A stretch of 64,000 nt of DNA from Acidicapsa dinghuensis (lineage in GTDB: Bacteria > Acidobacteriota > Terriglobia > Terriglobales > Acidobacteriaceae): NCBI RefSeq assembly GCF_025685685.1, contig NZ_JAGSYH010000007.1:1-64000 (forward strand), read 5' to 3'. Shown here piece by piece: positions 1 through 64,000 of this stretch. The position numbers and the translations under genes were made by a program. Below the pieces are notes generated by a model, which saw nothing but the letters and a program-made list of their open reading frames with translations, had not been told where the DNA came from and did not search any database. Each line of letters starts with the position of its first letter. Position 1 is the stretch's first letter.

Positions 1-33
1 ACTGCGATAGCTCAGTCGGGCATTCTTATGAAT

Positions 34-103
34 GTCCATTCGATCCTCCGAAGATTCCTAGTTGCTCGTCACAACCAGCTTCTCCGGTCCAAATCGAATG
101 GAC
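34..103. repeat. 70-nt imperfect hairpin
   Basis: A perfect 11-bp inverted repeat (GTCCATTCGAT at 34-44 and ATCGAATGGAC at 93-103) encloses two further paired segments: GAAG 50-53 with CTTC 79-82, and 58-64 with 72-78 (six of seven pairs). The whole folds as one long interrupted stem with loop 65-71. It lies before the first gene of the window and could be a terminator of an upstream gene without a T-run, a mobile palindromic element, or a structured RNA. Confidence 0.45.
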
Positions 104-122
104 AACCTCCTGAAAGATCACA

Positions 123-165
123 GGTGGCCCTGGTCTCGGTAACGCTTCCCAACCACGCTGAGGGT
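123..165 (+). repeat. 43-bp dispersed repeat, copy A
   Basis: This 43-bp sequence starting GGTGGCCCTGG matches 3567-3609 at 39 of 43 positions in the same orientation. A shorter relative, AAGGCGGGTGGCC, occurs near 1599. The rest of 1-252 shows no supported gene: the short reading frames there overlap one another on both strands and lack start signals. Confidence 0.7.
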
Positions 166-252
166 GGAAATGCGTGAACGATTCCACTTGTGCTTTCCTC
201 GGACGGGTGGGACAATTGCGCAAAATTCATACCTCCCCTGCAAGGAGTTCCA

Positions 253-1362
253 GTGAAATTGCAGATGCGTTTCTTCGTCCGGGCCGCGTCCATGGCGGCT
301 CTTGTGAGCATCTCTTGCTTGCCAGCTATCGTCAAAGCCCAGGCAGCCGTAGATGCGGTGGAGCAGCAGGACATCCAGGCGCGCACAGCCTGGCGCGAAA
401 CCATGCACCAAACAGTCGCACCCGCGAGAGGGTGTTTTCATGCCACTTACCCCAGCACGTTTTGGGAAGAAGTGGAATGCGCTCCGGCTCCGGCCTGGCG
501 CTCGGCGCTGCCGTTGGCTCGCAACCGGGAACAGGTGGTCGGCAATGGACACGACTACGTCTTTGGAGCTCCCGCGGGCAGCTTGATCAGCCTGGCCAAG
601 GGCAGCTTTCCGACGGTGAAGGGCGTGACCTCGGAGAAGAGCGTGGGCGTGGCGGCTTTTGGCGATGGAGGCATTCTGGGAACGAATGAATACACGCTGC
701 AGGTCAACACGAACTTTTATCTGGGCTCAGCGGCTTGCGCCGGCTACAAGAACTGCGTTGCCTGGCAGCAGTATGTGCTCTCGACCAATACGCCTGTCTC
801 ATTGACCAGCGCCAAATTGACCCGAGACACAGAAGTCTTTATCGAGTATTGGCTGATCGATTACGGCGTCCATAATGGACGCAATATCTGCCCCACCGGA
901 TTTATCGACAGCGGCGAAGATTCCTTAGGGCCTGGCGACGATTGCGTGCAGAACACGCCTGCAACCCTGGTGGCCAAAGGACAACTGCCCATTACCGATC
1001 TGGCCAGTCTGACGCTTTCAGGCTCCGCCTCGGCCGGCGGTACGGACGCGGCCACCGTCACTTACGACGGGGAAGCGTACACCGCCACCGTCGTCAACAG
1101 CTACACCGACATGGCGAGCGGCTGGACGCAGGCCGAGTTCAATGTGTTCGGCAACGCGGGCGGATCTGAAGCGGACTTCAACTCTTCCGGCGTGTCGATC
1201 ACGGTGAAAGTAGCGGCGACCGACGGCTCTTCGGCTTCGCCGACGTGCGTTGCGCCCTCGAAAGACGACGGCACTACGGGCGAAACCAACAACCTGAAGC
1301 TGGGCTCGTGCACAGCCACGGGCGGACGCGCGCCGTATATCGAGTTCACGGAGACGAACTAG
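253..1362 (+). CDS. secreted protein of unknown function
   Basis: A 369-residue protein starting at GTG 253, chosen because AAGGAG (242-247) sits 5 nt upstream; an in-frame ATG at 190 lacks such a site. The N-terminus has basic residues, a hydrophobic stretch (about residues 9-28) and an AQA-like cleavage site, so it is probably exported by Sec. The mature part is rich in Gly, Ser, Thr and Ala, with several Cys (about 6-8) that could form disulphides, and an invertible alternation of beta-type segments in the C-terminal half. I recognise no catalytic motif or named domain. An extracytoplasmic beta-rich protein is the most that can be said. It stands alone, followed by a 740-bp repeat-rich spacer. 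Confidence 0.75.
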   Translation: MKLQMRFFVRAASMAALVSISCLPAIVKAQAAVDAVEQQDIQARTAWRETMHQTVAPARGCFHATYPSTFWEEVECAPAPAWRSALPLARNREQVVGNGHDYVFGAPAGSLISLAKGSFPTVKGVTSEKSVGVAAFGDGGILGTNEYTLQVNTNFYLGSAACAGYKNCVAWQQYVLSTNTPVSLTSAKLTRDTEVFIEYWLIDYGVHNGRNICPTGFIDSGEDSLGPGDDCVQNTPATLVAKGQLPITDLASLTLSGSASAGGTDAATVTYDGEAYTATVVNSYTDMASGWTQAEFNVFGNAGGSEADFNSSGVSITVKVAATDGSSASPTCVAPSKDDGTTGETNNLKLGSCTATGGRAPYIEFTETN

Positions 1363-1441
1363 CTCCGTTGCCGGGACGCCTTGGGCGCGCCAGTCGAATC
1401 GCAAAAAGCCAAAGGCTGCCGCGCCGAATACGCAGCAGCAG

Positions 1442-1527
1442 GTGCCCCATCCTTTCCGCGCTCTTTGCGGAAAGGGTGGGATAGCAGATGCTCGCAGCAC
1501 CTAAGCAAATTCGTGAGCAGCACGAAC
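1442..1527. repeat. 86-bp hairpin repeat, copy 1
   Basis: The copy begins GTGCCCCATCC and ends GCAGCACGAAC. Its 5' part forms a 14-bp stem (1446-1459 with 1467-1480, one G-T wobble) with a 7-nt loop. It has the same length and the same boundaries as 1626-1711, from which it differs mainly in compensating stem positions. Confidence 0.85.
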
Positions 1528-1625
1528 CGCTTTTGCTTTTCTGTCTGTCATTCCCCTCAGGGGAATCTGCTTCTCCCTGAGAAAGCCTAAGACCCCAAGG
1601 CGGGTGGCCAGGAGGGGAGAGCCGA

Positions 1626-1711
1626 GTGCCCCATCCTTTCTACGTTCTTCGTAGAAAGGATGGGATAGCGATTGCTCGCAGCGCCTAACCAAATTCGTGC
1701 GCAGCACGAAC
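1626..1711. repeat. 86-bp hairpin repeat, copy 2
   Basis: Second copy of the 86-bp element. Its stem is perfect: 1630-1643 pairs with 1651-1664 across a 7-nt loop. The stem base changes relative to copy 1 occur on both arms, so pairing is kept while sequence drifts. The tail (GCTCGCAGC, CAAATTCGTG, CAGCACGAAC) is more conserved than the stem. Confidence 0.85.
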
Positions 1712-2032
1712 GCTACAATCCAACATGCCCACAGGTCCGACGGACAAGCCTGTGCAGGAAACGAAGCATCGCTGAGTTCAAGTCTCAAAAGCAAAACCTG
1801 GGTAACCGGTAATTTGATTTCAGACCTTGCCACCCGCCAAACATAAGATGAGCCACCCATCAGCTCGCCGAGATTCGTCGTTACATACCGTAAAACCGTT
1901 GTTCACCAAAAATAACTATCTACTCATGGCAGAGCCATACTCTGACCTTTTAAGTTCGATGCTGCTTGGGATGACTAAAGTAAGGCTCAGATCTCATTCA
2001 AAACAAAAAAATCTCGCTTTACATTAACTATA

Positions 2033-2061
2033 TTGACGCGTATTGTCTTTACCCATATATC
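2033..2061 (+). promoter_or_regulatory. putative promoter of the nuclease-like gene
   Basis: TTGACG at 2033-2038 and TATATC at 2056-2061 are separated by 17 nt, a reasonable vegetative -35/-10 pair. It lies about 40 nt upstream of the ATG at 2103. The surroundings are AT-rich, so chance matches are more likely than elsewhere in the window. Confidence 0.4.
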
Positions 2062-2102
2062 ACTCAACATGAAAGCCTCTTCGGAGACCTGAGACATCTC
2101 AT

Positions 2103-3551
2103 ATGGGCAAAAAAACTCGCTTTTCCGACTATTTCCAGTTAGATAAGACTCAAGCGCAGCTTGATTTTGTAGACGTTCCAGTCGAGACAGACATACCGCT
2201 CTTTGTGGACCCTTATGCCCTGCATATTTCTGGCCAAGACTGGCTCCGTGAATGTGGAAACTCTGTTGTCGAGTATTTTCAGAAGCTAGTTGATCAAATA
2301 CGAAAGGGAAACAATAAGGCCGCTCTTCAGCTGCTAGATAACTTTCATGAGCCGAACGAAACACACCTGGGCTTTTCCAGTGCTCGGCCATCAGGACGTG
2401 GGTGGGGACCCACACAAGCAAGACAACTTCACGAAATTCTCAAAAATAGCGAAGTCGTTCGAAGCGGCGATTTAAAGGATCTCGGTGACTACGAAATGTT
2501 CGTGCCCGGAATTGGACCCGATAAAATCTCCGATTTGGCCACGAATATTCTCAAAAGCTAGCTTCTTATCTATACAGAAAATCAGTGTGAACTACATGGT
2601 ATCCCGACCGAAGAAGTAAATTCTGGTAGATATTGGGATGTCGGCACAGGAAACTTTGTCTCACGCTATGCCAAACTGCCTTTGTATCGTGGGGCGCCGA
2701 TCATTCTGGTTCCCAAAACAGCGGTTCGCTTTCGTCTGATTCCAAACTCCGAGAAGTTCTATTCCCGATTCGTACTCGACTATTTGGAAGCTGAACTAAT
2801 CAATGCAAATGACTCGCTAGTAACAGTACTTAAGAATGGCACAAGGAAAATTCTTAGACGCGATTTGCGCGAACGGTTCCGGTTTAACCGCGAAGATTTG
2901 CATAGATTCTCACGCCAGCATCCAGAAATTCTCAAAAAATACAAGGAAACACTTCCTGCGCAAGCGAAACCCATATCAGACTTTGATATTGAGTTACGTC
3001 AAAAATATCCCCGGGAAATCAACCTCGCCGATTTGGTGTCTCAACTTGACGGAATCAAACCAGGTGGATCAGATGCTGGCAAGTACCATTCGGCAATACT
3101 CGGCATACTTCAAGCGATCTTCTACCCCTCACTCGCCAATCCGAAAAAAGAGGTCCCTGTTGACGAGGGACGAAAACGAATTGATATTACGTTCGACAAT
3201 GCCGCGGAGTCAGGGTTCTTTTCTCGAATAGTTCATCACCATCAAGTTTTTGCGCCGTATGTGCTCGTTGAATGCAAAAACTATTCACAAGACCCTGAAA
3301 ATCCGGAGTTTGATCAATTGAAAGGACGTTTCGGCCGTAAACGAGGAAATTTCGGGCTGCTAGTATGCAGAAGAATCGACAATCCCGATCTAATGCTGAA
3401 GCGATGCAAAGACATCGTAAACAACTCCGATCAAATCATCCTTGTACTCGAAGATGTCGACATAAGAGAACTAATCCGACTTCGAAATACAAGAGGCGAA
3501 GCTGGCGTCACGTCATACATGCAAACAAAATTGAATCAGATTTTAATGTAG
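2103..3551 (+). pseudogene. PD-(D/E)XK nuclease-like gene with in-frame amber stop
   Basis: The frame runs 483 codons from ATG 2103 to the TAG... stop at 3549-3551, broken only by a TAG at 2559-2561. The reading frame on both sides is the same and there is no other stop between them, so I read one original gene of about 482 residues rather than two. The upstream part (152 codons) ends DLATNILKS and the sequence resumes with LLIYTENQCELHG. The C-terminal half contains RKRIDITF and, about 30 residues later, VLVECKNYS, which fit the D...ExK core of PD-(D/E)XK nucleases such as Mrr-type restriction enzymes. GC content is clearly lower than in the neighbours, suggesting horizontal origin. A role in defence is inference. 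Alternatives: sequencing error, suppressed stop, or two proteins with restart inside the downstream part (first ATG-type codon near 2682 is unlikely, as it removes conserved-looking sequence). Confidence 0.7.
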
Positions 3552-3566
3552 GACTACTCGAAGGCG

Positions 3567-3609
3567 GGTGGCCCTGGCCTCGGTAATACTTCCCAACCAC
3601 GCAGAGGGT
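3567..3609 (+). repeat. 43-bp dispersed repeat, copy B
   Basis: Second copy of the 43-bp repeat seen at 123-165, with four mismatches. It begins 15 nt after the stop of the nuclease-like gene and runs straight into a hairpin (3613-3637). The pair brackets the accessory stretch but the copies are also placed like ordinary 3'-end intergenic repeats. Confidence 0.7.
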
Positions 3610-3612
3610 ACC

Positions 3613-3637
3613 CCCGGTCTCGATTTTTGAGACCGGG
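3613..3637. terminator. 9-bp stem-loop between converging genes
   Basis: CCCGGTCTC (3613-3621) pairs perfectly with GAGACCGGG (3629-3637); the loop is GATTTTT. It sits between the plus-strand nuclease-like gene and the minus-strand gene ending at 3665. There is no T-run after either arm, so it may be a dispersed repeat that works as a weak transcription end. Confidence 0.4.
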
Positions 3638-3664
3638 ACAGCGAATCTTCATCAACGGGATAAC

Positions 3665-4189
3665 TCAACGCCCCCTGCCATCTTTCATCCAAGGCTTCAA
3701 CTTATCCATCTCGTTGGTTACACTATTCCGTCTTACCACCTCTTCCATCTTCGTATCCATCAGCTTATATAACTGATCCTTCCGGTCCACCACCTCAGGC
3801 TCCGGCGCGCGATTTGGATGATATGCCGCTTCCCTCGCCCGCTTGTCCCTGAGCCTCCGCGCCGTCACATCCGGCCTCATCCGCATCGAGAGCGCCGCCA
3901 TCTCCAGATCCCATCCTTCCATCCGGACCTCCACTCGCATCACTCCCATCCGCCGCAGCGCCGCCAGACCCGCCGCCGGATTCAGAAACCTCCGTGGTCT
4001 GCCTCTCTTCACACTCACCAGTTCGGCAATTGCGTCTGTCTGTGTAGAAGCCCGAATCGCGAAACTCGCGTCCGTTGCTTCCAGCCACACCTGCCGGAAT
4101 GCTCCCGCCTGCCAAAGCACTTCAAAGTCGCTCTGCGTGTAGTAGAGCCTCTCCGGAGCACGATCCTCCAGCTTCATCTTTCTCGTCAT
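3665..4189 (-). CDS. small basic protein of unknown function
   Basis: A 174-residue, strongly basic and Met/Arg-rich protein. GGGGGAG lies just before the ATG at 4189, which supports the start. Features: an N-terminal part with aromatic residues (YYTQSDFEVLWQAG), a central segment with GRPRR that resembles a DNA- or RNA-contacting basic patch, and a charged helical C-terminus (DKLKPWMKDGRGR). I do not recognise the family. The six 21-bp repeats immediately upstream (4207-4332) suggest that it could bind them and control its own expression, but this is inference only. Confidence 0.65.
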   Translation of the reverse strand: MTRKMKLEDRAPERLYYTQSDFEVLWQAGAFRQVWLEATDASFAIRASTQTDAIAELVSVKRGRPRRFLNPAAGLAALRRMGVMRVEVRMEGWDLEMAALSMRMRPDVTARRLRDKRAREAAYHPNRAPEPEVVDRKDQLYKLMDTKMEEVVRRNSVTNEMDKLKPWMKDGRGR

Positions 4190-4206
4190 TCACTCCCCCG
4201 ACTTTT

Positions 4207-4332
4207 ATTGCGCATCGTCCGGCGCGGATTGCGCAGCGTCTCACCGTGATTGCGCAATGTCCGATTCCGATTGCGCAAAGTCTCACGCTGATTGCGCTTC
4301 GTTTCACGAACATTGCGCATCGTCCCGCAGTC
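4207..4332. repeat. six 21-bp tandem repeats with TTGCGCAA core
   Basis: Six head-to-tail units start at 4207, 4228, 4249, 4270, 4291 and 4312, each 21 bp and each beginning ATTGCGC. The third unit contains the perfect palindrome ATTGCGCAAT and the fourth ATTGCGCAA; five of six keep TGCGCA. The remaining 11-13 bp of each unit are variable with a loosely kept GT(C/T)(C/T)C. A 21-bp period is two helical turns, so the palindromes face the same side of the DNA. The array ends 17 nt before the start codon of the minus-strand gene at 4189, where an operator or leader would be. The rest of 4190-4454 shows nothing else. Confidence 0.85.
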
Positions 4333-4454
4333 TCTTGAATCGAATTTCCAGACGCGCACAGCCTATAATCAACAGTGAAGAATTGTCCCCAGACCCCTGA
4401 ATTCATCCTAGGGAAACGCACCATAATTCCACGCAATCCTTCTGCATAAGGCCC

Positions 4455-7385
<2,931 letters not shown>

Positions 7386-7436
7386 CCTGACCATCCCCGG
7401 CGCGACGTACGCAGGAACGTCGTTAGCGCTGTTCTT

Positions 7437-8042
7437 TTAAGGCTTGGATAATCTAATGGCCAGCCCGGTTCCGTGATAAGAAAAAATCGATTGGCCCTTT
7501 GACTTGATCTTGTCGCGGCTCGCACGCTCTTTTCCACCGGCCGGGTCCACGTAGGTACCGTCTGGCCTCTGAAGTATCCAATGTACGCCCAAGGCTGGCC
7601 CAATGCACACACAGTGCATGGCACGCTCGTTTGCAGCCAGTGCCATATCACCAATGTCTGAGGACGTACTGTTCTCTGTAAAAGGCAGACAAGCCGCGAT
7701 CTCGTGGGGATATTGCCATTTCAGCACACCTGCGCTGAAGGTTTTGGCCAAGACCACTGTGCCAGTCATTCCCATATATCTCGCGGCCTCAACCACTCCG
7801 CTCGGCATTGAATATCCTGCCTGTCCAGCACCGGAAACCTGATAAATGCCCCGCTGCCATTCAATCAGCCATGGCGCTTGAGCGGTGCTCGGCTTTGCTC
7901 TGTTGTTAATAAGTATGCTCAACTTACCGGTCGCGGGCAGACCCGTATTGTCCGGATCGGAATCGAGTTCTAAAGCGGCGGCCAGCACACAGGCAGCGCC
8001 GCAGCTTAGGTCAGTGTATTGAGCAATGGTGGCTTTGGGCAT
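7437..8042 (-). CDS. papain-like Cys/His protein
   Basis: A 201-residue protein starting at ATG 8042 behind AGAGGAGG. No signal peptide is evident. The N-terminus (TDLSCGAACVLAAAL) places a Cys at the start of a helix, and the C-terminal half has GVHWILQRPDGTYVDPAGG with a His and a later Asp; this order Cys-His-Asp and spacing resembles the C39/papain-like fold of peptidases, transglutaminase-like enzymes and some toxins. The assignment is by pattern only. Codon and base composition are less GC-rich than in uvrA, which hints at acquisition. It could be a peptidase, an amidase or an antibacterial effector; no immunity or secretion gene is adjacent. Confidence 0.6.
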   Translation of the reverse strand: MPKATIAQYTDLSCGAACVLAAALELDSDPDNTGLPATGKLSILINNRAKPSTAQAPWLIEWQRGIYQVSGAGQAGYSMPSGVVEAARYMGMTGTVVLAKTFSAGVLKWQYPHEIAACLPFTENSTSSDIGDMALAANERAMHCVCIGPALGVHWILQRPDGTYVDPAGGKERASRDKIKSKGQSIFSYHGTGLAIRLSKP

Positions 8043-8160
8043 AGCCTCCTCTGTGCACAGTTTGTTGGGGTGCGATCAACCTATCACACTAGTAACGGTC
8101 TTTCGATTACAGGCTCTCAATCGCCGGCAATCTATAGCCGAGCAGAGTTCGCTCTAGCCA

Positions 8161-9393
8161 TCACACACGCAGAAAGAGCTTCTTCTTGTACATCCAGTAG
8201 AGGACATACCAGTAGAGCAGCATGACGGCTATGCCGGTAAGTAGTGGTTCGTAACCGAGACCGAAGATCTGGAATGGGGCGCGGCTGAAATTGATGCGCA
8301 GGTTGTCGATGAAGAAGTCTTCCCAGAGATGGGCGATGAGGTAGGCGGCGATGGAGTTCATGCCCACTACGACGAGTGGGAAGGACCAGCGGCGGTAGCC
8401 TTTGACGTCAATGATCCATGAGAAGGCGGCGAGGAAGAAGAAGCAGACGCCGCCGCTCCAGAGGGTCCAAGCGGGGGTCCAGATACGCTTGACGATGGGG
8501 CAGATGTGACCGAAGTGGAGCGCTAAACCGCCAAGACAGAGCGCGGCTCCGGCAATGAGGAATTTCTTGACTGGAATGCGAGGGGCAGCTTCGCGAAACC
8601 ACTCACCCGCGCGCAGGCCGAGGATCATGGTGCCGAGGGTGGGAATGAAGCTAAGGGTGAGATAGCCTCCGTCATTGAACAGGAAACGCGAGGACCTTGG
8701 AAAGAGATTTAGGAACCAGAGGTCGAAGGCCTGGCCCAGGTTGCTGTTCTTGTTCCAGTGCGATAAGAAACCGGTGAAGTTATATGGCCAGTCTGCCGGC
8801 ACGCCTACGGCCTGGTAATTAAAGTTTGGTCCCGGTGGGGGATAGAGCGCCCAGGCGAGCCAGTAGCCGAAGAGAAGTAGGCCGAATGCGATCCACTGTA
8901 CGCGCGGACGGCGGAAGGCAAGCAGGAAGCAGAAAGTGTAGCCGAGACCGATCTGGGTGAGGGTGTCCTCAAAGGTGAAGTAGGTTTGCGAATGGCCCAG
9001 AGAGCGCAGGAAGAAGCCTAGGAAGATGAGCACAAGGCTGCGCCAGATGGTGTGCCACAGCAGTTTCTGAAAGCTGTCTCCGCGACGCAGGCGGCTGGCG
9101 ACGGAATATGGAAGCGCCACGCCAACGAGAAAAGTAAAGCCAGGTTGGATGGTGTCATGGAGGCTCATGCCGGCCCACTCGACATGGCTCTGGTTGTAGG
9201 CGAGGATGTGCCAGAAGACGCTGGTGGGATATGCCTTCCAGACATGCCAGAAGTGCATGACTTCGCCCATCATAAGCAGCATGACGAGGCCGCGATACGC
9301 ATCGACGGCCATGTTGCGCGACATAGCGGCGGTGGGGCGTTCTGTTGCGGTTGGCGGAGGAGGAGCTTTATCTATGACGGCCGTGGCGCTCAT
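8161..9393 (-). CDS. HGSNAT-like membrane acyltransferase (DUF5009/COG4299)
   Basis: A 410-residue polytopic membrane protein with roughly ten hydrophobic segments. The opening MAVDAYRGLVMLLMM and the following GMSLHDTIQPGFTFLVG are typical of the family that includes human heparan-alpha-glucosaminide N-acetyltransferase, which carries acetyl groups from cytoplasmic acetyl-CoA across the membrane to amino sugars. I place the start at the internal ATG 9393 (MSATAVIDK), because the 26 extra residues from 9471 are hydrophilic and unlike the family. The substrate is unknown. It is divergent from a GH109 glycosidase gene 190 bp away, which points to amino-sugar metabolism. Confidence 0.85.
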   Translation of the reverse strand: MSATAVIDKAPPPPTATERPTAAMSRNMAVDAYRGLVMLLMMGEVMHFWHVWKAYPTSVFWHILAYNQSHVEWAGMSLHDTIQPGFTFLVGVALPYSVASRLRRGDSFQKLLWHTIWRSLVLIFLGFFLRSLGHSQTYFTFEDTLTQIGLGYTFCFLLAFRRPRVQWIAFGLLLFGYWLAWALYPPPGPNFNYQAVGVPADWPYNFTGFLSHWNKNSNLGQAFDLWFLNLFPRSSRFLFNDGGYLTLSFIPTLGTMILGLRAGEWFREAAPRIPVKKFLIAGAALCLGGLALHFGHICPIVKRIWTPAWTLWSGGVCFFFLAAFSWIIDVKGYRRWSFPLVVVGMNSIAAYLIAHLWEDFFIDNLRINFSRAPFQIFGLGYEPLLTGIAVMLLYWYVLYWMYKKKLFLRV

Positions 9394-9585
9394 AAGGATT
9401 CTCTCGTTTGTCTCGCGTCTGTCTCGTGTCGTGCTGGGGCGTAGTTCTTTGAATGCGAAATCATCGCACATCGCGGCGAGGGATTGAAAGCGTTTCCTTT
9501 TTAAGGTTTATAGTGTTGCAGTGCAATCGAGAAACAATTTAAGCGTCTGAAATCGAATAGCCCTGTGTGGCGGATTGGGAGAGTG

Positions 9586-10977
9586 ATGAGCGAAGAGTTG
9601 CCGGAGTTGGTAAATGACCGTTCGCGAAGAGATTTTTTGAAGCTGGGAGCGGCGTCTGCGGTCGGCCTGGGGGCGGCGGGACTTGGCATTGCATCCTTGC
9701 ATGCCTCTGAGGTCGAGGGTGCGCCTGCTGCAGCAACGCATGCGGAGACGATGATCGGTGTTCCGTTTGCGGCGGAAGAGGCGAGGATCGGAATTATCGG
9801 CGTTGGAGGGCGTGGCACGAGCCTGCTGCAGAATCTGCTGGGTGCGGATGCGAAGGTGCTGGCGCTTTGCGACGTTGTGGCTGAGAAGGCGGAGCATGGG
9901 CAGGGGATGGTGGTGAAGGTAGGGCAACCTGCTCCGGAGCTGTATACGAAGGGCGATCATCACTTTGAAGCGCTGGTAGCGCGCAACGATCTGAATCTGG
10001 TGATTATTGCCACTCCGTGGCAATGGCATGTGGAGATGGCCATTGCGGCGATGAAACATGGCAAGCATGCGGCGACGGAGGTTCCTGCAGCGACTTCGAT
10101 TGAGGACTGCTGGAAGCTGGTGAATACGTCGGAGCAGACGCGGCGGCACTGCATGATGCTGGAAAACTGTTGCTATGGTGCGAGCGAGACGACGGTGCTG
10201 CGCATGACGCATGCCGGGCTGTTTGGCGATCTGCTGTATGGCGAGGGAGCGTATCTGCATGACCTGCGCGAGGAGTTGTTTTCGCACCAGGGCGAGGGAT
10301 TGTGGCGCAGAGCCTTTCACACGACGATGAATGGGAATCTCTATCCGACGCACGGACTGGGGCCGGTGGCGAATTACATGAGCATCCAGCGTGGAGACCG
10401 GTTCGATTACCTGGTGTCCATGAGCACACCGCAGCGCGGACTGGATGAGTATCGCAAGGCGCATCTCGACAAGAGCGATCCGCGATGGGCAGAGAAATAC
10501 ATCGAGGGGGACATGAACACTTCGCTGATCATGACGGCGAAGGGGTTGAATATTACGGTGAAGCACGATGTATCGAATCCGCGGCCGTATAGCCGGATCA
10601 ACATGATTGCGGGAACGAAAGGGTTGTTTGAAGATTATCCGCCGCGGATTTACTTCGATGGACAGGCGGGCGGCGAGGAGTGGGGATCGCTGGATGCGTG
10701 GAAGCAGTATGAGCATCCGCTGTGGACGAAGGAAGGCGAGATCGCGAAGAAGCTGGGCGGCCATGGCGGCATGGACTTCATCATGCTCTACCGGCTGCTT
10801 GAGTGCATGCGCGAGGGATTGGCGCCGGACATGGATGTGTACGATGCGGCGACGTGGTCTGCGCCAGGGCCGCTGAGCAGGGCTTCGGTAGCGGAGGGAT
10901 CAGCACAGAAGAAGTTTCCGGACTTTACGCGCGGGAAGTGGCAGCAGCGGTCGGCTTCGGCTATCGCAACCTCTTGA
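9586..10977 (+). CDS. GH109-type oxidoreductase/glycosidase, Tat-exported
   Basis: A 463-residue Gfo/Idh/MocA-fold protein. GH109 enzymes bind NAD tightly and cleave alpha-N-acetylgalactosamine from glycans through an oxidation-elimination cycle. Evidence: a twin-arginine signal SRRDFLK at 13-19 followed by an Ala/Gly hydrophobic stretch; Rossmann motif GIIGVGGRG; and many segments I recall from characterised GH109 proteins, such as VIIATPWQWH, HGLGPVANYM, DRFDYLVSMS, GDMNTSLI, HGGMDFIMLYRL and FPDFTRG. Start ATG 9586 has GGGAG 6-7 nt upstream; the longer frame from 9565 adds residues before the Tat motif. The natural substrate is not proven, as many GH109 relatives have other activities. Confidence 0.88.
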   Translation: MSEELPELVNDRSRRDFLKLGAASAVGLGAAGLGIASLHASEVEGAPAAATHAETMIGVPFAAEEARIGIIGVGGRGTSLLQNLLGADAKVLALCDVVAEKAEHGQGMVVKVGQPAPELYTKGDHHFEALVARNDLNLVIIATPWQWHVEMAIAAMKHGKHAATEVPAATSIEDCWKLVNTSEQTRRHCMMLENCCYGASETTVLRMTHAGLFGDLLYGEGAYLHDLREELFSHQGEGLWRRAFHTTMNGNLYPTHGLGPVANYMSIQRGDRFDYLVSMSTPQRGLDEYRKAHLDKSDPRWAEKYIEGDMNTSLIMTAKGLNITVKHDVSNPRPYSRINMIAGTKGLFEDYPPRIYFDGQAGGEEWGSLDAWKQYEHPLWTKEGEIAKKLGGHGGMDFIMLYRLLECMREGLAPDMDVYDAATWSAPGPLSRASVAEGSAQKKFPDFTRGKWQQRSASAIATS

Positions 10978-11093
10978 CAGGTGTGAAACGGACTGGGCGG
11001 GGCGCGGCTGAAAACTGCCGTTCTCTGCCCTGTCGCGTCTAACGGCAAGACCGCAGTGGCAAGTGGCCGCGTGCCGGTACACTTGAACTGAGG

Positions 11094-12410
11094 GTGTTTG
11101 TGCGTCGATTGCAGTTTTTGCCGCTTGTTTTGCTTGTTTGTGGATGTGTCTGGGCTCAGGATTCTGCGCCTGCCAAGGATGCAGCGCCTGCCGATAAGCA
11201 GGCAGAGGTTTCTCCTGAGATAGCAAAGGCTGAAGCGGCGCTTTCGAAGAGTGACTGGAAGACGGCAGAGCCGGTGCTGGATGCGTGGATTGCTGGGCAC
11301 CCGAATGATGCGCGGGCGCTGTTTGATGCGGGCTATGCAGCCGATGAGCAGGGCCGGAATGACGATGCCGCGGCGTTTTATAAGCGATCGGTAGCGGCGG
11401 ACCCAAATAGCTTTAACGCGCAGATTTCGCTGGGACTGCTGCTGGCGCGGATGGGAAAGTCTACTGAAGCGCGTCCGGCGCTATGGGCGGCTACACAGCT
11501 CGATCCGGGGCCGGTTGGGTCTGCAGCCAAAGCTAAGGCTTGGCGGGCGCTGGCGCATATCGATGCAGAGGGGAGCAATCCCGATACGCAGCAGGCATCG
11601 ATCGACCTGCTGGAGGCGCTGAAGCTGAGTCCGGAGACTCCGGAAGATACGCTGCTGGCGGCGCAACTGGCGGAGCGCAATGATGATATGGCTGGCGCGA
11701 CGGCCGCGTACCGGCGAGCATTGAAGGCCGATCCGGATTCGCGGGAGGCGACAGCGGGGCTGGCACATATTCTGATCACGCAGAAAAAGTATGCCGATGC
11801 CGAAGCGCTGCTGACGCCGCTGCAGAAGAAATATCCGACGGATGCGACGCTGACGGCGCAACTGGCCGCAGTTCTGGTGGCAGAGGACAAGGCGGACGCA
11901 CTGCCTCTATTGGAGCAGTACCACCAGCAGCATCCTCAGGACAAGGCGATGACGCGGATGCTGGCGCAGGTGGAAGCGGATGCGGGCAATTACGAGCAGT
12001 CGGACCAGTTGTATGTGGCGCTGCTGGGTGGCGACCCGAGGAATGCCGATCTGCTGGCGGGGCATGGCCAGAATCTGATCCGGCTGAAGCAGTACGGAGA
12101 AGCAATGCGGGCCTTTGAGGCCGCAACGATGGCCGACGAGACCGACGGCGAGGCGTGGAATGGGCTGGCATTTGCCTCGTTTGAGATGCACCAGCCTCAA
12201 GTGACATTGAAAGCTCTTTCAGCCAGATCAAAATATTTACCCGAATCGCCCATCGTCCTCTTCCTTTATGCGGCATCATACGATACGCTTCGTGACAAGA
12301 AGCAAGCCGCCGCCTACTATCACCGATTCCTAGAATCCGCCCAAGGCAAGTTTCCCGATCAGGAGTGGCAGGCGCGACAGCGGTTGGCGCTCATGGAGAA
12401 AAACCCATAA
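11094..12410 (+). CDS. exported tetratricopeptide-repeat protein
   Basis: A 438-residue protein starting at GTG 11094. The first 22 residues form a Sec signal ending AQD. The mature part is made of TPR-like helical pairs throughout (for example GYAADEQGRNDDAAAFY, ALKADPDSREATAGLAHIL, ALLGGDPRNADLLAGHGQNL), so it is a protein-interaction scaffold, probably periplasmic. No catalytic domain is present. There is no strong ribosome-binding site. It is the first of three consecutive plus-strand exported proteins (gaps 35 and 88 nt) that may be co-transcribed. Confidence 0.85.
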   Translation: MFVRRLQFLPLVLLVCGCVWAQDSAPAKDAAPADKQAEVSPEIAKAEAALSKSDWKTAEPVLDAWIAGHPNDARALFDAGYAADEQGRNDDAAAFYKRSVAADPNSFNAQISLGLLLARMGKSTEARPALWAATQLDPGPVGSAAKAKAWRALAHIDAEGSNPDTQQASIDLLEALKLSPETPEDTLLAAQLAERNDDMAGATAAYRRALKADPDSREATAGLAHILITQKKYADAEALLTPLQKKYPTDATLTAQLAAVLVAEDKADALPLLEQYHQQHPQDKAMTRMLAQVEADAGNYEQSDQLYVALLGGDPRNADLLAGHGQNLIRLKQYGEAMRAFEAATMADETDGEAWNGLAFASFEMHQPQVTLKALSARSKYLPESPIVLFLYAASYDTLRDKKQAAAYYHRFLESAQGKFPDQEWQARQRLALMEKNP

Positions 12411-12445
12411 GCTGCCGATGAACCGGAAAGTTCCGGAGGTTCGGT

Positions 12446-12922
12446 ATGCGTTGCAAGATTTCGCTTTTCGCTGGCTCTCTGGCTGTTATTTCCATCCTGT
12501 TGGCTGCGGCTCCGGCGTGCAAAGCATTTGCGAGTCTGGACGATAAAATACCCAGCGCTCAATCCATTGCTGCGTTAGAGCTAAAGGCGAGTCAGGCTGC
12601 TCCTAAGGAGCAATGCTTCCTTTACGCGGAACTGGTGCATGAGATGATCGAGTACTCCTCCGCAGAGTATGCCGCTGGCAACTACGAACAAGGCGCTGAC
12701 ACCCTGAAACATGTGAATGAGTTTGCTCAGAAGATTCACATACTGGTGACGGACAATGAGAAACGCCTGAAGAATGCGCAGATTTTGCTGCGGCACACAG
12801 CCTTCCGACTGAACGAGCTGCTGCATTCCACATCCATGGAAGACCATCCACTCATTGAGAAGACGCTCGCTCAGGTCAACCAGGTACAAAACGAAGCGAT
12901 GCTCCAGGTCTTCCGTAAGTAA
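12446..12922 (+). CDS. small exported protein of unknown function
   Basis: A 158-residue protein with start ATG 12446 well supported by CCGGAGG 6 nt upstream. Residues 1-28 form a Sec signal (hydrophobic core SLAVISILLAAAP, then ACKAFA). The remainder is alpha-helical and amphipathic with no known motif; a long helix around residues 95-150 could form a coiled coil or bundle. It follows the TPR protein by 35 nt and precedes another exported protein, suggesting a shared envelope role. Confidence 0.7.
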   Translation: MRCKISLFAGSLAVISILLAAAPACKAFASLDDKIPSAQSIAALELKASQAAPKEQCFLYAELVHEMIEYSSAEYAAGNYEQGADTLKHVNEFAQKIHILVTDNEKRLKNAQILLRHTAFRLNELLHSTSMEDHPLIEKTLAQVNQVQNEAMLQVFRK

Positions 12923-13010
12923 CGCTTTCCTTCCGAACAAAACTCTCCACGGCATGGCTACAGGTGTGCTTGAATGGTGGCCTGAGAATTCATCGTTTCA
13001 AGTGGGCTCT

Positions 13011-13610
13011 ATGTTCAAGAAACTTTCGATTCCCTTCTCCTGTGCGGCATTGCTGCTGTTCGGCTCATGCGGCTTGATGGCCCAACATCAACGAACGGCT
13101 TCGCTGACGGATTCTGAAGTAGAAGCTGTGCGAGAAGCGGCTGTGTTTCCGACAGAGCGGGTGAAGCTGTATACGAAGTTTCTGAATGAACGGGCGGACA
13201 AGATCAGGGCGCTGACGAATCGGCCGAAGTCCGGACAGCGTGTGCTGAAGCTGGATGACGATTTGCAGGATTTTACGGCGCTGCTGGATGAGGCGAACGA
13301 CAATCTCGATCAATATGGCGACAGGCATTCGGATATTCGCAAGGCGCTGAAGCCGCTGTCGGATGATTCATCGCAGTGGGCGACGATTCTGCGGGCATTG
13401 CCGGGTGAACCGGGGTTTGAACTGTCGCGCAAGGAAGCGATCGAAGCGGAAGAGGATCTGGCCGACCACGCGAAGCGGCTGCTGAGTGAGCAGGATGCCT
13501 ATTTCGCTACGCATAAGGATGAAAAAGGACAGGAGCGCGACGACGATCAGGTGAAACCGGGAGACACTCCGAAGCCGGATCAGCCTAAGCCGGAATCGCC
13601 GCAAGATTAG
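13011..13610 (+). CDS. exported helical protein with Pro-rich tail
   Basis: A 199-residue protein. I start it at ATG 13011 because MFKKLSIPFSCAALLLFGSC makes a proper signal peptide; an upstream in-frame ATG would overlap the previous gene by 68 nt. The mature protein is helical and charged, and ends in an acidic, Pro/Lys-rich tail (KPDQPKPESPQD). The signal region contains FGSCG, which resembles but does not fully match a lipobox. No family is recognised. Confidence 0.7.
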   Translation: MFKKLSIPFSCAALLLFGSCGLMAQHQRTASLTDSEVEAVREAAVFPTERVKLYTKFLNERADKIRALTNRPKSGQRVLKLDDDLQDFTALLDEANDNLDQYGDRHSDIRKALKPLSDDSSQWATILRALPGEPGFELSRKEAIEAEEDLADHAKRLLSEQDAYFATHKDEKGQERDDDQVKPGDTPKPDQPKPESPQD

Positions 13611-13681
13611 AGTAGTCAGCCTGAAATATGTGACATTCTTCAGCCAACGGTAGAGCCTAAAGAGACTGCTGAAAACACCCC

Positions 13682-13739
13682 TCGGGGGCTGAAGCCCTAT
13701 TGATCTGATTGAATTGAACGGCACGGCTGAAGCCGTGCC
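13682..13739. repeat. two GGCTGAAGCC-type hairpins between converging genes
   Basis: GGGCTGAAGCCC near 13685-13697 and the 8-bp stem GGCACGGC/GCCGTGCC (13720-13727 with 13732-13739, loop TGAA) form two successive stem-loops. They lie between the plus-strand exported protein and the minus-strand synthase gene. Such paired CTGAAG hairpins look like dispersed intergenic repeats and may end transcription from both sides; there is only a short T-run (CTTTC) after the second. Confidence 0.55.
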
Positions 13740-13795
13740 CTTTCAAAACAAGCGATCTCATGATTTTTTTGCAGCGGAGGCTAGCTGGAAGGGAT

Positions 13796-14761
13796 TTACT
13801 TTGCGAGGAACGGCCGCAATAGCCGTATTGCGAAGATTTGCGCCAGGCCCGAGCCGAGGATTGCGAGCTTTTGTGCGGTTGGTACGCTGGCTCGTGATGT
13901 GAAGACGTCGTAGTTGGCGTTTTCGATGCGCTTCAGGAGCTGATGGTAAATGCTGACCAGAACGCGCAAGGCGGGCCGGCTCTCGGCATCGATCAAAGGC
14001 AATAGCGCTTGCGCCGAAGCATAGTAGGCCTCTGCCCGGTTGCCGATTTCGCGGAAGAGGTCTCGCTCCTGGCTTGTTGGTGTTGCGGCTGAGTGATGCA
14101 ACAACTGTTCGAGAGTGACGCCGTGACGATCCAGGTCTTCGAGTGGAAGATAGACGCGGTTGCGCTCTGCGTCTTCGGCAACGTCGCGGAGAATATTGGT
14201 GAGCTGGAAGGCGATGCCTGTTTCTTCGGCGAGCTTTTCGGCGCGCTGGTCGGAATAGCCAAAGATGCGAATGCAGACGAGGCCAACGACGGAAGCGACT
14301 AAATAGCAGTAGCGGTATAGATCCTGAAACGTGGCGTAGGTATCCGGGGTGGCTGTGTCGGCGGATTCCAGATCCATGGTGGTTCCGGCGACTAGCTCGT
14401 CGAGCAGGCTAAAGGGGATTTGGAAACGCGTGGCCGCGTCACGGACAGCTATGAAGACCGGATCGCTGGTTTCTGCTCCTTCGCGAGCCTGCTTCCATGC
14501 GGTGAGCCATTCGGTTACCTGACGGCGCCGTTCCTCGCGGGTGAAGCTTTCGTCGTCGCAGAGATCGTCGGCCTTACGCATGAAGGCATATATGGCGCAG
14601 ATAGCGTTGCGGCGCGCCGATGGGAGCGCCACGAAGGAATAATAAAAATTCTTGGCTTCGCGCCGGGAAATCTCGCGGCAGACCTCATAGGCTTGCTCGA
14701 TTGCAGGGACAGGCGCGGCAGCTATCGGTCTTTCTGTTCCGTTTACCGTTTGAGGGGTCAT
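13796..14761 (-). CDS. hpnD: squalene/phytoene synthase family, HpnD-like
   Basis: A 321-residue prenyl synthase that condenses two farnesyl diphosphates, in the HpnD pathway to presqualene diphosphate. The two aspartate-rich motifs are visible: DDLCDD at 65-70 and DVAED at 193-197, together with LTNILRD and YLP. It closes a minus-strand run of hopanoid genes, 104 nt after a zinc dehydrogenase, which favours HpnD over a carotenoid phytoene synthase. HpnC and HpnE partners are not in this window. The exact product cannot be told from sequence alone. Confidence 0.85.
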   Translation of the reverse strand: MTPQTVNGTERPIAAAPVPAIEQAYEVCREISRREAKNFYYSFVALPSARRNAICAIYAFMRKADDLCDDESFTREERRRQVTEWLTAWKQAREGAETSDPVFIAVRDAATRFQIPFSLLDELVAGTTMDLESADTATPDTYATFQDLYRYCYLVASVVGLVCIRIFGYSDQRAEKLAEETGIAFQLTNILRDVAEDAERNRVYLPLEDLDRHGVTLEQLLHHSAATPTSQERDLFREIGNRAEAYYASAQALLPLIDAESRPALRVLVSIYHQLLKRIENANYDVFTSRASVPTAQKLAILGSGLAQIFAIRLLRPFLAK

Positions 14762-14865
14762 GCGGAAGCGATTTCACTCCAGGCCGCGAGGAAGGATCGG
14801 CCTTTGAATCTCAGTCTTATCGCAGGCTTGATGGTTATGGTCATTGCAGGGCTGGGCTGACCTAT

Positions 14866-16008
14866 CTATCGTACTGCTTTGCCGAGCGGGTGCGCCCCGT
14901 TTGGCAGAATCGCGGTCTTGATGTGGTTGCCATCGTTGCCGCGATCAAGCAGGCGAGCAAAAGCCGATTTCAGATCAGCCAGTGGTGCGTGGCCGGTGAT
15001 GAACTGGTCAGCTTGCACCTTACCGCTGGCAATGAGGTGGAATGCCTCACGGCAGATTGCCGGCGTGTGATGGAACGTGGCCTTGAGCGTCAGGTCGCCG
15101 TAGTGAAGACGGTTGGTGTCGAACTGCACATGCGTGCCGGTTTCAGGGCCGCCGAAGAAGTTAACGACGCCGCCGTTGCGCACCATGTCCACCGCCTGCT
15201 CCCATGTCTCGGGGCGGGCAACGGCTTCGATAGCGATATCGACGCCGCGGGCAGCGGGGGTTAACTCGCGAACGGCGCGGGTAACATCGTTTGACGACAT
15301 GGACGAGAGAATCTGAACAACATGCTCAGCGCCGAGCGCGCGGGCGACTCTGACCTGGGCGTCGTATTTGACGACGGCGATGACGCGGCATCCGTAAAGC
15401 GCCGCGGCATGAATCAGCATGAGGCCGAGCGGGCCTCCGCCGATAACGGCAACGGTGTCACCGTGGCGAGGATGCGAGTCCTGCAGGCCATGGAGCGCGC
15501 AGGCGAGTGGCTCGGTGAGAGCAGCGAATTCCAGGGGCAAGTCCGAAGGGGCAAGCAGTGTGTTCTTCTCAACGATGCGCGGGGTGATGCGCATGTATTC
15601 CGCGTAAGCGCCGTTGTTGAAGATGAGGTCTTCGCAGAGGTTTTCCTGGTGGCGCTCACAGAAGTAGCAGTCGCCGCAGGGAGCGGAGTTGATAGGTACG
15701 ACGCGGTCGCCGATGGCAAATTCTGAAACGCCTTCGCCAACTTCGGCTACGATCCCGGCGAGTTCATGTCCGAAGAGCGCTGGGGGGCGGATCATTTTGG
15801 CGTGATAGCCGCGGCGAAAAACCTTTAGATCGGTGCCACAGGTGAGAGCGGCGGAGACGCGCACGATCAGTTCGCCTGGCTTGGCGCGCGGCACCTCCAC
15901 CTGCTCAATGCGCACATCTTCCTGTCCGTAGAGGACGGCCGCCGTCATGGTCTTGGGCAGTGTTGCCGCGTCGGCCGTCGGGATCAGGTCTGGAACAGTG
16001 GGAGACAT
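14866..16008 (-). CDS. zinc-dependent MDR dehydrogenase 1 of the hopanoid operon
   Basis: A 380-residue medium-chain dehydrogenase/reductase. The catalytic zinc ligands are present (TCGTD, then GHELAG), the structural zinc loop has four Cys (CGDCYFCERHQENLC), and the NAD(P)-binding motif is VIGGGPLGL. It oxidises or reduces an alcohol/aldehyde; the substrate is unknown. It starts 5 nt after the stop of a second MDR gene and belongs to the hopanoid operon, so a polyol side-chain substrate of hopanoids is plausible (inference). Related enzymes include sorbitol and threonine dehydrogenases. Confidence 0.88.
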   Translation of the reverse strand: MSPTVPDLIPTADAATLPKTMTAAVLYGQEDVRIEQVEVPRAKPGELIVRVSAALTCGTDLKVFRRGYHAKMIRPPALFGHELAGIVAEVGEGVSEFAIGDRVVPINSAPCGDCYFCERHQENLCEDLIFNNGAYAEYMRITPRIVEKNTLLAPSDLPLEFAALTEPLACALHGLQDSHPRHGDTVAVIGGGPLGLMLIHAAALYGCRVIAVVKYDAQVRVARALGAEHVVQILSSMSSNDVTRAVRELTPAARGVDIAIEAVARPETWEQAVDMVRNGGVVNFFGGPETGTHVQFDTNRLHYGDLTLKATFHHTPAICREAFHLIASGKVQADQFITGHAPLADLKSAFARLLDRGNDGNHIKTAILPNGAHPLGKAVR

Positions 16009-16013
16009 GACAG

Positions 16014-17141
16014 TTACGCTCCGGCCAACGACGTCGCGTGTTCAATGAGAATCTTCATCGAGGTGGCTGAAGGATTGGATGCAACATCAATCGCTTCGAC
16101 TGAACTTTCTAGTGTAAAGCGATGTGAGATTAGACGGGTAAGATCAAATCCGTTACTGTATCCGCCGAAGACGAGCTCTTCCACCTCCGGCTCAATATCG
16201 ATGGAGGAAGAGTAGGAGCCGAGCATGAATTTCTCTTCCATGCAGACGACGCCCGGATCGAAAGTGGCTTCGCCGTACTGGGTCTGCGCGAAGAGCAGTA
16301 CTTTGCCTCCGGGACGGACGGCGTTCATCGCTGTCTTGATAAGCCCATTGCCGCCTACGGCGAGGATGACGGCATCGGCGCCGCGGCCTTCGGTAGCGTC
16401 GCGAAGACGCTGGGCAACATCTTCCGTGCCAGCATGAATGGGATGGCGCAGGCCATAGTTTGCGGCGATGACGTGGCGCTCGGGATAGAGATCCGAGGTG
16501 AAAACGGTTGCGCCAGTGCGCTGCGACAACGCTGCAAGCAGGATGCCGATGGGGCCCTGGCCGATGACGAGGACGGTTTCGTCCGGCAGCAGGTTGAGTG
16601 ACTTTACGCCTTTGAGAACGGTGTTGACCGGCTCGACAAATACGGCCTGCTCGAAGGGGATGCCGTCGGGGATGCGGATTACGCCGCCGTCGCGGACGAT
16701 CCAGTCCATGGCGCGGACATATTGCGCGAAGCCGCCGCCTGAAGGAGTGAAGCCTGCGGTAACTCCGGCGGGCTTATAGACGGGGCACTGAGCATAGGTG
16801 TGTTTGCGGCAGTAATAGCATTTACCGCAGGGAACGTGGTGATAAACCACTACGCGCTCACCGATGGAGAAGTTTTCGACGCCTTCGCCTACGGCTGCGA
16901 TGGTGCCCGCTGTTTCATGGCCGAAGATGCGAGGGGCGGAGTGCGAGCCGGTGTGGATCTTCTTGAGGTCTGTGCCGCAGATGCCACAACATGCGACGCG
17001 GATGAGGATCTCGCCGGGACCGATCTCGGGCACCGGCACCGTCTCCACACGCATGTCGTTGACACCACGATAGACGGCGGCGCGCATGGTGGAAGGGATG
17101 GAAGTTGAGAATGTTTCCTGCGGTGCTGTCACGGTGCTCAT
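16014..17141 (-). CDS. zinc-dependent MDR dehydrogenase 2 of the hopanoid operon
   Basis: A 375-residue zinc dehydrogenase with catalytic motif GICGTD, GHETAG, structural zinc loop CGKCYYCRKHTYAQC and NAD-binding VIGQGPIGI. Its ATG at 17141 overlaps the TGA of hpnG as ATGA, so translation of the two is coupled. It is only distantly similar to the dehydrogenase that follows it, so the pair is probably not a recent duplication. Together with hpnG this suggests work on ribosylhopane or its product; sugar-alcohol dehydrogenase activity is the general alternative. Confidence 0.88.
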   Translation of the reverse strand: MSTVTAPQETFSTSIPSTMRAAVYRGVNDMRVETVPVPEIGPGEILIRVACCGICGTDLKKIHTGSHSAPRIFGHETAGTIAAVGEGVENFSIGERVVVYHHVPCGKCYYCRKHTYAQCPVYKPAGVTAGFTPSGGGFAQYVRAMDWIVRDGGVIRIPDGIPFEQAVFVEPVNTVLKGVKSLNLLPDETVLVIGQGPIGILLAALSQRTGATVFTSDLYPERHVIAANYGLRHPIHAGTEDVAQRLRDATEGRGADAVILAVGGNGLIKTAMNAVRPGGKVLLFAQTQYGEATFDPGVVCMEEKFMLGSYSSSIDIEPEVEELVFGGYSNGFDLTRLISHRFTLESSVEAIDVASNPSATSMKILIEHATSLAGA

Positions 17142-17854
17142 GCTGGACGTGTCCTGCTCTCCTCAATATGGGCTCGGATTTCGAGTTGCAGCCTCTCCGC
17201 AGCCAGTTTAGCGCTCTTTGCCATATTGCGGACAGGCGACCATAAAGATGGCCGCAGAGCTACGTGCAGGCCGAAAGCGGCTTCGCGAAATTGTCCTTCG
17301 GGAGTCGCGAATTGTTCCATGTCAGGAATTTCGAAGTGGGACTCATCGGAGACTGCTTTGATTACGCGAAAGGAAATGTCATGGGCTCGTGCGAGGCGGG
17401 CCACAGCGGCTGCTTCCATATCGACAGCAACAGCGTAATAAGAGATTGCCAGACGCTCTTTTTCCGTGGCGCTCGCGGGAGTTGCCACTGTGACCAGGAC
17501 TTCGGCCAGTTCGGTGGAATCGGGGTCAGAGATGAAGAAGCGCTCACCGGTTTTAACATCGATGACGATAGTGGGGTGAACGACGTCACCGATATGCAGG
17601 CGGGGATTGCAGGCTCCGGCCCAGCCGACGGAGATGAGCTCCGAAGCCGGGCAGAACTGGAGCGCGGCCTCGACGGCGAGGGATGCACGGTGCATACCCA
17701 TTCCAGCGCAGACGATAACTGCGTCGTCATTCCAATAAAGATGGATGTGGCTGCTCTGCAATTTTTCATCGGTATGCCAGTTTTGAACGAGTGCTGCAAC
17801 TTCACGCTCGAGAGCGGCGACAAAAATGGGGCGAGGCCGAGGATCGATGGTCAT
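17138..17854 (-). CDS. hpnG: adenosylhopane nucleosidase/phosphorylase
   Basis: HpnG removes adenine from adenosylhopane to give ribosylhopane (or its phosphate). The 238-residue protein has the nucleoside phosphorylase fold: IFVAALEREVAAL at the start, GMGMHRA, SVGWAGACNPRL, and the conserved VDMEAAAVARLA followed by VKAVSDESH. I use ATG 17854 because it overlaps the stop of hpnA as ATGA. It is flanked by hpnA and a zinc dehydrogenase in the same coupled run. Confidence 0.9.
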   Translation of the reverse strand: MTIDPRPRPIFVAALEREVAALVQNWHTDEKLQSSHIHLYWNDDAVIVCAGMGMHRASLAVEAALQFCPASELISVGWAGACNPRLHIGDVVHPTIVIDVKTGERFFISDPDSTELAEVLVTVATPASATEKERLAISYYAVAVDMEAAAVARLARAHDISFRVIKAVSDESHFEIPDMEQFATPEGQFREAAFGLHVALRPSLWSPVRNMAKSAKLAAERLQLEIRAHIEESRTRPA

Positions 17855-18846
17855 GATGCGGGCGCGTATCCGTGGGCGCGAAACCACTCGATGGCCGCCC
17901 GCATGGCTGGATAGACAGCTGTGACGCGGAAGCCGAGTTCCTGCTGCGCGCGTGCGGAGGAAGCGAACATCTTCTTGCGGCCCATCTTCACTTCTTCCAG
18001 AGTAGCGCGCGGCTCTTTGCGCAGCAGGCGGCCTGTGATGTTTTCTTCGAAAAAAGCGTAGGTTGCCGCGATGGCGAAGGGGATTTCAGTGGTGGGCGAT
18101 GGGATGCCGGTAATGGCGGACATCTTGTCGAGTATCTGCTTGAGGGTGAGATTTTCACCGCCGAGAATGTAGCGTCGGCCGGGAGTTCCCTGATCGAGTG
18201 CGTCGGCATGGGTTTTGGCGACTTCACTCACATCGACAAGGTTGAGGCCGGTGTCGACGTAGGCTGGAAATCTGCGATTGAGAAAATCGACAAAGATGCG
18301 GCCTGTGGGTGTGGGCTTGCTATCGTGCGAGCCGATGGGCGTAGTGGGGTTGAGGATTATCACCTGCTGCCCTGCTTCGGCGGCCTTAATCGCTTCAAGC
18401 TCGGCGAGAAACTTGGATCGCTTGTAATGGCCAACCATGTCGGCGAGTGAGACTGGGGTGTCTTCGTTGACGATGAGGCCATCGGAGCGAAAGCCCATGG
18501 TGGCGACGCTGGAGGTGTAGACGAAGCGGCGGACGCTGGCTTCGCGAGCGAGGCGCAGCAGTTCACGTGTGCCATCGACGTTGGCGCGGTACATGGCGGC
18601 TGGGTCGGGAATCCAGAGGCGATAGTCGGCGGCTACGTGCATGACGGCGTCGCAGCCTGCGAGCGCGGGAGCGATGGTGGATGGATCGGATAGGTCGCCG
18701 ATAAAGGTTTCGCCGGTGATGCCTTCAAGATTCGAGAGGTTACTGCTTTTGCGGACCAGCAGTCGCAGATCGGCGCCGCGCGAGGCTAGCTCGCGCGCGA
18801 CGTGGTGACCGACGAATCCGGTGGCGCCGGTGAGGAATATCTTCAT
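17851..18846 (-). CDS. hpnA: hopanoid-associated sugar epimerase
   Basis: A 331-residue extended short-chain dehydrogenase. The N-terminal GATGFVGHHVARELA is the NAD-binding motif, and YKRSKF supplies the catalytic YxxxK; VNVDGT-type and LNPTTPIG segments match HpnA proteins of hopanoid clusters, whose reaction is not settled. Start ATG 18846 (MKIFLTGATG) is preferred to the longer frame because it begins directly at the Rossmann strand. It overlaps hpnG by 4 nt. Confidence 0.88.
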   Translation of the reverse strand: MKIFLTGATGFVGHHVARELASRGADLRLLVRKSSNLSNLEGITGETFIGDLSDPSTIAPALAGCDAVMHVAADYRLWIPDPAAMYRANVDGTRELLRLAREASVRRFVYTSSVATMGFRSDGLIVNEDTPVSLADMVGHYKRSKFLAELEAIKAAEAGQQVIILNPTTPIGSHDSKPTPTGRIFVDFLNRRFPAYVDTGLNLVDVSEVAKTHADALDQGTPGRRYILGGENLTLKQILDKMSAITGIPSPTTEIPFAIAATYAFFEENITGRLLRKEPRATLEEVKMGRKKMFASSARAQQELGFRVTAVYPAMRAAIEWFRAHGYAPAS

Positions 18847-18932
18847 ACGGGTGAACAGTGAACAGTGGTTAGGACAGTCTATCGCTATAGTCCTAGGCCG
18901 GTTCACCTTTGAAGGCAACGGATGGAACCCAA

Positions 18933-19358
18933 TTAGTCCAGGGCTTCGGGGTGCAGGGCAATATTCTTTTCGCCTGCCGCTTTCTTCTCAGCGTACTTCT
19001 TGAGCCAGTCTTCCCAGTGCTTGCCTGCGGCGCGATCTTTGCCCGTGAACTCGATACGGGCGATGCTGCCGTAACTTGCTTTGCGCTTTTCCGTGCCCTT
19101 GGCTGGGAAGAAGCGCACGAAGGAATCGGCGAGTCCTTTGCCGGTGAAGCGATCGAAGACATAGCCCTCGACGCGCTCGCCATCCTTGAAGGTCAGCGTG
19201 ATGTCGCCGCGATAATCGAAGGCCTTTTCGAGGGCACTGCGCAAGTCTTCTTCGCTGGCGAGCTCGGGAATCCAGCCTTCGAGATTTTCGTGCTCAAAGC
19301 CTTCGACTACCTCAAGCTCATCGATGTTGACTGCGTTGTGCTGCGTGGGCTGGCTCAT
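18933..19358 (-). CDS. unknown 141-aa protein inside the hopanoid operon
   Basis: A hydrophilic, charged protein without signal or membrane segment. The centre (YRGDITLTFKDGERVEGYVF, then YGSIARIEFTGKD) looks like a small SH3/Sm-like beta-barrel, and the end is a Lys/Ala-rich helix (WLKKYAEKKAAGEK). It lies 24 nt after hpnH and 86 nt before hpnA, so it is probably co-expressed with hopanoid genes. Function unknown; a cytoplasmic adaptor or regulator would fit. Confidence 0.75.
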   Translation of the reverse strand: MSQPTQHNAVNIDELEVVEGFEHENLEGWIPELASEEDLRSALEKAFDYRGDITLTFKDGERVEGYVFDRFTGKGLADSFVRFFPAKGTEKRKASYGSIARIEFTGKDRAAGKHWEDWLKKYAEKKAAGEKNIALHPEALD

Positions 19359-19382
19359 TCGGCGCTCCTCATCGAATCGTCC

Positions 19383-20510
19383 TCAGGCATTTGTTTCGCC
19401 GAGCTTAGCGGCAGGGGCAATGGTGGTGACGAGGTGTTCGCGCTCGGCAACAAAGCTCGAATGATTGTCGAGCAGAGCGAGGGCTTCCTTGTCGGAGTAG
19501 GTAGAGAAGAGCGCAGCCTTGGCCATGGCGAAGAAGCCGGCGAGCGATCCAAAACCATGCGTGACGGCCGTTGGCTCGTAGCCGCAGCTCACCATGCAGT
19601 TGGCGCACTTGGGATTGCCGCTGGCGGCGCCGTAGTTCTCCCACTCGGTGGTCTCCATCAGCTCCTTGAAGCTGTCGGCGTAGCCATCCTGCAGCAGATA
19701 GCAAGGCTTCTGCCAGCCGAAGATGTTGTACGCGGGCGAACCCCATGGGGTGCACTCGTAATTGCGCTTGCCCATCAGGAACTCAAGGAAGAGCGGGGAC
19801 ATATTGAACTTCCACGACTTCTTGCGGTTCGAGAGGATGGCGCGGAAGAGGCGGCGTGACTTGGCGCGGCCGAGGAAGTGCTGCTGATCGGGAGCCTTGT
19901 CGTAGCTGTAACCGGGTGAAAGCACGATGCCTTCGACGCCGAGCGACATTACGGTATCGAAGTATTCACGGACCATGTTGGGGTCGGTGCCGTCGAAGAA
20001 GGTTGAGTTCGGCGTAACGCGAAAGCCGCGTTTAACGGCCTCCTTGATGCCTTCGACAGCAAGATCCCATCCGCCCTCACGGCAGACCGACATATCGTGG
20101 TGCTCGCGCTCGCCGTCGAGATGCACTGAGAAGGTCAGGTACTTCGATGGGGTGAACTCATGGATGCGCTTCTTGAGTTCGAGCGCGTTAGTGCAGAGAT
20201 AGATGTACTTCTTGCGCGCGATGAGGCCGTTGACGATCTCGACGATTCTGTCATGCAGCAGCGGCTCGCCACCGGGGATGGAGACCATGGGGACGCCGGC
20301 TTCTTCGACGGCGGCGAAACATTCCTCGGGCGTGAGCTGTTTCTTAAGGATGTGCGGCGGATACTGCACTTTGCCGCATCCCGCGCAGGCCAGGTTGCAG
20401 CGGAAGAGCGGCTCAAGCATGAGCACCAGCGGATAGCGCTTCTCGCCCTTGAGTCTCTTTCCAACGATATAGCTTGCAACCGTCCACATCTGTGAGATGG
20501 GTACAGCCAT
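19383..20510 (-). CDS. hpnH: adenosyl-hopene transferase, radical SAM
   Basis: HpnH joins the 5'-deoxyadenosyl group of SAM to diploptene, giving adenosylhopane, the first C35 hopanoid. The 375-residue protein has the radical-SAM motif C38-x3-C42-x2-C45 (CNLACAGC), the SAM-binding GGEPLL segment, and a C-terminal Cys group (PKCANCMVSCGYEPTA) typical of HpnH with a DUF3463-type end. It follows shc by 23 nt. Confidence 0.95.
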   Translation of the reverse strand: MAVPISQMWTVASYIVGKRLKGEKRYPLVLMLEPLFRCNLACAGCGKVQYPPHILKKQLTPEECFAAVEEAGVPMVSIPGGEPLLHDRIVEIVNGLIARKKYIYLCTNALELKKRIHEFTPSKYLTFSVHLDGEREHHDMSVCREGGWDLAVEGIKEAVKRGFRVTPNSTFFDGTDPNMVREYFDTVMSLGVEGIVLSPGYSYDKAPDQQHFLGRAKSRRLFRAILSNRKKSWKFNMSPLFLEFLMGKRNYECTPWGSPAYNIFGWQKPCYLLQDGYADSFKELMETTEWENYGAASGNPKCANCMVSCGYEPTAVTHGFGSLAGFFAMAKAALFSTYSDKEALALLDNHSSFVAEREHLVTTIAPAAKLGETNA

Positions 20511-20533
20511 GGTTCAAACCTCCTGCGCGGCGC

Positions 20534-22594
20534 TTAAGCCACTGCTTCCATCGCCCGCTTGTATGTGGTCAAAGCCAGCAGCGGGAAATAATTGCGGTAC
20601 ATGTGATAGGCAAGGTAAAAGACTCGTGGGAAGCCCGTGCCAGTGTAGATGGCCTGGCGAGTCATGCCCTCGCCGACTGACTCATCCCACTCGCCATTGG
20701 TCTTCTGCCGCTCCAGCAACCAGCGGATGCCCTTGGCGACCGAATCGCTGCGTGTGTCACCGGCAGCGAGCAGACCTAGAATTGCCCAGGCGGTTTGTGA
20801 AGGAGTGCTGACGCCTTCGCCGCGTGTGTCGGAATCGTCGTAGCTAAGGCAGCTTTCACCCCAGCCGCCATCGGTATTCTGCACCATGCGGATCCACTCG
20901 GCGGCCTGCTGCACCTGTGGCTCGTTGTGATCGAAGCCTATGGCTTCTAGTCCGCGAAGAACAAGGAATGTGCCATAGATGAAATTCACGCCCCAGCGGC
21001 CAAACCAGCTTCCATCCGGGCATTGCTCGCGCAGGATGAACTGAATGGCTTTTTCAACACGCGGATCTTTGCGCGTAAATCCGTACGTGGCGAGCATTTC
21101 AAGAATGCGTCCGGTGATGTCGACGGTCGGCGGATCCAGCATCGCGTTGTGATCGGCAAACGGGATGTACTGGAAGATCATCTTTGTGTTGTCTTTATCG
21201 AAGCTGCCCCAGCCGCCGGCCTTGCACTGCATGGAGAAGAGCCACGCGATGGCGCGTTGTGACACATCGTACTGGTAGCGCTCGCGGGGATTCTCAACCT
21301 TGCTGAGCGCCAGCAGTACCTGACCGGTATCGTCGGTGTCGGGATAAAACTCGTTGTTGAACTCGAAGTACCAGCCGCCCGGCTCAGCGCCGCGTACCTT
21401 AACCGCCCAGTCGCCCTTGTGACGAACCTCTTTCGAAAGCATCCAGTCAACAGCCTTGAGCAGCCGCGGATCTTCCTTGGAAACACCGGCTTCGCCGAGA
21501 GCGAAAACCGCATAGGCTGTGTCCCACACGGGGGACATGCAAGGCTGCATGCGGAAGGTTGGCTCGGAGTAGTCGGGAATGCCTGGATCTTCGATGCCGA
21601 GCTTCTCGAACTCATCGCGCGCGCGGATGACCTGCGGATCATCGTCGGAATAGCCGAGGCAGCGCAGGGCGATGATGGAGTTCATCATGGCCGGATAAAT
21701 GGCGCCGAGGCCATCAGACATTTCTAGGCGCTCCAGCATCCACTTCTCCGCGCGCTTCAAAGCGATCTTGCGCAGCGGACGCAGATAGACGGCTTCGCCC
21801 CAATGGAGCATGCGATCTACGACCAAGAAGAAATTACGCCATGTAAAGAGCTTCGACTTGTCCATGCGCAGACGCAGATTTGCGTGTTCACGACCACCGA
21901 CGAAAAGCTCGTCTATCCCCTGCTCCGGCGCGATTTTCTTATACGGCTTCTTCGCGTAGATGATCGACAGCGGCACGAGAATCGCGCGCGACCAGGAGGA
22001 AATCTCGTAGATGTTGAAGTAGAACCAGTTGGGCGCGAGAACGATTTCAGGCGGAACGGCAGGAACTGCGTCGTAATCGTACTGGCCGAGTGCACAGAGG
22101 TAAATCTTGGTAAAGGTGTTGCACCCTACGACGCCACCGTGCGCGAGGATCCATTCGCGGGCGCTGATCAAGATCGGATCGTCGGTGCTCATGCCCATGA
22201 GCTTGCAGGCGAAGTAACACTTGACCGAGAGCGAGATGTTGCCGGGACCGCCGGGGTAGATGCTCCAGCTACCGTCGTCGTTCTGGTAGCGGAGCATTTC
22301 GCGCAGAGCGCGTTCCATGCGTCCGGGATCGCCGCTCTCCAGCAGAACATGCAGGAAGATGTAATCGGCCTCAAGCATCGAGTCTGCTTCGAGTTCTCCG
22401 CACCAGAAGCCATCAGGCTGTTGCTGGGAAAAGACGTAGTCGATGGATCGGTCTACGGCTGTTTCGACATCCGTAAGATCTGCGTCAATTCTGCCGAAAC
22501 GCGGCGCACGAGGCGACTCGCCGGCCGGTCCACCCTTGAACTCACTCGGCAGGCCAGATGCAGCGTGTTGTTTACTCGTCTGAAAATTACTCAT
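20534..22594 (-). CDS. shc: squalene-hopene cyclase
   Basis: The 686-residue cyclase turns squalene into hopene/hopanol at the inner face of the membrane. Evidence: the catalytic acid motif DTDDT with D419, D421 and D422, and several QW-type repeats (QQQPDGFWCGELEAD, MQCKAGGWGSFD, EQCPDGSWFGRWG, MVQNTDGGWGES, QKTNGEWDES). It stands between ispH and hpnH, which couples isoprenoid supply to hopanoid synthesis. Confidence 0.97.
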   Translation of the reverse strand: MSNFQTSKQHAASGLPSEFKGGPAGESPRAPRFGRIDADLTDVETAVDRSIDYVFSQQQPDGFWCGELEADSMLEADYIFLHVLLESGDPGRMERALREMLRYQNDDGSWSIYPGGPGNISLSVKCYFACKLMGMSTDDPILISAREWILAHGGVVGCNTFTKIYLCALGQYDYDAVPAVPPEIVLAPNWFYFNIYEISSWSRAILVPLSIIYAKKPYKKIAPEQGIDELFVGGREHANLRLRMDKSKLFTWRNFFLVVDRMLHWGEAVYLRPLRKIALKRAEKWMLERLEMSDGLGAIYPAMMNSIIALRCLGYSDDDPQVIRARDEFEKLGIEDPGIPDYSEPTFRMQPCMSPVWDTAYAVFALGEAGVSKEDPRLLKAVDWMLSKEVRHKGDWAVKVRGAEPGGWYFEFNNEFYPDTDDTGQVLLALSKVENPRERYQYDVSQRAIAWLFSMQCKAGGWGSFDKDNTKMIFQYIPFADHNAMLDPPTVDITGRILEMLATYGFTRKDPRVEKAIQFILREQCPDGSWFGRWGVNFIYGTFLVLRGLEAIGFDHNEPQVQQAAEWIRMVQNTDGGWGESCLSYDDSDTRGEGVSTPSQTAWAILGLLAAGDTRSDSVAKGIRWLLERQKTNGEWDESVGEGMTRQAIYTGTGFPRVFYLAYHMYRNYFPLLALTTYKRAMEAVA

Positions 22595-22681
22595 GCGCTC
22601 TCAAAAGCTGCAAGTTCCCAAGAACTCGCGGTATTCCCCGATGCCCCTTACTCTGAGGCGGTACCTGAGTCATTGCACCAA

Positions 22682-23713
22682 TCACTGGCGCACTGGAACG
22701 GATTGCCCACCGCCCGCGCCGCCGATGGCCTGAACGATTTCGGGCGGCAGACCGAAGCGCACATTTTCCGGCATCACTTCTACCTCTTCGACGCTGGAAT
22801 AACCGTTGCGTTGCAAATAATTGATGACATCTTCGACGAGAACTTCAGGGGCTGAAGCGCCAGCCGTAACTGCAACTGTATCAGCGCCTTCCAGCCACTT
22901 CGGATCAATGGCCGCGGAGTTATCGATCAGATAAGCCTGAGTGCCGAGATTATTCGAGACCTCAACAAGGCGGTTCGAGTTCGAACTATTGGTCGAACCG
23001 ACGACCAGAACCAGGTCGGCGCCATCGGCAACGTTGCGCACGGCAACCTGTCGATTTTCGGTGGCGTAGCAGATGTCCTGCGTATGAGGGCCGGCGATAT
23101 TGGGGAACTTGACCTTCAGCGCGTGGATGATATCGCGCGCTTCGTCGAGCGAAAGCGTGGTCTGTGTAAGGTAAGCAACGCGGTTCGGATCGGGAACAAC
23201 GAGAGACTCGACTTCTTCTGCGCTCGAAACAACCTGGGTTGCCTCGGGAGCCTCGCCCAGCGTGCCTTCAATCTCGTCGTGGTCGCGGTGACCAATGAGG
23301 ATCAGCGAATAGCCCTGCTTGGCAAACTTGACAGCCTCGACGTGGACCTTGGTGACCAGCGGACATGTTGCGTCGATTACCTTTAGGCGGCGAGTCCTGC
23401 TGGCTTCGCGGACTGCGGGCGAAACGCCATGCGCGCTGTAAATGACGCGCTGGCCTTCAGGAACCTCTTCAATTTCGTGAACGAAAATCGCGCCCTTTTC
23501 CGCCAGTTCATTGACCACGAAGCGGTTGTGCACGATCTCGCGGCGAACATAAATAGGAGCGCCGAAGGTATCGAGTGCGATCTTAACGATGTCAATGGCG
23601 CGCACAACGCCAGCGCAGAAACCGCGCGGCTTGAGGAGCAATACGCGCTTTTTGACTTCGACAGCGTCCGAAGGACCGGAATGGGGAATGGGTTCCGAGG
23701 CTAAAAGTGTCAC
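22682..23713 (-). CDS. ispH: 4-hydroxy-3-methylbut-2-enyl diphosphate reductase
   Basis: IspH is the last enzyme of the MEP pathway, reducing HMBPP to IPP and DMAPP with an iron-sulphur cluster. The three cluster Cys are C33 (RGFCAGV), C117 (DATCPLVTKVH) and C215 (QDICYATENRQ); the catalytic HGVSP and STNSSNSNRL segments are intact. Start is GTG 23713; TATACT lies about 8 nt upstream, so the message may be leaderless. It leads the hopanoid operon, 87 nt before shc. Confidence 0.96.
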   Translation of the reverse strand: MTLLASEPIPHSGPSDAVEVKKRVLLLKPRGFCAGVVRAIDIVKIALDTFGAPIYVRREIVHNRFVVNELAEKGAIFVHEIEEVPEGQRVIYSAHGVSPAVREASRTRRLKVIDATCPLVTKVHVEAVKFAKQGYSLILIGHRDHDEIEGTLGEAPEATQVVSSAEEVESLVVPDPNRVAYLTQTTLSLDEARDIIHALKVKFPNIAGPHTQDICYATENRQVAVRNVADGADLVLVVGSTNSSNSNRLVEVSNNLGTQAYLIDNSAAIDPKWLEGADTVAVTAGASAPEVLVEDVINYLQRNGYSSVEEVEVMPENVRFGLPPEIVQAIGGAGGGQSVPVRQ

Positions 23714-23786
23714 ACGTCAAGTATACCAAGGAGTTAACCCTTTGGGGCGGCATCCTTAGCCGACCGAATATTAGCTTTAACTTCTT

Positions 23787-24122
23787 CTACTTGCCGGTCT
23801 TGGCGGGTTTCTTGGCGATAATCAAGCTCGCGATCTTATCGTAGGTGGCTGCGGGTACGATGCCACGGGATTTGAGTTGTGTCTTCATGGCGTAGGGGCG
23901 ACCGTCGATGATCTTCTGCGCGTAAACATCGCCGATTCCGGGCAGCGCTTTGAGCTGGTCTTTCGTCGCGGTGTTGATATCGACGAGCGAGGCGGAAGCG
24001 ACCGGTGTGGGAGGTGGAACTGCGGAGGATGTGCGAAGCGCAAGCGCCGGCCCTACACCAATAAACAGGGCCAGAATGAATGCGAAGAGGCTTGTGGCGA
24101 CGCGATTGGCTTTCATTGGCAT
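23787..24122 (-). CDS. exported ComEA-like helix-hairpin-helix protein
   Basis: A 111-residue protein with a Sec signal (about 1-28) and one ComEA-type HhH unit: DINTATKDQLKALPGIGDVY followed by AQKII and a second hairpin near VPAATYDKIASLI. Such proteins bind DNA outside the membrane, for example in uptake. Start ATG 24122 has GGAGG 4 nt upstream. It is 73 nt from ispH and may be read into the operon. No other competence gene is nearby. Confidence 0.85.
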   Translation of the reverse strand: MPMKANRVATSLFAFILALFIGVGPALALRTSSAVPPPTPVASASLVDINTATKDQLKALPGIGDVYAQKIIDGRPYAMKTQLKSRGIVPAATYDKIASLIIAKKPAKTGK

Positions 24123-24229
24123 ACTTTCCTCCGATGGGTTCTGAAGCTTTGATTTCGCAGACCCGCCATCATAATGCGAAGTGGGTTGGAGGATGCAAGA
24201 CGAATCTGAAGCGTCCCGCGTGGGCCGGA

Positions 24230-24700
24230 TTACGAGTTCGGAGCTCGTTCGATTTGGTCTGTATCTTTAAGCCGCCTGGCGTCCAATAGATCCTGCTCCC
24301 GTCCAGCTTGGAGCTTATTTCGAATGAGATCGGCTTTCGAGATCACCGGTGCAGATATATTTCCATCGATAAGCCCCTCGATACGATTTTCCCAGGCTTC
24401 TTCAAAAGAGACACCGAAAATCTGCTGCAACAGGTCTATTCGCGCTGGAGGCTGACCAATTTGAAAGGCTGAGTTATCTCGGAAATCAGCGGGTGTGAGC
24501 CCATCGAGAGGCGCGCCGAACTGCGCCAGTGCTTTGTATACGGCTTCGCTATTTACTACATCGGTTGCGATGAAGAGATCCAAATCCTTCGTAGCGCGCG
24601 GCTCTACATAGACACCAAAGGCGTAGCCATCAATGATCAGGTATTTAACTCTTTGCTCGTTGAATGCGAGTAAGAGTTCTTTGAGGTCTGGAGGCATCAT
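24230..24700 (-). CDS. nucleotidyltransferase-fold protein (AbiEii-like)
   Basis: A 156-residue protein whose N-terminal YLIIDGYAFGVYVEPRATKD followed by LDLFI resembles the G-Y-A...E-P-R-A-T-K-D-L-D-L core of minimal nucleotidyltransferases related to AbiEii toxins. The usual GG is changed to DG at the first motif. ATG 24700 has AAAGGAG about 9 nt upstream. Its 5' end overlaps the 3' end of the small upstream gene by 56 nt, as toxin-antitoxin-like pairs do. Whether it modifies tRNA or protein is unknown. Confidence 0.75.
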   Translation of the reverse strand: MMPPDLKELLLAFNEQRVKYLIIDGYAFGVYVEPRATKDLDLFIATDVVNSEAVYKALAQFGAPLDGLTPADFRDNSAFQIGQPPARIDLLQQIFGVSFEEAWENRIEGLIDGNISAPVISKADLIRNKLQAGREQDLLDARRLKDTDQIERAPNS

Positions 24701-24878
24701 GGCCTGCGGCTCCTTTGAAGGCTGCTGCAAAAGCGTACGCGGCTTCGCTCACATCCCAAACAGCCGTAAGACGATCGCCTACTGGCAGACTTTGCCAATA
24801 GCGATAAGTTTCAAGTTCCTGCCGGGACGGATCAAGCACCCGCTGAATTGTCCTTGCACTCTGCATGTACTCTTCCAT
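24645..24878 (-). CDS. small partner of the nucleotidyltransferase gene
   Basis: A 77-residue acidic-to-neutral protein starting at ATG 24878, where AGGAAAG is 5 nt upstream; the longer frame from 24896 lacks a site. The centre (QELETYRYWQSLPVGDRLTA, then VWDVSEAAYAFA) is a short helical motif that I associate with the upstream partner of similar nucleotidyltransferase genes. It follows recN by 22 nt and overlaps the next gene, so it is the likely antitoxin-type or targeting subunit of a two-gene unit. Confidence 0.65.
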   Translation of the reverse strand: MEEYMQSARTIQRVLDPSRQELETYRYWQSLPVGDRLTAVWDVSEAAYAFAAAFKGAAGHDASRPQRTLTRIQRAKS

Positions 24879-24900
24879 TATAGCTTTCCTCGACAATAAC

Positions 24901-26595
24901 TTACCGGCTGGCGGCGATCATCTGGCTGGCGTGGTGCTGGCTAGCTTCGGTGACGACTGCGCCGCTGAGCATGCGAGCTACTTCTTCTATTCGAGCACGG
25001 TCATCGAGCAGGCGAATCTGGGTCTTGGTGCGGCCTTGCGACTCGCGCTTTTCGATGAGGAAGTGCTGATTGGCAAAGGCGGCGATTTGAGGCAGATGAG
25101 TAACGCACAACACCTGCTGAACGCGGCTGAGGGCCTTCAGCTTCTGGCCTACGGCTTCCGCGGCGCGGCCTCCGATGCCGATGTCGATTTCGTCGAAGAC
25201 GAGGGTTCGCGGTGTGACTTTTTTTGCCGAGGATTTGCCAGCGGGGCGGCCAGTTCCCTCTTCGACGCTGACTTTGAGCGCGAGCATGACGCGGCTCATC
25301 TCGCCGCCGGAGGCGATCTCGTCGAGTGGCTTTAGGGGCTCGCCGGCGTTGGTGGCGATGCGATATTCGACCTCGTCCCATCCATGGGCTGCCCAATCCG
25401 CCTCGTCCTTGCGTGGCGTAACCGTGACCTCAAAGCGCACTTTCATGGCGAGATCGTTAATCTGTTTTTCAGCCAAACGAGCGAGTTTTGTGGCTGCGGC
25501 GGCACGCGCCGCGCTGAGCGCCTGTGCATGCTCGGCATACCGCGCGCGAGCCTTTGCCAGGTCGGCACGAAGCTGCTTCAGGATTTCGTCGCGGTCTTCG
25601 ACTTCAGTCAATTTGCGCGCTACGTCTTCGCCAAACGCGATGACCTCGGCGATGCTGCCGCCGTACTTGCGCTTGAGGCGGTCGAGAGTGACGAGACGTT
25701 CTTCTATCTCGGCGAGACGGTCGGGAGAGGCGTTGATGTTCTGCGCATAGTCGCGTAGCGTGTCGCTCAGATCATCGACGATGGCGCGGGCCGAGGCTAG
25801 CTGCTGCACTGAATCGGCAAATTTACTGTCGTAGCGTGCAAGTTCTTCGATATTTCGCTGTGCAGAACGAAGCGTTGCTTCCGTGGAGTTTGCCCCGTCG
25901 TAGAGCAGGTCGAAAGCCCCCATGGCTGCGGCGTAGATCTTTTCGGCGTTGGCGAGAACACGCTTTTCGTTCTCAATCTCTGTGTCTTCGCCAGCGATGA
26001 GCTGCGCAGATTCGATCTCTTTGCGCTGGAAAGCCCACATATCGACCATTCGCAGGCGATCTTGTTCGCCACGTTCCAGATCATCGAGCTTTTGAGCGGC
26101 TTCGCGCCATACTGCGTGCGCTTCGGCGACGTTTGTCGTGTCGAGTCCGGCAAAGCGGTCGAGCAGGATGCGCTGCTGGGACTGATCAAAACTCGACAGT
26201 GTTTCACTTTGGGCATGAACGAGTGCGAGCTCAGGTGCGAGCAGCCTGAGCACGGCGACGGTAGCCGGTTGATTGTTCACGAAAACGCGGCCTTTGCCGT
26301 TGGCGAGAATCTCGCGACGGAGGATGATTTCTGTTCCGGTGGCGTCGATGCCGTTCTCGTCGAGAATGGCGTCTGCGGCAGGCGTCGCTTCAAAAACACA
26401 GGAAACAACGGCCCGATCGGCGCCATGGCGCACTACATCTGCCGAGGCCTTGCCGCCCATCAGCAGAGCTAAAGCGTCTACCAGTATTGACTTGCCTGCG
26501 CCGGTCTCGCCGGTGAGCAGGTTGAGGCCGGGACCGAAGACAGCAATGGCGTGATCGATGACAGCGTAGTTCTCGGCGCGCAGTTCCACGAGCAT
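24901..26595 (-). CDS. recN: DNA repair protein RecN
   Basis: RecN is an SMC-like ATPase that acts at double-strand breaks. The 564 residues show an N-terminal Walker A (LLTGETGAGKSILVDAL, about 27-43), long central coiled coil (about 150-370), then the signature ASGGEMSRVMLALK and Walker B LVFDEIDIGIGGR, followed by the VTHLPQIAAFA switch. The start MLVELRAENYAVID is typical. It is divergent from the tol operon. Confidence 0.96.
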   Translation of the reverse strand: MLVELRAENYAVIDHAIAVFGPGLNLLTGETGAGKSILVDALALLMGGKASADVVRHGADRAVVSCVFEATPAADAILDENGIDATGTEIILRREILANGKGRVFVNNQPATVAVLRLLAPELALVHAQSETLSSFDQSQQRILLDRFAGLDTTNVAEAHAVWREAAQKLDDLERGEQDRLRMVDMWAFQRKEIESAQLIAGEDTEIENEKRVLANAEKIYAAAMGAFDLLYDGANSTEATLRSAQRNIEELARYDSKFADSVQQLASARAIVDDLSDTLRDYAQNINASPDRLAEIEERLVTLDRLKRKYGGSIAEVIAFGEDVARKLTEVEDRDEILKQLRADLAKARARYAEHAQALSAARAAAATKLARLAEKQINDLAMKVRFEVTVTPRKDEADWAAHGWDEVEYRIATNAGEPLKPLDEIASGGEMSRVMLALKVSVEEGTGRPAGKSSAKKVTPRTLVFDEIDIGIGGRAAEAVGQKLKALSRVQQVLCVTHLPQIAAFANQHFLIEKRESQGRTKTQIRLLDDRARIEEVARMLSGAVVTEASQHHASQMIAASR

Positions 26596-26615
26596 GGTGT
26601 GTACATTTTCCGCTA

Positions 26616-26644
26616 TCGAGATGCCTGAGGTCCCGGTCTACAAT
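26616..26644 (+). promoter_or_regulatory. putative promoter of the tol operon
   Basis: TCGAGA (26616-26621) and TACAAT (26639-26644) are 17 nt apart in the recN-tolQ divergent region. They match a vegetative promoter at four and five of six positions. Transcription from here would give a leader of about 190 nt before tolQ. Confidence 0.35.
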
Positions 26645-26749
26645 AAATAGTGCGGAAGCCCGGTCGACTGTGAAGCCCGTAGAGGAGCGGATCGAGCGCA
26701 GCATATCATGACCCGCACTTGTGGAACCGCTTGAGGAGGCTCCTGGGGA

Positions 26750-26769
26750 TCAACTTACGCATAAGTTGA
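26750..26769. promoter_or_regulatory. 20-bp palindrome in the tol leader
   Basis: TCAACTTA (26750-26757), spacer CGCA, and TAAGTTGA (26762-26769) form a perfect inverted repeat. A second inverted repeat (GAGAATTCGCC near 26793 with GGTGAATTTTC near 26818) follows. Either could be an operator or an RNA hairpin controlling the TTG-started tolQ. Confidence 0.5.
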
Positions 26770-26844
26770 CTCTTCTTGCGCATCTTTGCAGTGAGAATTC
26801 GCCTAACAACTTGGATGGTGAATTTTCATCTGCTAATTTTTTAG

Positions 26845-27645
26845 TTGAGGTATACGCCGATTTTTGCAGCTTCCCTTTTTCTGCTGTATCAGGCGGACGC
26901 ATCCGCTCCACCTCCACAGGCCGGCTCTGCACTGGTCGAAATGGTCACCAACAGCGGGCCGGTAGCTATTGCTGTTTTGTTGGTGCTGGGCATCGCCAGC
27001 GTCTACTCCTGGGCGCTGATCTTCTCCAAAATGAGCAGCTTCGGCAAAGCGACCAAGCAGAGCCGTCGGTTCATCCGGACCTTTCGCAAGGCGACGCGGC
27101 TGCAGGAGATTGCCGCGATTACGGCCGACTATACGCCTAGTCCGCTAACGGCCGTGTTTGAAGAAGTCTATGAGGCTTACAAACGGCAGACGGGCGGGTA
27201 TGGGCCTCCGCGCAATGTCACAACGCTGGAGCGCGCGGCGCAAACGGCAGCCAGCGAGGCGCTGACACGGCTGGAACAGCGGCTGACGTGGCTGGCGACG
27301 ATTGCTTCATCTGCGACCTTTGTCGGCCTGTTTGGCACGGTTATGGGCATCGTTGAAGCCTTTCACGGCCTCGGAACCGCTGGATCGGCAACGCTGCGTG
27401 CGGTAGCTCCGGGCATTTCTGAAGCGCTGATCACGACAGCGGCTGGAATCTTCGTGGCTGTGCCTGCTGGCGTCGCATACAACCAGTTCACTGCCCGGTT
27501 GCGCCTTTTTGCCTCGGGTGTCGATGATTTCGCACGCGAATTATTGAATTCGCTTGAAGAGATTCCTCAGCGCTCCGCAGCGCAGGCACAAGGCGGACAG
27601 CGTGCGATGGATCCGATAGCCCACATGGGCCGCGGCGAGGTCTAA
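26845..27645 (+). CDS. tolQ: TolQ/ExbB proton-channel protein
   Basis: TolQ forms with TolR the inner-membrane proton channel that energises the Tol-Pal system. The 266-residue protein has three hydrophobic segments, the first near SGPVAIAVLLVLGIASVYSW and the last two around TFVGLFGTVMGIVEAFHGL and ALITTAAGIFVAVPAGVAYN, the family hallmark. An in-frame TAG directly precedes TTG 26845, so translation starts there or further in; no ribosome-binding site is visible. tolR follows after 2 nt. Confidence 0.92.
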   Translation: MRYTPIFAASLFLLYQADASAPPPQAGSALVEMVTNSGPVAIAVLLVLGIASVYSWALIFSKMSSFGKATKQSRRFIRTFRKATRLQEIAAITADYTPSPLTAVFEEVYEAYKRQTGGYGPPRNVTTLERAAQTAASEALTRLEQRLTWLATIASSATFVGLFGTVMGIVEAFHGLGTAGSATLRAVAPGISEALITTAAGIFVAVPAGVAYNQFTARLRLFASGVDDFARELLNSLEEIPQRSAAQAQGGQRAMDPIAHMGRGEV

Positions 27646-27647
27646 GT

Positions 27648-28076
27648 ATGGCCTTTACGACATCAGGCGGACGCACGCAGACTTCTCTGGCGGAGATCAA
27701 CATCACGCCGCTGGTGGATGTGGTGCTGGTACTGCTGGTGATCTTTATGATCACCGCGCCGGTATTGCAATCCGGAATCGAAGTCGCGGTGCCCAAAACA
27801 AAGACAGTGAAGGAAATTCAGGACTCGCATGTTGTGGTGAGCATTACCAAGGATCAGACGGTGTACCTGGGCGATCAGCCGATCAATGTGCACGATCTGC
27901 CTGCGCGCCTGCAGCAGAGTGGCAAGGACCCGGCGCACCAGATTATTTACCTGCGTGCGGATGAGCGCGTGCCGTTCGGAGCATTCGCAACCGTGATGGA
28001 CGCGGTGAAACAGGCGGGCATCACCAACATCAGCATCGTTACGCAGCCGCTGGATAAGTCCGGCAACAACCCGTAA
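27648..28076 (+). CDS. tolR: TolR/ExbD protein
   Basis: A 142-residue biopolymer-transport protein. One membrane helix follows the N-terminal SLAEINITPLVDVVLVLLVI; the Asp in PLVDV is the proton-carrying residue of the TolR/ExbD family. The periplasmic domain ends with the usual DKSGNNP-like tail. It is 2 nt from tolQ, so translation is coupled. Confidence 0.95.
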   Translation: MAFTTSGGRTQTSLAEINITPLVDVVLVLLVIFMITAPVLQSGIEVAVPKTKTVKEIQDSHVVVSITKDQTVYLGDQPINVHDLPARLQQSGKDPAHQIIYLRADERVPFGAFATVMDAVKQAGITNISIVTQPLDKSGNNP

Positions 28077-28132
28077 TCAGGAGTTGCGCGGAGATTCCGT
28101 GCAAAACAAGCCGGACTGGCAAGATCGACAGC

Positions 28133-28993
28133 ATGGGCGACGGAATACAGGTCGGTAGTCACTTTGAAGAGATCGAGCGGGAGTTCGTCAAGGACCCGAT
28201 CGGCCGCTTCACCACCTACGCTCTTCTGTTTCATTTTGCGCTCTTTGGCGGCATTATCGGCTTTGCTTATCTTGAAGCTCTGTTTCCGCACAACAACTGG
28301 GGTGGCAACAACGATGGTGGCGCGATCCAGGTGCAACTGGTGAGCAGTGCTATTCCGCTTCCGTCGACGCATCCGCCGAGCGAGAATGTGCTGGCCACGG
28401 AAAAGCCAAGCGAAGCGCCTGCCCCGCCTACTCCGAAAACCAAAGAGACCTACGACGAGCAGGCGATTCCCATCCCGTCCAAGATCACGCCTCCAAAGAA
28501 GCAGGCGAAGCAAAAGCAGCAGGTCAGCACGCCGCCCAAGCCTATCGCCGCGCCGCCGAACCAACGCACGTCAGCTCATCAGCAGACAGCGCCAAACAAC
28601 AAGGCAGCCTATGGCGAGCAGGCCGCGAATAATATGCAGCGCGCGATGCAGCCATCCACTGTTTCGAGCAACGGACAGGTTGCGGTCACTGGTGGAGCGC
28701 GAGGGTTTAACTATCCGTATTACGTGGACAATATTCAACGCAAGATGAAGGAAAACCTGTACCGCGGCGAGGTCGATACCAGGACCCCGGCAGGTGCGCG
28801 CACCTACATTCTCTTTACGATTCGCCGCGACGGCAGTACGACGGATGTACGGCTTGATCGCTCCAGCGGCAGCCCAACGCTGGATCAGGCGTGCATTCGC
28901 GCTGCGCGGCGTGTTGACACATTTGGACCTCTGCCTTCGCCACCAAGCGATGGTAATCTCTCTGTCTCATACTTTTGCGACTATGATCAGTAA
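28133..28993 (+). CDS. TonB/TolA-like energy transducer
   Basis: A 286-residue protein with a short cytoplasmic N-terminus, one membrane helix (about residues 27-47), a long Pro/Lys/Gln-rich periplasmic linker (about 75-170) and a C-terminal TonB-fold domain (YPYYVDNIQRKMKENLYR onward). In the tolQ-tolR-X-tolB-pal order it takes the place of TolA and should contact Pal or TolB across the periplasm. The fold class is clear, but TolA and TonB cannot be told apart with confidence. Confidence 0.88.
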   Translation: MGDGIQVGSHFEEIEREFVKDPIGRFTTYALLFHFALFGGIIGFAYLEALFPHNNWGGNNDGGAIQVQLVSSAIPLPSTHPPSENVLATEKPSEAPAPPTPKTKETYDEQAIPIPSKITPPKKQAKQKQQVSTPPKPIAAPPNQRTSAHQQTAPNNKAAYGEQAANNMQRAMQPSTVSSNGQVAVTGGARGFNYPYYVDNIQRKMKENLYRGEVDTRTPAGARTYILFTIRRDGSTTDVRLDRSSGSPTLDQACIRAARRVDTFGPLPSPPSDGNLSVSYFCDYDQ

Positions 28994-29064
28994 CGTTTGG
29001 AAACCCGCACGAAAAGGGCGCTGTAAGCCTATGCAGATGCACTCAGCATCGTGCGAATCAGCTT

Positions 29065-29086
29065 CGAGTTCGCGAGTTCGAACTCG
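29065..29086. promoter_or_regulatory. CGAGTTCG repeat and 14-bp palindrome before tolB
   Basis: CGAGTTCG occurs twice in tandem (29065-29080), and the second copy with the next six bases forms the perfect palindrome CGAGTTCGAACTCG (29073-29086). It lies about 40 nt before the tolB start. It may be a regulator site; no known consensus was matched. Confidence 0.4.
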
Positions 29087-29126
29087 ATTATCCTGGCTCA
29101 CTCCAGGAGAAGGACAAACATTTCCG

Positions 29127-30485
29127 ATGATTGCTCCTCTTATCAAGCTTCCCCGTATATTGCCTGGCTTTCTTCTCGCTTCTCTTCTATTCCTGATTCC
29201 ATCCTCAGAACTTCGCGCACAGGACTGGGTGCGCACCGGCAGTGGACTGAATAACAATCCGATTCGTCTGGCCGCCGCGGATATGAAGCCCGTCGGCAAC
29301 GATCCGCAAATGCCTGAGTTGAAGAACGTATTCGATGCGACGCTCTACGGCGATCTCAGCGCCTCGGGTGTCTTCGACATGGTTTCGAAGAGCATGGCGC
29401 CAACGGTCACGCCCGGTTCGCCGCAGGAGATCAATCTGACTCAGTGGTCCGCGGCACCGGCGAATGCTTCGATGGTGGCTCTTGGATCGATAAATGTGAC
29501 CGGTGGACGCATTACTTTGAGCGGCTGGCTGGTGGATGCGAAAACTCCAGGAAATCCGCCGATTCTTGGCAAGCAGTACGGAGACTCGGCCAGCACGGAT
29601 AATGCGCGCGCGATCGCTCACCGCTTTGCCGACGACATCATCGCGCAACTCACTGGTACCCGCGGCATCGCAGAGACGAAGATCTTTTTTGTCAGCGCCC
29701 GCAGCGGAACGAAAGAAGTCTGGGTGATGGACTATGACGGGCAGAACCAGCATGTGGTCACACATGGCGGTCCATCGCTTTCGCCCCGCGTTTCTCCGGA
29801 TAACACACGTCTGGCCTACTCTTCGCTTGGCCGCGAAGGCTGGTCGATCCGCATGTATTCTCTGGAACTTGGACGATTTGTTTCCTTCCCGTGCGGCGTT
29901 CCTGGGGGCAGCAACTTTTCTCCGGCATGGTCTGCGGATGGCGGCAAGATTGCATTCTCATCTTCGCGTTCGGGCGATCCTGAGATCTGGACCTGCGATG
30001 CAAGCGGCGGCAATGCGCGCAAGCTGACTTCGTTCCGCGGGCCTGATGTTTCGCCGACGTGGAATCCGAAGACTGGCGGGCAGATCGCCTGGGTCAGCGG
30101 ACGCACCGGTCTGCCGCAGATCTACATCATGGATGCGGATGGCGGCAACGTAACGCGCATGACCGATGGCGGTTATGCGATTTCGCCATCATGGTCTCCC
30201 AATGGACAGTTCCTCACGTTTTCATGGAATCGCAAGTACGGACCAGGCGCGCCGGGCGGGCAGGACATTTACGTCATGGACATTGCTTCCTTGCGCTGGT
30301 CGCAGTTGACACACGACTCTGGCAGCAACGATTTTCCGACTTGGTCACCCGATAACCGACACATCGTATTTGAGCGTGCAATTGGTGGACACACCTCTAT
30401 TTGGACCATGCTGGCCGATGGCACGGATCAACATCAGCTCACTCGCTCCGGCAAGGACTTTATGCCGAACTGGAGCTGGAAATAG
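29127..30485 (+). CDS. tolB: Tol-Pal system protein TolB
   Basis: TolB is the periplasmic beta-propeller that links Pal to the Tol inner-membrane complex. I start at ATG 29127 because the following residues make a signal peptide (LPGFLLASLLFLIPSSELRA, then QDW). The mature 452-residue preprotein has an N-terminal TolB domain (ITLSGWLVDAK region) and six propeller repeats of the type SPDNTRLAYSS, SADGGKIAFSS, SPNGQFLTFSW and SPDNRHIVFE. Longer in-frame starts would overlap the previous gene. Confidence 0.95.
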   Translation: MIAPLIKLPRILPGFLLASLLFLIPSSELRAQDWVRTGSGLNNNPIRLAAADMKPVGNDPQMPELKNVFDATLYGDLSASGVFDMVSKSMAPTVTPGSPQEINLTQWSAAPANASMVALGSINVTGGRITLSGWLVDAKTPGNPPILGKQYGDSASTDNARAIAHRFADDIIAQLTGTRGIAETKIFFVSARSGTKEVWVMDYDGQNQHVVTHGGPSLSPRVSPDNTRLAYSSLGREGWSIRMYSLELGRFVSFPCGVPGGSNFSPAWSADGGKIAFSSSRSGDPEIWTCDASGGNARKLTSFRGPDVSPTWNPKTGGQIAWVSGRTGLPQIYIMDADGGNVTRMTDGGYAISPSWSPNGQFLTFSWNRKYGPGAPGGQDIYVMDIASLRWSQLTHDSGSNDFPTWSPDNRHIVFERAIGGHTSIWTMLADGTDQHQLTRSGKDFMPNWSWK

Positions 30486-30571
30486 GTTTAGTCCCGGCAC
30501 GACCGTGGGGCTTTTGAACGACAGGAACAAAATTTCGTAAACAGGAACTTCAAAAATTAAGGAGAAAAGAC

Positions 30572-31321
30572 TTGAGCTCCCGAACCCGTGTTCTCACCTG
30601 CCTGGTTATGCTCGCCGCCGTCATTGGCTTTGCTGGTTGTAAGAAGAAATCGGCGGCAGGCAACACCACGCCGCCGGGCATGAATGGCCCGACGCCTACC
30701 GCGCAATTGACTGCAACACCCAACACCATTACGGCTGGCGATCAGGTAGTGCTCTCCTGGCGCACAACGGATGCCACGAGCGTTTCGATTGATGGAATCG
30801 GCGATGTGCCCAGTTCCGGCGTGAAGACTGTTACGCCTACTGAATCGACCAGCTATCACCTGCTGGCTCGCGGCGATGGCGGCACGGCAGATGCGACGGC
30901 TCGGGTTACGGTCAATCAGCCTCAGAATGCAGTCGCGGTTCCCAACAATATGGATGAAGGCAACCTGACCGAAGAGCAGCGGTTTAAGCAGAATGTGCAG
31001 GATATCTTCTTCGATTACGATAGCTATGACGTTCGCGGCGATGCGCAGGCCACGATGTCGAAGTCGGCGGCATACCTGGCACAGAACCCGAACATCAAGG
31101 TGCTGATCGGTGGCTACTGCGATGAGCGCGGATCGAACGAGTACAACCTGACGCTGGGCCAGAGCCGTGCTGACTCTGCGAAGAAGGCGCTGATACAGGC
31201 AGGTGTCTCGCCGGATCGCATTCGCACTATCAGCTATGGCAAGGAGAAGCCATTCTGTACGGAGTCGACGGAAGAGTGCTGGCAGCAGAACCGCCGTGCT
31301 GGTTTCACAATTGACCGGTAA
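30572..31321 (+). CDS. pal: peptidoglycan-associated lipoprotein with Ig-like domain
   Basis: Pal anchors the outer membrane to peptidoglycan. Start is TTG 30572 behind AAGGAG. The lipobox is IGFAGC (Cys near residue 23). A bacterial Ig-like domain (about 47-115, LTATPNTITAGDQVVLSWRT onward) is inserted between the lipid anchor and the OmpA-type peptidoglycan-binding domain (about 130-249, FDYDSYDVRGDA, GGYCDERGSNEYNLTLGQSR). Family members are usually about 170 residues; the extra 70-80 are the Ig-like part. Confidence 0.95.
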   Translation: MSSRTRVLTCLVMLAAVIGFAGCKKKSAAGNTTPPGMNGPTPTAQLTATPNTITAGDQVVLSWRTTDATSVSIDGIGDVPSSGVKTVTPTESTSYHLLARGDGGTADATARVTVNQPQNAVAVPNNMDEGNLTEEQRFKQNVQDIFFDYDSYDVRGDAQATMSKSAAYLAQNPNIKVLIGGYCDERGSNEYNLTLGQSRADSAKKALIQAGVSPDRIRTISYGKEKPFCTESTEECWQQNRRAGFTIDR

Positions 31322-31458
31322 ACAACCCCGCCTGGGGGCTGTCTCTTCGAAGATAGCCCACGGCGAACTTAATCAACGATAATGTAACTGCATCTGCGGC
31401 AGTCGAGGCCTGGCCTTCACTGCCGCAATCCATTTACCGAACAGACTGCGAGATTCTT

Positions 31459-32442
31459 ATGCAACGTCCTTCTTTGTCGCGAATTGTGCGTTTCCGGAAT
31501 GTGGCTCTGCTTATGGCGGCCACGTTGGTCCCATCTCTGCCCGCGCATGCGGCGTCAAAAGAGATCATCGAACTGCAAACCCAGGTGCAGCAACTTCTGG
31601 ATATGGTGCAGCGGCTGCAGTCCACGGTCGACTCGCGCTTTGGTGTCTTGCAACATCTGGTGGAACAGAGCGCAGACAACGTAAACCAGATGACTGCGGC
31701 CGTGAACGGGATGCAGCAGAAGATCAACTCGCAGTCGGAGGCCACCGGCGGCAAGCTGGACGGTGTTTCGGGCCAGGTACAGTCGCTGAATGATTCGATT
31801 GACGAGCTGAAGACGCGCATGGGCAAGCTCGACAAGGAATTGCAGGACGTGCAGTCGCAGCTGCAGACGATGCAGGCGCAATCGGCTGCGGGGGCGAACG
31901 CAGCCGGCGCTCAGCAAGGACAGCCTGGCAACCCGCAACAGCCGGGAACGCCCGGTCAGCAGGGGCAGCCCGGCGCTGGAGACAATGGCGGTGGCGCTGG
32001 TGCACCGCAAACACCTCAGCAACCGCAGGAGCAGGCTCCACCGCTGCAGGATACCTACCAGAGCGGCCTGCGCGACTATAACGCTGCGCGTTACGACGTA
32101 GCCGCTGGTGAGTTCGGCGATATTGTTCACTACTATCCGAACGATCCGCTGGCGGGCAATGCGCAGTTTTATATTGGCGAAATCTCGTACCGGCAGCAGA
32201 AATATCGCGACGCCATCAAGGCCTACAATCAGGTGCTCGAGAACTTTGCCGGCAGCCCCAAAGCCCCTGCGGCACAGCTTCGCAAGGGCGAGTCGCTGAT
32301 ACAGATTGGCCAGCGCGAGCAGGGCGTTCACGAACTGCGGGCGTTGATTCAGCGCTATCCGCAAACGCCCGAAGCCTCTCAGGCGCGCACCAAACTCAAT
32401 GCGATGGGTGTACGTATCGTTCCCCGGGCGGGCGAACGATAG
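31459..32442 (+). CDS. cpoB: Tol-Pal coordinator CpoB/YbgF
   Basis: The 327-residue protein has a Sec signal (about 1-28), an N-terminal trimeric coiled coil (about 30-140), a Gln/Pro/Gly-rich linker (about 145-195) and a C-terminal TPR domain (YNAARYDVAAGEFGDIVHYY, YRDAIKAYNQVLENFAGSPK, ALIQRYPQTPEASQARTKL). This is the CpoB/YbgF layout, which coordinates peptidoglycan synthesis with outer-membrane constriction. It is the last gene of the operon, ahead of a strong terminator. Confidence 0.93.
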   Translation: MQRPSLSRIVRFRNVALLMAATLVPSLPAHAASKEIIELQTQVQQLLDMVQRLQSTVDSRFGVLQHLVEQSADNVNQMTAAVNGMQQKINSQSEATGGKLDGVSGQVQSLNDSIDELKTRMGKLDKELQDVQSQLQTMQAQSAAGANAAGAQQGQPGNPQQPGTPGQQGQPGAGDNGGGAGAPQTPQQPQEQAPPLQDTYQSGLRDYNAARYDVAAGEFGDIVHYYPNDPLAGNAQFYIGEISYRQQKYRDAIKAYNQVLENFAGSPKAPAAQLRKGESLIQIGQREQGVHELRALIQRYPQTPEASQARTKLNAMGVRIVPRAGER

Positions 32443-32498
32443 GCCAGCTTATTCTTTCCCGATGACGGTGGCTGAGATTGCAGGCTGATTCCAGGCAT

Positions 32499-32534
32499 AA
32501 AAGAAGGAGCTCCAATAGTGGAGCTCCTTCTTTT
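32499..32534. terminator. strong bidirectional terminator
   Basis: A perfect 16-bp stem (32499-32514 with 32519-32534, loop ATAG) is flanked by an A-run on one side and TTTTGTTT on the other. It can end the tol operon (plus) and the ferredoxin oxidoreductase operon (minus), whose stop is at 32548. Confidence 0.9.
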
Positions 32535-32547
32535 GTTTGAGATAAAT

Positions 32548-33597
32548 CTACTGCAGGCTGGCCATGACCTTGTCGAGAGCTTCCTTCGAGGGACGAACCA
32601 CAGACTCGGGCAGTGTGCCGAGCGGCTGATCCACCAGATTGAGCAGATCGGTAAAGCTTGGCTTTTCCGGATTGACATAGAAGACGCCGGTGAGCACTTC
32701 CCCACCTTCGTGCGCTTCCATCAGCGCCTTGACGGCGCTGACTTTGTCGGTCGGATCGTAGTCTTCGCGCAGCTTGCGCAGACGCAGACTTGAACCGTCG
32801 TGCAGCTTCACATCGGTGGTTGTGCCTGGATCGTACTCGACGCTGATGTCTTCGAAGCTTGGCACAAAGCCGAGCTCGTTGATCGGCTCGTCATGCTCCT
32901 GCATGAACTTGTAGCTCTTGGTCGAACCCTCGTGATCGTTGAAGGTGACGCAGGGGCTGATCACATCGAGCATCACGGTGCCTTTGTGGGCAATCGCGGC
33001 CTTGAGCATCGCGAGCAGCTGCTTCTTGTCACCCGAGAAGGAGCGGCCAACGAAGGTCGCGCCAAGCTGGATGGCAAGCGAGCAGGTATCGATGGGAGGC
33101 AGATCGTTGATGACGCCGGTCTTGAGCTTGGAACCGATGTCGGCGGTTGCAGAGAACTGGCCCTTGGTCAAACCATATACGCCGTTGTCTTCGATGATGT
33201 AGATCATGGGAAGATTGCGGCGCAGCAGGTGAACGAACTGTCCCATGCCGATGGACGCTGTATCGCCGTCACCGGAAACGCCAATGGCCTGCATCGTGTG
33301 GTTGGCAAGAATCGAGCCGGTGGCAACGGAGGGCATGCGTCCATGCACACTATTGAAGCTGTGCGAACGGTTCATGAAGTAGGCAGGGCTCTTGGACGAG
33401 CAGCCGATGCCGGAGAGCTTCATGACACGTTCTGGCTGGACGCCCATCTCATACATCGCATCGATGATGCGCTCTGAGATGGCGTTGTGTCCGCAGCCGG
33501 CGCAGAGCGTCGTCTTGCCACCGCGGTATTCAATGACCGGCAGACCAATGCGATTGACCTTCGGAGCCGGAGTCGGTGTTGCGGTTGCTGTAGCCAT
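32548..33597 (-). CDS. 2-oxoacid:ferredoxin oxidoreductase, beta subunit
   Basis: A 349-residue thiamine-diphosphate subunit that decarboxylates 2-oxoacids, probably 2-oxoglutarate, with ferredoxin. Evidence: CAGCGHN with the cluster/TPP Cys, GIGCSSK, and the TPP-binding GDGDTASIGMGQFVHLLRRN to ITEDNGVYGLTKGQ-type region. It follows its alpha subunit by 3 nt. The preferred substrate (2-oxoglutarate or pyruvate) cannot be decided here. Confidence 0.93.
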   Translation of the reverse strand: MATATATPTPAPKVNRIGLPVIEYRGGKTTLCAGCGHNAISERIIDAMYEMGVQPERVMKLSGIGCSSKSPAYFMNRSHSFNSVHGRMPSVATGSILANHTMQAIGVSGDGDTASIGMGQFVHLLRRNLPMIYIIEDNGVYGLTKGQFSATADIGSKLKTGVINDLPPIDTCSLAIQLGATFVGRSFSGDKKQLLAMLKAAIAHKGTVMLDVISPCVTFNDHEGSTKSYKFMQEHDEPINELGFVPSFEDISVEYDPGTTTDVKLHDGSSLRLRKLREDYDPTDKVSAVKALMEAHEGGEVLTGVFYVNPEKPSFTDLLNLVDQPLGTLPESVVRPSKEALDKVMASLQ

Positions 33598-33600
33598 GAC

Positions 33601-35451
33601 TTAGCGGCCCTCCTGTGCAATCAGCTCTGCCGTAACGGAGCCGGCATCGATCGGCAATCCATTGAAGTGAAGAATGCTGCGGAACTTCATGGCTTCGTTT
33701 GCCGCGAGATCGAGCTTCAGCAGGCTGGCAAGCTGCGCATCGCGATCCTGCTCGACGACGTAGATACGGTCGTGCGAGGCGACGAAGTCGTGAACCTCCT
33801 GCGTGAACGGGTAGGCGCGAACGCGGAGATAATCGATGTCGAAATCGTGATTCTTCTTCAGCTCATCCAAAGATTCGGCAATCGCGAAGTCTGAGGTGCC
33901 GTAAGCGATGATGCCGATCTTCGAGGTTCCGTCTTTCACGATCACGGGCTTGGGAACCAGTGTGCGCGCAGTATCAAACTTACGCGTCAACCGATCCATA
34001 ATCTCGAGATACTCATCCGGCTTTTCGGTGTAATTGCTCTTGGAGTTGTGCCCCGAGCCACGTGTGAAGTAGGCAGCCTTGGGATGATCGGTACCAGGCA
34101 GTGTACGCCAGCCGATAGCATCGCCATCGACGTCGGCATAGCGGGCAAAACCACCGAGACGGTTGAGGTCATCGGCGCTGAGCACCTTACCGCGATCGAT
34201 AGGCTTTGTCGGATAATCGAACGGCTCAGACATCCAATTATTCATGCCGAGATCGAGATCGGTAAGCACGAATACCGGGGTCTGCAGACGCTCGGCGATG
34301 TCGAACGCCTGATAGCCGAAATCGAAGCATTCCTTGACCGAACCAGGCAGCAGGATCACATGCTTCGTATCGCCATGCGACAGGACCGCAGTCGAAAGCA
34401 AGTCGGCCTGCGAGGTACGCGTGGGCATACCAGTCGAAGGACCAGTGCGCTGCACGTCGAAGATAACTCCGGGGATTTCGGCAAAGTAGCCCAGACCGGC
34501 GAACTCAGCCATGAGCGAGATGCCGGGACCGGAGGTCGAGGTCATCGAACGCGCGCCGGCCCAGCCAGCGCCAAGCACCATGCCGATCGCGGCCAACTCA
34601 TCCTCTGCCTGTACTACTGCAAAGGTCGCCTTGCCATCCTCGGTAATGCGGAACTTCTTCAGGTATTCCGTTGTTGCTTCGATCAACGAAGTCGATGGCG
34701 TGATGGGATACCACGCAACAACCGTCACGCCGGCGAACACCGCACCGAGACCACATGCCGAATTGCCATCGATGATGATCTTGCCGGCAGTGGCGTTCAT
34801 GTGCTCGATGTAGTAAGGATCGTGCTTGGTCAGATGTTCCGCGAAGTAGGCCGCGCCAGCCTTGACCGCGCCGAAGTTCAGATCGAGCGCCTTCTGCTTC
34901 TTGGCAAACTGCTTCTTCAGTGCTCCCTCGACGCTATTCATGTCGATGCCGAGCATCTGGGCTACTACGCCCACGAAGACCATGTTCTTGACGAGCTTGC
35001 GAAGCTTCGCCTCAGGACATACCTGAGCGGTGATCTTGTCGAATGGAACGGGATAGCAGATCACATCATCGCGGTACTGCTTGAGGTTCAGATTCTCCTC
35101 GTAGATAGCGACAGCTCCGGCAGGAAGCGCGAGGATGTCATCCTTGGCGGTCTCAGGATTAAGCGCGACAAGCAGATCGATCTCTTTGCGGCGCGCTACG
35201 TATCCGTCTTTGCTGGCGCGAATGGTGAACCAGGTGGGTAGTCCGGCAATGTTGGAGGGGAACAGATTTTTTCCGCTTACCGGAACACCCATTCCAAAAA
35301 TGCTCTTCAGCAGTACGCTATTGGCCGATTGCGAACCGGACCCGTTGACCGTTGCGACTACGATGCTGAAGTCATTTACTACACGTTTCGCGGCACTTGG
35401 CAGCGCCGCTTCGCTCTGTTCGTGACCCAGAGCTAGGTCTCCTATCGCCAT
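33601..35451 (-). CDS. 2-oxoacid:ferredoxin oxidoreductase, alpha/gamma fusion
   Basis: A 616-residue subunit in which an N-terminal gamma-type domain (GSGSQSANSVLLKSI, about 20-200) is fused to the alpha domain (GNSACGLGAVFAGVTVVAWY onward, with STSGPGISLMAEFAGL). This fused form is typical of KorA of aerobic and microaerobic bacteria. Start ATG 35451 (MAIGDLALGH) is preferred to 35523, whose extra residues do not resemble the family. Beta follows at once. Confidence 0.93.
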   Translation of the reverse strand: MAIGDLALGHEQSEAALPSAAKRVVNDFSIVVATVNGSGSQSANSVLLKSIFGMGVPVSGKNLFPSNIAGLPTWFTIRASKDGYVARRKEIDLLVALNPETAKDDILALPAGAVAIYEENLNLKQYRDDVICYPVPFDKITAQVCPEAKLRKLVKNMVFVGVVAQMLGIDMNSVEGALKKQFAKKQKALDLNFGAVKAGAAYFAEHLTKHDPYYIEHMNATAGKIIIDGNSACGLGAVFAGVTVVAWYPITPSTSLIEATTEYLKKFRITEDGKATFAVVQAEDELAAIGMVLGAGWAGARSMTSTSGPGISLMAEFAGLGYFAEIPGVIFDVQRTGPSTGMPTRTSQADLLSTAVLSHGDTKHVILLPGSVKECFDFGYQAFDIAERLQTPVFVLTDLDLGMNNWMSEPFDYPTKPIDRGKVLSADDLNRLGGFARYADVDGDAIGWRTLPGTDHPKAAYFTRGSGHNSKSNYTEKPDEYLEIMDRLTRKFDTARTLVPKPVIVKDGTSKIGIIAYGTSDFAIAESLDELKKNHDFDIDYLRVRAYPFTQEVHDFVASHDRIYVVEQDRDAQLASLLKLDLAANEAMKFRSILHFNGLPIDAGSVTAELIAQEGR

Positions 35452-35650
35452 GTGGCGGGATTCCCTTCGAATTGAAATGTCCAGAAAGACAAAGCTCTCT
35501 CTTCGACTAATAATTATAGTCACTTAGAGAGATGGATGTCCCTGCAGGGACCCAAATGATTACGGCTCAATTGGATAGATTTCCCAATCAAGCAAGTTAT
35601 AAAAGGCTGGTCCCAGATTGTGGTTAATTTGAGCTGCTTTATGCGCTGGG

Positions 35651-36715
35651 TTAGTGGCGAATCTGAGCCAGCAGGTCTTCGACACGCGCTTTCGTTGGCC
35701 CATCCAGAGGCAACAGCGGACCGCGTGGCTTGCCGCCATAGTAGCCGTTGAAATCGCAGGCATACTTGACGCCTGCTATCCCCAGTGTGCTGCCCACCAC
35801 GTTGCTGGCTTCGGCGATATGCCTTTGCTTCTCTTCCGCAAGCGCATGATCACGCTCTTTCCAGGCCGTGTAGATCTCCTGGCATGCCTGCGGAGCGCAG
35901 GTGGCAAACGCGAGGATTGCGCCGGTTGCACCAAGGTCGAGCGATTCTTTGAGCGTTGCTGTTGAACCAACCAGCACCTGAAATCCGACCTCTTTGGTGC
36001 GAGTGCGAATTGCCGGTGGAGGGGGCGCAATTGCCAATGCAAGAGCGGCTTCTGTTCCGCCGGTGAGACCATCGGCAGGAATGAAATTCATTGGCAGCGC
36101 CTTGGGAGTAAGCATGCGGCCCGTGACGGCCTCGAAAACTGGAGTGACGGCAATGGTGCGCTTAGGCGCGTTCTTCGTGGCTTCAATCACCTTGCCGACC
36201 CGCTCGACGTTTCCGCTCGATTCCTTGAGACCGATGATGTTGGGATGGTGCGCCAGTTCTGCGACGACTTCGAGAGGAATCTCTGCCTGTGTGAACTTCG
36301 GAATGGAGTAAAGGATCACAGGCAGCGGGGAGTGATCGGCCACGCTGCGGAAGTAATGAAGCAGGGATTCCGGAGTCAACTGAGGGCGGTAATAGCAGGG
36401 ATTACGCACCAGAACGGCATCGTATTTGCGGCCTACCGCGTATTCTGCGAGCTCAACCGTGGCTTTGACGCTCTCGCGGCCGATGCCGGCGATCAGCACT
36501 TTCTCGTCTGCTGCGGCACTGGCCGCTACGCTCAGAGCTTCGCGAGTCTCGGCATCATTGAGCGCTACTGCTTCGCCGGTCGACCCCAATACGACGAGTC
36601 CAGACAAGGCTGTCAGCGACAACCTGGAGACGTTGAATTCAAGCTTTTTGAAGTAGATGCGCTCGTCTGGATAGAACGGCGTGGTCACGGGAGCGAAGAT
36701 GCCTTCAAGGAGCAT
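35651..36715 (-). CDS. DapA-family aldolase with a long insertion
   Basis: A 354-residue member of the dihydrodipicolinate synthase/N-acetylneuraminate lyase superfamily. The Schiff-base Lys is in IIGLKESSGN and the Tyr in VILYSIPKF; GSTGEAVALN matches the substrate pocket region. About 60 residues, rich in Pro and Ala (about 36172-35986 in DNA), are inserted after the Schiff-base segment, before the FQVLVGS strand. Ordinary members have about 290-300 residues. The later part resembles 4-hydroxy-2-oxoglutarate aldolase (HOGA1). Start ATG 36715. Substrate unknown. Confidence 0.85.
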   Translation of the reverse strand: MLLEGIFAPVTTPFYPDERIYFKKLEFNVSRLSLTALSGLVVLGSTGEAVALNDAETREALSVAASAAADEKVLIAGIGRESVKATVELAEYAVGRKYDAVLVRNPCYYRPQLTPESLLHYFRSVADHSPLPVILYSIPKFTQAEIPLEVVAELAHHPNIIGLKESSGNVERVGKVIEATKNAPKRTIAVTPVFEAVTGRMLTPKALPMNFIPADGLTGGTEAALALAIAPPPPAIRTRTKEVGFQVLVGSTATLKESLDLGATGAILAFATCAPQACQEIYTAWKERDHALAEEKQRHIAEASNVVGSTLGIAGVKYACDFNGYYGGKPRGPLLPLDGPTKARVEDLLAQIRH

Positions 36716-36845
36716 GATTCCATTGTAGACGGCGGTCAAGGAGCCTCGATCCCGCATCCGGATGGTCAATGGGCTGCAAGGCGCGGGCGATCCGGCAAGT
36801 CACATTTCAGATACACTTGAGTCACCTTCTTCCGGAGCGGCCAGC

Positions 36846-37358
36846 ATGGATCACGAACTCGCTGAGATAAATCAGGAACCGGAAGAGGTTCTCGTCGAAG
36901 AAGAAGAGCTGAGAGTTGCGAACCTCGGCGAACAGGCACTCTGGGTACTGATTAACACGATGGTCGCCGCCGGAACATGGGGCGGCATGATGCTGGCGAT
37001 CACGCTTGCGCATCCTCAAAGCGTGCCCGCCATCGCCACGTTGGGAGCTTCCTTCTTTCTGCCGCTGGTGGTGGGCTACTTCTTTACCAAGATAAGACAG
37101 AATGAGATGGGCCCGCACACGTGGCTGGTGGGGCTGATCTGGTTTCTGATCATCTGCCTCTGGATCCTCGACATGCCAACCGGGCCAAACCAGTGCTACC
37201 ACTGCGATGCCTCACAGAAGCTTTATCTAACGTTCTTTAGCCTGAACGAAGATAGCGGCCTGATCGATGGCGAAGGCCGGTTTCTCGGCACCTGGCCGAC
37301 CGCGGCTTTTATCGGCTACGGAATCGGGGCGGGCCTGGCGCTCAAGAAAAAGGCGTAG
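36846..37358 (+). CDS. small membrane protein of unknown function
   Basis: A 170-residue protein with an acidic N-terminus (about 1-28, many Glu) and four hydrophobic segments (for example INTMVAAGTWGGMMLAITLA, and LVGLIWFLIICLWILDM). The second-last loop carries a CYHCD pair. ATG 36846 has GGAG 8 nt upstream. Its stop is only 8 nt from the carB stop on the other strand, so the two genes converge tightly. Family not recognised. Confidence 0.75.
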   Translation: MDHELAEINQEPEEVLVEEEELRVANLGEQALWVLINTMVAAGTWGGMMLAITLAHPQSVPAIATLGASFFLPLVVGYFFTKIRQNEMGPHTWLVGLIWFLIICLWILDMPTGPNQCYHCDASQKLYLTFFSLNEDSGLIDGEGRFLGTWPTAAFIGYGIGAGLALKKKA

Positions 37359-37366
37359 GCCAGAGC

Positions 37367-40651
<3,285 letters not shown>

Positions 40652-40759
40652 CTTGTCTTTATTCCCTGCTATCTGCTGTCAAAGTCGTCTGGCCCAAAAA
40701 ACAGCGGAGCCAATAGCCCCGCTGTCTGGAAATACCGATCCTGTTGCTCGCTGCGAAGG

Positions 40760-41902
40760 TCATCCCTTCCACTCCTCCATCATCTTGCGGAAATCGCGGA
40801 AGAGATAGTGCGAGTCGTGCGGGCCAGGTGCTGCTTCGGGGTGATACTGCACGCTGAAGAGCGGCAGCGACTTATGGCGCAGTCCTTCGAGCGTGTTGTC
40901 GTTGAGGTCTACATGCGTTAGATCCACTTCGTTGGCGTTCACCGAGTCAGGATCTACGGCGAAGTTGTGATTGTGTGCCGTGATCTCGACCTTGCCGGTG
41001 ACATTGTTTTTCACCGGGTGGTTGCCGCCGTGGTGGCCAAATTTGAGCTTGTAGGTTTTGCCGCCGAGCGCTAAACCGGTGAGCTGATGGCCAAGGCAGA
41101 TGCCGAAGATCGGCTTGCGCCCCATCATCTCCTGAATCGCCTTCACAGCGTAATCGACCGGCTCCGGATCACCCGGGCCGTTCGAGAGAAAGACACCATC
41201 TGGCTTGAGTGACATGACTTCATCGGCACGCGTTTCGGCGGGTACTACGGTCACGCGGCAACCTTCGCGCGTCAACATGCGCAGAATGTTGCGCTTGATG
41301 CCGAAATCGTAAGCCACTACATGAAGCTTTCGCTCGAAATTACCCGCGTCACGGGTCGAAAGTAACGGATCGCCGGATTGGTTGTTGGCGTCGGTTTCGT
41401 CAAAACTGAACTGCGTTTTGGTCGAAACCACGCGAGCCAGATCCGTGCCATCCATCTTGCGGATGGAACGAGCCTTGGCAATGAGCTTTTCGGGATCGGT
41501 CTCTGCCCTGGAAATCACGCCGCGCATCACGCCGTTGTTGCGCAGGTGGCGCACCAGCGCGCGAGTATCGATCTCGGCCATTACCGGAACCTGATAGCGC
41601 TCCATGTACTCGTCGGTCACCTGCTCCGAACGCCAGTTGGAGCTGACCGAAGAGAACTCGCGTACGATCAGGCCTTCGATATACGGCTTGGCCGCTTCGT
41701 TATCCGCCTGGTTGGTTCCGTAGTTGCCGATCTGTGGATTAGTAAGAACTACGATCTGACCGGCATAAGAGGGATCGGTGGCGATTTCCTGATAACCGGT
41801 TAAGGAAGTATTGAAGACCACTTCGCCCAGGGCTTCCCCCGGTGCTCCGTATCCTTCGCCCAGAAAAATGCGCCCGTCTTCGAGCGCAAGAGTCGCTTGC
41901 AT
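40760..41902 (-). CDS. carA: carbamoyl-phosphate synthase small subunit
   Basis: The glutaminase subunit that delivers ammonia to CarB. 380 residues from ATG 41902, which has GGAG 5 nt upstream. The amidotransferase Cys is in FGICLGHQ (C269), and the His-Glu pair is in [11 protein letters not shown]. The N-terminal half shows [10 protein letters not shown] and DPSYAGQIV. Gene order carA-carB on the minus strand is normal. Confidence 0.96.
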
Positions 41903-42070
41903 CGCGTCTCCGAGGAGTGGATTCAATCGATTTTAGCAGGTTTCACTCGCGAATATTGTGACAGAAATGAAACATCACTATGTGGGCCAATTCGAAGAGA
42001 GACGATAAATCGAAAACCTCAAATTTCGGCAGATTTAGCGGGAAGATTATCGATATGTCTTGGAACCCAA

Positions 42071-42688
42071 CTACCGCACCACACCGACATCCTGAGTGGG
42101 CCAGTAAACAAATTCCGCCTTGCCGTAGATGAGGTCGCGCTGGACTGGGCCAAACTCGCGGCTGTCGGATGAGATGGACCGATGATCACCCATGACGAAG
42201 TATTCGTCCGGTGGAATCACCATCGGCTCCAGCGATCTTTCGTCACGATATGCCGGCGGAACGTAGGGCTCTTTGATTGCTTTGCCATTCACGAAAACCT
42301 GCCCGTCATCGATGCGCAGATGATCGCCCGGCAGAGCAATCACGCGTTTGATGTAGCTTTTGCTGGGGTCGCGCGGGTAGTGAAAGACCACCACGTCATC
42401 GCGCTCAATGGCAGTGAAGTGATAGACAAACTTATTGATAAAGAGCCGGTCCTGATCAACCAGCCGGGGAAGCATGCTGGTGCCTTCCACCCGAACCGGC
42501 TGATAAAGAAAGGTGATGATCAGGACTGAAGCGAGCGCCGCAAAAAACAGATCGCGCACCCAAAGCTTCCATCCAGGTACTTTTGCCTGGATGAGAGTGT
42601 GCTCTGCAGTCTTCTGTGAGGAAGTAGAAGAGAGTGGCAGCTCCGCCTGTGTTGTCTCGTGCTCCGGCTGCGCCACTTCGCTTTCCAT
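42071..42688 (-). CDS. lepB: signal peptidase I
   Basis: LepB cuts signal peptides at the outer face of the inner membrane. The 205-residue enzyme has one membrane helix (about 47-62) after a charged N-terminus, the nucleophile S71 in EGTSMLP, the general base K114 in SYIKRVIALPGD, and the box E motif GDHRSISSDSREFGPV. This is a short Gram-negative type with one helix. It shares a minus-strand run with the next exported protein (gap 19 nt). Confidence 0.95.
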   Translation of the reverse strand: MESEVAQPEHETTQAELPLSSTSSQKTAEHTLIQAKVPGWKLWVRDLFFAALASVLIITFLYQPVRVEGTSMLPRLVDQDRLFINKFVYHFTAIERDDVVVFHYPRDPSKSYIKRVIALPGDHLRIDDGQVFVNGKAIKEPYVPPAYRDERSLEPMVIPPDEYFVMGDHRSISSDSREFGPVQRDLIYGKAEFVYWPTQDVGVVR

Positions 42689-42707
42689 TGTTTCTAGTTT
42701 ACTCGCT

Positions 42708-43619
42708 TTACTGACAACCCAGGCTGCCTGGTGGGCAAAGCAATTGCGTCTTGCCCAACGCCGGCTTTGCCAACGGTTTCGGTTGATTTGGCGCTGAAAT
42801 CAAAGAGGCAGGGGCGACCGATGATGCCGGCGTTGCCGACAGGTTCTCGGCCTGTAGGACCAGCGACCTCTGGAAGACCATCTCAACCTGGCTTCCACTT
42901 GGTATCTCGACATCGGCACCGCGCGTAAAAAGCGAAACGACGCCTACTGTCGCCGCGCCAGCCGCAAGACCGATCAATCCGCCTGAGATAGGATGACCTG
43001 CAACTGCTCCGCCTATCGTTCCGGCAGTCGCTCCAGTCGGGAGAGCTATCTTTGCTGTTTCGCCGGCGTTTCTGCCCTTGCCGCTATCCTGCACAATGGT
43101 TCCTTCGCCATCGTTTTTTACCGTCTGGTGCTGAGCGCCGGGCAGGCCGTTTACTCCACCGGGAATCTCGACCACGGTGCCGTTGGGAAAAATCATCGAT
43201 GTGAAGTGCATGTCGAGCTGGGCTTTGCCTTTGATGCGGCCCGCGCGCACGACGCGGTCAACCACTCCCTGGACATACACTCCGGCGGGAATCAATACGC
43301 GCGCACCAACCACCACGGGAAAGGCCGAGGTAAGATACACGCCATCGCCAGGTTTAGCCGATTTGGTGTTGACGCCGCTCTTGAGCTGCAGCAGTACCTT
43401 GGTCCCTGCAGGAACCTCGTAGGTTGGCGCACTTGCAGTTACCGCGCCAAAAGAAGCAGGTCCGGCAGATGAGGGCGTAGAGCTGGCTTCGGCCGCTGCT
43501 GGTTGCGCGGCAGCTTGTCCGCCGACCTGGGCGGCATCTGGCGCTGGCGTTTGGGCCGCACACACTGCCGCCGCTCCAGAAAGAACCGCTGACAGCACAA
43601 TATGCCGCAAATCCGACAC
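42708..43619 (-). CDS. exported Gly/Ala-rich TrbI-like protein
   Basis: A 303-residue protein. The start is GTG 43619, because GGAGG lies 5-6 nt upstream; the TTG-started frame is longer. A Sec signal (about 1-23) precedes an Ala/Pro-rich stretch, then a domain with GTKVLLQLKSGVNTK and LIPAGVYVQGVVDRV that resembles the C-terminal part of TrbI/VirB10, and a Gly-rich hydrophobic segment (ATAGTIGGAVAGHPISGGLI). The C-terminus has two Cys. An envelope role is likely, but there is no secretion cluster. Confidence 0.7.
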   Translation of the reverse strand: MSDLRHIVLSAVLSGAAAVCAAQTPAPDAAQVGGQAAAQPAAAEASSTPSSAGPASFGAVTASAPTYEVPAGTKVLLQLKSGVNTKSAKPGDGVYLTSAFPVVVGARVLIPAGVYVQGVVDRVVRAGRIKGKAQLDMHFTSMIFPNGTVVEIPGGVNGLPGAQHQTVKNDGEGTIVQDSGKGRNAGETAKIALPTGATAGTIGGAVAGHPISGGLIGLAAGAATVGVVSLFTRGADVEIPSGSQVEMVFQRSLVLQAENLSATPASSVAPASLISAPNQPKPLAKPALGKTQLLCPPGSLGCQ

Positions 43620-43774
43620 ACCTACCTCCAAGCCTGACAGGCTGATCTGCTTGAATAGACGCCTGCCGCTGGACTCAGGATAGCTCTCCGCCGGTCACGC
43701 TGAACAAAAATTCCACTGCGCGGAACGCTGCACAATCTTTCGCGATAGGATGCGAGTCACGAGAGGGATTGGCC

Positions 43775-44932
43775 GTGACATTCGAATCTAAACTTAAATT
43801 TCCCGCCAGCGACGAACGCGGTCCGTTTGCCCAGGCCTACGCCGTCCTCGAAGAGGCAATTCAGGCACGAGCCTTTCCTGGATGTGCTTTTGGAGTTCTG
43901 CAGCAAGGCAATATTGTGCTGCTTGACGCTCTCGGCCACTTCACTTATTGGGATGAGGGCGCCAATACTCCGGCTGTCACACCGAATACCGTATACGACA
44001 TTGCCAGCGTTACAAAGATCGTAGCGACCACGTCGGCAGCGATGCTGCTCTATCAATCGGGAAATCTCGACCTGAATACGCCACTGGGAGAGATACTCCC
44101 CGGCTTCATTATCGGGCGGGATTCGTCTGCCCGGGCGCGCAAGGTCACGATCCGTCACCTGCTGGCTCATAATTCGGGGCTTCCCGGATATGTACCGATG
44201 TTCAAAACGGCGAATTCAGCGCAGGAGCTGCTGCGCGAATGCCTCCATCTGCCAATCGAAGCCGAACCCGGTGAGCGCGCGGAATACTCCGATCCCGGAT
44301 TTATTCTGCTCGGCAAGGCTCTCGAAACGATCCTGCACGAGGGCCTGGCCTCATGGACGGCAAAGCATGTCTTCTCTCCGTTGGGGATGAACCAGACGCT
44401 CTTCACGCCGTCCACTTCTATCCGGCCAGAGATCCCGCCCACGGAGATCGATGCAACCTTCCGGCACCGACGCATTCAAGGAGAAGTACAGGATGAGCAT
44501 GCCTGGCTGCTCGGGGGCGTAGCGGGCCATGCCGGACTTTTCAGTAATGTGCCCGATCTGCTTCGATTCACTCATGCCATTCTTAATCCGGCAGAGGTCT
44601 CTCTTTTCTCCCGCGAGATGATCGAGACATTTGCGCATCGCGAGCCGCCTGTGGGCTCGTCGCAAGCGCTGGGATGGGATACGCCATCGCAGGAATCCTC
44701 TTCGGGAATCTATTTTTCACCGAACTCCATTGGGCACCTAGGCTACTCGGGATGCTCTCTTTGGATAGATCGTGACGCCGGTATCGGTGTGACGCTGCTC
44801 ACCAACCGCACATGGCCTGGTCGCAGCTCGCAGCTTATCCGCTCCGTACGGCCGGCTTTTCACAATGCCGTGCGAGAGGCTTTGGAGCGGGAAAGAATTG
44901 ATATCTTAAGAGAGCAATCGGGCTGGAATTGA
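43775..44932 (+). CDS. serine hydrolase, class C beta-lactamase fold
   Basis: A 385-residue penicillin-binding-protein-like serine hydrolase. The active-site S78-V-T-K81 tetrad (DIASVTK) is clear; ERAEYSDPG gives the Tyr of the YxN motif with Asp in place of Asn; GHLGYSG fits the third motif. I see no signal peptide, so a cytoplasmic esterase or peptidase is as likely as a DD-carboxypeptidase. GTG 43775 has AGAGG 7 nt upstream; TTG 43769 is an alternative. It lies upstream of murQ and murA. Confidence 0.83.
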   Translation: MTFESKLKFPASDERGPFAQAYAVLEEAIQARAFPGCAFGVLQQGNIVLLDALGHFTYWDEGANTPAVTPNTVYDIASVTKIVATTSAAMLLYQSGNLDLNTPLGEILPGFIIGRDSSARARKVTIRHLLAHNSGLPGYVPMFKTANSAQELLRECLHLPIEAEPGERAEYSDPGFILLGKALETILHEGLASWTAKHVFSPLGMNQTLFTPSTSIRPEIPPTEIDATFRHRRIQGEVQDEHAWLLGGVAGHAGLFSNVPDLLRFTHAILNPAEVSLFSREMIETFAHREPPVGSSQALGWDTPSQESSSGIYFSPNSIGHLGYSGCSLWIDRDAGIGVTLLTNRTWPGRSSQLIRSVRPAFHNAVREALERERIDILREQSGWN

Positions 44933-45027
44933 CGATAAAACTACCATCCCCCAAAAGCGTGACAAATCGCACAATCTGAAACCAAACAGTAGGACTACAA
45001 TCGGGATAGCCAGGGACCAACACGACG

Positions 45028-46002
45028 ATGCCCACAAGCACGATCATGAACGAAGCGCCCACAACAACTGAGAAGCCTAAAAAAGATACAGCGGCGCAGC
45101 TCCAACGCTTAACCACCGAGAGCCAGAACGAAGCCTCCCAAGGGCTCGACACCAAGTCCGCTCTCGAAATAGCCCGTATCATCAACCACGAAGACGCGAA
45201 GATCGCCGCGGCTGTAAAGAAAGCTTTGCCCGAAGTCGCCCAGGTAATTGATCAGGTGGCCCGCAGCCTCCGCGACGGTGGCCGCCTTATTTATGTCGGC
45301 GCTGGTTCCAGCGGCCGTATTGCCGCTCTCGACGCATCGGAATGCCCTCCCACCTACTCCACGGCTTCCGGACAGGTGCAGTACATCATGGCAGGCGGCC
45401 CTAAGGCGCTGGCGTCTGCTGTCGAGGTCAACGAAGACTCGGAAGAGCTGGGTCAGCGTGACATTGCCCGCCGCCGCCCCACCCGTAAGGATGTTGTTAT
45501 CGGCCTTTCGGCATCTGGCCGTACGCCGTATGTAGTCGCAGCCGTTGCGTACGCTCGTGCTCGCGGCGCGAAGACCGCGGCTGTCACCTGCAATTACGAT
45601 ACGGCGCTGGCCGCTGCTGCCGACATTGCTATTGTTGCGGAAGTGGGCCCGGAAGTTGTTTCCGGATCGACGCGCATGAAGGCCGGCTCTGCCCAGAAGA
45701 TGATCCTTAACATGATCACTACGGGCGCCATGACGCGGCTTGGCTATGTGTACGAAAACCTCATGGTCAATGTACACATGCAGAACTCGAAGCTGGTGGA
45801 ACGCGGCATTCGCATTCTGATGCGCGCCTGCGACATCGATCGCGAAACCGCGGTGAACACCATCAAAAGCGCCGGACGTAGCGTTCCCGTTGCGCTGGTG
45901 ATGCTCAAGGCCAAGGTAGACAAGCCGGAAGCAGTACGCCGTCTGGCTAAGTCTGATGGCAACGTTCGCCTCGCAATCGAAGACACCATCTTAGAACTCT
46001 AG
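45028..46002 (+). CDS. murQ: N-acetylmuramic acid 6-phosphate etherase
   Basis: MurQ cleaves the lactyl ether of MurNAc-6-phosphate, feeding recycled cell wall into GlcNAc-6-phosphate. The 324-residue SIS-domain protein has LTTESQNEAS near the start, YVGAGSSGRIAALDASECPP, the phosphosugar-binding IGLSASGRTPYV, and VVSGSTRMKAGSAQKMILN. The N-terminal 25 residues are charged and less conserved. It is the first of two cell-wall genes, 94 nt before murA. Confidence 0.95.
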   Translation: MPTSTIMNEAPTTTEKPKKDTAAQLQRLTTESQNEASQGLDTKSALEIARIINHEDAKIAAAVKKALPEVAQVIDQVARSLRDGGRLIYVGAGSSGRIAALDASECPPTYSTASGQVQYIMAGGPKALASAVEVNEDSEELGQRDIARRRPTRKDVVIGLSASGRTPYVVAAVAYARARGAKTAAVTCNYDTALAAAADIAIVAEVGPEVVSGSTRMKAGSAQKMILNMITTGAMTRLGYVYENLMVNVHMQNSKLVERGIRILMRACDIDRETAVNTIKSAGRSVPVALVMLKAKVDKPEAVRRLAKSDGNVRLAIEDTILEL

Positions 46003-46096
46003 CGCCGGTATTGCCGCCTGAGATTCCGCGTTTATTGGGTAGAACCAAGCCATCCGCCGCGGAATCTATACTGACAGTTCAGGAGTCGGCAATTTT

Positions 46097-47401
46097 ATGG
46101 ACAAATTCGTGGTCCGCGGCGGCAATCCGCTGGTAGGTACTATTCGCGTTTCCGGAGCCAAAAACTCCGCTCTTCCCTGCATGGCCGCGGCCATTCTTAC
46201 CGAAGACAGGGTTATCCTCGAAAATATCCCGCAGGTGCACGACATCGAGACGGAGCGGAAGCTGCTCGCATCGATGGGTGCTGAGGTCGAGCTTGGCTAC
46301 GGACGCGCCCAGCATCGCACCACTATCAGTTGCCGCAATCTCTCCGACCCTGTCGCCAAATACGAGATCGTCAAGACGATGCGGGCGAGCGCTCTGGTGC
46401 TTGGTCCGTTGGTAGCCCGCTGCGGCATGGCACGGGTTGCGATGCCTGGCGGATGCGCCATTGGCGGACGCCCCATCGACCTGCATCTGAAGGGCCTTGA
46501 AAAGATGGGTGCCGAGATCGTTCAGGAGCACGGCTATCTGGAGGCGCGCGCTCCACGGCTCAAGGGTGCTCATATCGTCTTCGATAAGATCACCGTCACA
46601 GGAACAGAAGACCTGCTAATGGCCGCAGTGCTCGCCGATGGCGAAACGCTGATGGAAAACTGTGCGCGCGAGCCCGAAGTGACCGATCTGGCTGCCCTGC
46701 TCACTGCCATGGGAGCGCAGATTGAAGGCGCCGGCACATCGACGATCCGCGTTAAGGGCGTGACCAAGCTGCATGGCGCGCAGCATCGCATCAATCCAGA
46801 CCGCATCGAAGCTGGAACTTTCCTGGTTGCGGGAGCCATTACCAAGGGCGATCTGATTGTCGCCAATTGCAATCCGGCGCATGTCGGCGCGGTAATCGGC
46901 AAGCTGCAGGAGGCCGGCGCACGAGTCGAAATTCTTGGGAACGATTCCATCCGTGTACGCTCCGATGGCGCATTGAAAGCAGCTGATATTTCCACGCAGG
47001 AATATCCAGGTTTCCCGACGGACATGCAGGCGCAATACATGGCGCTCGCAACGCAGGCCGAAGGAACTTCGCAGATTCAGGAAAACATCTTCGAAAACCG
47101 CTTCATGCACGTGCAGGAACTGGTTCGTATGGGTGCGAACATTGCGGTTGACGGCCGCACCGCGACTGTTCGTGGTGGAACGCATCTGTCTGCCGCTGCC
47201 GTCATGTGCTCTGACCTGCGCGCCTCTGCATCCCTGGTGTTGGCTGCGCTCGTCGCGGACGGCGAGTCGATCCTCGACCGTGTTTATCACATGGACCGAG
47301 GCTACGAACGCATTGAAGAGAAGCTGCGCGGTGTCGGAGCACAGATTCGCCGCATGGGCAACGTCTTTAGCCGCAAAGAAGAGCCGGTTGCAGCGGTTTA
47401 G
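46097..47401 (+). CDS. murA: UDP-N-acetylglucosamine 1-carboxyvinyltransferase
   Basis: MurA starts peptidoglycan synthesis by adding enolpyruvate to UDP-GlcNAc. The 434-residue enzyme has the fosfomycin-sensitive Cys, C120, in [13 protein letters not shown], and starts [20 protein letters not shown]. Later motifs include [14 protein letters not shown] and [15 protein letters not shown]. It follows murQ directly, so recycling and synthesis genes are linked. Confidence 0.97.
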
Positions 47402-47420
47402 TCAGATACCTGAGAGATCT

Positions 47421-47831
47421 TTAACGCCAGCTCACAGCAAGATGCCAACGCAGATGCCGGGCTGACGTCTTGCGCAGCACCGTCTCATACTCTCTTAGCT
47501 CGCGTACGACGAACTCCGTCTCGGAGCCGAGCGCAGCCGGAGAAATAGTCAGGAAATCCAGCAAAGCGCGAACCGTCCGCAGACCTTCGTCCGGCGTATA
47601 CCATTGAGGTTGTGGCAGATGGGTGGTCCACTCTGGATCGCCCGCACCCTGATCAAGCAGCAAAGCCATCGAGTTCCGGTCGGCGGAGAAAAACTCCAGC
47701 AGGGGTTGGACGCTCAGTTTTTCCGCAAGCCGCTCCAGCGCATCTTCATTCCGTGCCAGAGCATGACCATTCACGAAGATATCGAAGCCCGGATCTTCCC
47801 CTTCCACCACAATGTAGAGGCTTGCGCTCAT
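47421..47831 (-). CDS. conserved-looking small protein of unknown function
   Basis: A 136-residue acidic protein with no signal or membrane segment. The opening SLYIVVEGEDPGFDIFVNGH suggests a beta-rich start, and the rest is helical. Codon use fits a real gene and it lies between two plus-strand genes. I do not recognise the family; short immunity-type or regulatory proteins look similar, but this is a guess. Confidence 0.65.
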   Translation of the reverse strand: MSASLYIVVEGEDPGFDIFVNGHALARNEDALERLAEKLSVQPLLEFFSADRNSMALLLDQGAGDPEWTTHLPQPQWYTPDEGLRTVRALLDFLTISPAALGSETEFVVRELREYETVLRKTSARHLRWHLAVSWR

Positions 47832-48205
47832 CGACTTGAGTGTACCTGAAATCCGGTTTTGCGCTCGATGAATCAGCGCGATTGTGTTTCAGGCAAAACC
47901 ACCGGAGACTGACCCGCTTTGATTATCGACCCTGAACTTTTGCCGCCTACGAAGTAATATCTCTTTTACCTTCAGTCAAAATTCTCGCAAAACTTCCATG
48001 AAAAGGTTGCGAACTAACACGAATGCGTGATCTCAATTTTTACTCGGATGAGCGATCCTTGTAAGGATTGAAAGTAAGCGATTCTCTGTAACTAAAAGGT
48101 ATTTTGTCGTGATCGACGGGGAGATCGCGATACCTTAGCCACGTGATCTGAACATTGCCGGCATGCACTCTTGCCGCTCGGCGGTAAGATCCGTCAGGAG
48201 GGCCC
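47832..48205. other. 374-bp spacer with two inverted repeats
   Basis: No gene is supported. GGTTTTGC (about 47855) pairs with GCAAAACC (about 47893). AAGGTAT at 48096-48102 pairs with ATACCTT at 48130-48136, with inner GATC/GATC pairing, about 70 nt before the diguanylate cyclase start. This could be a leader structure; it does not match the known c-di-GMP riboswitch consensus as I recall it. Confidence 0.45.
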
Positions 48206-49519
48206 ATGGATTGGTCGAAAATCCCGGACATCTTGGCCGTTACCTGCCTGGCGTCCGCCTTCTTTTCTATCTCACACCGACACCGAATGCCACAACACCA
48301 GCTATGGCTTGCTGGTTGGTTCCTGATCGCGCTCCACTTTTTAGCCTTTCTATTTGCGAACCTCAACGGCATACCCGGAGTCATTAGCACTGCAATCGGC
48401 CTAACCACGTTGATCGTAGCGGGCGTCTGCTTCATGTGGGCGACAGTTCCCTCGGAAACGCGCATCAACAGCCGCAAGCTGGCATCCGTGACTGCCGGGT
48501 CGATGTCTTTTTACTGCATTCTCGCAACACTCCCCTTCGCGCCACCCAACTGGCTTCTAGACGCGACCGCGCTTGCAATCGGGCTTGCGCCGCTATCCGT
48601 CGCACTCTACTATCTGCGTTATTCACAGCATGCACTGCGATGGCTAACCGTTGGTATCCAGTTTGCTCTGGGCGCGGAATTGCTTGTGCTCCGGCGGCAA
48701 TCGCATGGCAATCTCGACCTGTGCATCGATGCCATTCTCTTTGTTGTGTACTTCAGTTGCTGCCTCTATTTTTGGTACACGCATAAGGTCAGCACTACTG
48801 GTTCGGCCATCACGGTCTGCGGATTTTTCGCCTGGTCCCTGGTCTTCATAATTGCCCCGATCTCTGAGCATTACCTGCCGAACCTGAAGATCGAAAACGA
48901 GATCTGGAACCTGCCCAAGTATGTCGTTGCGATCGGCATGCTTCTGCTGATGCTCGAAAAACAGATCGAACGCTCGCAGTATCTCGCCCTGCACGACGAC
49001 CTAACAGGGCTGGCAAACCGCCGCCTCTTTCAGGATCGCCTCAACAGCGCGATGGAGCGCACACGCCGATCGGCAACCACACTGGCATTGATGCAGGTCG
49101 ATCTGGACGGCTTCAAAGCCATCAACGACAATCATGGCCATCACTACGGCGATCTGCTGCTGCAACAGATCGCTTCGCTACTCCAACGTCGTGTACGCCG
49201 TTCCGACACCGTCGCACGAACCGGAGGCGACGAGTTCTCCATCATCCTCGAAGAGCCGTCAAGCCGCGGCGACGCGGAGCTTGTTGCGGAATCGCTGGTG
49301 CGCATTTTGCGCGAGCCCATCCTGCTGTCCGGTACACCTGTGCGAGTGGGCGCAAGCATCGGTATTGCGGTTTTCCCTACCGATGCTTCGGATGCTGACT
49401 CCCTCTGCATTGAAGCCGATATGCGTATGTATCAGGCGAAGCAGGATCGAAAGGATGTTGTGAACATCACTCGTGAGCGCATGGGCGAGGGCCTTTCATC
49501 GCAGACCATGGCAGTTTAA
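48206..49519 (+). CDS. membrane diguanylate cyclase
   Basis: A 437-residue protein that makes cyclic di-GMP. The N-terminal 250 residues hold about seven to eight membrane helices, followed by a GGDEF domain: D-L-T-G-L-A-N-R at about 268, GGDEF at 340-344, and the inhibitory I-site R331-x-x-D334 five residues before it. Both catalytic and feedback sites are intact. ATG 48206 has AGGAGG 4 nt upstream. No phosphodiesterase domain is attached. Confidence 0.95.
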   Translation: MDWSKIPDILAVTCLASAFFSISHRHRMPQHQLWLAGWFLIALHFLAFLFANLNGIPGVISTAIGLTTLIVAGVCFMWATVPSETRINSRKLASVTAGSMSFYCILATLPFAPPNWLLDATALAIGLAPLSVALYYLRYSQHALRWLTVGIQFALGAELLVLRRQSHGNLDLCIDAILFVVYFSCCLYFWYTHKVSTTGSAITVCGFFAWSLVFIIAPISEHYLPNLKIENEIWNLPKYVVAIGMLLLMLEKQIERSQYLALHDDLTGLANRRLFQDRLNSAMERTRRSATTLALMQVDLDGFKAINDNHGHHYGDLLLQQIASLLQRRVRRSDTVARTGGDEFSIILEEPSSRGDAELVAESLVRILREPILLSGTPVRVGASIGIAVFPTDASDADSLCIEADMRMYQAKQDRKDVVNITRERMGEGLSSQTMAV

Positions 49520-49548
49520 GAAACAATCCCTGATTTCTTGCACACAGT

Positions 49549-49574
49549 AAAAGGCCGTCCGAAGACGGCCTTTT
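49549..49574. terminator. bidirectional terminator
   Basis: AAAAGGCCGTC (49549-49559), loop CGAA and GACGGCCTTTT (49564-49574) form a perfect 11-bp stem with A-run and T-run. It serves the plus-strand cyclase gene and the minus-strand pnp gene, whose stop is at 49597. Confidence 0.9.
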
Positions 49575-49596
49575 GGCTTTTCTGCATGAGGCAGGT

Positions 49597-52035
49597 TTAA
49601 TTGCCGGAACTGGGTCCGCGACCACCGCCGCCCGGACCAGGGCGTCCGCGGCGACGGCGACGGCGATTGCCACCACCACCTGGCCGGCCACCGCCCTGTC
49701 CACCGAGTCCAGAAGGACCGGGATTCTGCGAAGATCCAGGATCCGCCACGTTGAAGTTCGGCTCATTCTCTTCGTCGAACTCCTCTGACTCCTCGAAATC
49801 ATCGCCACCCTCGATCAAAATCGTGCTGGCGTTCGAAGTCGGCTGACGCTCGTCAAACTCATTGCGCGGACGCTCGATGCGTGGCTTGGGCTGCGCAGGA
49901 GCATCGCCCTGCGGTGCAGCGGGAGCATCGACAATGCCGAGCTTCGCCTTCTGCTCCTTAATCAGCGCCTTGCGGCTGAGCTTGATGCGGTTGCCCTCGA
50001 TTGCGAGCACCTTCACCATCACCTGATCGCCTTCGCGCAGTTCGTCCTTCACATCCTTGACGCGATGCTCTGCAATCTCGGAGATATGCAGCAGGCCGTC
50101 GGTTCCGGGAAAGAGCTCGACGAACGCACCGAACTCTGCGAGGCGAACCACCTTGCCGAGGTAGGTCTTACCGACTTCCGGCACTGCGGTGAGGTTGTTG
50201 ATGATGGCGAGCGCCTGGTTCAGACCATCGGCATCGCTTGAAGCCACATTGACGCGGCCTGTATCGTCCACATCGATCTTGACGCCGGTCTGCTCGATGA
50301 TGCCGCGAATCGTTTTGCCGCCGGGTCCGATGAGATCGCGGATCTTGTCTGTGGGAATGTGCACCGTCTTGATCTGCGGCGCGTACTTCGAGCGCTCCAC
50401 ACGTGGTCCATCCAGCTCGGCATCCATCTTGTCGAGCAGGAAGAGCCGTCCCTTGCGGGCCTGCTCCATGGCTTCGGATAGAATCTGGCGCGTCAGGCCG
50501 CCGATCTTGATGTCCATCTGGAGAGCGGTGATGCCTTTGCGGGTCCCGGCAACCTTGAAGTCCATATCGCCGTAGTGGTCTTCCGCTCCTGCAATGTCGG
50601 TCAGAATCGCATAATCATCGCCTTCCTTCACCAGGCCCATCGCCACTCCGGCAACTGCACCCTTGAGCGGAATGCCTGCATCGAAGAGCGCAAGGCTTGC
50701 GCCGCAAACCGAAGCCATCGAAGAAGAGCCGTTGGACTCGAGAATGTCGGAGACGATGCGGATCGTGTACGGGGACTCATCCGGATTCGGAAGCACGGCA
50801 GAGATGGCGCGCTCGGCCAGTGCGCCGTGGCCAACTTCGCGGCGGCCTACACCGGTCATGCGGCCCACTTCGCCAACCGAGAACGGTGGGAAGTTGTAGT
50901 GGAGCATGAAGCCCTTCTTCTGCTCGCCTTCGAAGCTCTCCATGCGCTGAGAGTCGTCGGTGGTGCCGAGCGTAGCAGTCACCAGCGCCTGCGTCTCACC
51001 ACGGGTAAAGAGCGCCGAACCGTGCGTGCGGGGCAGCACACTGCTCTCGATGCTGATGGGGCGAATTTCGTCAAACTGACGGCGATCGGGACGAATGCGA
51101 TCCTTCGTTACCTGCTCACGGAAGATGCGCTCGCGCAGCAATTCGTAATACTGGTTTAGCTTCTTCTTCGCATTCGGATCGTCAGCCGGGAGTTCCGCTG
51201 CAAGCTCTGTCTTGATCTGCTTGATGAGGTCGTAGCTCTCTATCTTTGAATGCGTTTTGGTGTCGAGCGCATCCTTCAACCGGTCACCGATCTTAGCAAA
51301 GAGCTGGTTGTAATACTCGGCATCTTCGACAGGAGCGGTGAATACACGCTTCTTTTTGCCGGCCTTCGACACCAGCTCGTCGATCGCAACGATGATCTTC
51401 TTGATCTCTTCGTGCGCAAACTCGATGGCGGCGAGGATGTTTTCTTCCGTCTCTTCCTTGGCGCCACTCTCGATCATCACGATGCCGTCTTTGTGGCCGA
51501 CAACCATGATGTTCATCGTGCTGCCTGCGCGCTCGGTGTAGGTCGGATTAATCACGAACTCGCCATTCACGCGGCCCACGCGCACCGCGCCAACTGTTGC
51601 GCTAAACGGGATATCCGAAAGCGCCAAGGCAGCGGCTGCGGCGTTGATCGAAACCACGTCCGGATCATTCTCTTTATCCGCGGAGAAGACCAGCGCAATC
51701 ACCTGAGTTTCGTTGCGGAATCCATCGGGAAAGAGTGGACGGATGGGGCGGTCAATCTGGCGGGAGGTGAGGATTTCTTTTTCGCTTGGGCGGCCTTCAC
51801 GCTTGATGAATCCACCGGGAATGCGTCCGCCTGCATAGGCGTACTCGCGATAATCGACGGTCAGAGGAAAGAAATCGATTCCCTCTTTCGGATCGGGCGA
51901 GGCAACGGCGGTGGACAGCACAACACTGTCTCCGAGCGTAACCAGCGCTGCGCCCGAGGCCTGCTTGGCCATACGGCCGGTTTCAAAGACCAGGCGCTTA
52001 CCACCGGTCAATTCGACTGCTACTTCATGCTTCAT
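49597..52035 (-). CDS. pnp: polyribonucleotide nucleotidyltransferase
   Basis: PNPase degrades RNA 3'-5' with phosphate. I start at ATG 52035 (MKHEVAVELTGGKRL), which has AGAGGA 6-7 nt upstream; the longer frame adds an Arg-rich non-homologous stretch. The 812 residues have two RNase PH domains (RQFDEIRPISIE, TLGTTDDSQRMESFEGE), a KH domain (IRDLIGPGGKTIRGII) and an S1 domain (YLGKVVRLAEFGAFVELFPG). A tail of about 100 residues is acidic, then Gly/Arg-rich (GGGNRRRRRRGRPG), which is unusual. rpsO is upstream, as is common. Confidence 0.96.
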   Translation of the reverse strand: MKHEVAVELTGGKRLVFETGRMAKQASGAALVTLGDSVVLSTAVASPDPKEGIDFFPLTVDYREYAYAGGRIPGGFIKREGRPSEKEILTSRQIDRPIRPLFPDGFRNETQVIALVFSADKENDPDVVSINAAAAALALSDIPFSATVGAVRVGRVNGEFVINPTYTERAGSTMNIMVVGHKDGIVMIESGAKEETEENILAAIEFAHEEIKKIIVAIDELVSKAGKKKRVFTAPVEDAEYYNQLFAKIGDRLKDALDTKTHSKIESYDLIKQIKTELAAELPADDPNAKKKLNQYYELLRERIFREQVTKDRIRPDRRQFDEIRPISIESSVLPRTHGSALFTRGETQALVTATLGTTDDSQRMESFEGEQKKGFMLHYNFPPFSVGEVGRMTGVGRREVGHGALAERAISAVLPNPDESPYTIRIVSDILESNGSSSMASVCGASLALFDAGIPLKGAVAGVAMGLVKEGDDYAILTDIAGAEDHYGDMDFKVAGTRKGITALQMDIKIGGLTRQILSEAMEQARKGRLFLLDKMDAELDGPRVERSKYAPQIKTVHIPTDKIRDLIGPGGKTIRGIIEQTGVKIDVDDTGRVNVASSDADGLNQALAIINNLTAVPEVGKTYLGKVVRLAEFGAFVELFPGTDGLLHISEIAEHRVKDVKDELREGDQVMVKVLAIEGNRIKLSRKALIKEQKAKLGIVDAPAAPQGDAPAQPKPRIERPRNEFDERQPTSNASTILIEGGDDFEESEEFDEENEPNFNVADPGSSQNPGPSGLGGQGGGRPGGGGNRRRRRRGRPGPGGGGRGPSSGN

Positions 52036-52326
52036 AGAGTCCTCTCTCTTTGCATCGTCTCTTCGTGGAAACTTGTGGGAACCGGGCCATAACGCAGGAG
52101 AACGAAGCCTTCGCCGCGCGCTCAAACGGGCGCGTCGACGAATATGCCTGAACACACCAAGGACCTGCGCAAGGTGTCAGTCTCGCCGCAGGTCCTGGTT
52201 TCATATCATTCTCTTTTCGCCGTGCGACAGATAGGACGAGGCCCGCGAATCTGTACGAACTCGCGGCCCTGACCACGTTTCGGTCTAGGCGATTCCTGGG
52301 CAATGTGGGCTCGGGGTGTTCTTCGC

Positions 52327-52593
52327 TTACTTGCGGATGCCCAACTTGCCGATTACGTCGCGGTAACGATCCGCATCATGCGCCTTCAGATAGTCCAGCA
52401 GACGGCGACGCTTGCTGACCAGCATCAGAAGTCCACGACGAGAAGCGTGATCCTTCTTGTGGGTCTTGAAGTGCTCGGTCAACTCGCCAATGCGTGTACT
52501 CAGAATCGCAATCTGAACTTCCGGCGAACCGGTGTCAGAATCATGCGTGCGGAAGCGTTCAATCAGTTCTGTTTTCGTTGCAGATGCCAACAC
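52327..52593 (-). CDS. rpsO: 30S ribosomal protein S15
   Basis: The 88-residue S15 binds 16S rRNA early in small-subunit assembly. [16 protein letters not shown] and [19 protein letters not shown] are diagnostic. The start is GTG 52593 (then TTG GCA): the longer TTG frame at 52614 contains the GAGGAG site itself, so it cannot be the start. rpsO-pnp order is conserved in many bacteria; the 291-nt gap may hold the pnp leader. Confidence 0.93.
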
Positions 52594-52709
52594 AGCTTTC
52601 TTGTTACTCCTCAATCCATCTCAATGTCTGGCTTAAGCTTACCATGGATTGAGCAAGCCGTAAAAACCTGGTTACCCGTGGAACTGTCCGCCAATATCGC
52701 ATCTTTCCC

Positions 52710-53774
52710 CTATTGATCTCCGGCTGCCCAGTAGTTTTCACGCGCAACAACATGCGCGCCATAGTCCTGCGTGAGCCGTACGTGAAGCGTGTGCAGCCCC
52801 GGAGTTGGGTCCGTAGGCGTAAAACTCAGCATGTAACGGTTCCGGACATGCTTGGACATCTCGTCGATCCGGTCCTCAAATCCCTTATCCCGAGTAAAAG
52901 GCGCGTACTCCCCACCACTCATCAGGGCAATCTCTTTAGGGATATTTTTCTTAAGCGCCTGCGTCACCATCAGCAGCGTACTGATGAGGCTCATGGTGCG
53001 CTGATCGCCGCTATCTTTCACATCATGAAGGAATTCCGCCCGCGACGGCGAAAATGTCAGGCTCAACACCAGCACGTCACTCAGGCCGATCCGTTGCACC
53101 AGTTTCTCGGGCCGTATGTGGCTGCCGCCGTGTTCGCGCGGTTCACTGATTAGCAGCAGAACTCGCCGGTATTCCTTGGGCTGGGTCCGTAAAATATCGA
53201 CCGCGTAGCTGATGGTGTCCAGAATCGCATCTCCTCCATCGCCGGGGTCGAAATGGCGAAGATCGTCCGTCAGATCCGCCTCGGATTGGGTGAAATCTCG
53301 GACCAGATGCGGCTTGGAATCAAATCCCACAAGCGCCGCTTCACTCTTTCCATCCCCTAGAAAAAGATCGAGCAGCGGCCCAAGTTTGGCTATTTTGTCG
53401 AATTCCAGCCCTGCCATCCGCCCCTGCTCGACTGCTACCACCAACGCCACTGGAGCGGTATCCATGTCTTCTTCCACATGCAGTTTCTGTGGAACGCCGT
53501 TATCGGTAAGCTCAAAATCCGTCGGCTTTAATCCGTAAACTACATCGCCATGGTCTTTTTCTACCAGCGTCGGAACGAGAACGACGTTAGTGGTCGCGTG
53601 CAGCACCGTCTGGCCACCGTCCGGCGACGGCAGCGCCTTGGGTGGCTCAGGTGGAGGCAATTCCTGGGCTCTCGCCTGAAAAATACTCACCCCAACGGTA
53701 ACGACAGTCAATATGAGCAATCGGTATCGTCCGAACCTACCTGTGGGGCCAGTCGCCCCAACCCAGCGAACCAT
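52710..53774 (-). CDS. exported VWA-domain protein
   Basis: A 354-residue protein with a signal/anchor (about 15-36, LLILTVVTVGVSIFQARA) and a von Willebrand factor A-like domain. The segment VVYGLKPTDFELTDNGVPQK followed by VALVVAVEQ is the pattern of Acidobacteria VWFA proteins, but the canonical metal site DxSxS is replaced (VAVEQGRMAG). Function unknown. The gene stands alone. Confidence 0.8.
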   Translation of the reverse strand: MVRWVGATGPTGRFGRYRLLILTVVTVGVSIFQARAQELPPPEPPKALPSPDGGQTVLHATTNVVLVPTLVEKDHGDVVYGLKPTDFELTDNGVPQKLHVEEDMDTAPVALVVAVEQGRMAGLEFDKIAKLGPLLDLFLGDGKSEAALVGFDSKPHLVRDFTQSEADLTDDLRHFDPGDGGDAILDTISYAVDILRTQPKEYRRVLLLISEPREHGGSHIRPEKLVQRIGLSDVLVLSLTFSPSRAEFLHDVKDSGDQRTMSLISTLLMVTQALKKNIPKEIALMSGGEYAPFTRDKGFEDRIDEMSKHVRNRYMLSFTPTDPTPGLHTLHVRLTQDYGAHVVARENYWAAGDQ

Positions 53775-53863
53775 GCACTCTCCCGCATTCCATCGAATTG
53801 CTTCTATTCAAGAAGATTAGACGACTCTTGCCACTGAACAGGTCGCTTAGGCAACATCCGGCA

Positions 53864-55153
53864 TTATGCGTCTGGCTTCGGTGTCCCGTCAGGACGAGGC
53901 TGAGGAGCTGTTCCCGGACTACCCGGCACAGCAAACGGAGCATAAGGGTCAGAGACAGGTTGCTGCGGCGCATTAGAGCTCGGCTGCGAAACAGGCCGTC
54001 GCGCCGTGTCGATCGCGCTGCGAATGGCGAAAAACGCCGGCGTTGGACGATACTCGTCGTCAAAGGGCAGTGGCCGCTGGCGTGATCCATCTGGCCGGAT
54101 TGTCCAAGGCTGCCGGATCTGGTTCAGCCATGTGTGCGCATCCGTAATGCCCCAGGTAAGAAAGGCCTTCACATTGGGCTCTGCCAACACCATTCCCAGA
54201 TAGCTCTTGTAGACCTCGGCAACTGCTGCGTCCTGCACATCGGAACCGCCTTCGAGCTGGTGGGTATTCACATCCATCTCTGTGATGTAGACCTCAAGCC
54301 CCAGCTTAGCGACCTCACGAATCAGGCTAAGAAGACCCGAACCTGGTTTAGGGCCGGTTGCCTGCAGATGGCTCTGAATGCCGATGGCTTGAATCGGAAT
54401 ACCGCGCGCCACCAGCCGCCGCACCAGCAGCAGCACCTGCCCGCGCTTCGCTGTCTGCTCCGGAGTATCGAGCTCAATGTCGTAATCGTTGTAAGTCAGC
54501 TTTGCATGTGGATCGGCCTTGGCCGCGGCGGTAAACGCCAACTCAATGTATGATGGCCCGATCAATTGCAGCCACGGCGAGTTGCGCAAACCATCCGGAC
54601 GGCTATCCTGCAGGTACACCGCTTCATTCACTACATCCCAGCTATGCACCCGGCCTGCGTATCGTCCAGCTACAGTTTGAATATGCTGCGTCAGCAGAGA
54701 TGCCGCATTATCCTTCGTCGCCACAGAAGAAAACCACGCCGGCAATTGCTCATGCCAGCAAAGGTTATGTCCGCGTACCTGCTGTTGATATGCGGCGGCA
54801 AAGGCAAACAGCTTATCGGCAGGGGTGAAGTTGTAGGTGGATGCAGTCGGTCGTAAACTCGACCACTTCATCGCGTTCTCCGCGACAAGAATTCCGGCCT
54901 GCTCCGCGACGGTTCGGGTATAAGCCTCGGCGTCCGGGCTTGCGTTGCCTTGATCAAAATCCAGCAATTCCGGCACAACGGCGCAACCTGTAAGGACTCC
55001 CGCGGCAGCACCATGCGCTCGCAGTGAATTTGGGCCATTCACATCCGGCCCCGAAGCAGGGGCGAACCGGCGCTCGGCGAGAAGAGGCGGGCACAAAGCA
55101 GCCGCTGCCGCCATCCGGCTGAATCGCCTGCGTGTCCACAGAAGACGGGACAT
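53864..55153 (-). CDS. GH10 endo-1,4-beta-xylanase
   Basis: A 429-residue exported xylanase that cuts xylan in the backbone. The GH10 acid/base is E177 in SWDVVNEAV and the nucleophile is E292 in YITEMDV; NAMKWSSLRP and HNLCWHEQLPAWF give the substrate subsites. The N-terminus TRRRFSRMAAAAALC could be a Tat or Sec signal. The C-terminal about 40 residues are Pro/Gln-rich with no module recognised. Confidence 0.94.
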   Translation of the reverse strand: MSRLLWTRRRFSRMAAAAALCPPLLAERRFAPASGPDVNGPNSLRAHGAAAGVLTGCAVVPELLDFDQGNASPDAEAYTRTVAEQAGILVAENAMKWSSLRPTASTYNFTPADKLFAFAAAYQQQVRGHNLCWHEQLPAWFSSVATKDNAASLLTQHIQTVAGRYAGRVHSWDVVNEAVYLQDSRPDGLRNSPWLQLIGPSYIELAFTAAAKADPHAKLTYNDYDIELDTPEQTAKRGQVLLLVRRLVARGIPIQAIGIQSHLQATGPKPGSGLLSLIREVAKLGLEVYITEMDVNTHQLEGGSDVQDAAVAEVYKSYLGMVLAEPNVKAFLTWGITDAHTWLNQIRQPWTIRPDGSRQRPLPFDDEYRPTPAFFAIRSAIDTARRPVSQPSSNAPQQPVSDPYAPFAVPGSPGTAPQPRPDGTPKPDA

Positions 55154-55178
55154 CTGTCTCCTTTGCCTCCTGAGCCAA

Positions 55179-55403
55179 TTAGCGGCTGCGCTTCACAGCT
55201 CGCTCCAGTTGACCGGTCCATGCCAGAAAGCTAAGGAGTTCCTTGCGCGAATCCCACATGAATGCAAAAACATCCCGTGCGGTAAGCACCTCGGCTTTCT
55301 TGCCGGAATAGGTCTCGATCCGCCACTTCAGAAACTCACTCTTCCATGGCGTCAGACGCGCGCCACGCGTGGCGTTCCAGAGAAATCGTATCGAGGCAAA
55401 CAC
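55179..55403 (-). CDS. small conserved-looking protein
   Basis: A 74-residue basic protein (FLWNATRGARLTPWKSEFLK, FAFMWDSRKELLSFLAWTG). No signal or motif. It lies 25 nt upstream of the xylanase and could be co-expressed with it. Family unknown. Confidence 0.6.
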   Translation of the reverse strand: MFASIRFLWNATRGARLTPWKSEFLKWRIETYSGKKAEVLTARDVFAFMWDSRKELLSFLAWTGQLERAVKRSR

Positions 55404-55479
55404 AGGAAACTCCCTTTGTCCTGAGTATATCGGGCAAAGGGAGTGCTGGATGCAGCGAAAGAAGCGATGTGTCCGAATG

Positions 55480-56373
55480 CTATAGCTTGTCGAAGAGACT
55501 TCCCTGTCCCAGCGCGGCTATCACGTTAATCAAAGCCGTTTGCTGCGACTCGGATAACGAGAGCTGCGATGAAACCTGAGCAACATCTGCTTGCATCAGG
55601 TTAGTCTGCACCGTTGTCAATTGCGTTTGCTGATCTGTAATCGCGCTTGAAGCATTCTTGAGACGTGTGATTGAATTATCGATCGTCACACGCTGCTGGC
55701 TGAGGTAATTGATTGCATCATTCAATGCCGAGGTGTCCGAAACACCGCTGCCCGAACCGCCATTGGCGTAATCGGCTACTAAATTGTTCAAGGTACCCAG
55801 CACATTGGCCGTCGAAGAAAGAAAGACCTGATTACCCGGCAGATTCAGTTGAATTGACTGACCATTCGGAGTCTGAAGCGTATTCACATCCGAGTCGCCG
55901 CTGTACGTCACTGTTGCTGGCGTCGTCGAACTGTTCAACGAAAACGGACTGGTCGAGCTCTGGCCGCCTGCGAAGATGTACACGCCCTGATAGCTCGTAT
56001 TCGCCAGCGACACCACCTCATCGCGAATACCCGCCAGTTCGTTGGACACCGATTGCAGATCGCTCGAGTTCAACGTACCGTTATTCGCTTCTGTAGCCAG
56101 CGACAATGCCTGCGTCAGTTGCGTTACGACACTGCCCAGTGCGGAATCCGTCACTTGAAGCATGCCCGTGGTCAGGCTTGCCGTCTGCGTAAACGAGTCA
56201 TCCTGCTGGATACTGTTGAGAAATTGCACATTCTCCGCCGATGCGACAGGATCTTGCCCAATCGAGTTCACCCGCAGCCCGCTCGAAAGCTCCTGGCTCA
56301 GATTCTCCTGAGTAGCCTGCGCCTGATCCAGAGCTCCGCTCAGGTTGTACACATAAAAGGGATCGACTCGCAT
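55480..56373 (-). CDS. flgL: flagellar hook-filament junction protein FlgL
   Basis: FlgL (HAP3) joins hook and filament. The 297-residue protein has flagellin-like D0/D1 helices at both ends: N-terminal LDQAQATQENLSQELSSGLR and NSIGQDPVASAENVQFLNSI, C-terminal MQADVAQVSSQLSLSESQQT followed by ALINV. The central region is Ser/Thr-rich. It starts 34 nt after the stop of the chimeric gene that occupies the flgK position. No other flagellar gene is in the window. Confidence 0.9.
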   Translation of the reverse strand: MRVDPFYVYNLSGALDQAQATQENLSQELSSGLRVNSIGQDPVASAENVQFLNSIQQDDSFTQTASLTTGMLQVTDSALGSVVTQLTQALSLATEANNGTLNSSDLQSVSNELAGIRDEVVSLANTSYQGVYIFAGGQSSTSPFSLNSSTTPATVTYSGDSDVNTLQTPNGQSIQLNLPGNQVFLSSTANVLGTLNNLVADYANGGSGSGVSDTSALNDAINYLSQQRVTIDNSITRLKNASSAITDQQTQLTTVQTNLMQADVAQVSSQLSLSESQQTALINVIAALGQGSLFDKL

Positions 56374-56407
56374 GTTGTCTCCGTCTCTTCAGAATCGACT
56401 TGCGCTT

Positions 56408-57442
56408 TCACGACACAGCCGTCTCTACACCAAGGTTCAACGCTGAGGCATACACAGTGTTCAGGATGGTGAACGTCTGCGACGCAGCTTGATATGCCCG
56501 TTGAAACTGTTCCAGGTTGCTTGCCTCTTCATCGAGGCTCACGCTCGAAAGAGAACTGACCTGCGTCTGAAGCTGTGTCACCGACGCGCTCAGTGCCTGG
56601 CTTTCGGTCGTCGTCTGCGAAACCGTTGCACCTAGGGTGCTGACAAGATTCGCGTAGAAATTCGTGGGCGTCTCACCGTTGATGATGTTCTGCGAGCCAA
56701 GGTTCGCAGCTGTCACCGCATTCGAATCGTCTCCTGTCCCATCTCCCAGCCCGGCGGCGGCTATTTTATTGGGGTCTGTCATCACCACATGCATGGCGGC
56801 AGCACTGCCGGCTACGTGTGTAGGCGCGGCAAAAATATTGCCGGCGTTGCCGTTATCTCCATCGAGATCGGTTCCCACGATGTTCGTCGTCTGCGCCGGC
56901 TCCATATGCCATACAGCATCCAGCAGCTCGACACGTGAAACACAGTGCCCGCGATTCAGCATCAGATGCTCCAACAGGGCAAATTCTTTGTTAGTCAGGG
57001 AAATCGCGTTACCCGCACGCCGCACAGCATGATCCAGCCGGTCGAGTTCCAGGTCGCCCGCGCGCAGTGTAAGCTTCGTCTCTCGCTTGCGCCGCAGCAG
57101 TGCCCGGCAACGTGCGCGCAGTTCATGCAGGCTGAACGGCTTCACCATCAGATCGTCGGCGCCAAGATCAAAACAGCGAATACGCGTTTCTACCTCCTGC
57201 CGCCCAGTCAGCACCAGCACCGGAAGATTCGAATCCATCCTGCGCAGATGGCCAAGCACCTGCTCTCCATCCAGCACTGGCAGATTCAGATCCAGAATCG
57301 CGAGATCCGGCATTTCGCGCTGCAGCGCCAGCATTGCCACCCCCCCGTCCTCCGCGCGGCTTACCCGATGCCCATCCGCCTCCATACCGCGGGAAAGAAA
57401 CTTCACCAGAGCCAGATCATCTTCCACGACTAGAACTTTCAT
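56408..57442 (-). CDS. response regulator/FlgK chimera
   Basis: A 344-residue protein from ATG 57442. Residues 1-118 are an intact receiver domain (D8, D9, phosphoacceptor D51, T79, K101) and about 122-189 are the first half of an OmpR-type winged helix (NKEFALLEHLMLNRGHCVSR). After HMEPAQTTNIV (junction near DNA 56876) the sequence turns into the C-terminal part of FlgK: NFYANLVSTLGATVS, then SLSSVSLDEEASNLEQFQRA and the D0 tail. The recognition helix and wing of the DNA-binding domain are missing, as is the N-terminal part of FlgK. The gene order is flgK-like then flgL, so a deletion in flagellar DNA is the simplest explanation. It is a fusion, not a frameshift artefact of my reading: the frame is open throughout. 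A misassembly remains possible. Confidence 0.85.
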   Translation of the reverse strand: MKVLVVEDDLALVKFLSRGMEADGHRVSRAEDGGVAMLALQREMPDLAILDLNLPVLDGEQVLGHLRRMDSNLPVLVLTGRQEVETRIRCFDLGADDLMVKPFSLHELRARCRALLRRKRETKLTLRAGDLELDRLDHAVRRAGNAISLTNKEFALLEHLMLNRGHCVSRVELLDAVWHMEPAQTTNIVGTDLDGDNGNAGNIFAAPTHVAGSAAAMHVVMTDPNKIAAAGLGDGTGDDSNAVTAANLGSQNIINGETPTNFYANLVSTLGATVSQTTTESQALSASVTQLQTQVSSLSSVSLDEEASNLEQFQRAYQAASQTFTILNTVYASALNLGVETAVS

Positions 57443-57715
57443 CCTGCCACTCTCCACGCCCGCTTCCTATGCGCTCAACGTCCCGCCATCCAACCGTTGC
57501 TGAAGGTCATGCGGCGGCTACATCCACACAGTCACCTGAACACGCAGCATGGCTCAAGCAAAAAACCGGCATCACGCACAGCTCTTTCCAGGATTGGGAG
57601 AAGCTCAGACAGATTCCCGAAAAGCGACCGATCCCGGGACACTCTGAAGAAAATCCAATGCGCAACCCTATTCAACCTGCACCGTTAACTAGGGAAAGGA
57701 CAGCGAAGATTTTTC

Positions 57716-57745
57716 TTGGCCGCTTCGCCTTTATTTCGCTATAAT
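57716..57745 (+). promoter_or_regulatory. lexA promoter, probably leaderless transcript
   Basis: TTGGCC (57716-57721) and the perfect TATAAT (57740-57745) are 18 nt apart. The ATG at 57752 lies at the position where transcription would start, and no ribosome-binding site precedes it. The rest of 57458-57715 shows no gene; I see no LexA operator, but the lineage's operator is not known to me. Confidence 0.65.
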
Positions 57746-57751
57746 CCGCCC

Positions 57752-58357
57752 ATGGCTGTCACGCGAAGACAAAAAGAGGTACTCGATTTCCTTGAAGCGT
57801 TCGTTACCAGCAACGGTTATTCGCCTTCTTTCGAGGAGATCGCACGCGGTCTTGAGCTTAAGTCCCTCGCGACTGTGCACAAACACATCTCAAATCTTGA
57901 GCGAAAGGGCCTGTTAGACCGGGTTCACAACCGCAGCCGCTCCATCGATGTGGTTCCGGCGGGCACGCGAACTCGAACCAGTGACCGGCTACCGCTGATG
58001 GGCCGCATCGCAGCAGGCCTGCCTGTCGAAGCCGCAGAAAACTCCGAGAGCATTTCGCTGCACGATGTCGTGGGCAACAAAGATGTCTTCGCGCTCGAAG
58101 TTCGCGGAGACTCCATGCGCGATGAGCACATTGTTAATGGCGATTATGTCTTGGTCGAGCGCACGCGAACCGCGCGCCAGGGGGAGATTGTTGTTGCTCT
58201 CGTGCGTGGCGCAGAGACCACGCTGAAGCGTTTCTATCTGGAAGGTAGCCAGGTGCGCCTGCAGCCTGCAAACCTGGAAATGGACCCCATCTTCGTCCCA
58301 GCCAGCCAGGTCTCGATTCAAGGGCGTGTACTGGGCGTGCTGCGGCGTTATAGATAG
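57752..58357 (+). CDS. lexA: LexA repressor
   Basis: LexA represses SOS genes and cleaves itself when RecA is active. The 201-residue protein has a winged helix (YSPSFEEIARGLELKSLATV at about 23-42), the cleavage bond A88-G89 in RIAAGLP, nucleophile S121 in RGDSMRD and K159 in TTLKRF. The start is ATG 57752 (MAVTRRQKEVLDFL); the longer frame from 57716 adds residues read through the promoter. Confidence 0.96.
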   Translation: MAVTRRQKEVLDFLEAFVTSNGYSPSFEEIARGLELKSLATVHKHISNLERKGLLDRVHNRSRSIDVVPAGTRTRTSDRLPLMGRIAAGLPVEAAENSESISLHDVVGNKDVFALEVRGDSMRDEHIVNGDYVLVERTRTARQGEIVVALVRGAETTLKRFYLEGSQVRLQPANLEMDPIFVPASQVSIQGRVLGVLRRYR

Positions 58358-58402
58358 GCTCGTGGAACTTCTCCACATCAGGCCAAAATCGCGCAAAAAC
58401 AC

Positions 58403-58431
58403 TAAGGGCCGGAGATGATCTCCAGCCCTTA
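58403..58431 (-). terminator. terminator of trxA
   Basis: TAAGGGC(C)GGAGA pairs with TCTCC(A)GCCCTTA (58403-58431, one mismatch). On the minus strand a GTGTTTTTG run follows, so it ends trxA; on the plus strand (lexA) the T-run is absent. Confidence 0.7.
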
Positions 58432-58452
58432 ACCCATCCGATCTTCGATTAC

Positions 58453-58800
58453 TTAATTGACGCCAGCAAGCGAGACTACGCGATTGACCTTCTCCTCGAT
58501 CACTTCGCGTGGGACATATCCTACGATCTGGTCGGCGACTTTACCGTCCTTGAACAGCAGTAACGCGGGAATACCGCGAATGCCATAGCGCGAAGGCGTA
58601 GCGCCGTTGCGGTCTACATCCATCTTCGCAACCTTCAGCTTGCCGGCATAAGCACTGGCCACTTCTTCCACAATCGGAGCAATCGCACGGCAGGGTCCGC
58701 ACCATACTGCCCAGAAATCGACCAGCACTGGCTGCTCCGACTTGAGCACTTCCTGATCGAACGTTGCATCGCTTACTTCAAAAATTGCGTTTCCGGCCAT
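58453..58800 (-). CDS. trxA: thioredoxin
   Basis: A 115-residue cytoplasmic disulphide reductase. The active site is W33-C34-G-P-C37 in FWAVWCGPC; GIRGIPALLLFKDGK contains the cis-Pro. Length and order are those of TrxA. It converges with lexA. Confidence 0.96.
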   Translation of the reverse strand: MAGNAIFEVSDATFDQEVLKSEQPVLVDFWAVWCGPCRAIAPIVEEVASAYAGKLKVAKMDVDRNGATPSRYGIRGIPALLLFKDGKVADQIVGYVPREVIEEKVNRVVSLAGVN

Positions 58801-59200
58801 TTGTCTCCTCGCGGTTCTGACACTTCAGTTCCCTCTAGTCAGTCTAACCGCACTTGCCACTCTTTAAGATGCAAATGATCTCCGAAAGTCGCACCGGTAC
58901 CTTTTCGGCACCGTGCCGCCGGTTTCTGGTATGTATCGTGAGACAGAACGCGAGCGGGATTTTCTACACAAAATTAAAAGCGCCCGGATCCTATACAGGA
59001 ACCACGGGCGCTAGAGCAGCCCTCCCCCAGAACTGCCCACACCGTGAATCTAGGTTCTATCTAAGTGCATTGCAAGCAATCTTAGGTAATGCTCAAAGTA
59101 ATCACCAACGGGGTATCTATTCGCCCAAAACTCCTTTATTTCGAATGCCTCGCAGAGATCTTTGAAAGTCCCTTGTAAACCGAACTTTCGGCAATCTCGT
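58801..59200. other. 400-bp spacer without gene
   Basis: Two hairpins are present. AGCGCCCG 58979-58986 with CGGGCGCT 59005-59012 is followed on the minus strand by TTTTAATTTTG, so it could end the thrC-thrB transcript. CTAAG-ATTGC-AA-GCAAT-CTTAG (59061-59085) is a second small palindrome. The reading frames here have no start signals. Confidence 0.5.
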
Positions 59201-60103
59201 CTATTCAAATCCCCCACCAGATAGTGCAAAGTTGACAGCTAAAACCTCGGCCTCTTCGCCCATGAGCGCTGCTTTCAGAGTTTCCCGTGCTTCCGGCTCA
59301 GCCGCCGCATCAATAACCAAGATCACCGCAGGCCCAGCCCCACTCAGCGCAACTCCATGAATTCCGCCTCTCCCTGCCAGCGGCAACAGTTTCGGCAATA
59401 ACGCGCAGATCGAAGCCCGGTAAGGCTGGTGTACCCGGTCGGCCATCGCGGCCGGTAATAAGTCCGCCCGCGCCTGCGCAAATGCCAGTCCCAGCAGCGA
59501 AGCAGCCTGCACATTCGCCACAACATCGGCGCGCGAATACTGTTCCGGCAGCACAGCTCTGGCTTCGCTTGTAGCGAGAGGTTTTCCCGGCAGCACCACC
59601 AGGGCCTTCCATGCTTTTGGCGCTTCCACTCGCACATAATGGAGTCCACCGCCAAACTCCGACGCCACCACCAACCCACCAAGCCAGCATGCCGCCGCGT
59701 TATCCGGATGCCCTTCGAGCGCACACGCTTCCGCCAGAATCCGCTCACTGCTCCAGCCCAATCCGCCAAAGTGCGTAGCCATAGCAATCGCAGCCAGCCG
59801 TCCCGCAGCAGAAGAGCCCATGCCCATCCCAAGCGGAATGCCGTTCTCCATCCGGATCGCCAATGGTACCGGTATCTTGCCTTCGCGCGTCATCAGACTC
59901 TTATACGTCTCGAAGATGAGGTTGTTCTCAATCTGCCCGCACTGCTCCGGATTGCGTCCCGACGCTTCAATCCGAAAGACATCGGCCGCCTCTGCCTCTA
60001 TAGACAAATAAGCAGTTAAGGCAATCGCAGCGGTATCGAAAGCAGCTCCCAGATTTGCCGAAGTTGCCGGCAGGCGCAGATGCAACGAACTCACGAATCC
60101 CAC
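59201..60103 (-). CDS. thrB: homoserine kinase
   Basis: ThrB phosphorylates homoserine for threonine synthesis. The 300-residue GHMP kinase has LPATSANLGAAFD at the start, ATP-binding IPLGMGMGSSAAG, and GVALSGAGPAVILV near the end. It begins inside the last 13 nt of thrC, so the two are translationally coupled. Confidence 0.95.
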   Translation of the reverse strand: MGFVSSLHLRLPATSANLGAAFDTAAIALTAYLSIEAEAADVFRIEASGRNPEQCGQIENNLIFETYKSLMTREGKIPVPLAIRMENGIPLGMGMGSSAAGRLAAIAMATHFGGLGWSSERILAEACALEGHPDNAAACWLGGLVVASEFGGGLHYVRVEAPKAWKALVVLPGKPLATSEARAVLPEQYSRADVVANVQAASLLGLAFAQARADLLPAAMADRVHQPYRASICALLPKLLPLAGRGGIHGVALSGAGPAVILVIDAAAEPEARETLKAALMGEEAEVLAVNFALSGGGFE

Positions 60104-61473
60104 CTGCCCTCAATCTCGCCCAGCGCATTCAACACCGCATCCGGAGTCGCCTCAACCTCAACAGCATCCCGGCGCAAACCGGCCATTTCACCCGCTACCT
60201 GCGCAGCTTCCTCCGGTTCCAACAGTGTGCCTCGATGGAAACCGATCGTGTAATCGGCATCCTTCAACGTATGTCCCGTCAGCAACAGCACCACCGTATC
60301 GGAAGCCTCCACATGCCCCGCGGCCTTTAGCTTCTTCAGTCCTGCCAGCGTCACCGCCGAAGCCGGCTCGCAACCAATGCCTTCCAAACCCAGCTCGGCC
60401 TTGGCCACGGCAATCTCGCCTTCGGTCACATCCAGGCACCAACCGCCGGTTTCCTCGATCACTCGAACAGCCTTGCGCCAAGACGCTGGATTTCCAATCC
60501 GGATCGCAGTCGCTCGCGTATTCGCAGCTACCGGTTCAATCGACTTGCCCCCGCTCTGCGCAAAACTGCGCACCAGCGGATTCGCGCCTTCCGCCTGAAC
60601 GATCGAAATCTTCGGCAACCGCGAGATCAACCCCAGAGCCTTCATCTCACGAAATCCCTTGCCCAGCGCCGAACTATTCGCCAGATTGCCACCCGGCACA
60701 ATGATGTGCTCCGGCACACTCCAGTCGAAGTACTCCGCAATCTCTAGCGCGGGCGTTTTCTGCCCCTCTAGCCGGTACGGATTCACCGAATTCAGCAGAT
60801 ACACCGGAGCTTGCTGCACGATCGTTGACAGAACCTTCATGCAGCCATCAAAGTCCGTATTGAGCTGGCAGGTGACCGCGCCGTAATCCATCGATTGCGA
60901 TAGCTTGCCCCACGCAATCTTTCCCTGCGGAATCAGCACCAGGCTCCGCAGTCCCGCACGCGCCGCATACGCTGCCATCGCAGCCGATGTATTGCCCGTC
61001 GAGGCGCAAGCAACCCACTTGTAGCTGCGCTCCTTGGCAACACTCAGCGCCGAGGTCATGCCCGTATCCTTGAACGACCCTGTAGGATTCATCCCTTGAT
61101 GCTTGGCAAACAGTTGATCGATGCCCAACGACCGCGCTGTCCGCGTCAGGTGATACAGCGGAGTGTTCCCCTCACGCAGAGTTACTGCATTGCCAAAGCT
61201 GTCCAGAATCGGCAGCAGCTCGCGAAAACGCCACACACCGGAGTGATCCAGCAACTCCGAAGACGCTCTCCGTTCACGCCATACCCAGCGCAATGCCCCC
61301 GCATTCGGGCGATCCGTGCCGCGCGAAGCGCTTCCCGCAGCCAGATCCCATCCCGGATACTCCACTTCAAACAGATCGCCGCAATCCTTGCAGCGAAAGA
61401 TCGAGCCGGCCTGCTCCCTGCGAATGCGCACGCCGCATCCGCAGCAGCGCAACTGATGTAAATTGTCGTTCAT
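60091..61473 (-). CDS. thrC: threonine synthase
   Basis: A 460-residue PLP enzyme converting phosphohomoserine to threonine. It has an N-terminal zinc ribbon (C10-C13, C28-C31), the PLP Lys K135 in GSFKDTGMT, EGNTPLYHL and ACASTGNTSAAMAAYAARAG. It is followed by thrB with a 13-nt overlap; hom is not in the window. Confidence 0.95.
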   Translation of the reverse strand: MNDNLHQLRCCGCGVRIRREQAGSIFRCKDCGDLFEVEYPGWDLAAGSASRGTDRPNAGALRWVWRERRASSELLDHSGVWRFRELLPILDSFGNAVTLREGNTPLYHLTRTARSLGIDQLFAKHQGMNPTGSFKDTGMTSALSVAKERSYKWVACASTGNTSAAMAAYAARAGLRSLVLIPQGKIAWGKLSQSMDYGAVTCQLNTDFDGCMKVLSTIVQQAPVYLLNSVNPYRLEGQKTPALEIAEYFDWSVPEHIIVPGGNLANSSALGKGFREMKALGLISRLPKISIVQAEGANPLVRSFAQSGGKSIEPVAANTRATAIRIGNPASWRKAVRVIEETGGWCLDVTEGEIAVAKAELGLEGIGCEPASAVTLAGLKKLKAAGHVEASDTVVLLLTGHTLKDADYTIGFHRGTLLEPEEAAQVAGEMAGLRRDAVEVEATPDAVLNALGEIEGRWDS

Positions 61474-61577
61474 CTCATGTCCTAGCCTACCAGCCCATCA
61501 CGAACTTCCCATGAAAGCCCAGTGGAAGATCCACGCTGCCTCCATCCTTCTGTTTAAAATCGAGATGGAGAACCGAT

Positions 61578-62378
61578 GTGAAACTCCAACCTCGCTTTCC
61601 CCGTCCCAGATTTCTCCTCGCCGCTCTCTGCATCTTCTGGTCACTGCATGCAGCAGCCTTCGCCCAGCAGGAACCGCTGCGCATCGCCGCTGCCGCAGAC
61701 CTCCAGCCGGTGCTTCCGCCTGTCCTCGACCGTTTCCATCAATCCACAGGCATCGACGTCCAGGCCACTTATCAGGCATCTGCCGCTCTCACTACCCAGA
61801 TCCAGAACGGCGCGCCCTTCGATCTTTTCCTCTCCGCGGATCTCAGCTACCCCAAGCGTCTCATCGACGCCGGAGCCGCCAAGGGTTTGCGCGACCCAGC
61901 CTCACCCACACCCTATGCACACGGCGCACTCGTCCTCTGGACCCGCAATGATTCCGCCTTCGCTCACCCGTCGCAGGCTACGCTGACCAATCCAAACCTC
62001 AAGCGCCTGGCGATCGCCAACCCCGACCGCGCGCCTTACGGACGTGCCGCCATCGCTACCCTCACCAGCCTGCATCTGCTCGACGCACTGCGCCCTAAAT
62101 TTGCTACAGCCGAAAACATCGCCCAGACCGCGCAGTTTGCAGAATCCGGTAATGCCGACGCTGGCCTCATCTCCATGACCTCCGCCCGCATCGCTCACCT
62201 TTCCTCGATCGGCAGCTTCTGGGTCGTCCCGTCTAATCTCTATCCACCTATCGAACAGGGCGCGGCTATCGTCACTAAATCGACCCAGCAAGCCAATGCG
62301 CGCCGCTTCCTGGAATTCCTTCTTTCGCCGCCCATTCAGCAGGAGCTTGCCAAAAGCGGCCTAACACCAGTGAACTAA
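61578..62378 (+). CDS. modA: molybdate ABC transporter, substrate-binding protein
   Basis: A 266-residue periplasmic protein that binds molybdate or tungstate. It has a Sec signal (about 1-29, LLAALCIFWSLHAAAFA), LRIAAAADLQPVL, FDLFLSADLSYPKRL and IANPDRAPYGRAA, all typical of ModA. Start GTG 61578 has GGAG 7 nt upstream. It heads modABC. Confidence 0.95.
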   Translation: MKLQPRFPRPRFLLAALCIFWSLHAAAFAQQEPLRIAAAADLQPVLPPVLDRFHQSTGIDVQATYQASAALTTQIQNGAPFDLFLSADLSYPKRLIDAGAAKGLRDPASPTPYAHGALVLWTRNDSAFAHPSQATLTNPNLKRLAIANPDRAPYGRAAIATLTSLHLLDALRPKFATAENIAQTAQFAESGNADAGLISMTSARIAHLSSIGSFWVVPSNLYPPIEQGAAIVTKSTQQANARRFLEFLLSPPIQQELAKSGLTPVN

Positions 62379-62392
62379 AGCCAGCACTTCTC

Positions 62393-63088
62393 ATGGACTG
62401 GCAAGCCTTTTTCCTCACCCTCAAGCTCGCTTCACTCACCACCGCGATCCTGCTTCTGATCGCGATTCCCCTTGCTGCGTGGATTACGCTCAGCCGTTCC
62501 CGTTGGCGTGTCCTGATTGAATCCATCTCCGGTCTGCCGCTCGTTCTGCCGCCCACGGTCCTCGGTTTCTACCTTCTTGTCTTGCTCGGGCCACGTACAG
62601 CATTCGGACGTTTCTTCGTCGTTCTCCTCGGCCATCCACTAGCTTTCTCCTTCGCCGGACTCGTCGTAGGCTCAGTCATCTACAGCTTCCCGTTCGCGCT
62701 TCAACCCATCGTCGCCGGATTCTCAGCTATCGATCCGGGATTCACCGATGCAGCGCGTCTTCTCGGCGCAAACCCGATTCGCTTGATCCGCACGATCTGG
62801 ATACCCCTCGCAGGCCGCTCCATCCTCACCGCGGCCGTTCTGAGCTTCCTCCACACGCTCGGCGAATTCGGCGTCGTCCTCATGCTGGGCGGCGACATTC
62901 CCGGAGCCACCCGCACGCTATCCATCGCTCTCTTCAATCAGGTCGAGGGCTTCGACTACGCCGCAGCAAATCGCACCGCCGCGGTACTCGTCCTCTTCTG
63001 CGTCCTTGCCCTCGTTGCCGTCTATGCGCGCCCTCATCTTTTCGGCTCCGGCACGGCATCGCGCGAAAGCGAGGACAGCCGTGCTTGA
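62393..63088 (+). CDS. modB: molybdate ABC transporter permease
   Basis: A 231-residue inner-membrane permease with about five helices. The EAA loop DAARLLGANPIRLIRTIWIP links it to ModC, and LPLVLPPTVLGFYLLVLLG matches ModB. It overlaps modC by 8 nt and follows modA by 14 nt. Confidence 0.95.
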   Translation: MDWQAFFLTLKLASLTTAILLLIAIPLAAWITLSRSRWRVLIESISGLPLVLPPTVLGFYLLVLLGPRTAFGRFFVVLLGHPLAFSFAGLVVGSVIYSFPFALQPIVAGFSAIDPGFTDAARLLGANPIRLIRTIWIPLAGRSILTAAVLSFLHTLGEFGVVLMLGGDIPGATRTLSIALFNQVEGFDYAAANRTAAVLVLFCVLALVAVYARPHLFGSGTASRESEDSRA

Positions 63089-63794
63089 GCTCGACATCAA
63101 AGCGCATCGCGGCCAGTTCGCACTTGCAGCAAGCTGCCGTCTCGTCTCTCCATGGACCGTTCTCTTCGGTCCGTCTGGAGCTGGCAAGAGCACAATCCTG
63201 CGTCTCATCGCCGGCCTCGACCACCCAGATCAGGCACGTATCGTACTTGACGATCAGCTACTCACAGATACCGCATCAAATCGCCACATCAAGCCCGGCC
63301 CATCGCGCTGCGGTCTAGTCACACAACGCCCCGCACTCTTCCCGCATATCTCTGTCGCTGAGAATATTGGTTACGGCATCACGAATCTCACAAGCACCGA
63401 GTGCAGTCAACGCATCGAATCTACACTTGCGCTTGTCGGAGCCAATGATCTGAGTCACCGCCCAGTCCACGCGCTCTCAGGCGGTGAATCTCAGCGTATA
63501 GCTTTGGCGCGCGCATTGGCCCCACAGCCGCGTTTGCTCTTACTCGATGAGCCACTCTCCGCCGTTGGCAGTGATGCCCGCGATGCCATCCTCTCCCGCC
63601 TGCGCACATGGCTCGCCGAGCACAAGATCCAAACCATCCTCGTCACGCATGATGTCATTGACGCACTCACCACCGATGCCGAAGTCGCGCTCATGCAGGA
63701 AGGCCGCATCACTGCACTCGGTCCCGCAGCCGATGTGCTCGCCGCTGAGCGCAACCGTCTTCTCTCACGCCTGCAAATGAGTCAGTCGAACTAA
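63081..63794 (+). CDS. modC: molybdate ABC transporter ATPase
   Basis: The 237-residue ATPase powers ModAB. GTG 63081 overlaps the modB stop by 8 nt and has GAGGAC upstream. Walker A is GPSGAGKST at 30-38, signature LSGGESQRIALARAL, Walker B LLLLDEPL. Usual ModC proteins have about 350 residues with a C-terminal TOBE domain; here it is absent, so molybdate feedback through it is lost. Confidence 0.93.
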   Translation: MLELDIKAHRGQFALAASCRLVSPWTVLFGPSGAGKSTILRLIAGLDHPDQARIVLDDQLLTDTASNRHIKPGPSRCGLVTQRPALFPHISVAENIGYGITNLTSTECSQRIESTLALVGANDLSHRPVHALSGGESQRIALARALAPQPRLLLLDEPLSAVGSDARDAILSRLRTWLAEHKIQTILVTHDVIDALTTDAEVALMQEGRITALGPAADVLAAERNRLLSRLQMSQSN

Positions 63795-63795
63795 C

Positions 63796-64000
63796 TTAGA
63801 AGCCCACCAGAATCGGCTCCATCTCGAGCACAATCCCAAAGTGCGCCTTCACTCCGGCCACCAGCACATCGCGAAGCTCCAGCACATCCGTCGCGGTGGC
63901 TCCGCCGCGATTCACAAGCGCCAGCGTATGCTTGGTCGAAATCGTCACCCGCGCCGACTCACTCAGCGAGAACCCCTTTGCAAAACCAGCATGCTCAATC
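63796..64000 (-). CDS. murB: UDP-N-acetylenolpyruvoylglucosamine reductase, 3' end
   Basis: The last 67 codons of a minus-strand gene cut by the window edge. Residues IEHAGFAKGF, TISTKHTLALVNRGGATATD and FGIVLEMEPILVGF match the C-terminal domain of MurB, where the Glu in LEMEP is the catalytic acid. Its stop lies 1 nt from the modC stop on the opposite strand. Confidence 0.9.
   Translation of the reverse strand, partial: IEHAGFAKGFSLSESARVTISTKHTLALVNRGGATATDVLELRDVLVAGVKAHFGIVLEMEPILVGF

Follow-up and report, generated by a model that had tools for sequence, protein, structure and literature searches.

A regulator–FlgK fusion frame in Acidicapsa dinghuensis as the very probable joint of a single flagellar cluster deletion

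Introduction

Two described losses of flagellar genes provide the closest parallels to the locus reported here. In Escherichia coli K-12 and B, the Flag-2 cluster has been lost and only two terminal remnants, fhiA and mbhA, are kept, according to the available part of the source (PMC3032704). In Xanthomonas fuscans 4834-R, 33 kbp of the flagellar cluster has been deleted and the strain is non-motile; the available sections of that report describe no fused frame (PMC3826837). A fusion of a receiver domain to FlgK was not found in the literature on such fusions, which is not proof of its absence, and no relevant literature on the loss of flagellar genes or motility in Acidobacteria was found. 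Here, we describe a frame in the genome of Acidicapsa dinghuensis that joins a response regulator to the C-terminal part of FlgK and that is, very probably, the joint of one deletion of ~31 kb that took nearly the whole flagellar cluster.

Results

The window analysed here comprises bases 1–64000 of contig C15 of the A. dinghuensis genome (6.17 Mb in 17 contigs, 98.9% complete). An earlier note, made from the letters alone, had described a receiver domain, a cut winged helix and the C-terminal part of FlgK in one frame before flgL, and searches with Pfam and NCBIfam models confirmed both the description and the position, on the minus strand. The frame (56408–57442, minus strand) encodes 344 amino acids from the ATG at 57442, which is the more likely start (an alternative in-frame GTG lies at 57457), and it runs without an internal stop codon to the stop codon at 56410–56408. 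The OmpR-family regulator part (56876–57442, minus strand) contains a complete receiver domain of the OmpR/PhoB type (Response_reg, PF00072; residues 8–116, numbered from the GTG as are all Pfam positions given here; 84.2 bits; profile positions 1–109 of 111). Its key residues (DD, the D of ILDLNLP, the T and the K of VKPF), to which we ascribe the usual catalytic and signalling roles of receivers, are the same as in the alignment of the relatives. The winged helix ends where the recognition helix begins: Trans_reg_C (PF00486) matches residues 149–194 with profile positions 1–46 of 77 only, and the complete winged helix with recognition helix that belongs to the OmpR/PhoB family is not present in the chimera.

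The remainder of the frame (56408–56875, minus strand) consists of the last 155 residues of FlgK plus the stop codon. When the C half alone was compared with the NCBIfam model flgK_ends, it matched with an E value of 7.6e-19 over model positions 339–437 of 437, reaching the last model position; its score stays under the cut-off set for the whole protein, which is usual for a fragment. Two Pfam models of flagellar C-terminal helices match just above their cut-offs (Flagellin_C, residues 270–342; Flg_bbr_C, residues 303–342). Of the N- and C-terminal D0/D1 parts that make up FlgK, the chimera thus holds the C-terminal end only. An intact flgL (55480–56373, minus strand) lies 34 bp downstream and matches TIGR02550 with 140.6 bits, against a cut-off of 127.2. 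The AlphaFold2 model of the chimera is poor (mean pLDDT 53.6, pTM 0.26). A sequence search of solved structures with the chimera gave only regulators among the matches listed (60 of 217), and a plasmid search with the FlgK half gave a single match, flgK of Granulicella tundricola (38.7%). Upstream of the chimera, good alignment to the relatives is confined to the lexA end, so that its promoter is not assignable.

The earlier note had explained this frame by a frame-keeping deletion between a regulator gene and flgK, and the relatives bear this out, holding the two as separate, complete genes with a flagellar cluster between them. As the note had proposed, the halves were aligned separately. 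The separate regulators of the relatives G169 and G197 share 77% and 75% identity, respectively, with the N half, and their separate FlgK proteins share 80% and 76% with the C half; these identities lie far beyond chance. In G169, the counterparts lie on contig C2 at 525309–524743 (regulator) and 493069–492605 (FlgK). Five genomes of the same genus carry both genes on one contig, always on one strand, with a gap of 31.1–33.4 kb between them: 31,673 bp in G169, 31,115 bp in G197, 32,967 bp in G102, 31,455 bp in G131 and 33,355 bp in G183. In the other nine of the 14 relatives, the two genes are split between contigs or no FlgK was detected, and these genomes are uninformative on the distance.

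The flanks of the gap in G169 and G197 are those of the window. On the upstream side, the regulator lies next to a divergent lexA, beyond which come trx, thrB, thrC and modA; the lexA-like gene that marks this flank of the deletion (57752–58357, plus strand) is 92% identical to that of G169. On the downstream side, FlgK is followed by flgL, a small open reading frame, a VWA-like gene, rpsO and pnp. In the window, the stretch at 52710–55403 (minus strand) holds a 74-residue open reading frame, an endoxylanase-like gene and the VWA-like gene, with rpsO and pnp beyond, in the same order as in G197. The one exception concerns the xylanase-like gene, which is in place in G197, whereas its sole trace in G169 is a weak match on the opposite strand. 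The labels lexA-like, endoxylanase-like and VWA-like, and those of other genes for which no family search was made, are our presumptive assignments. The 74-residue frame (55181–55403) has no NCBIfam match; it is kept after flgL in all six relatives compared, at 55–76% identity.

What the gap contains was read from G169, in which 26 of the 30 scanned open reading frames could be assigned to an NCBIfam family at E ≤ 1e-5, a few with scores under that model's own cut-off, and 24 of these are flagellar or chemotaxis families. The flagellar families are FlgB, FlgC, FlgD, FlgE, FlgF, FlgG, FlgH, FlgI, FlgM, FlhA, FlhB, FliA, FliE, FliF, FliG, FliH, FliI, FliJ, FliM, FliN, FliP and FliR; the chemotaxis families are CheX and CheY. 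A protein with a c-di-GMP-binding domain and an NtrC-type activator account for the other two matches, and the remaining four scanned frames have no NCBIfam family match. The scan left out at least three longer frames, among them one at the FliK position. An intact cluster therefore stands between the same flanks in relatives, with the flanks compared in G169 and G197 and the cluster genes named in G169 only. Matches to the rod-type domain lie within ~3 kb of the regulator in seven of seven relatives (named FlgB and FlgC in G169 only); therefore, the lost regulator may, to go by its neighbours, have served the flagellar cluster. If it did, its loss may have cost little beyond the loss of the cluster itself.

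The change-over from regulator to FlgK lies at 56874–56880 (minus strand). In the regulators of all 14 relatives, TTNIV is followed by DVY(I/V)NYLRRKL and then by the wing; at the same point, TTNIV in the window leads into FlgK sequence (TTNIV-GTDLDGDNGNAG). Nothing is inserted at the weld, which joins the two genes directly. About 2 bp (GG), read by eye from the relatives, are common to both sides, and the overlap could slightly exceed this value, given that the ancestor's own letters are not available from the relatives. Within 60 nt of both break points, shared exact words reach no more than 6 bp in G169, 8 bp in G197, 7 bp in G102 and 8 bp in G131. A repeat-mediated deletion was considered and rejected, as none of these shared words stands at the joint on both sides; as read from these letters, the joint fits illegitimate end joining or slippage. 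That it is in frame is unsurprising, because the genes share a strand, so that a third of the possible deletions between them would keep the frame.

As read from the assembly, the joint might come from two misjoined contigs or from a skipped, unassembled cluster, but such an artefact is very improbable. The genome is nearly complete and in few contigs, and genes for FlhA, FliP and rod-domain proteins were found nowhere in it. Moreover, the joint lies within a 363 kb contig, ~57 kb from its end, and the exact words shared between the break points in the four relatives are just 6–8 bp long.

The continuous frame is confined to the host genome, one of 15 genomes of the genus. A conserved new protein, for which the earlier note would have taken the same chimera in several genomes as support, was rejected on this count. 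Each of the other 14 genomes has a regulator with a complete winged helix and no FlgK attached. A separate FlgK was seen in 11 of these 14 at the threshold used; the three exceptions are G183, whose FlgK is cut by a contig end, and two fragmented genomes, G203 and G206. The search beyond the genus used the C half only, the fused regulator being assessed within the genus; among 200 genomes of the family, 98, counting that of the host, gave a match. All five named relatives that the FlgK half matched are MAGs of the Acidobacteriaceae. G017, a one-contig genome of the same family, has a short FlgK frame that was examined as a possible second chimera and rejected. This frame arises from a frameshift inside flgK (L110, G017:C1:2593951), and FliP is present in that genome; early decay, phase variation or a sequencing error are possible causes of the frameshift.

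The host genome was then compared with its relatives for the genes of the cluster. No FlhA and no rod-type N-terminal domain were found in it, both of which are present in seven of seven relatives searched. FliP was likewise not found; it is present in G169 and G197 and in nine of 11 genomes overall, a set that took in seven genomes with short FlgK frames and G191, and the other miss is G096. As far as FlhA, the rod domain and FliP represent it, the cluster is absent from the rest of the genome. The C-half query matches one place, which leaves no second FlgK in the host genome, and no close replacement for the regulator was found there, the next best regulator being 44% identical. A second flagellar locus is present on contig C9 (L095: 6391–12219) with fliS, fliD, fliC, motA and motB; these five genes are open and collinear with G169, and the locus also includes an open reading frame that we take to be FlbD-like. 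The export gate and basal body thus appear, from gene content, to be gone, with the filament, cap, chaperone and stator genes kept. These results support the earlier suggestion that the frame is a scar of motility loss. They do not support the suggestion of a phospho-controlled hook or filament subunit, since no FlhA, FliP or rod-domain protein turned up in the genome and the N-terminal half of FlgK is missing.

A single chemoreceptor signalling domain (MCPsignal) is left in the host genome (G000:C13:675943–676488). A FliA/WhiG-type sigma factor above the family cut-off lies outside the flagellar loci identified here (G000:C16:88246–88911; L111: 8151–9020); it is 46–54% identical to the three of G169 and is not clearly the fliA of the cluster. 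Extra FliA/WhiG-type sigma factors above the cut-off number two in G169, with none in G197 and G102.

Selection on the host's own branch was estimated with a branch model of five genomes, with the tree shape fixed by hand from identities. The test was run gene by gene first and the chimera halves were pooled afterwards. The single-gene test excluded three alignments in which fewer than five genomes were represented, and the pooled controls excluded rpsO, the 74-residue frame and the ABC gene. For the pooled halves, omega is 0.107 on the own branch versus 0.045 elsewhere (2ΔlnL 4.54), a weak result given saturated synonymous sites; own-branch values from ~0.05 to 0.2–0.3 are not rejected, and setting omega to 0.5 worsens the fit by 8.05. 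For seven control genes, pooled, omega is 0.057 on the own branch versus 0.063 elsewhere. The 2ΔlnL drops to 3.09 once FlgL joins the pooled halves. Neither half is significant singly (2.09 and 1.43), and FlgL is not significant either; omega is not raised on the own branch for FliD, FliS, MotA and MotB, and the FlbD-like frame and rpsO have a higher omega there that is not significant. Branch lengths at the upper bound, a sign of saturation, were obtained for the 74-residue frame, the VWA-like gene, thrB, modA, FliS and the FliC of G169.

In the single-gene test, which covered 19 genes, FliC alone rose above 3.84, toward more constraint on the own branch, a signal that is probably due to the divergent FliC of G169. 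This protein (L096, 9056–10453) is 63–65% identical to the FliC of the host genome, G197, G102 and G131 (L104–L106), and the FliC proteins of the latter three are 79–83% identical to that of the host. Replacement of the flagellin in G169 is a possible reading of these identities.

Taken at face value, the omega values weakly suggest that constraint acted along most of the branch and was relaxed only briefly, toward its end, as is expected if the deletion is recent. The persistence of an intact flgL and an intact second flagellar locus makes it probable that the deletion is recent when set against the divergence from the closest species sampled; the intact flgL, fliC, fliD, fliS, motA and motB, together with the only mildly relaxed constraint, suggest a recent loss. 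The little time that these intact genes imply would also suit a deletion that arose in laboratory culture and not in nature, a variant compatible with the deletion explanation. We regard it as possible but doubtful, since the mild excess of amino-acid changes in the chimera halves on the own branch suggests that some time has passed, although this excess is not decisive.

The same branch bears on whether the chimera could be a retained functional protein, in which the FlgK helices would be controlled by the phosphorylated receiver; such a protein might, for instance, partner FlgL or flagellin in the cytoplasm. Taken as a whole, the branch departs strongly from neutrality, as the poor fit of an omega of 0.5 indicates, and the receiver residues are unchanged in a frame without stops. 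However, the branch probably mostly predates the deletion, such that past constraint tells little about the chimera, and the pooled halves are slightly relaxed. With the chimera seen in a single genome of the genus, and the export and rod genes not found in that genome, we consider a retained function highly unlikely.

Discussion

In the deletion that we favour, one end of the cut would lie within the recognition helix of an OmpR-family regulator, which heads the cluster, and the other within flgK, at the cluster's opposite end; both genes had the same direction and the cut would have happened to keep the frame. Lacking recognition helix and wing, the regulator part would have lost DNA binding. 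We infer that the chimera can be neither exported nor built into the hook–filament junction, because the export gate was not found, and the cell would be non-motile. If made at all, the chimera would stay in the cytoplasm with no selected role, and any expression would perhaps come from the old regulator promoter, together with flgL. We conclude that it is a genuine deletion-fusion gene that probably has no function. There is very little likelihood that the deletion gave rise to a young fusion that is made from the regulator promoter, receives phosphate from the old kinase and uses its FlgK helices to act in the cytoplasm; binding of leftover FlgL or flagellin, or holding of the kinase, would be conceivable acts of such a protein, and just as improbable.

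The locus offers a clean example of how a single step can remove a complex machine; both break points can be placed to within a few bases, in a genome that still carries an intact second flagellar locus with flagellin, cap and stator genes. It also holds a caution for annotators, as a combination of receiver and FlgK domains can stem from deletion and not from selection.

In its domains, the chimera has the receiver and the first half of the winged helix in common with PrrA (1ys6), a response regulator of the OmpR/PhoB family. Regulators of this family keep the recognition helix and wing, whereas the chimera has FlgK sequence there. As a deletion, the locus resembles the loss of Flag-2 in E. 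coli, in which, by the part of the account at hand, the whole cluster is likewise gone and broken genes from both ends are left; the remnants there are two pseudogenes of flagellar genes, whereas here the two ends make up a single open frame, with a regulator as one of the partners (PMC3032704). The deletion in X. fuscans 4834-R, as far as the available text describes it, is of similar size and likewise removed cluster genes in one block, but an insertion sequence replaces the lost genes there, in contrast to the direct gene-to-gene weld found here (PMC3826837). Judged against these partial accounts, flagellar deletions with remnants at their boundaries are already known, and what is unusual here is the single open frame and the regulator as partner.
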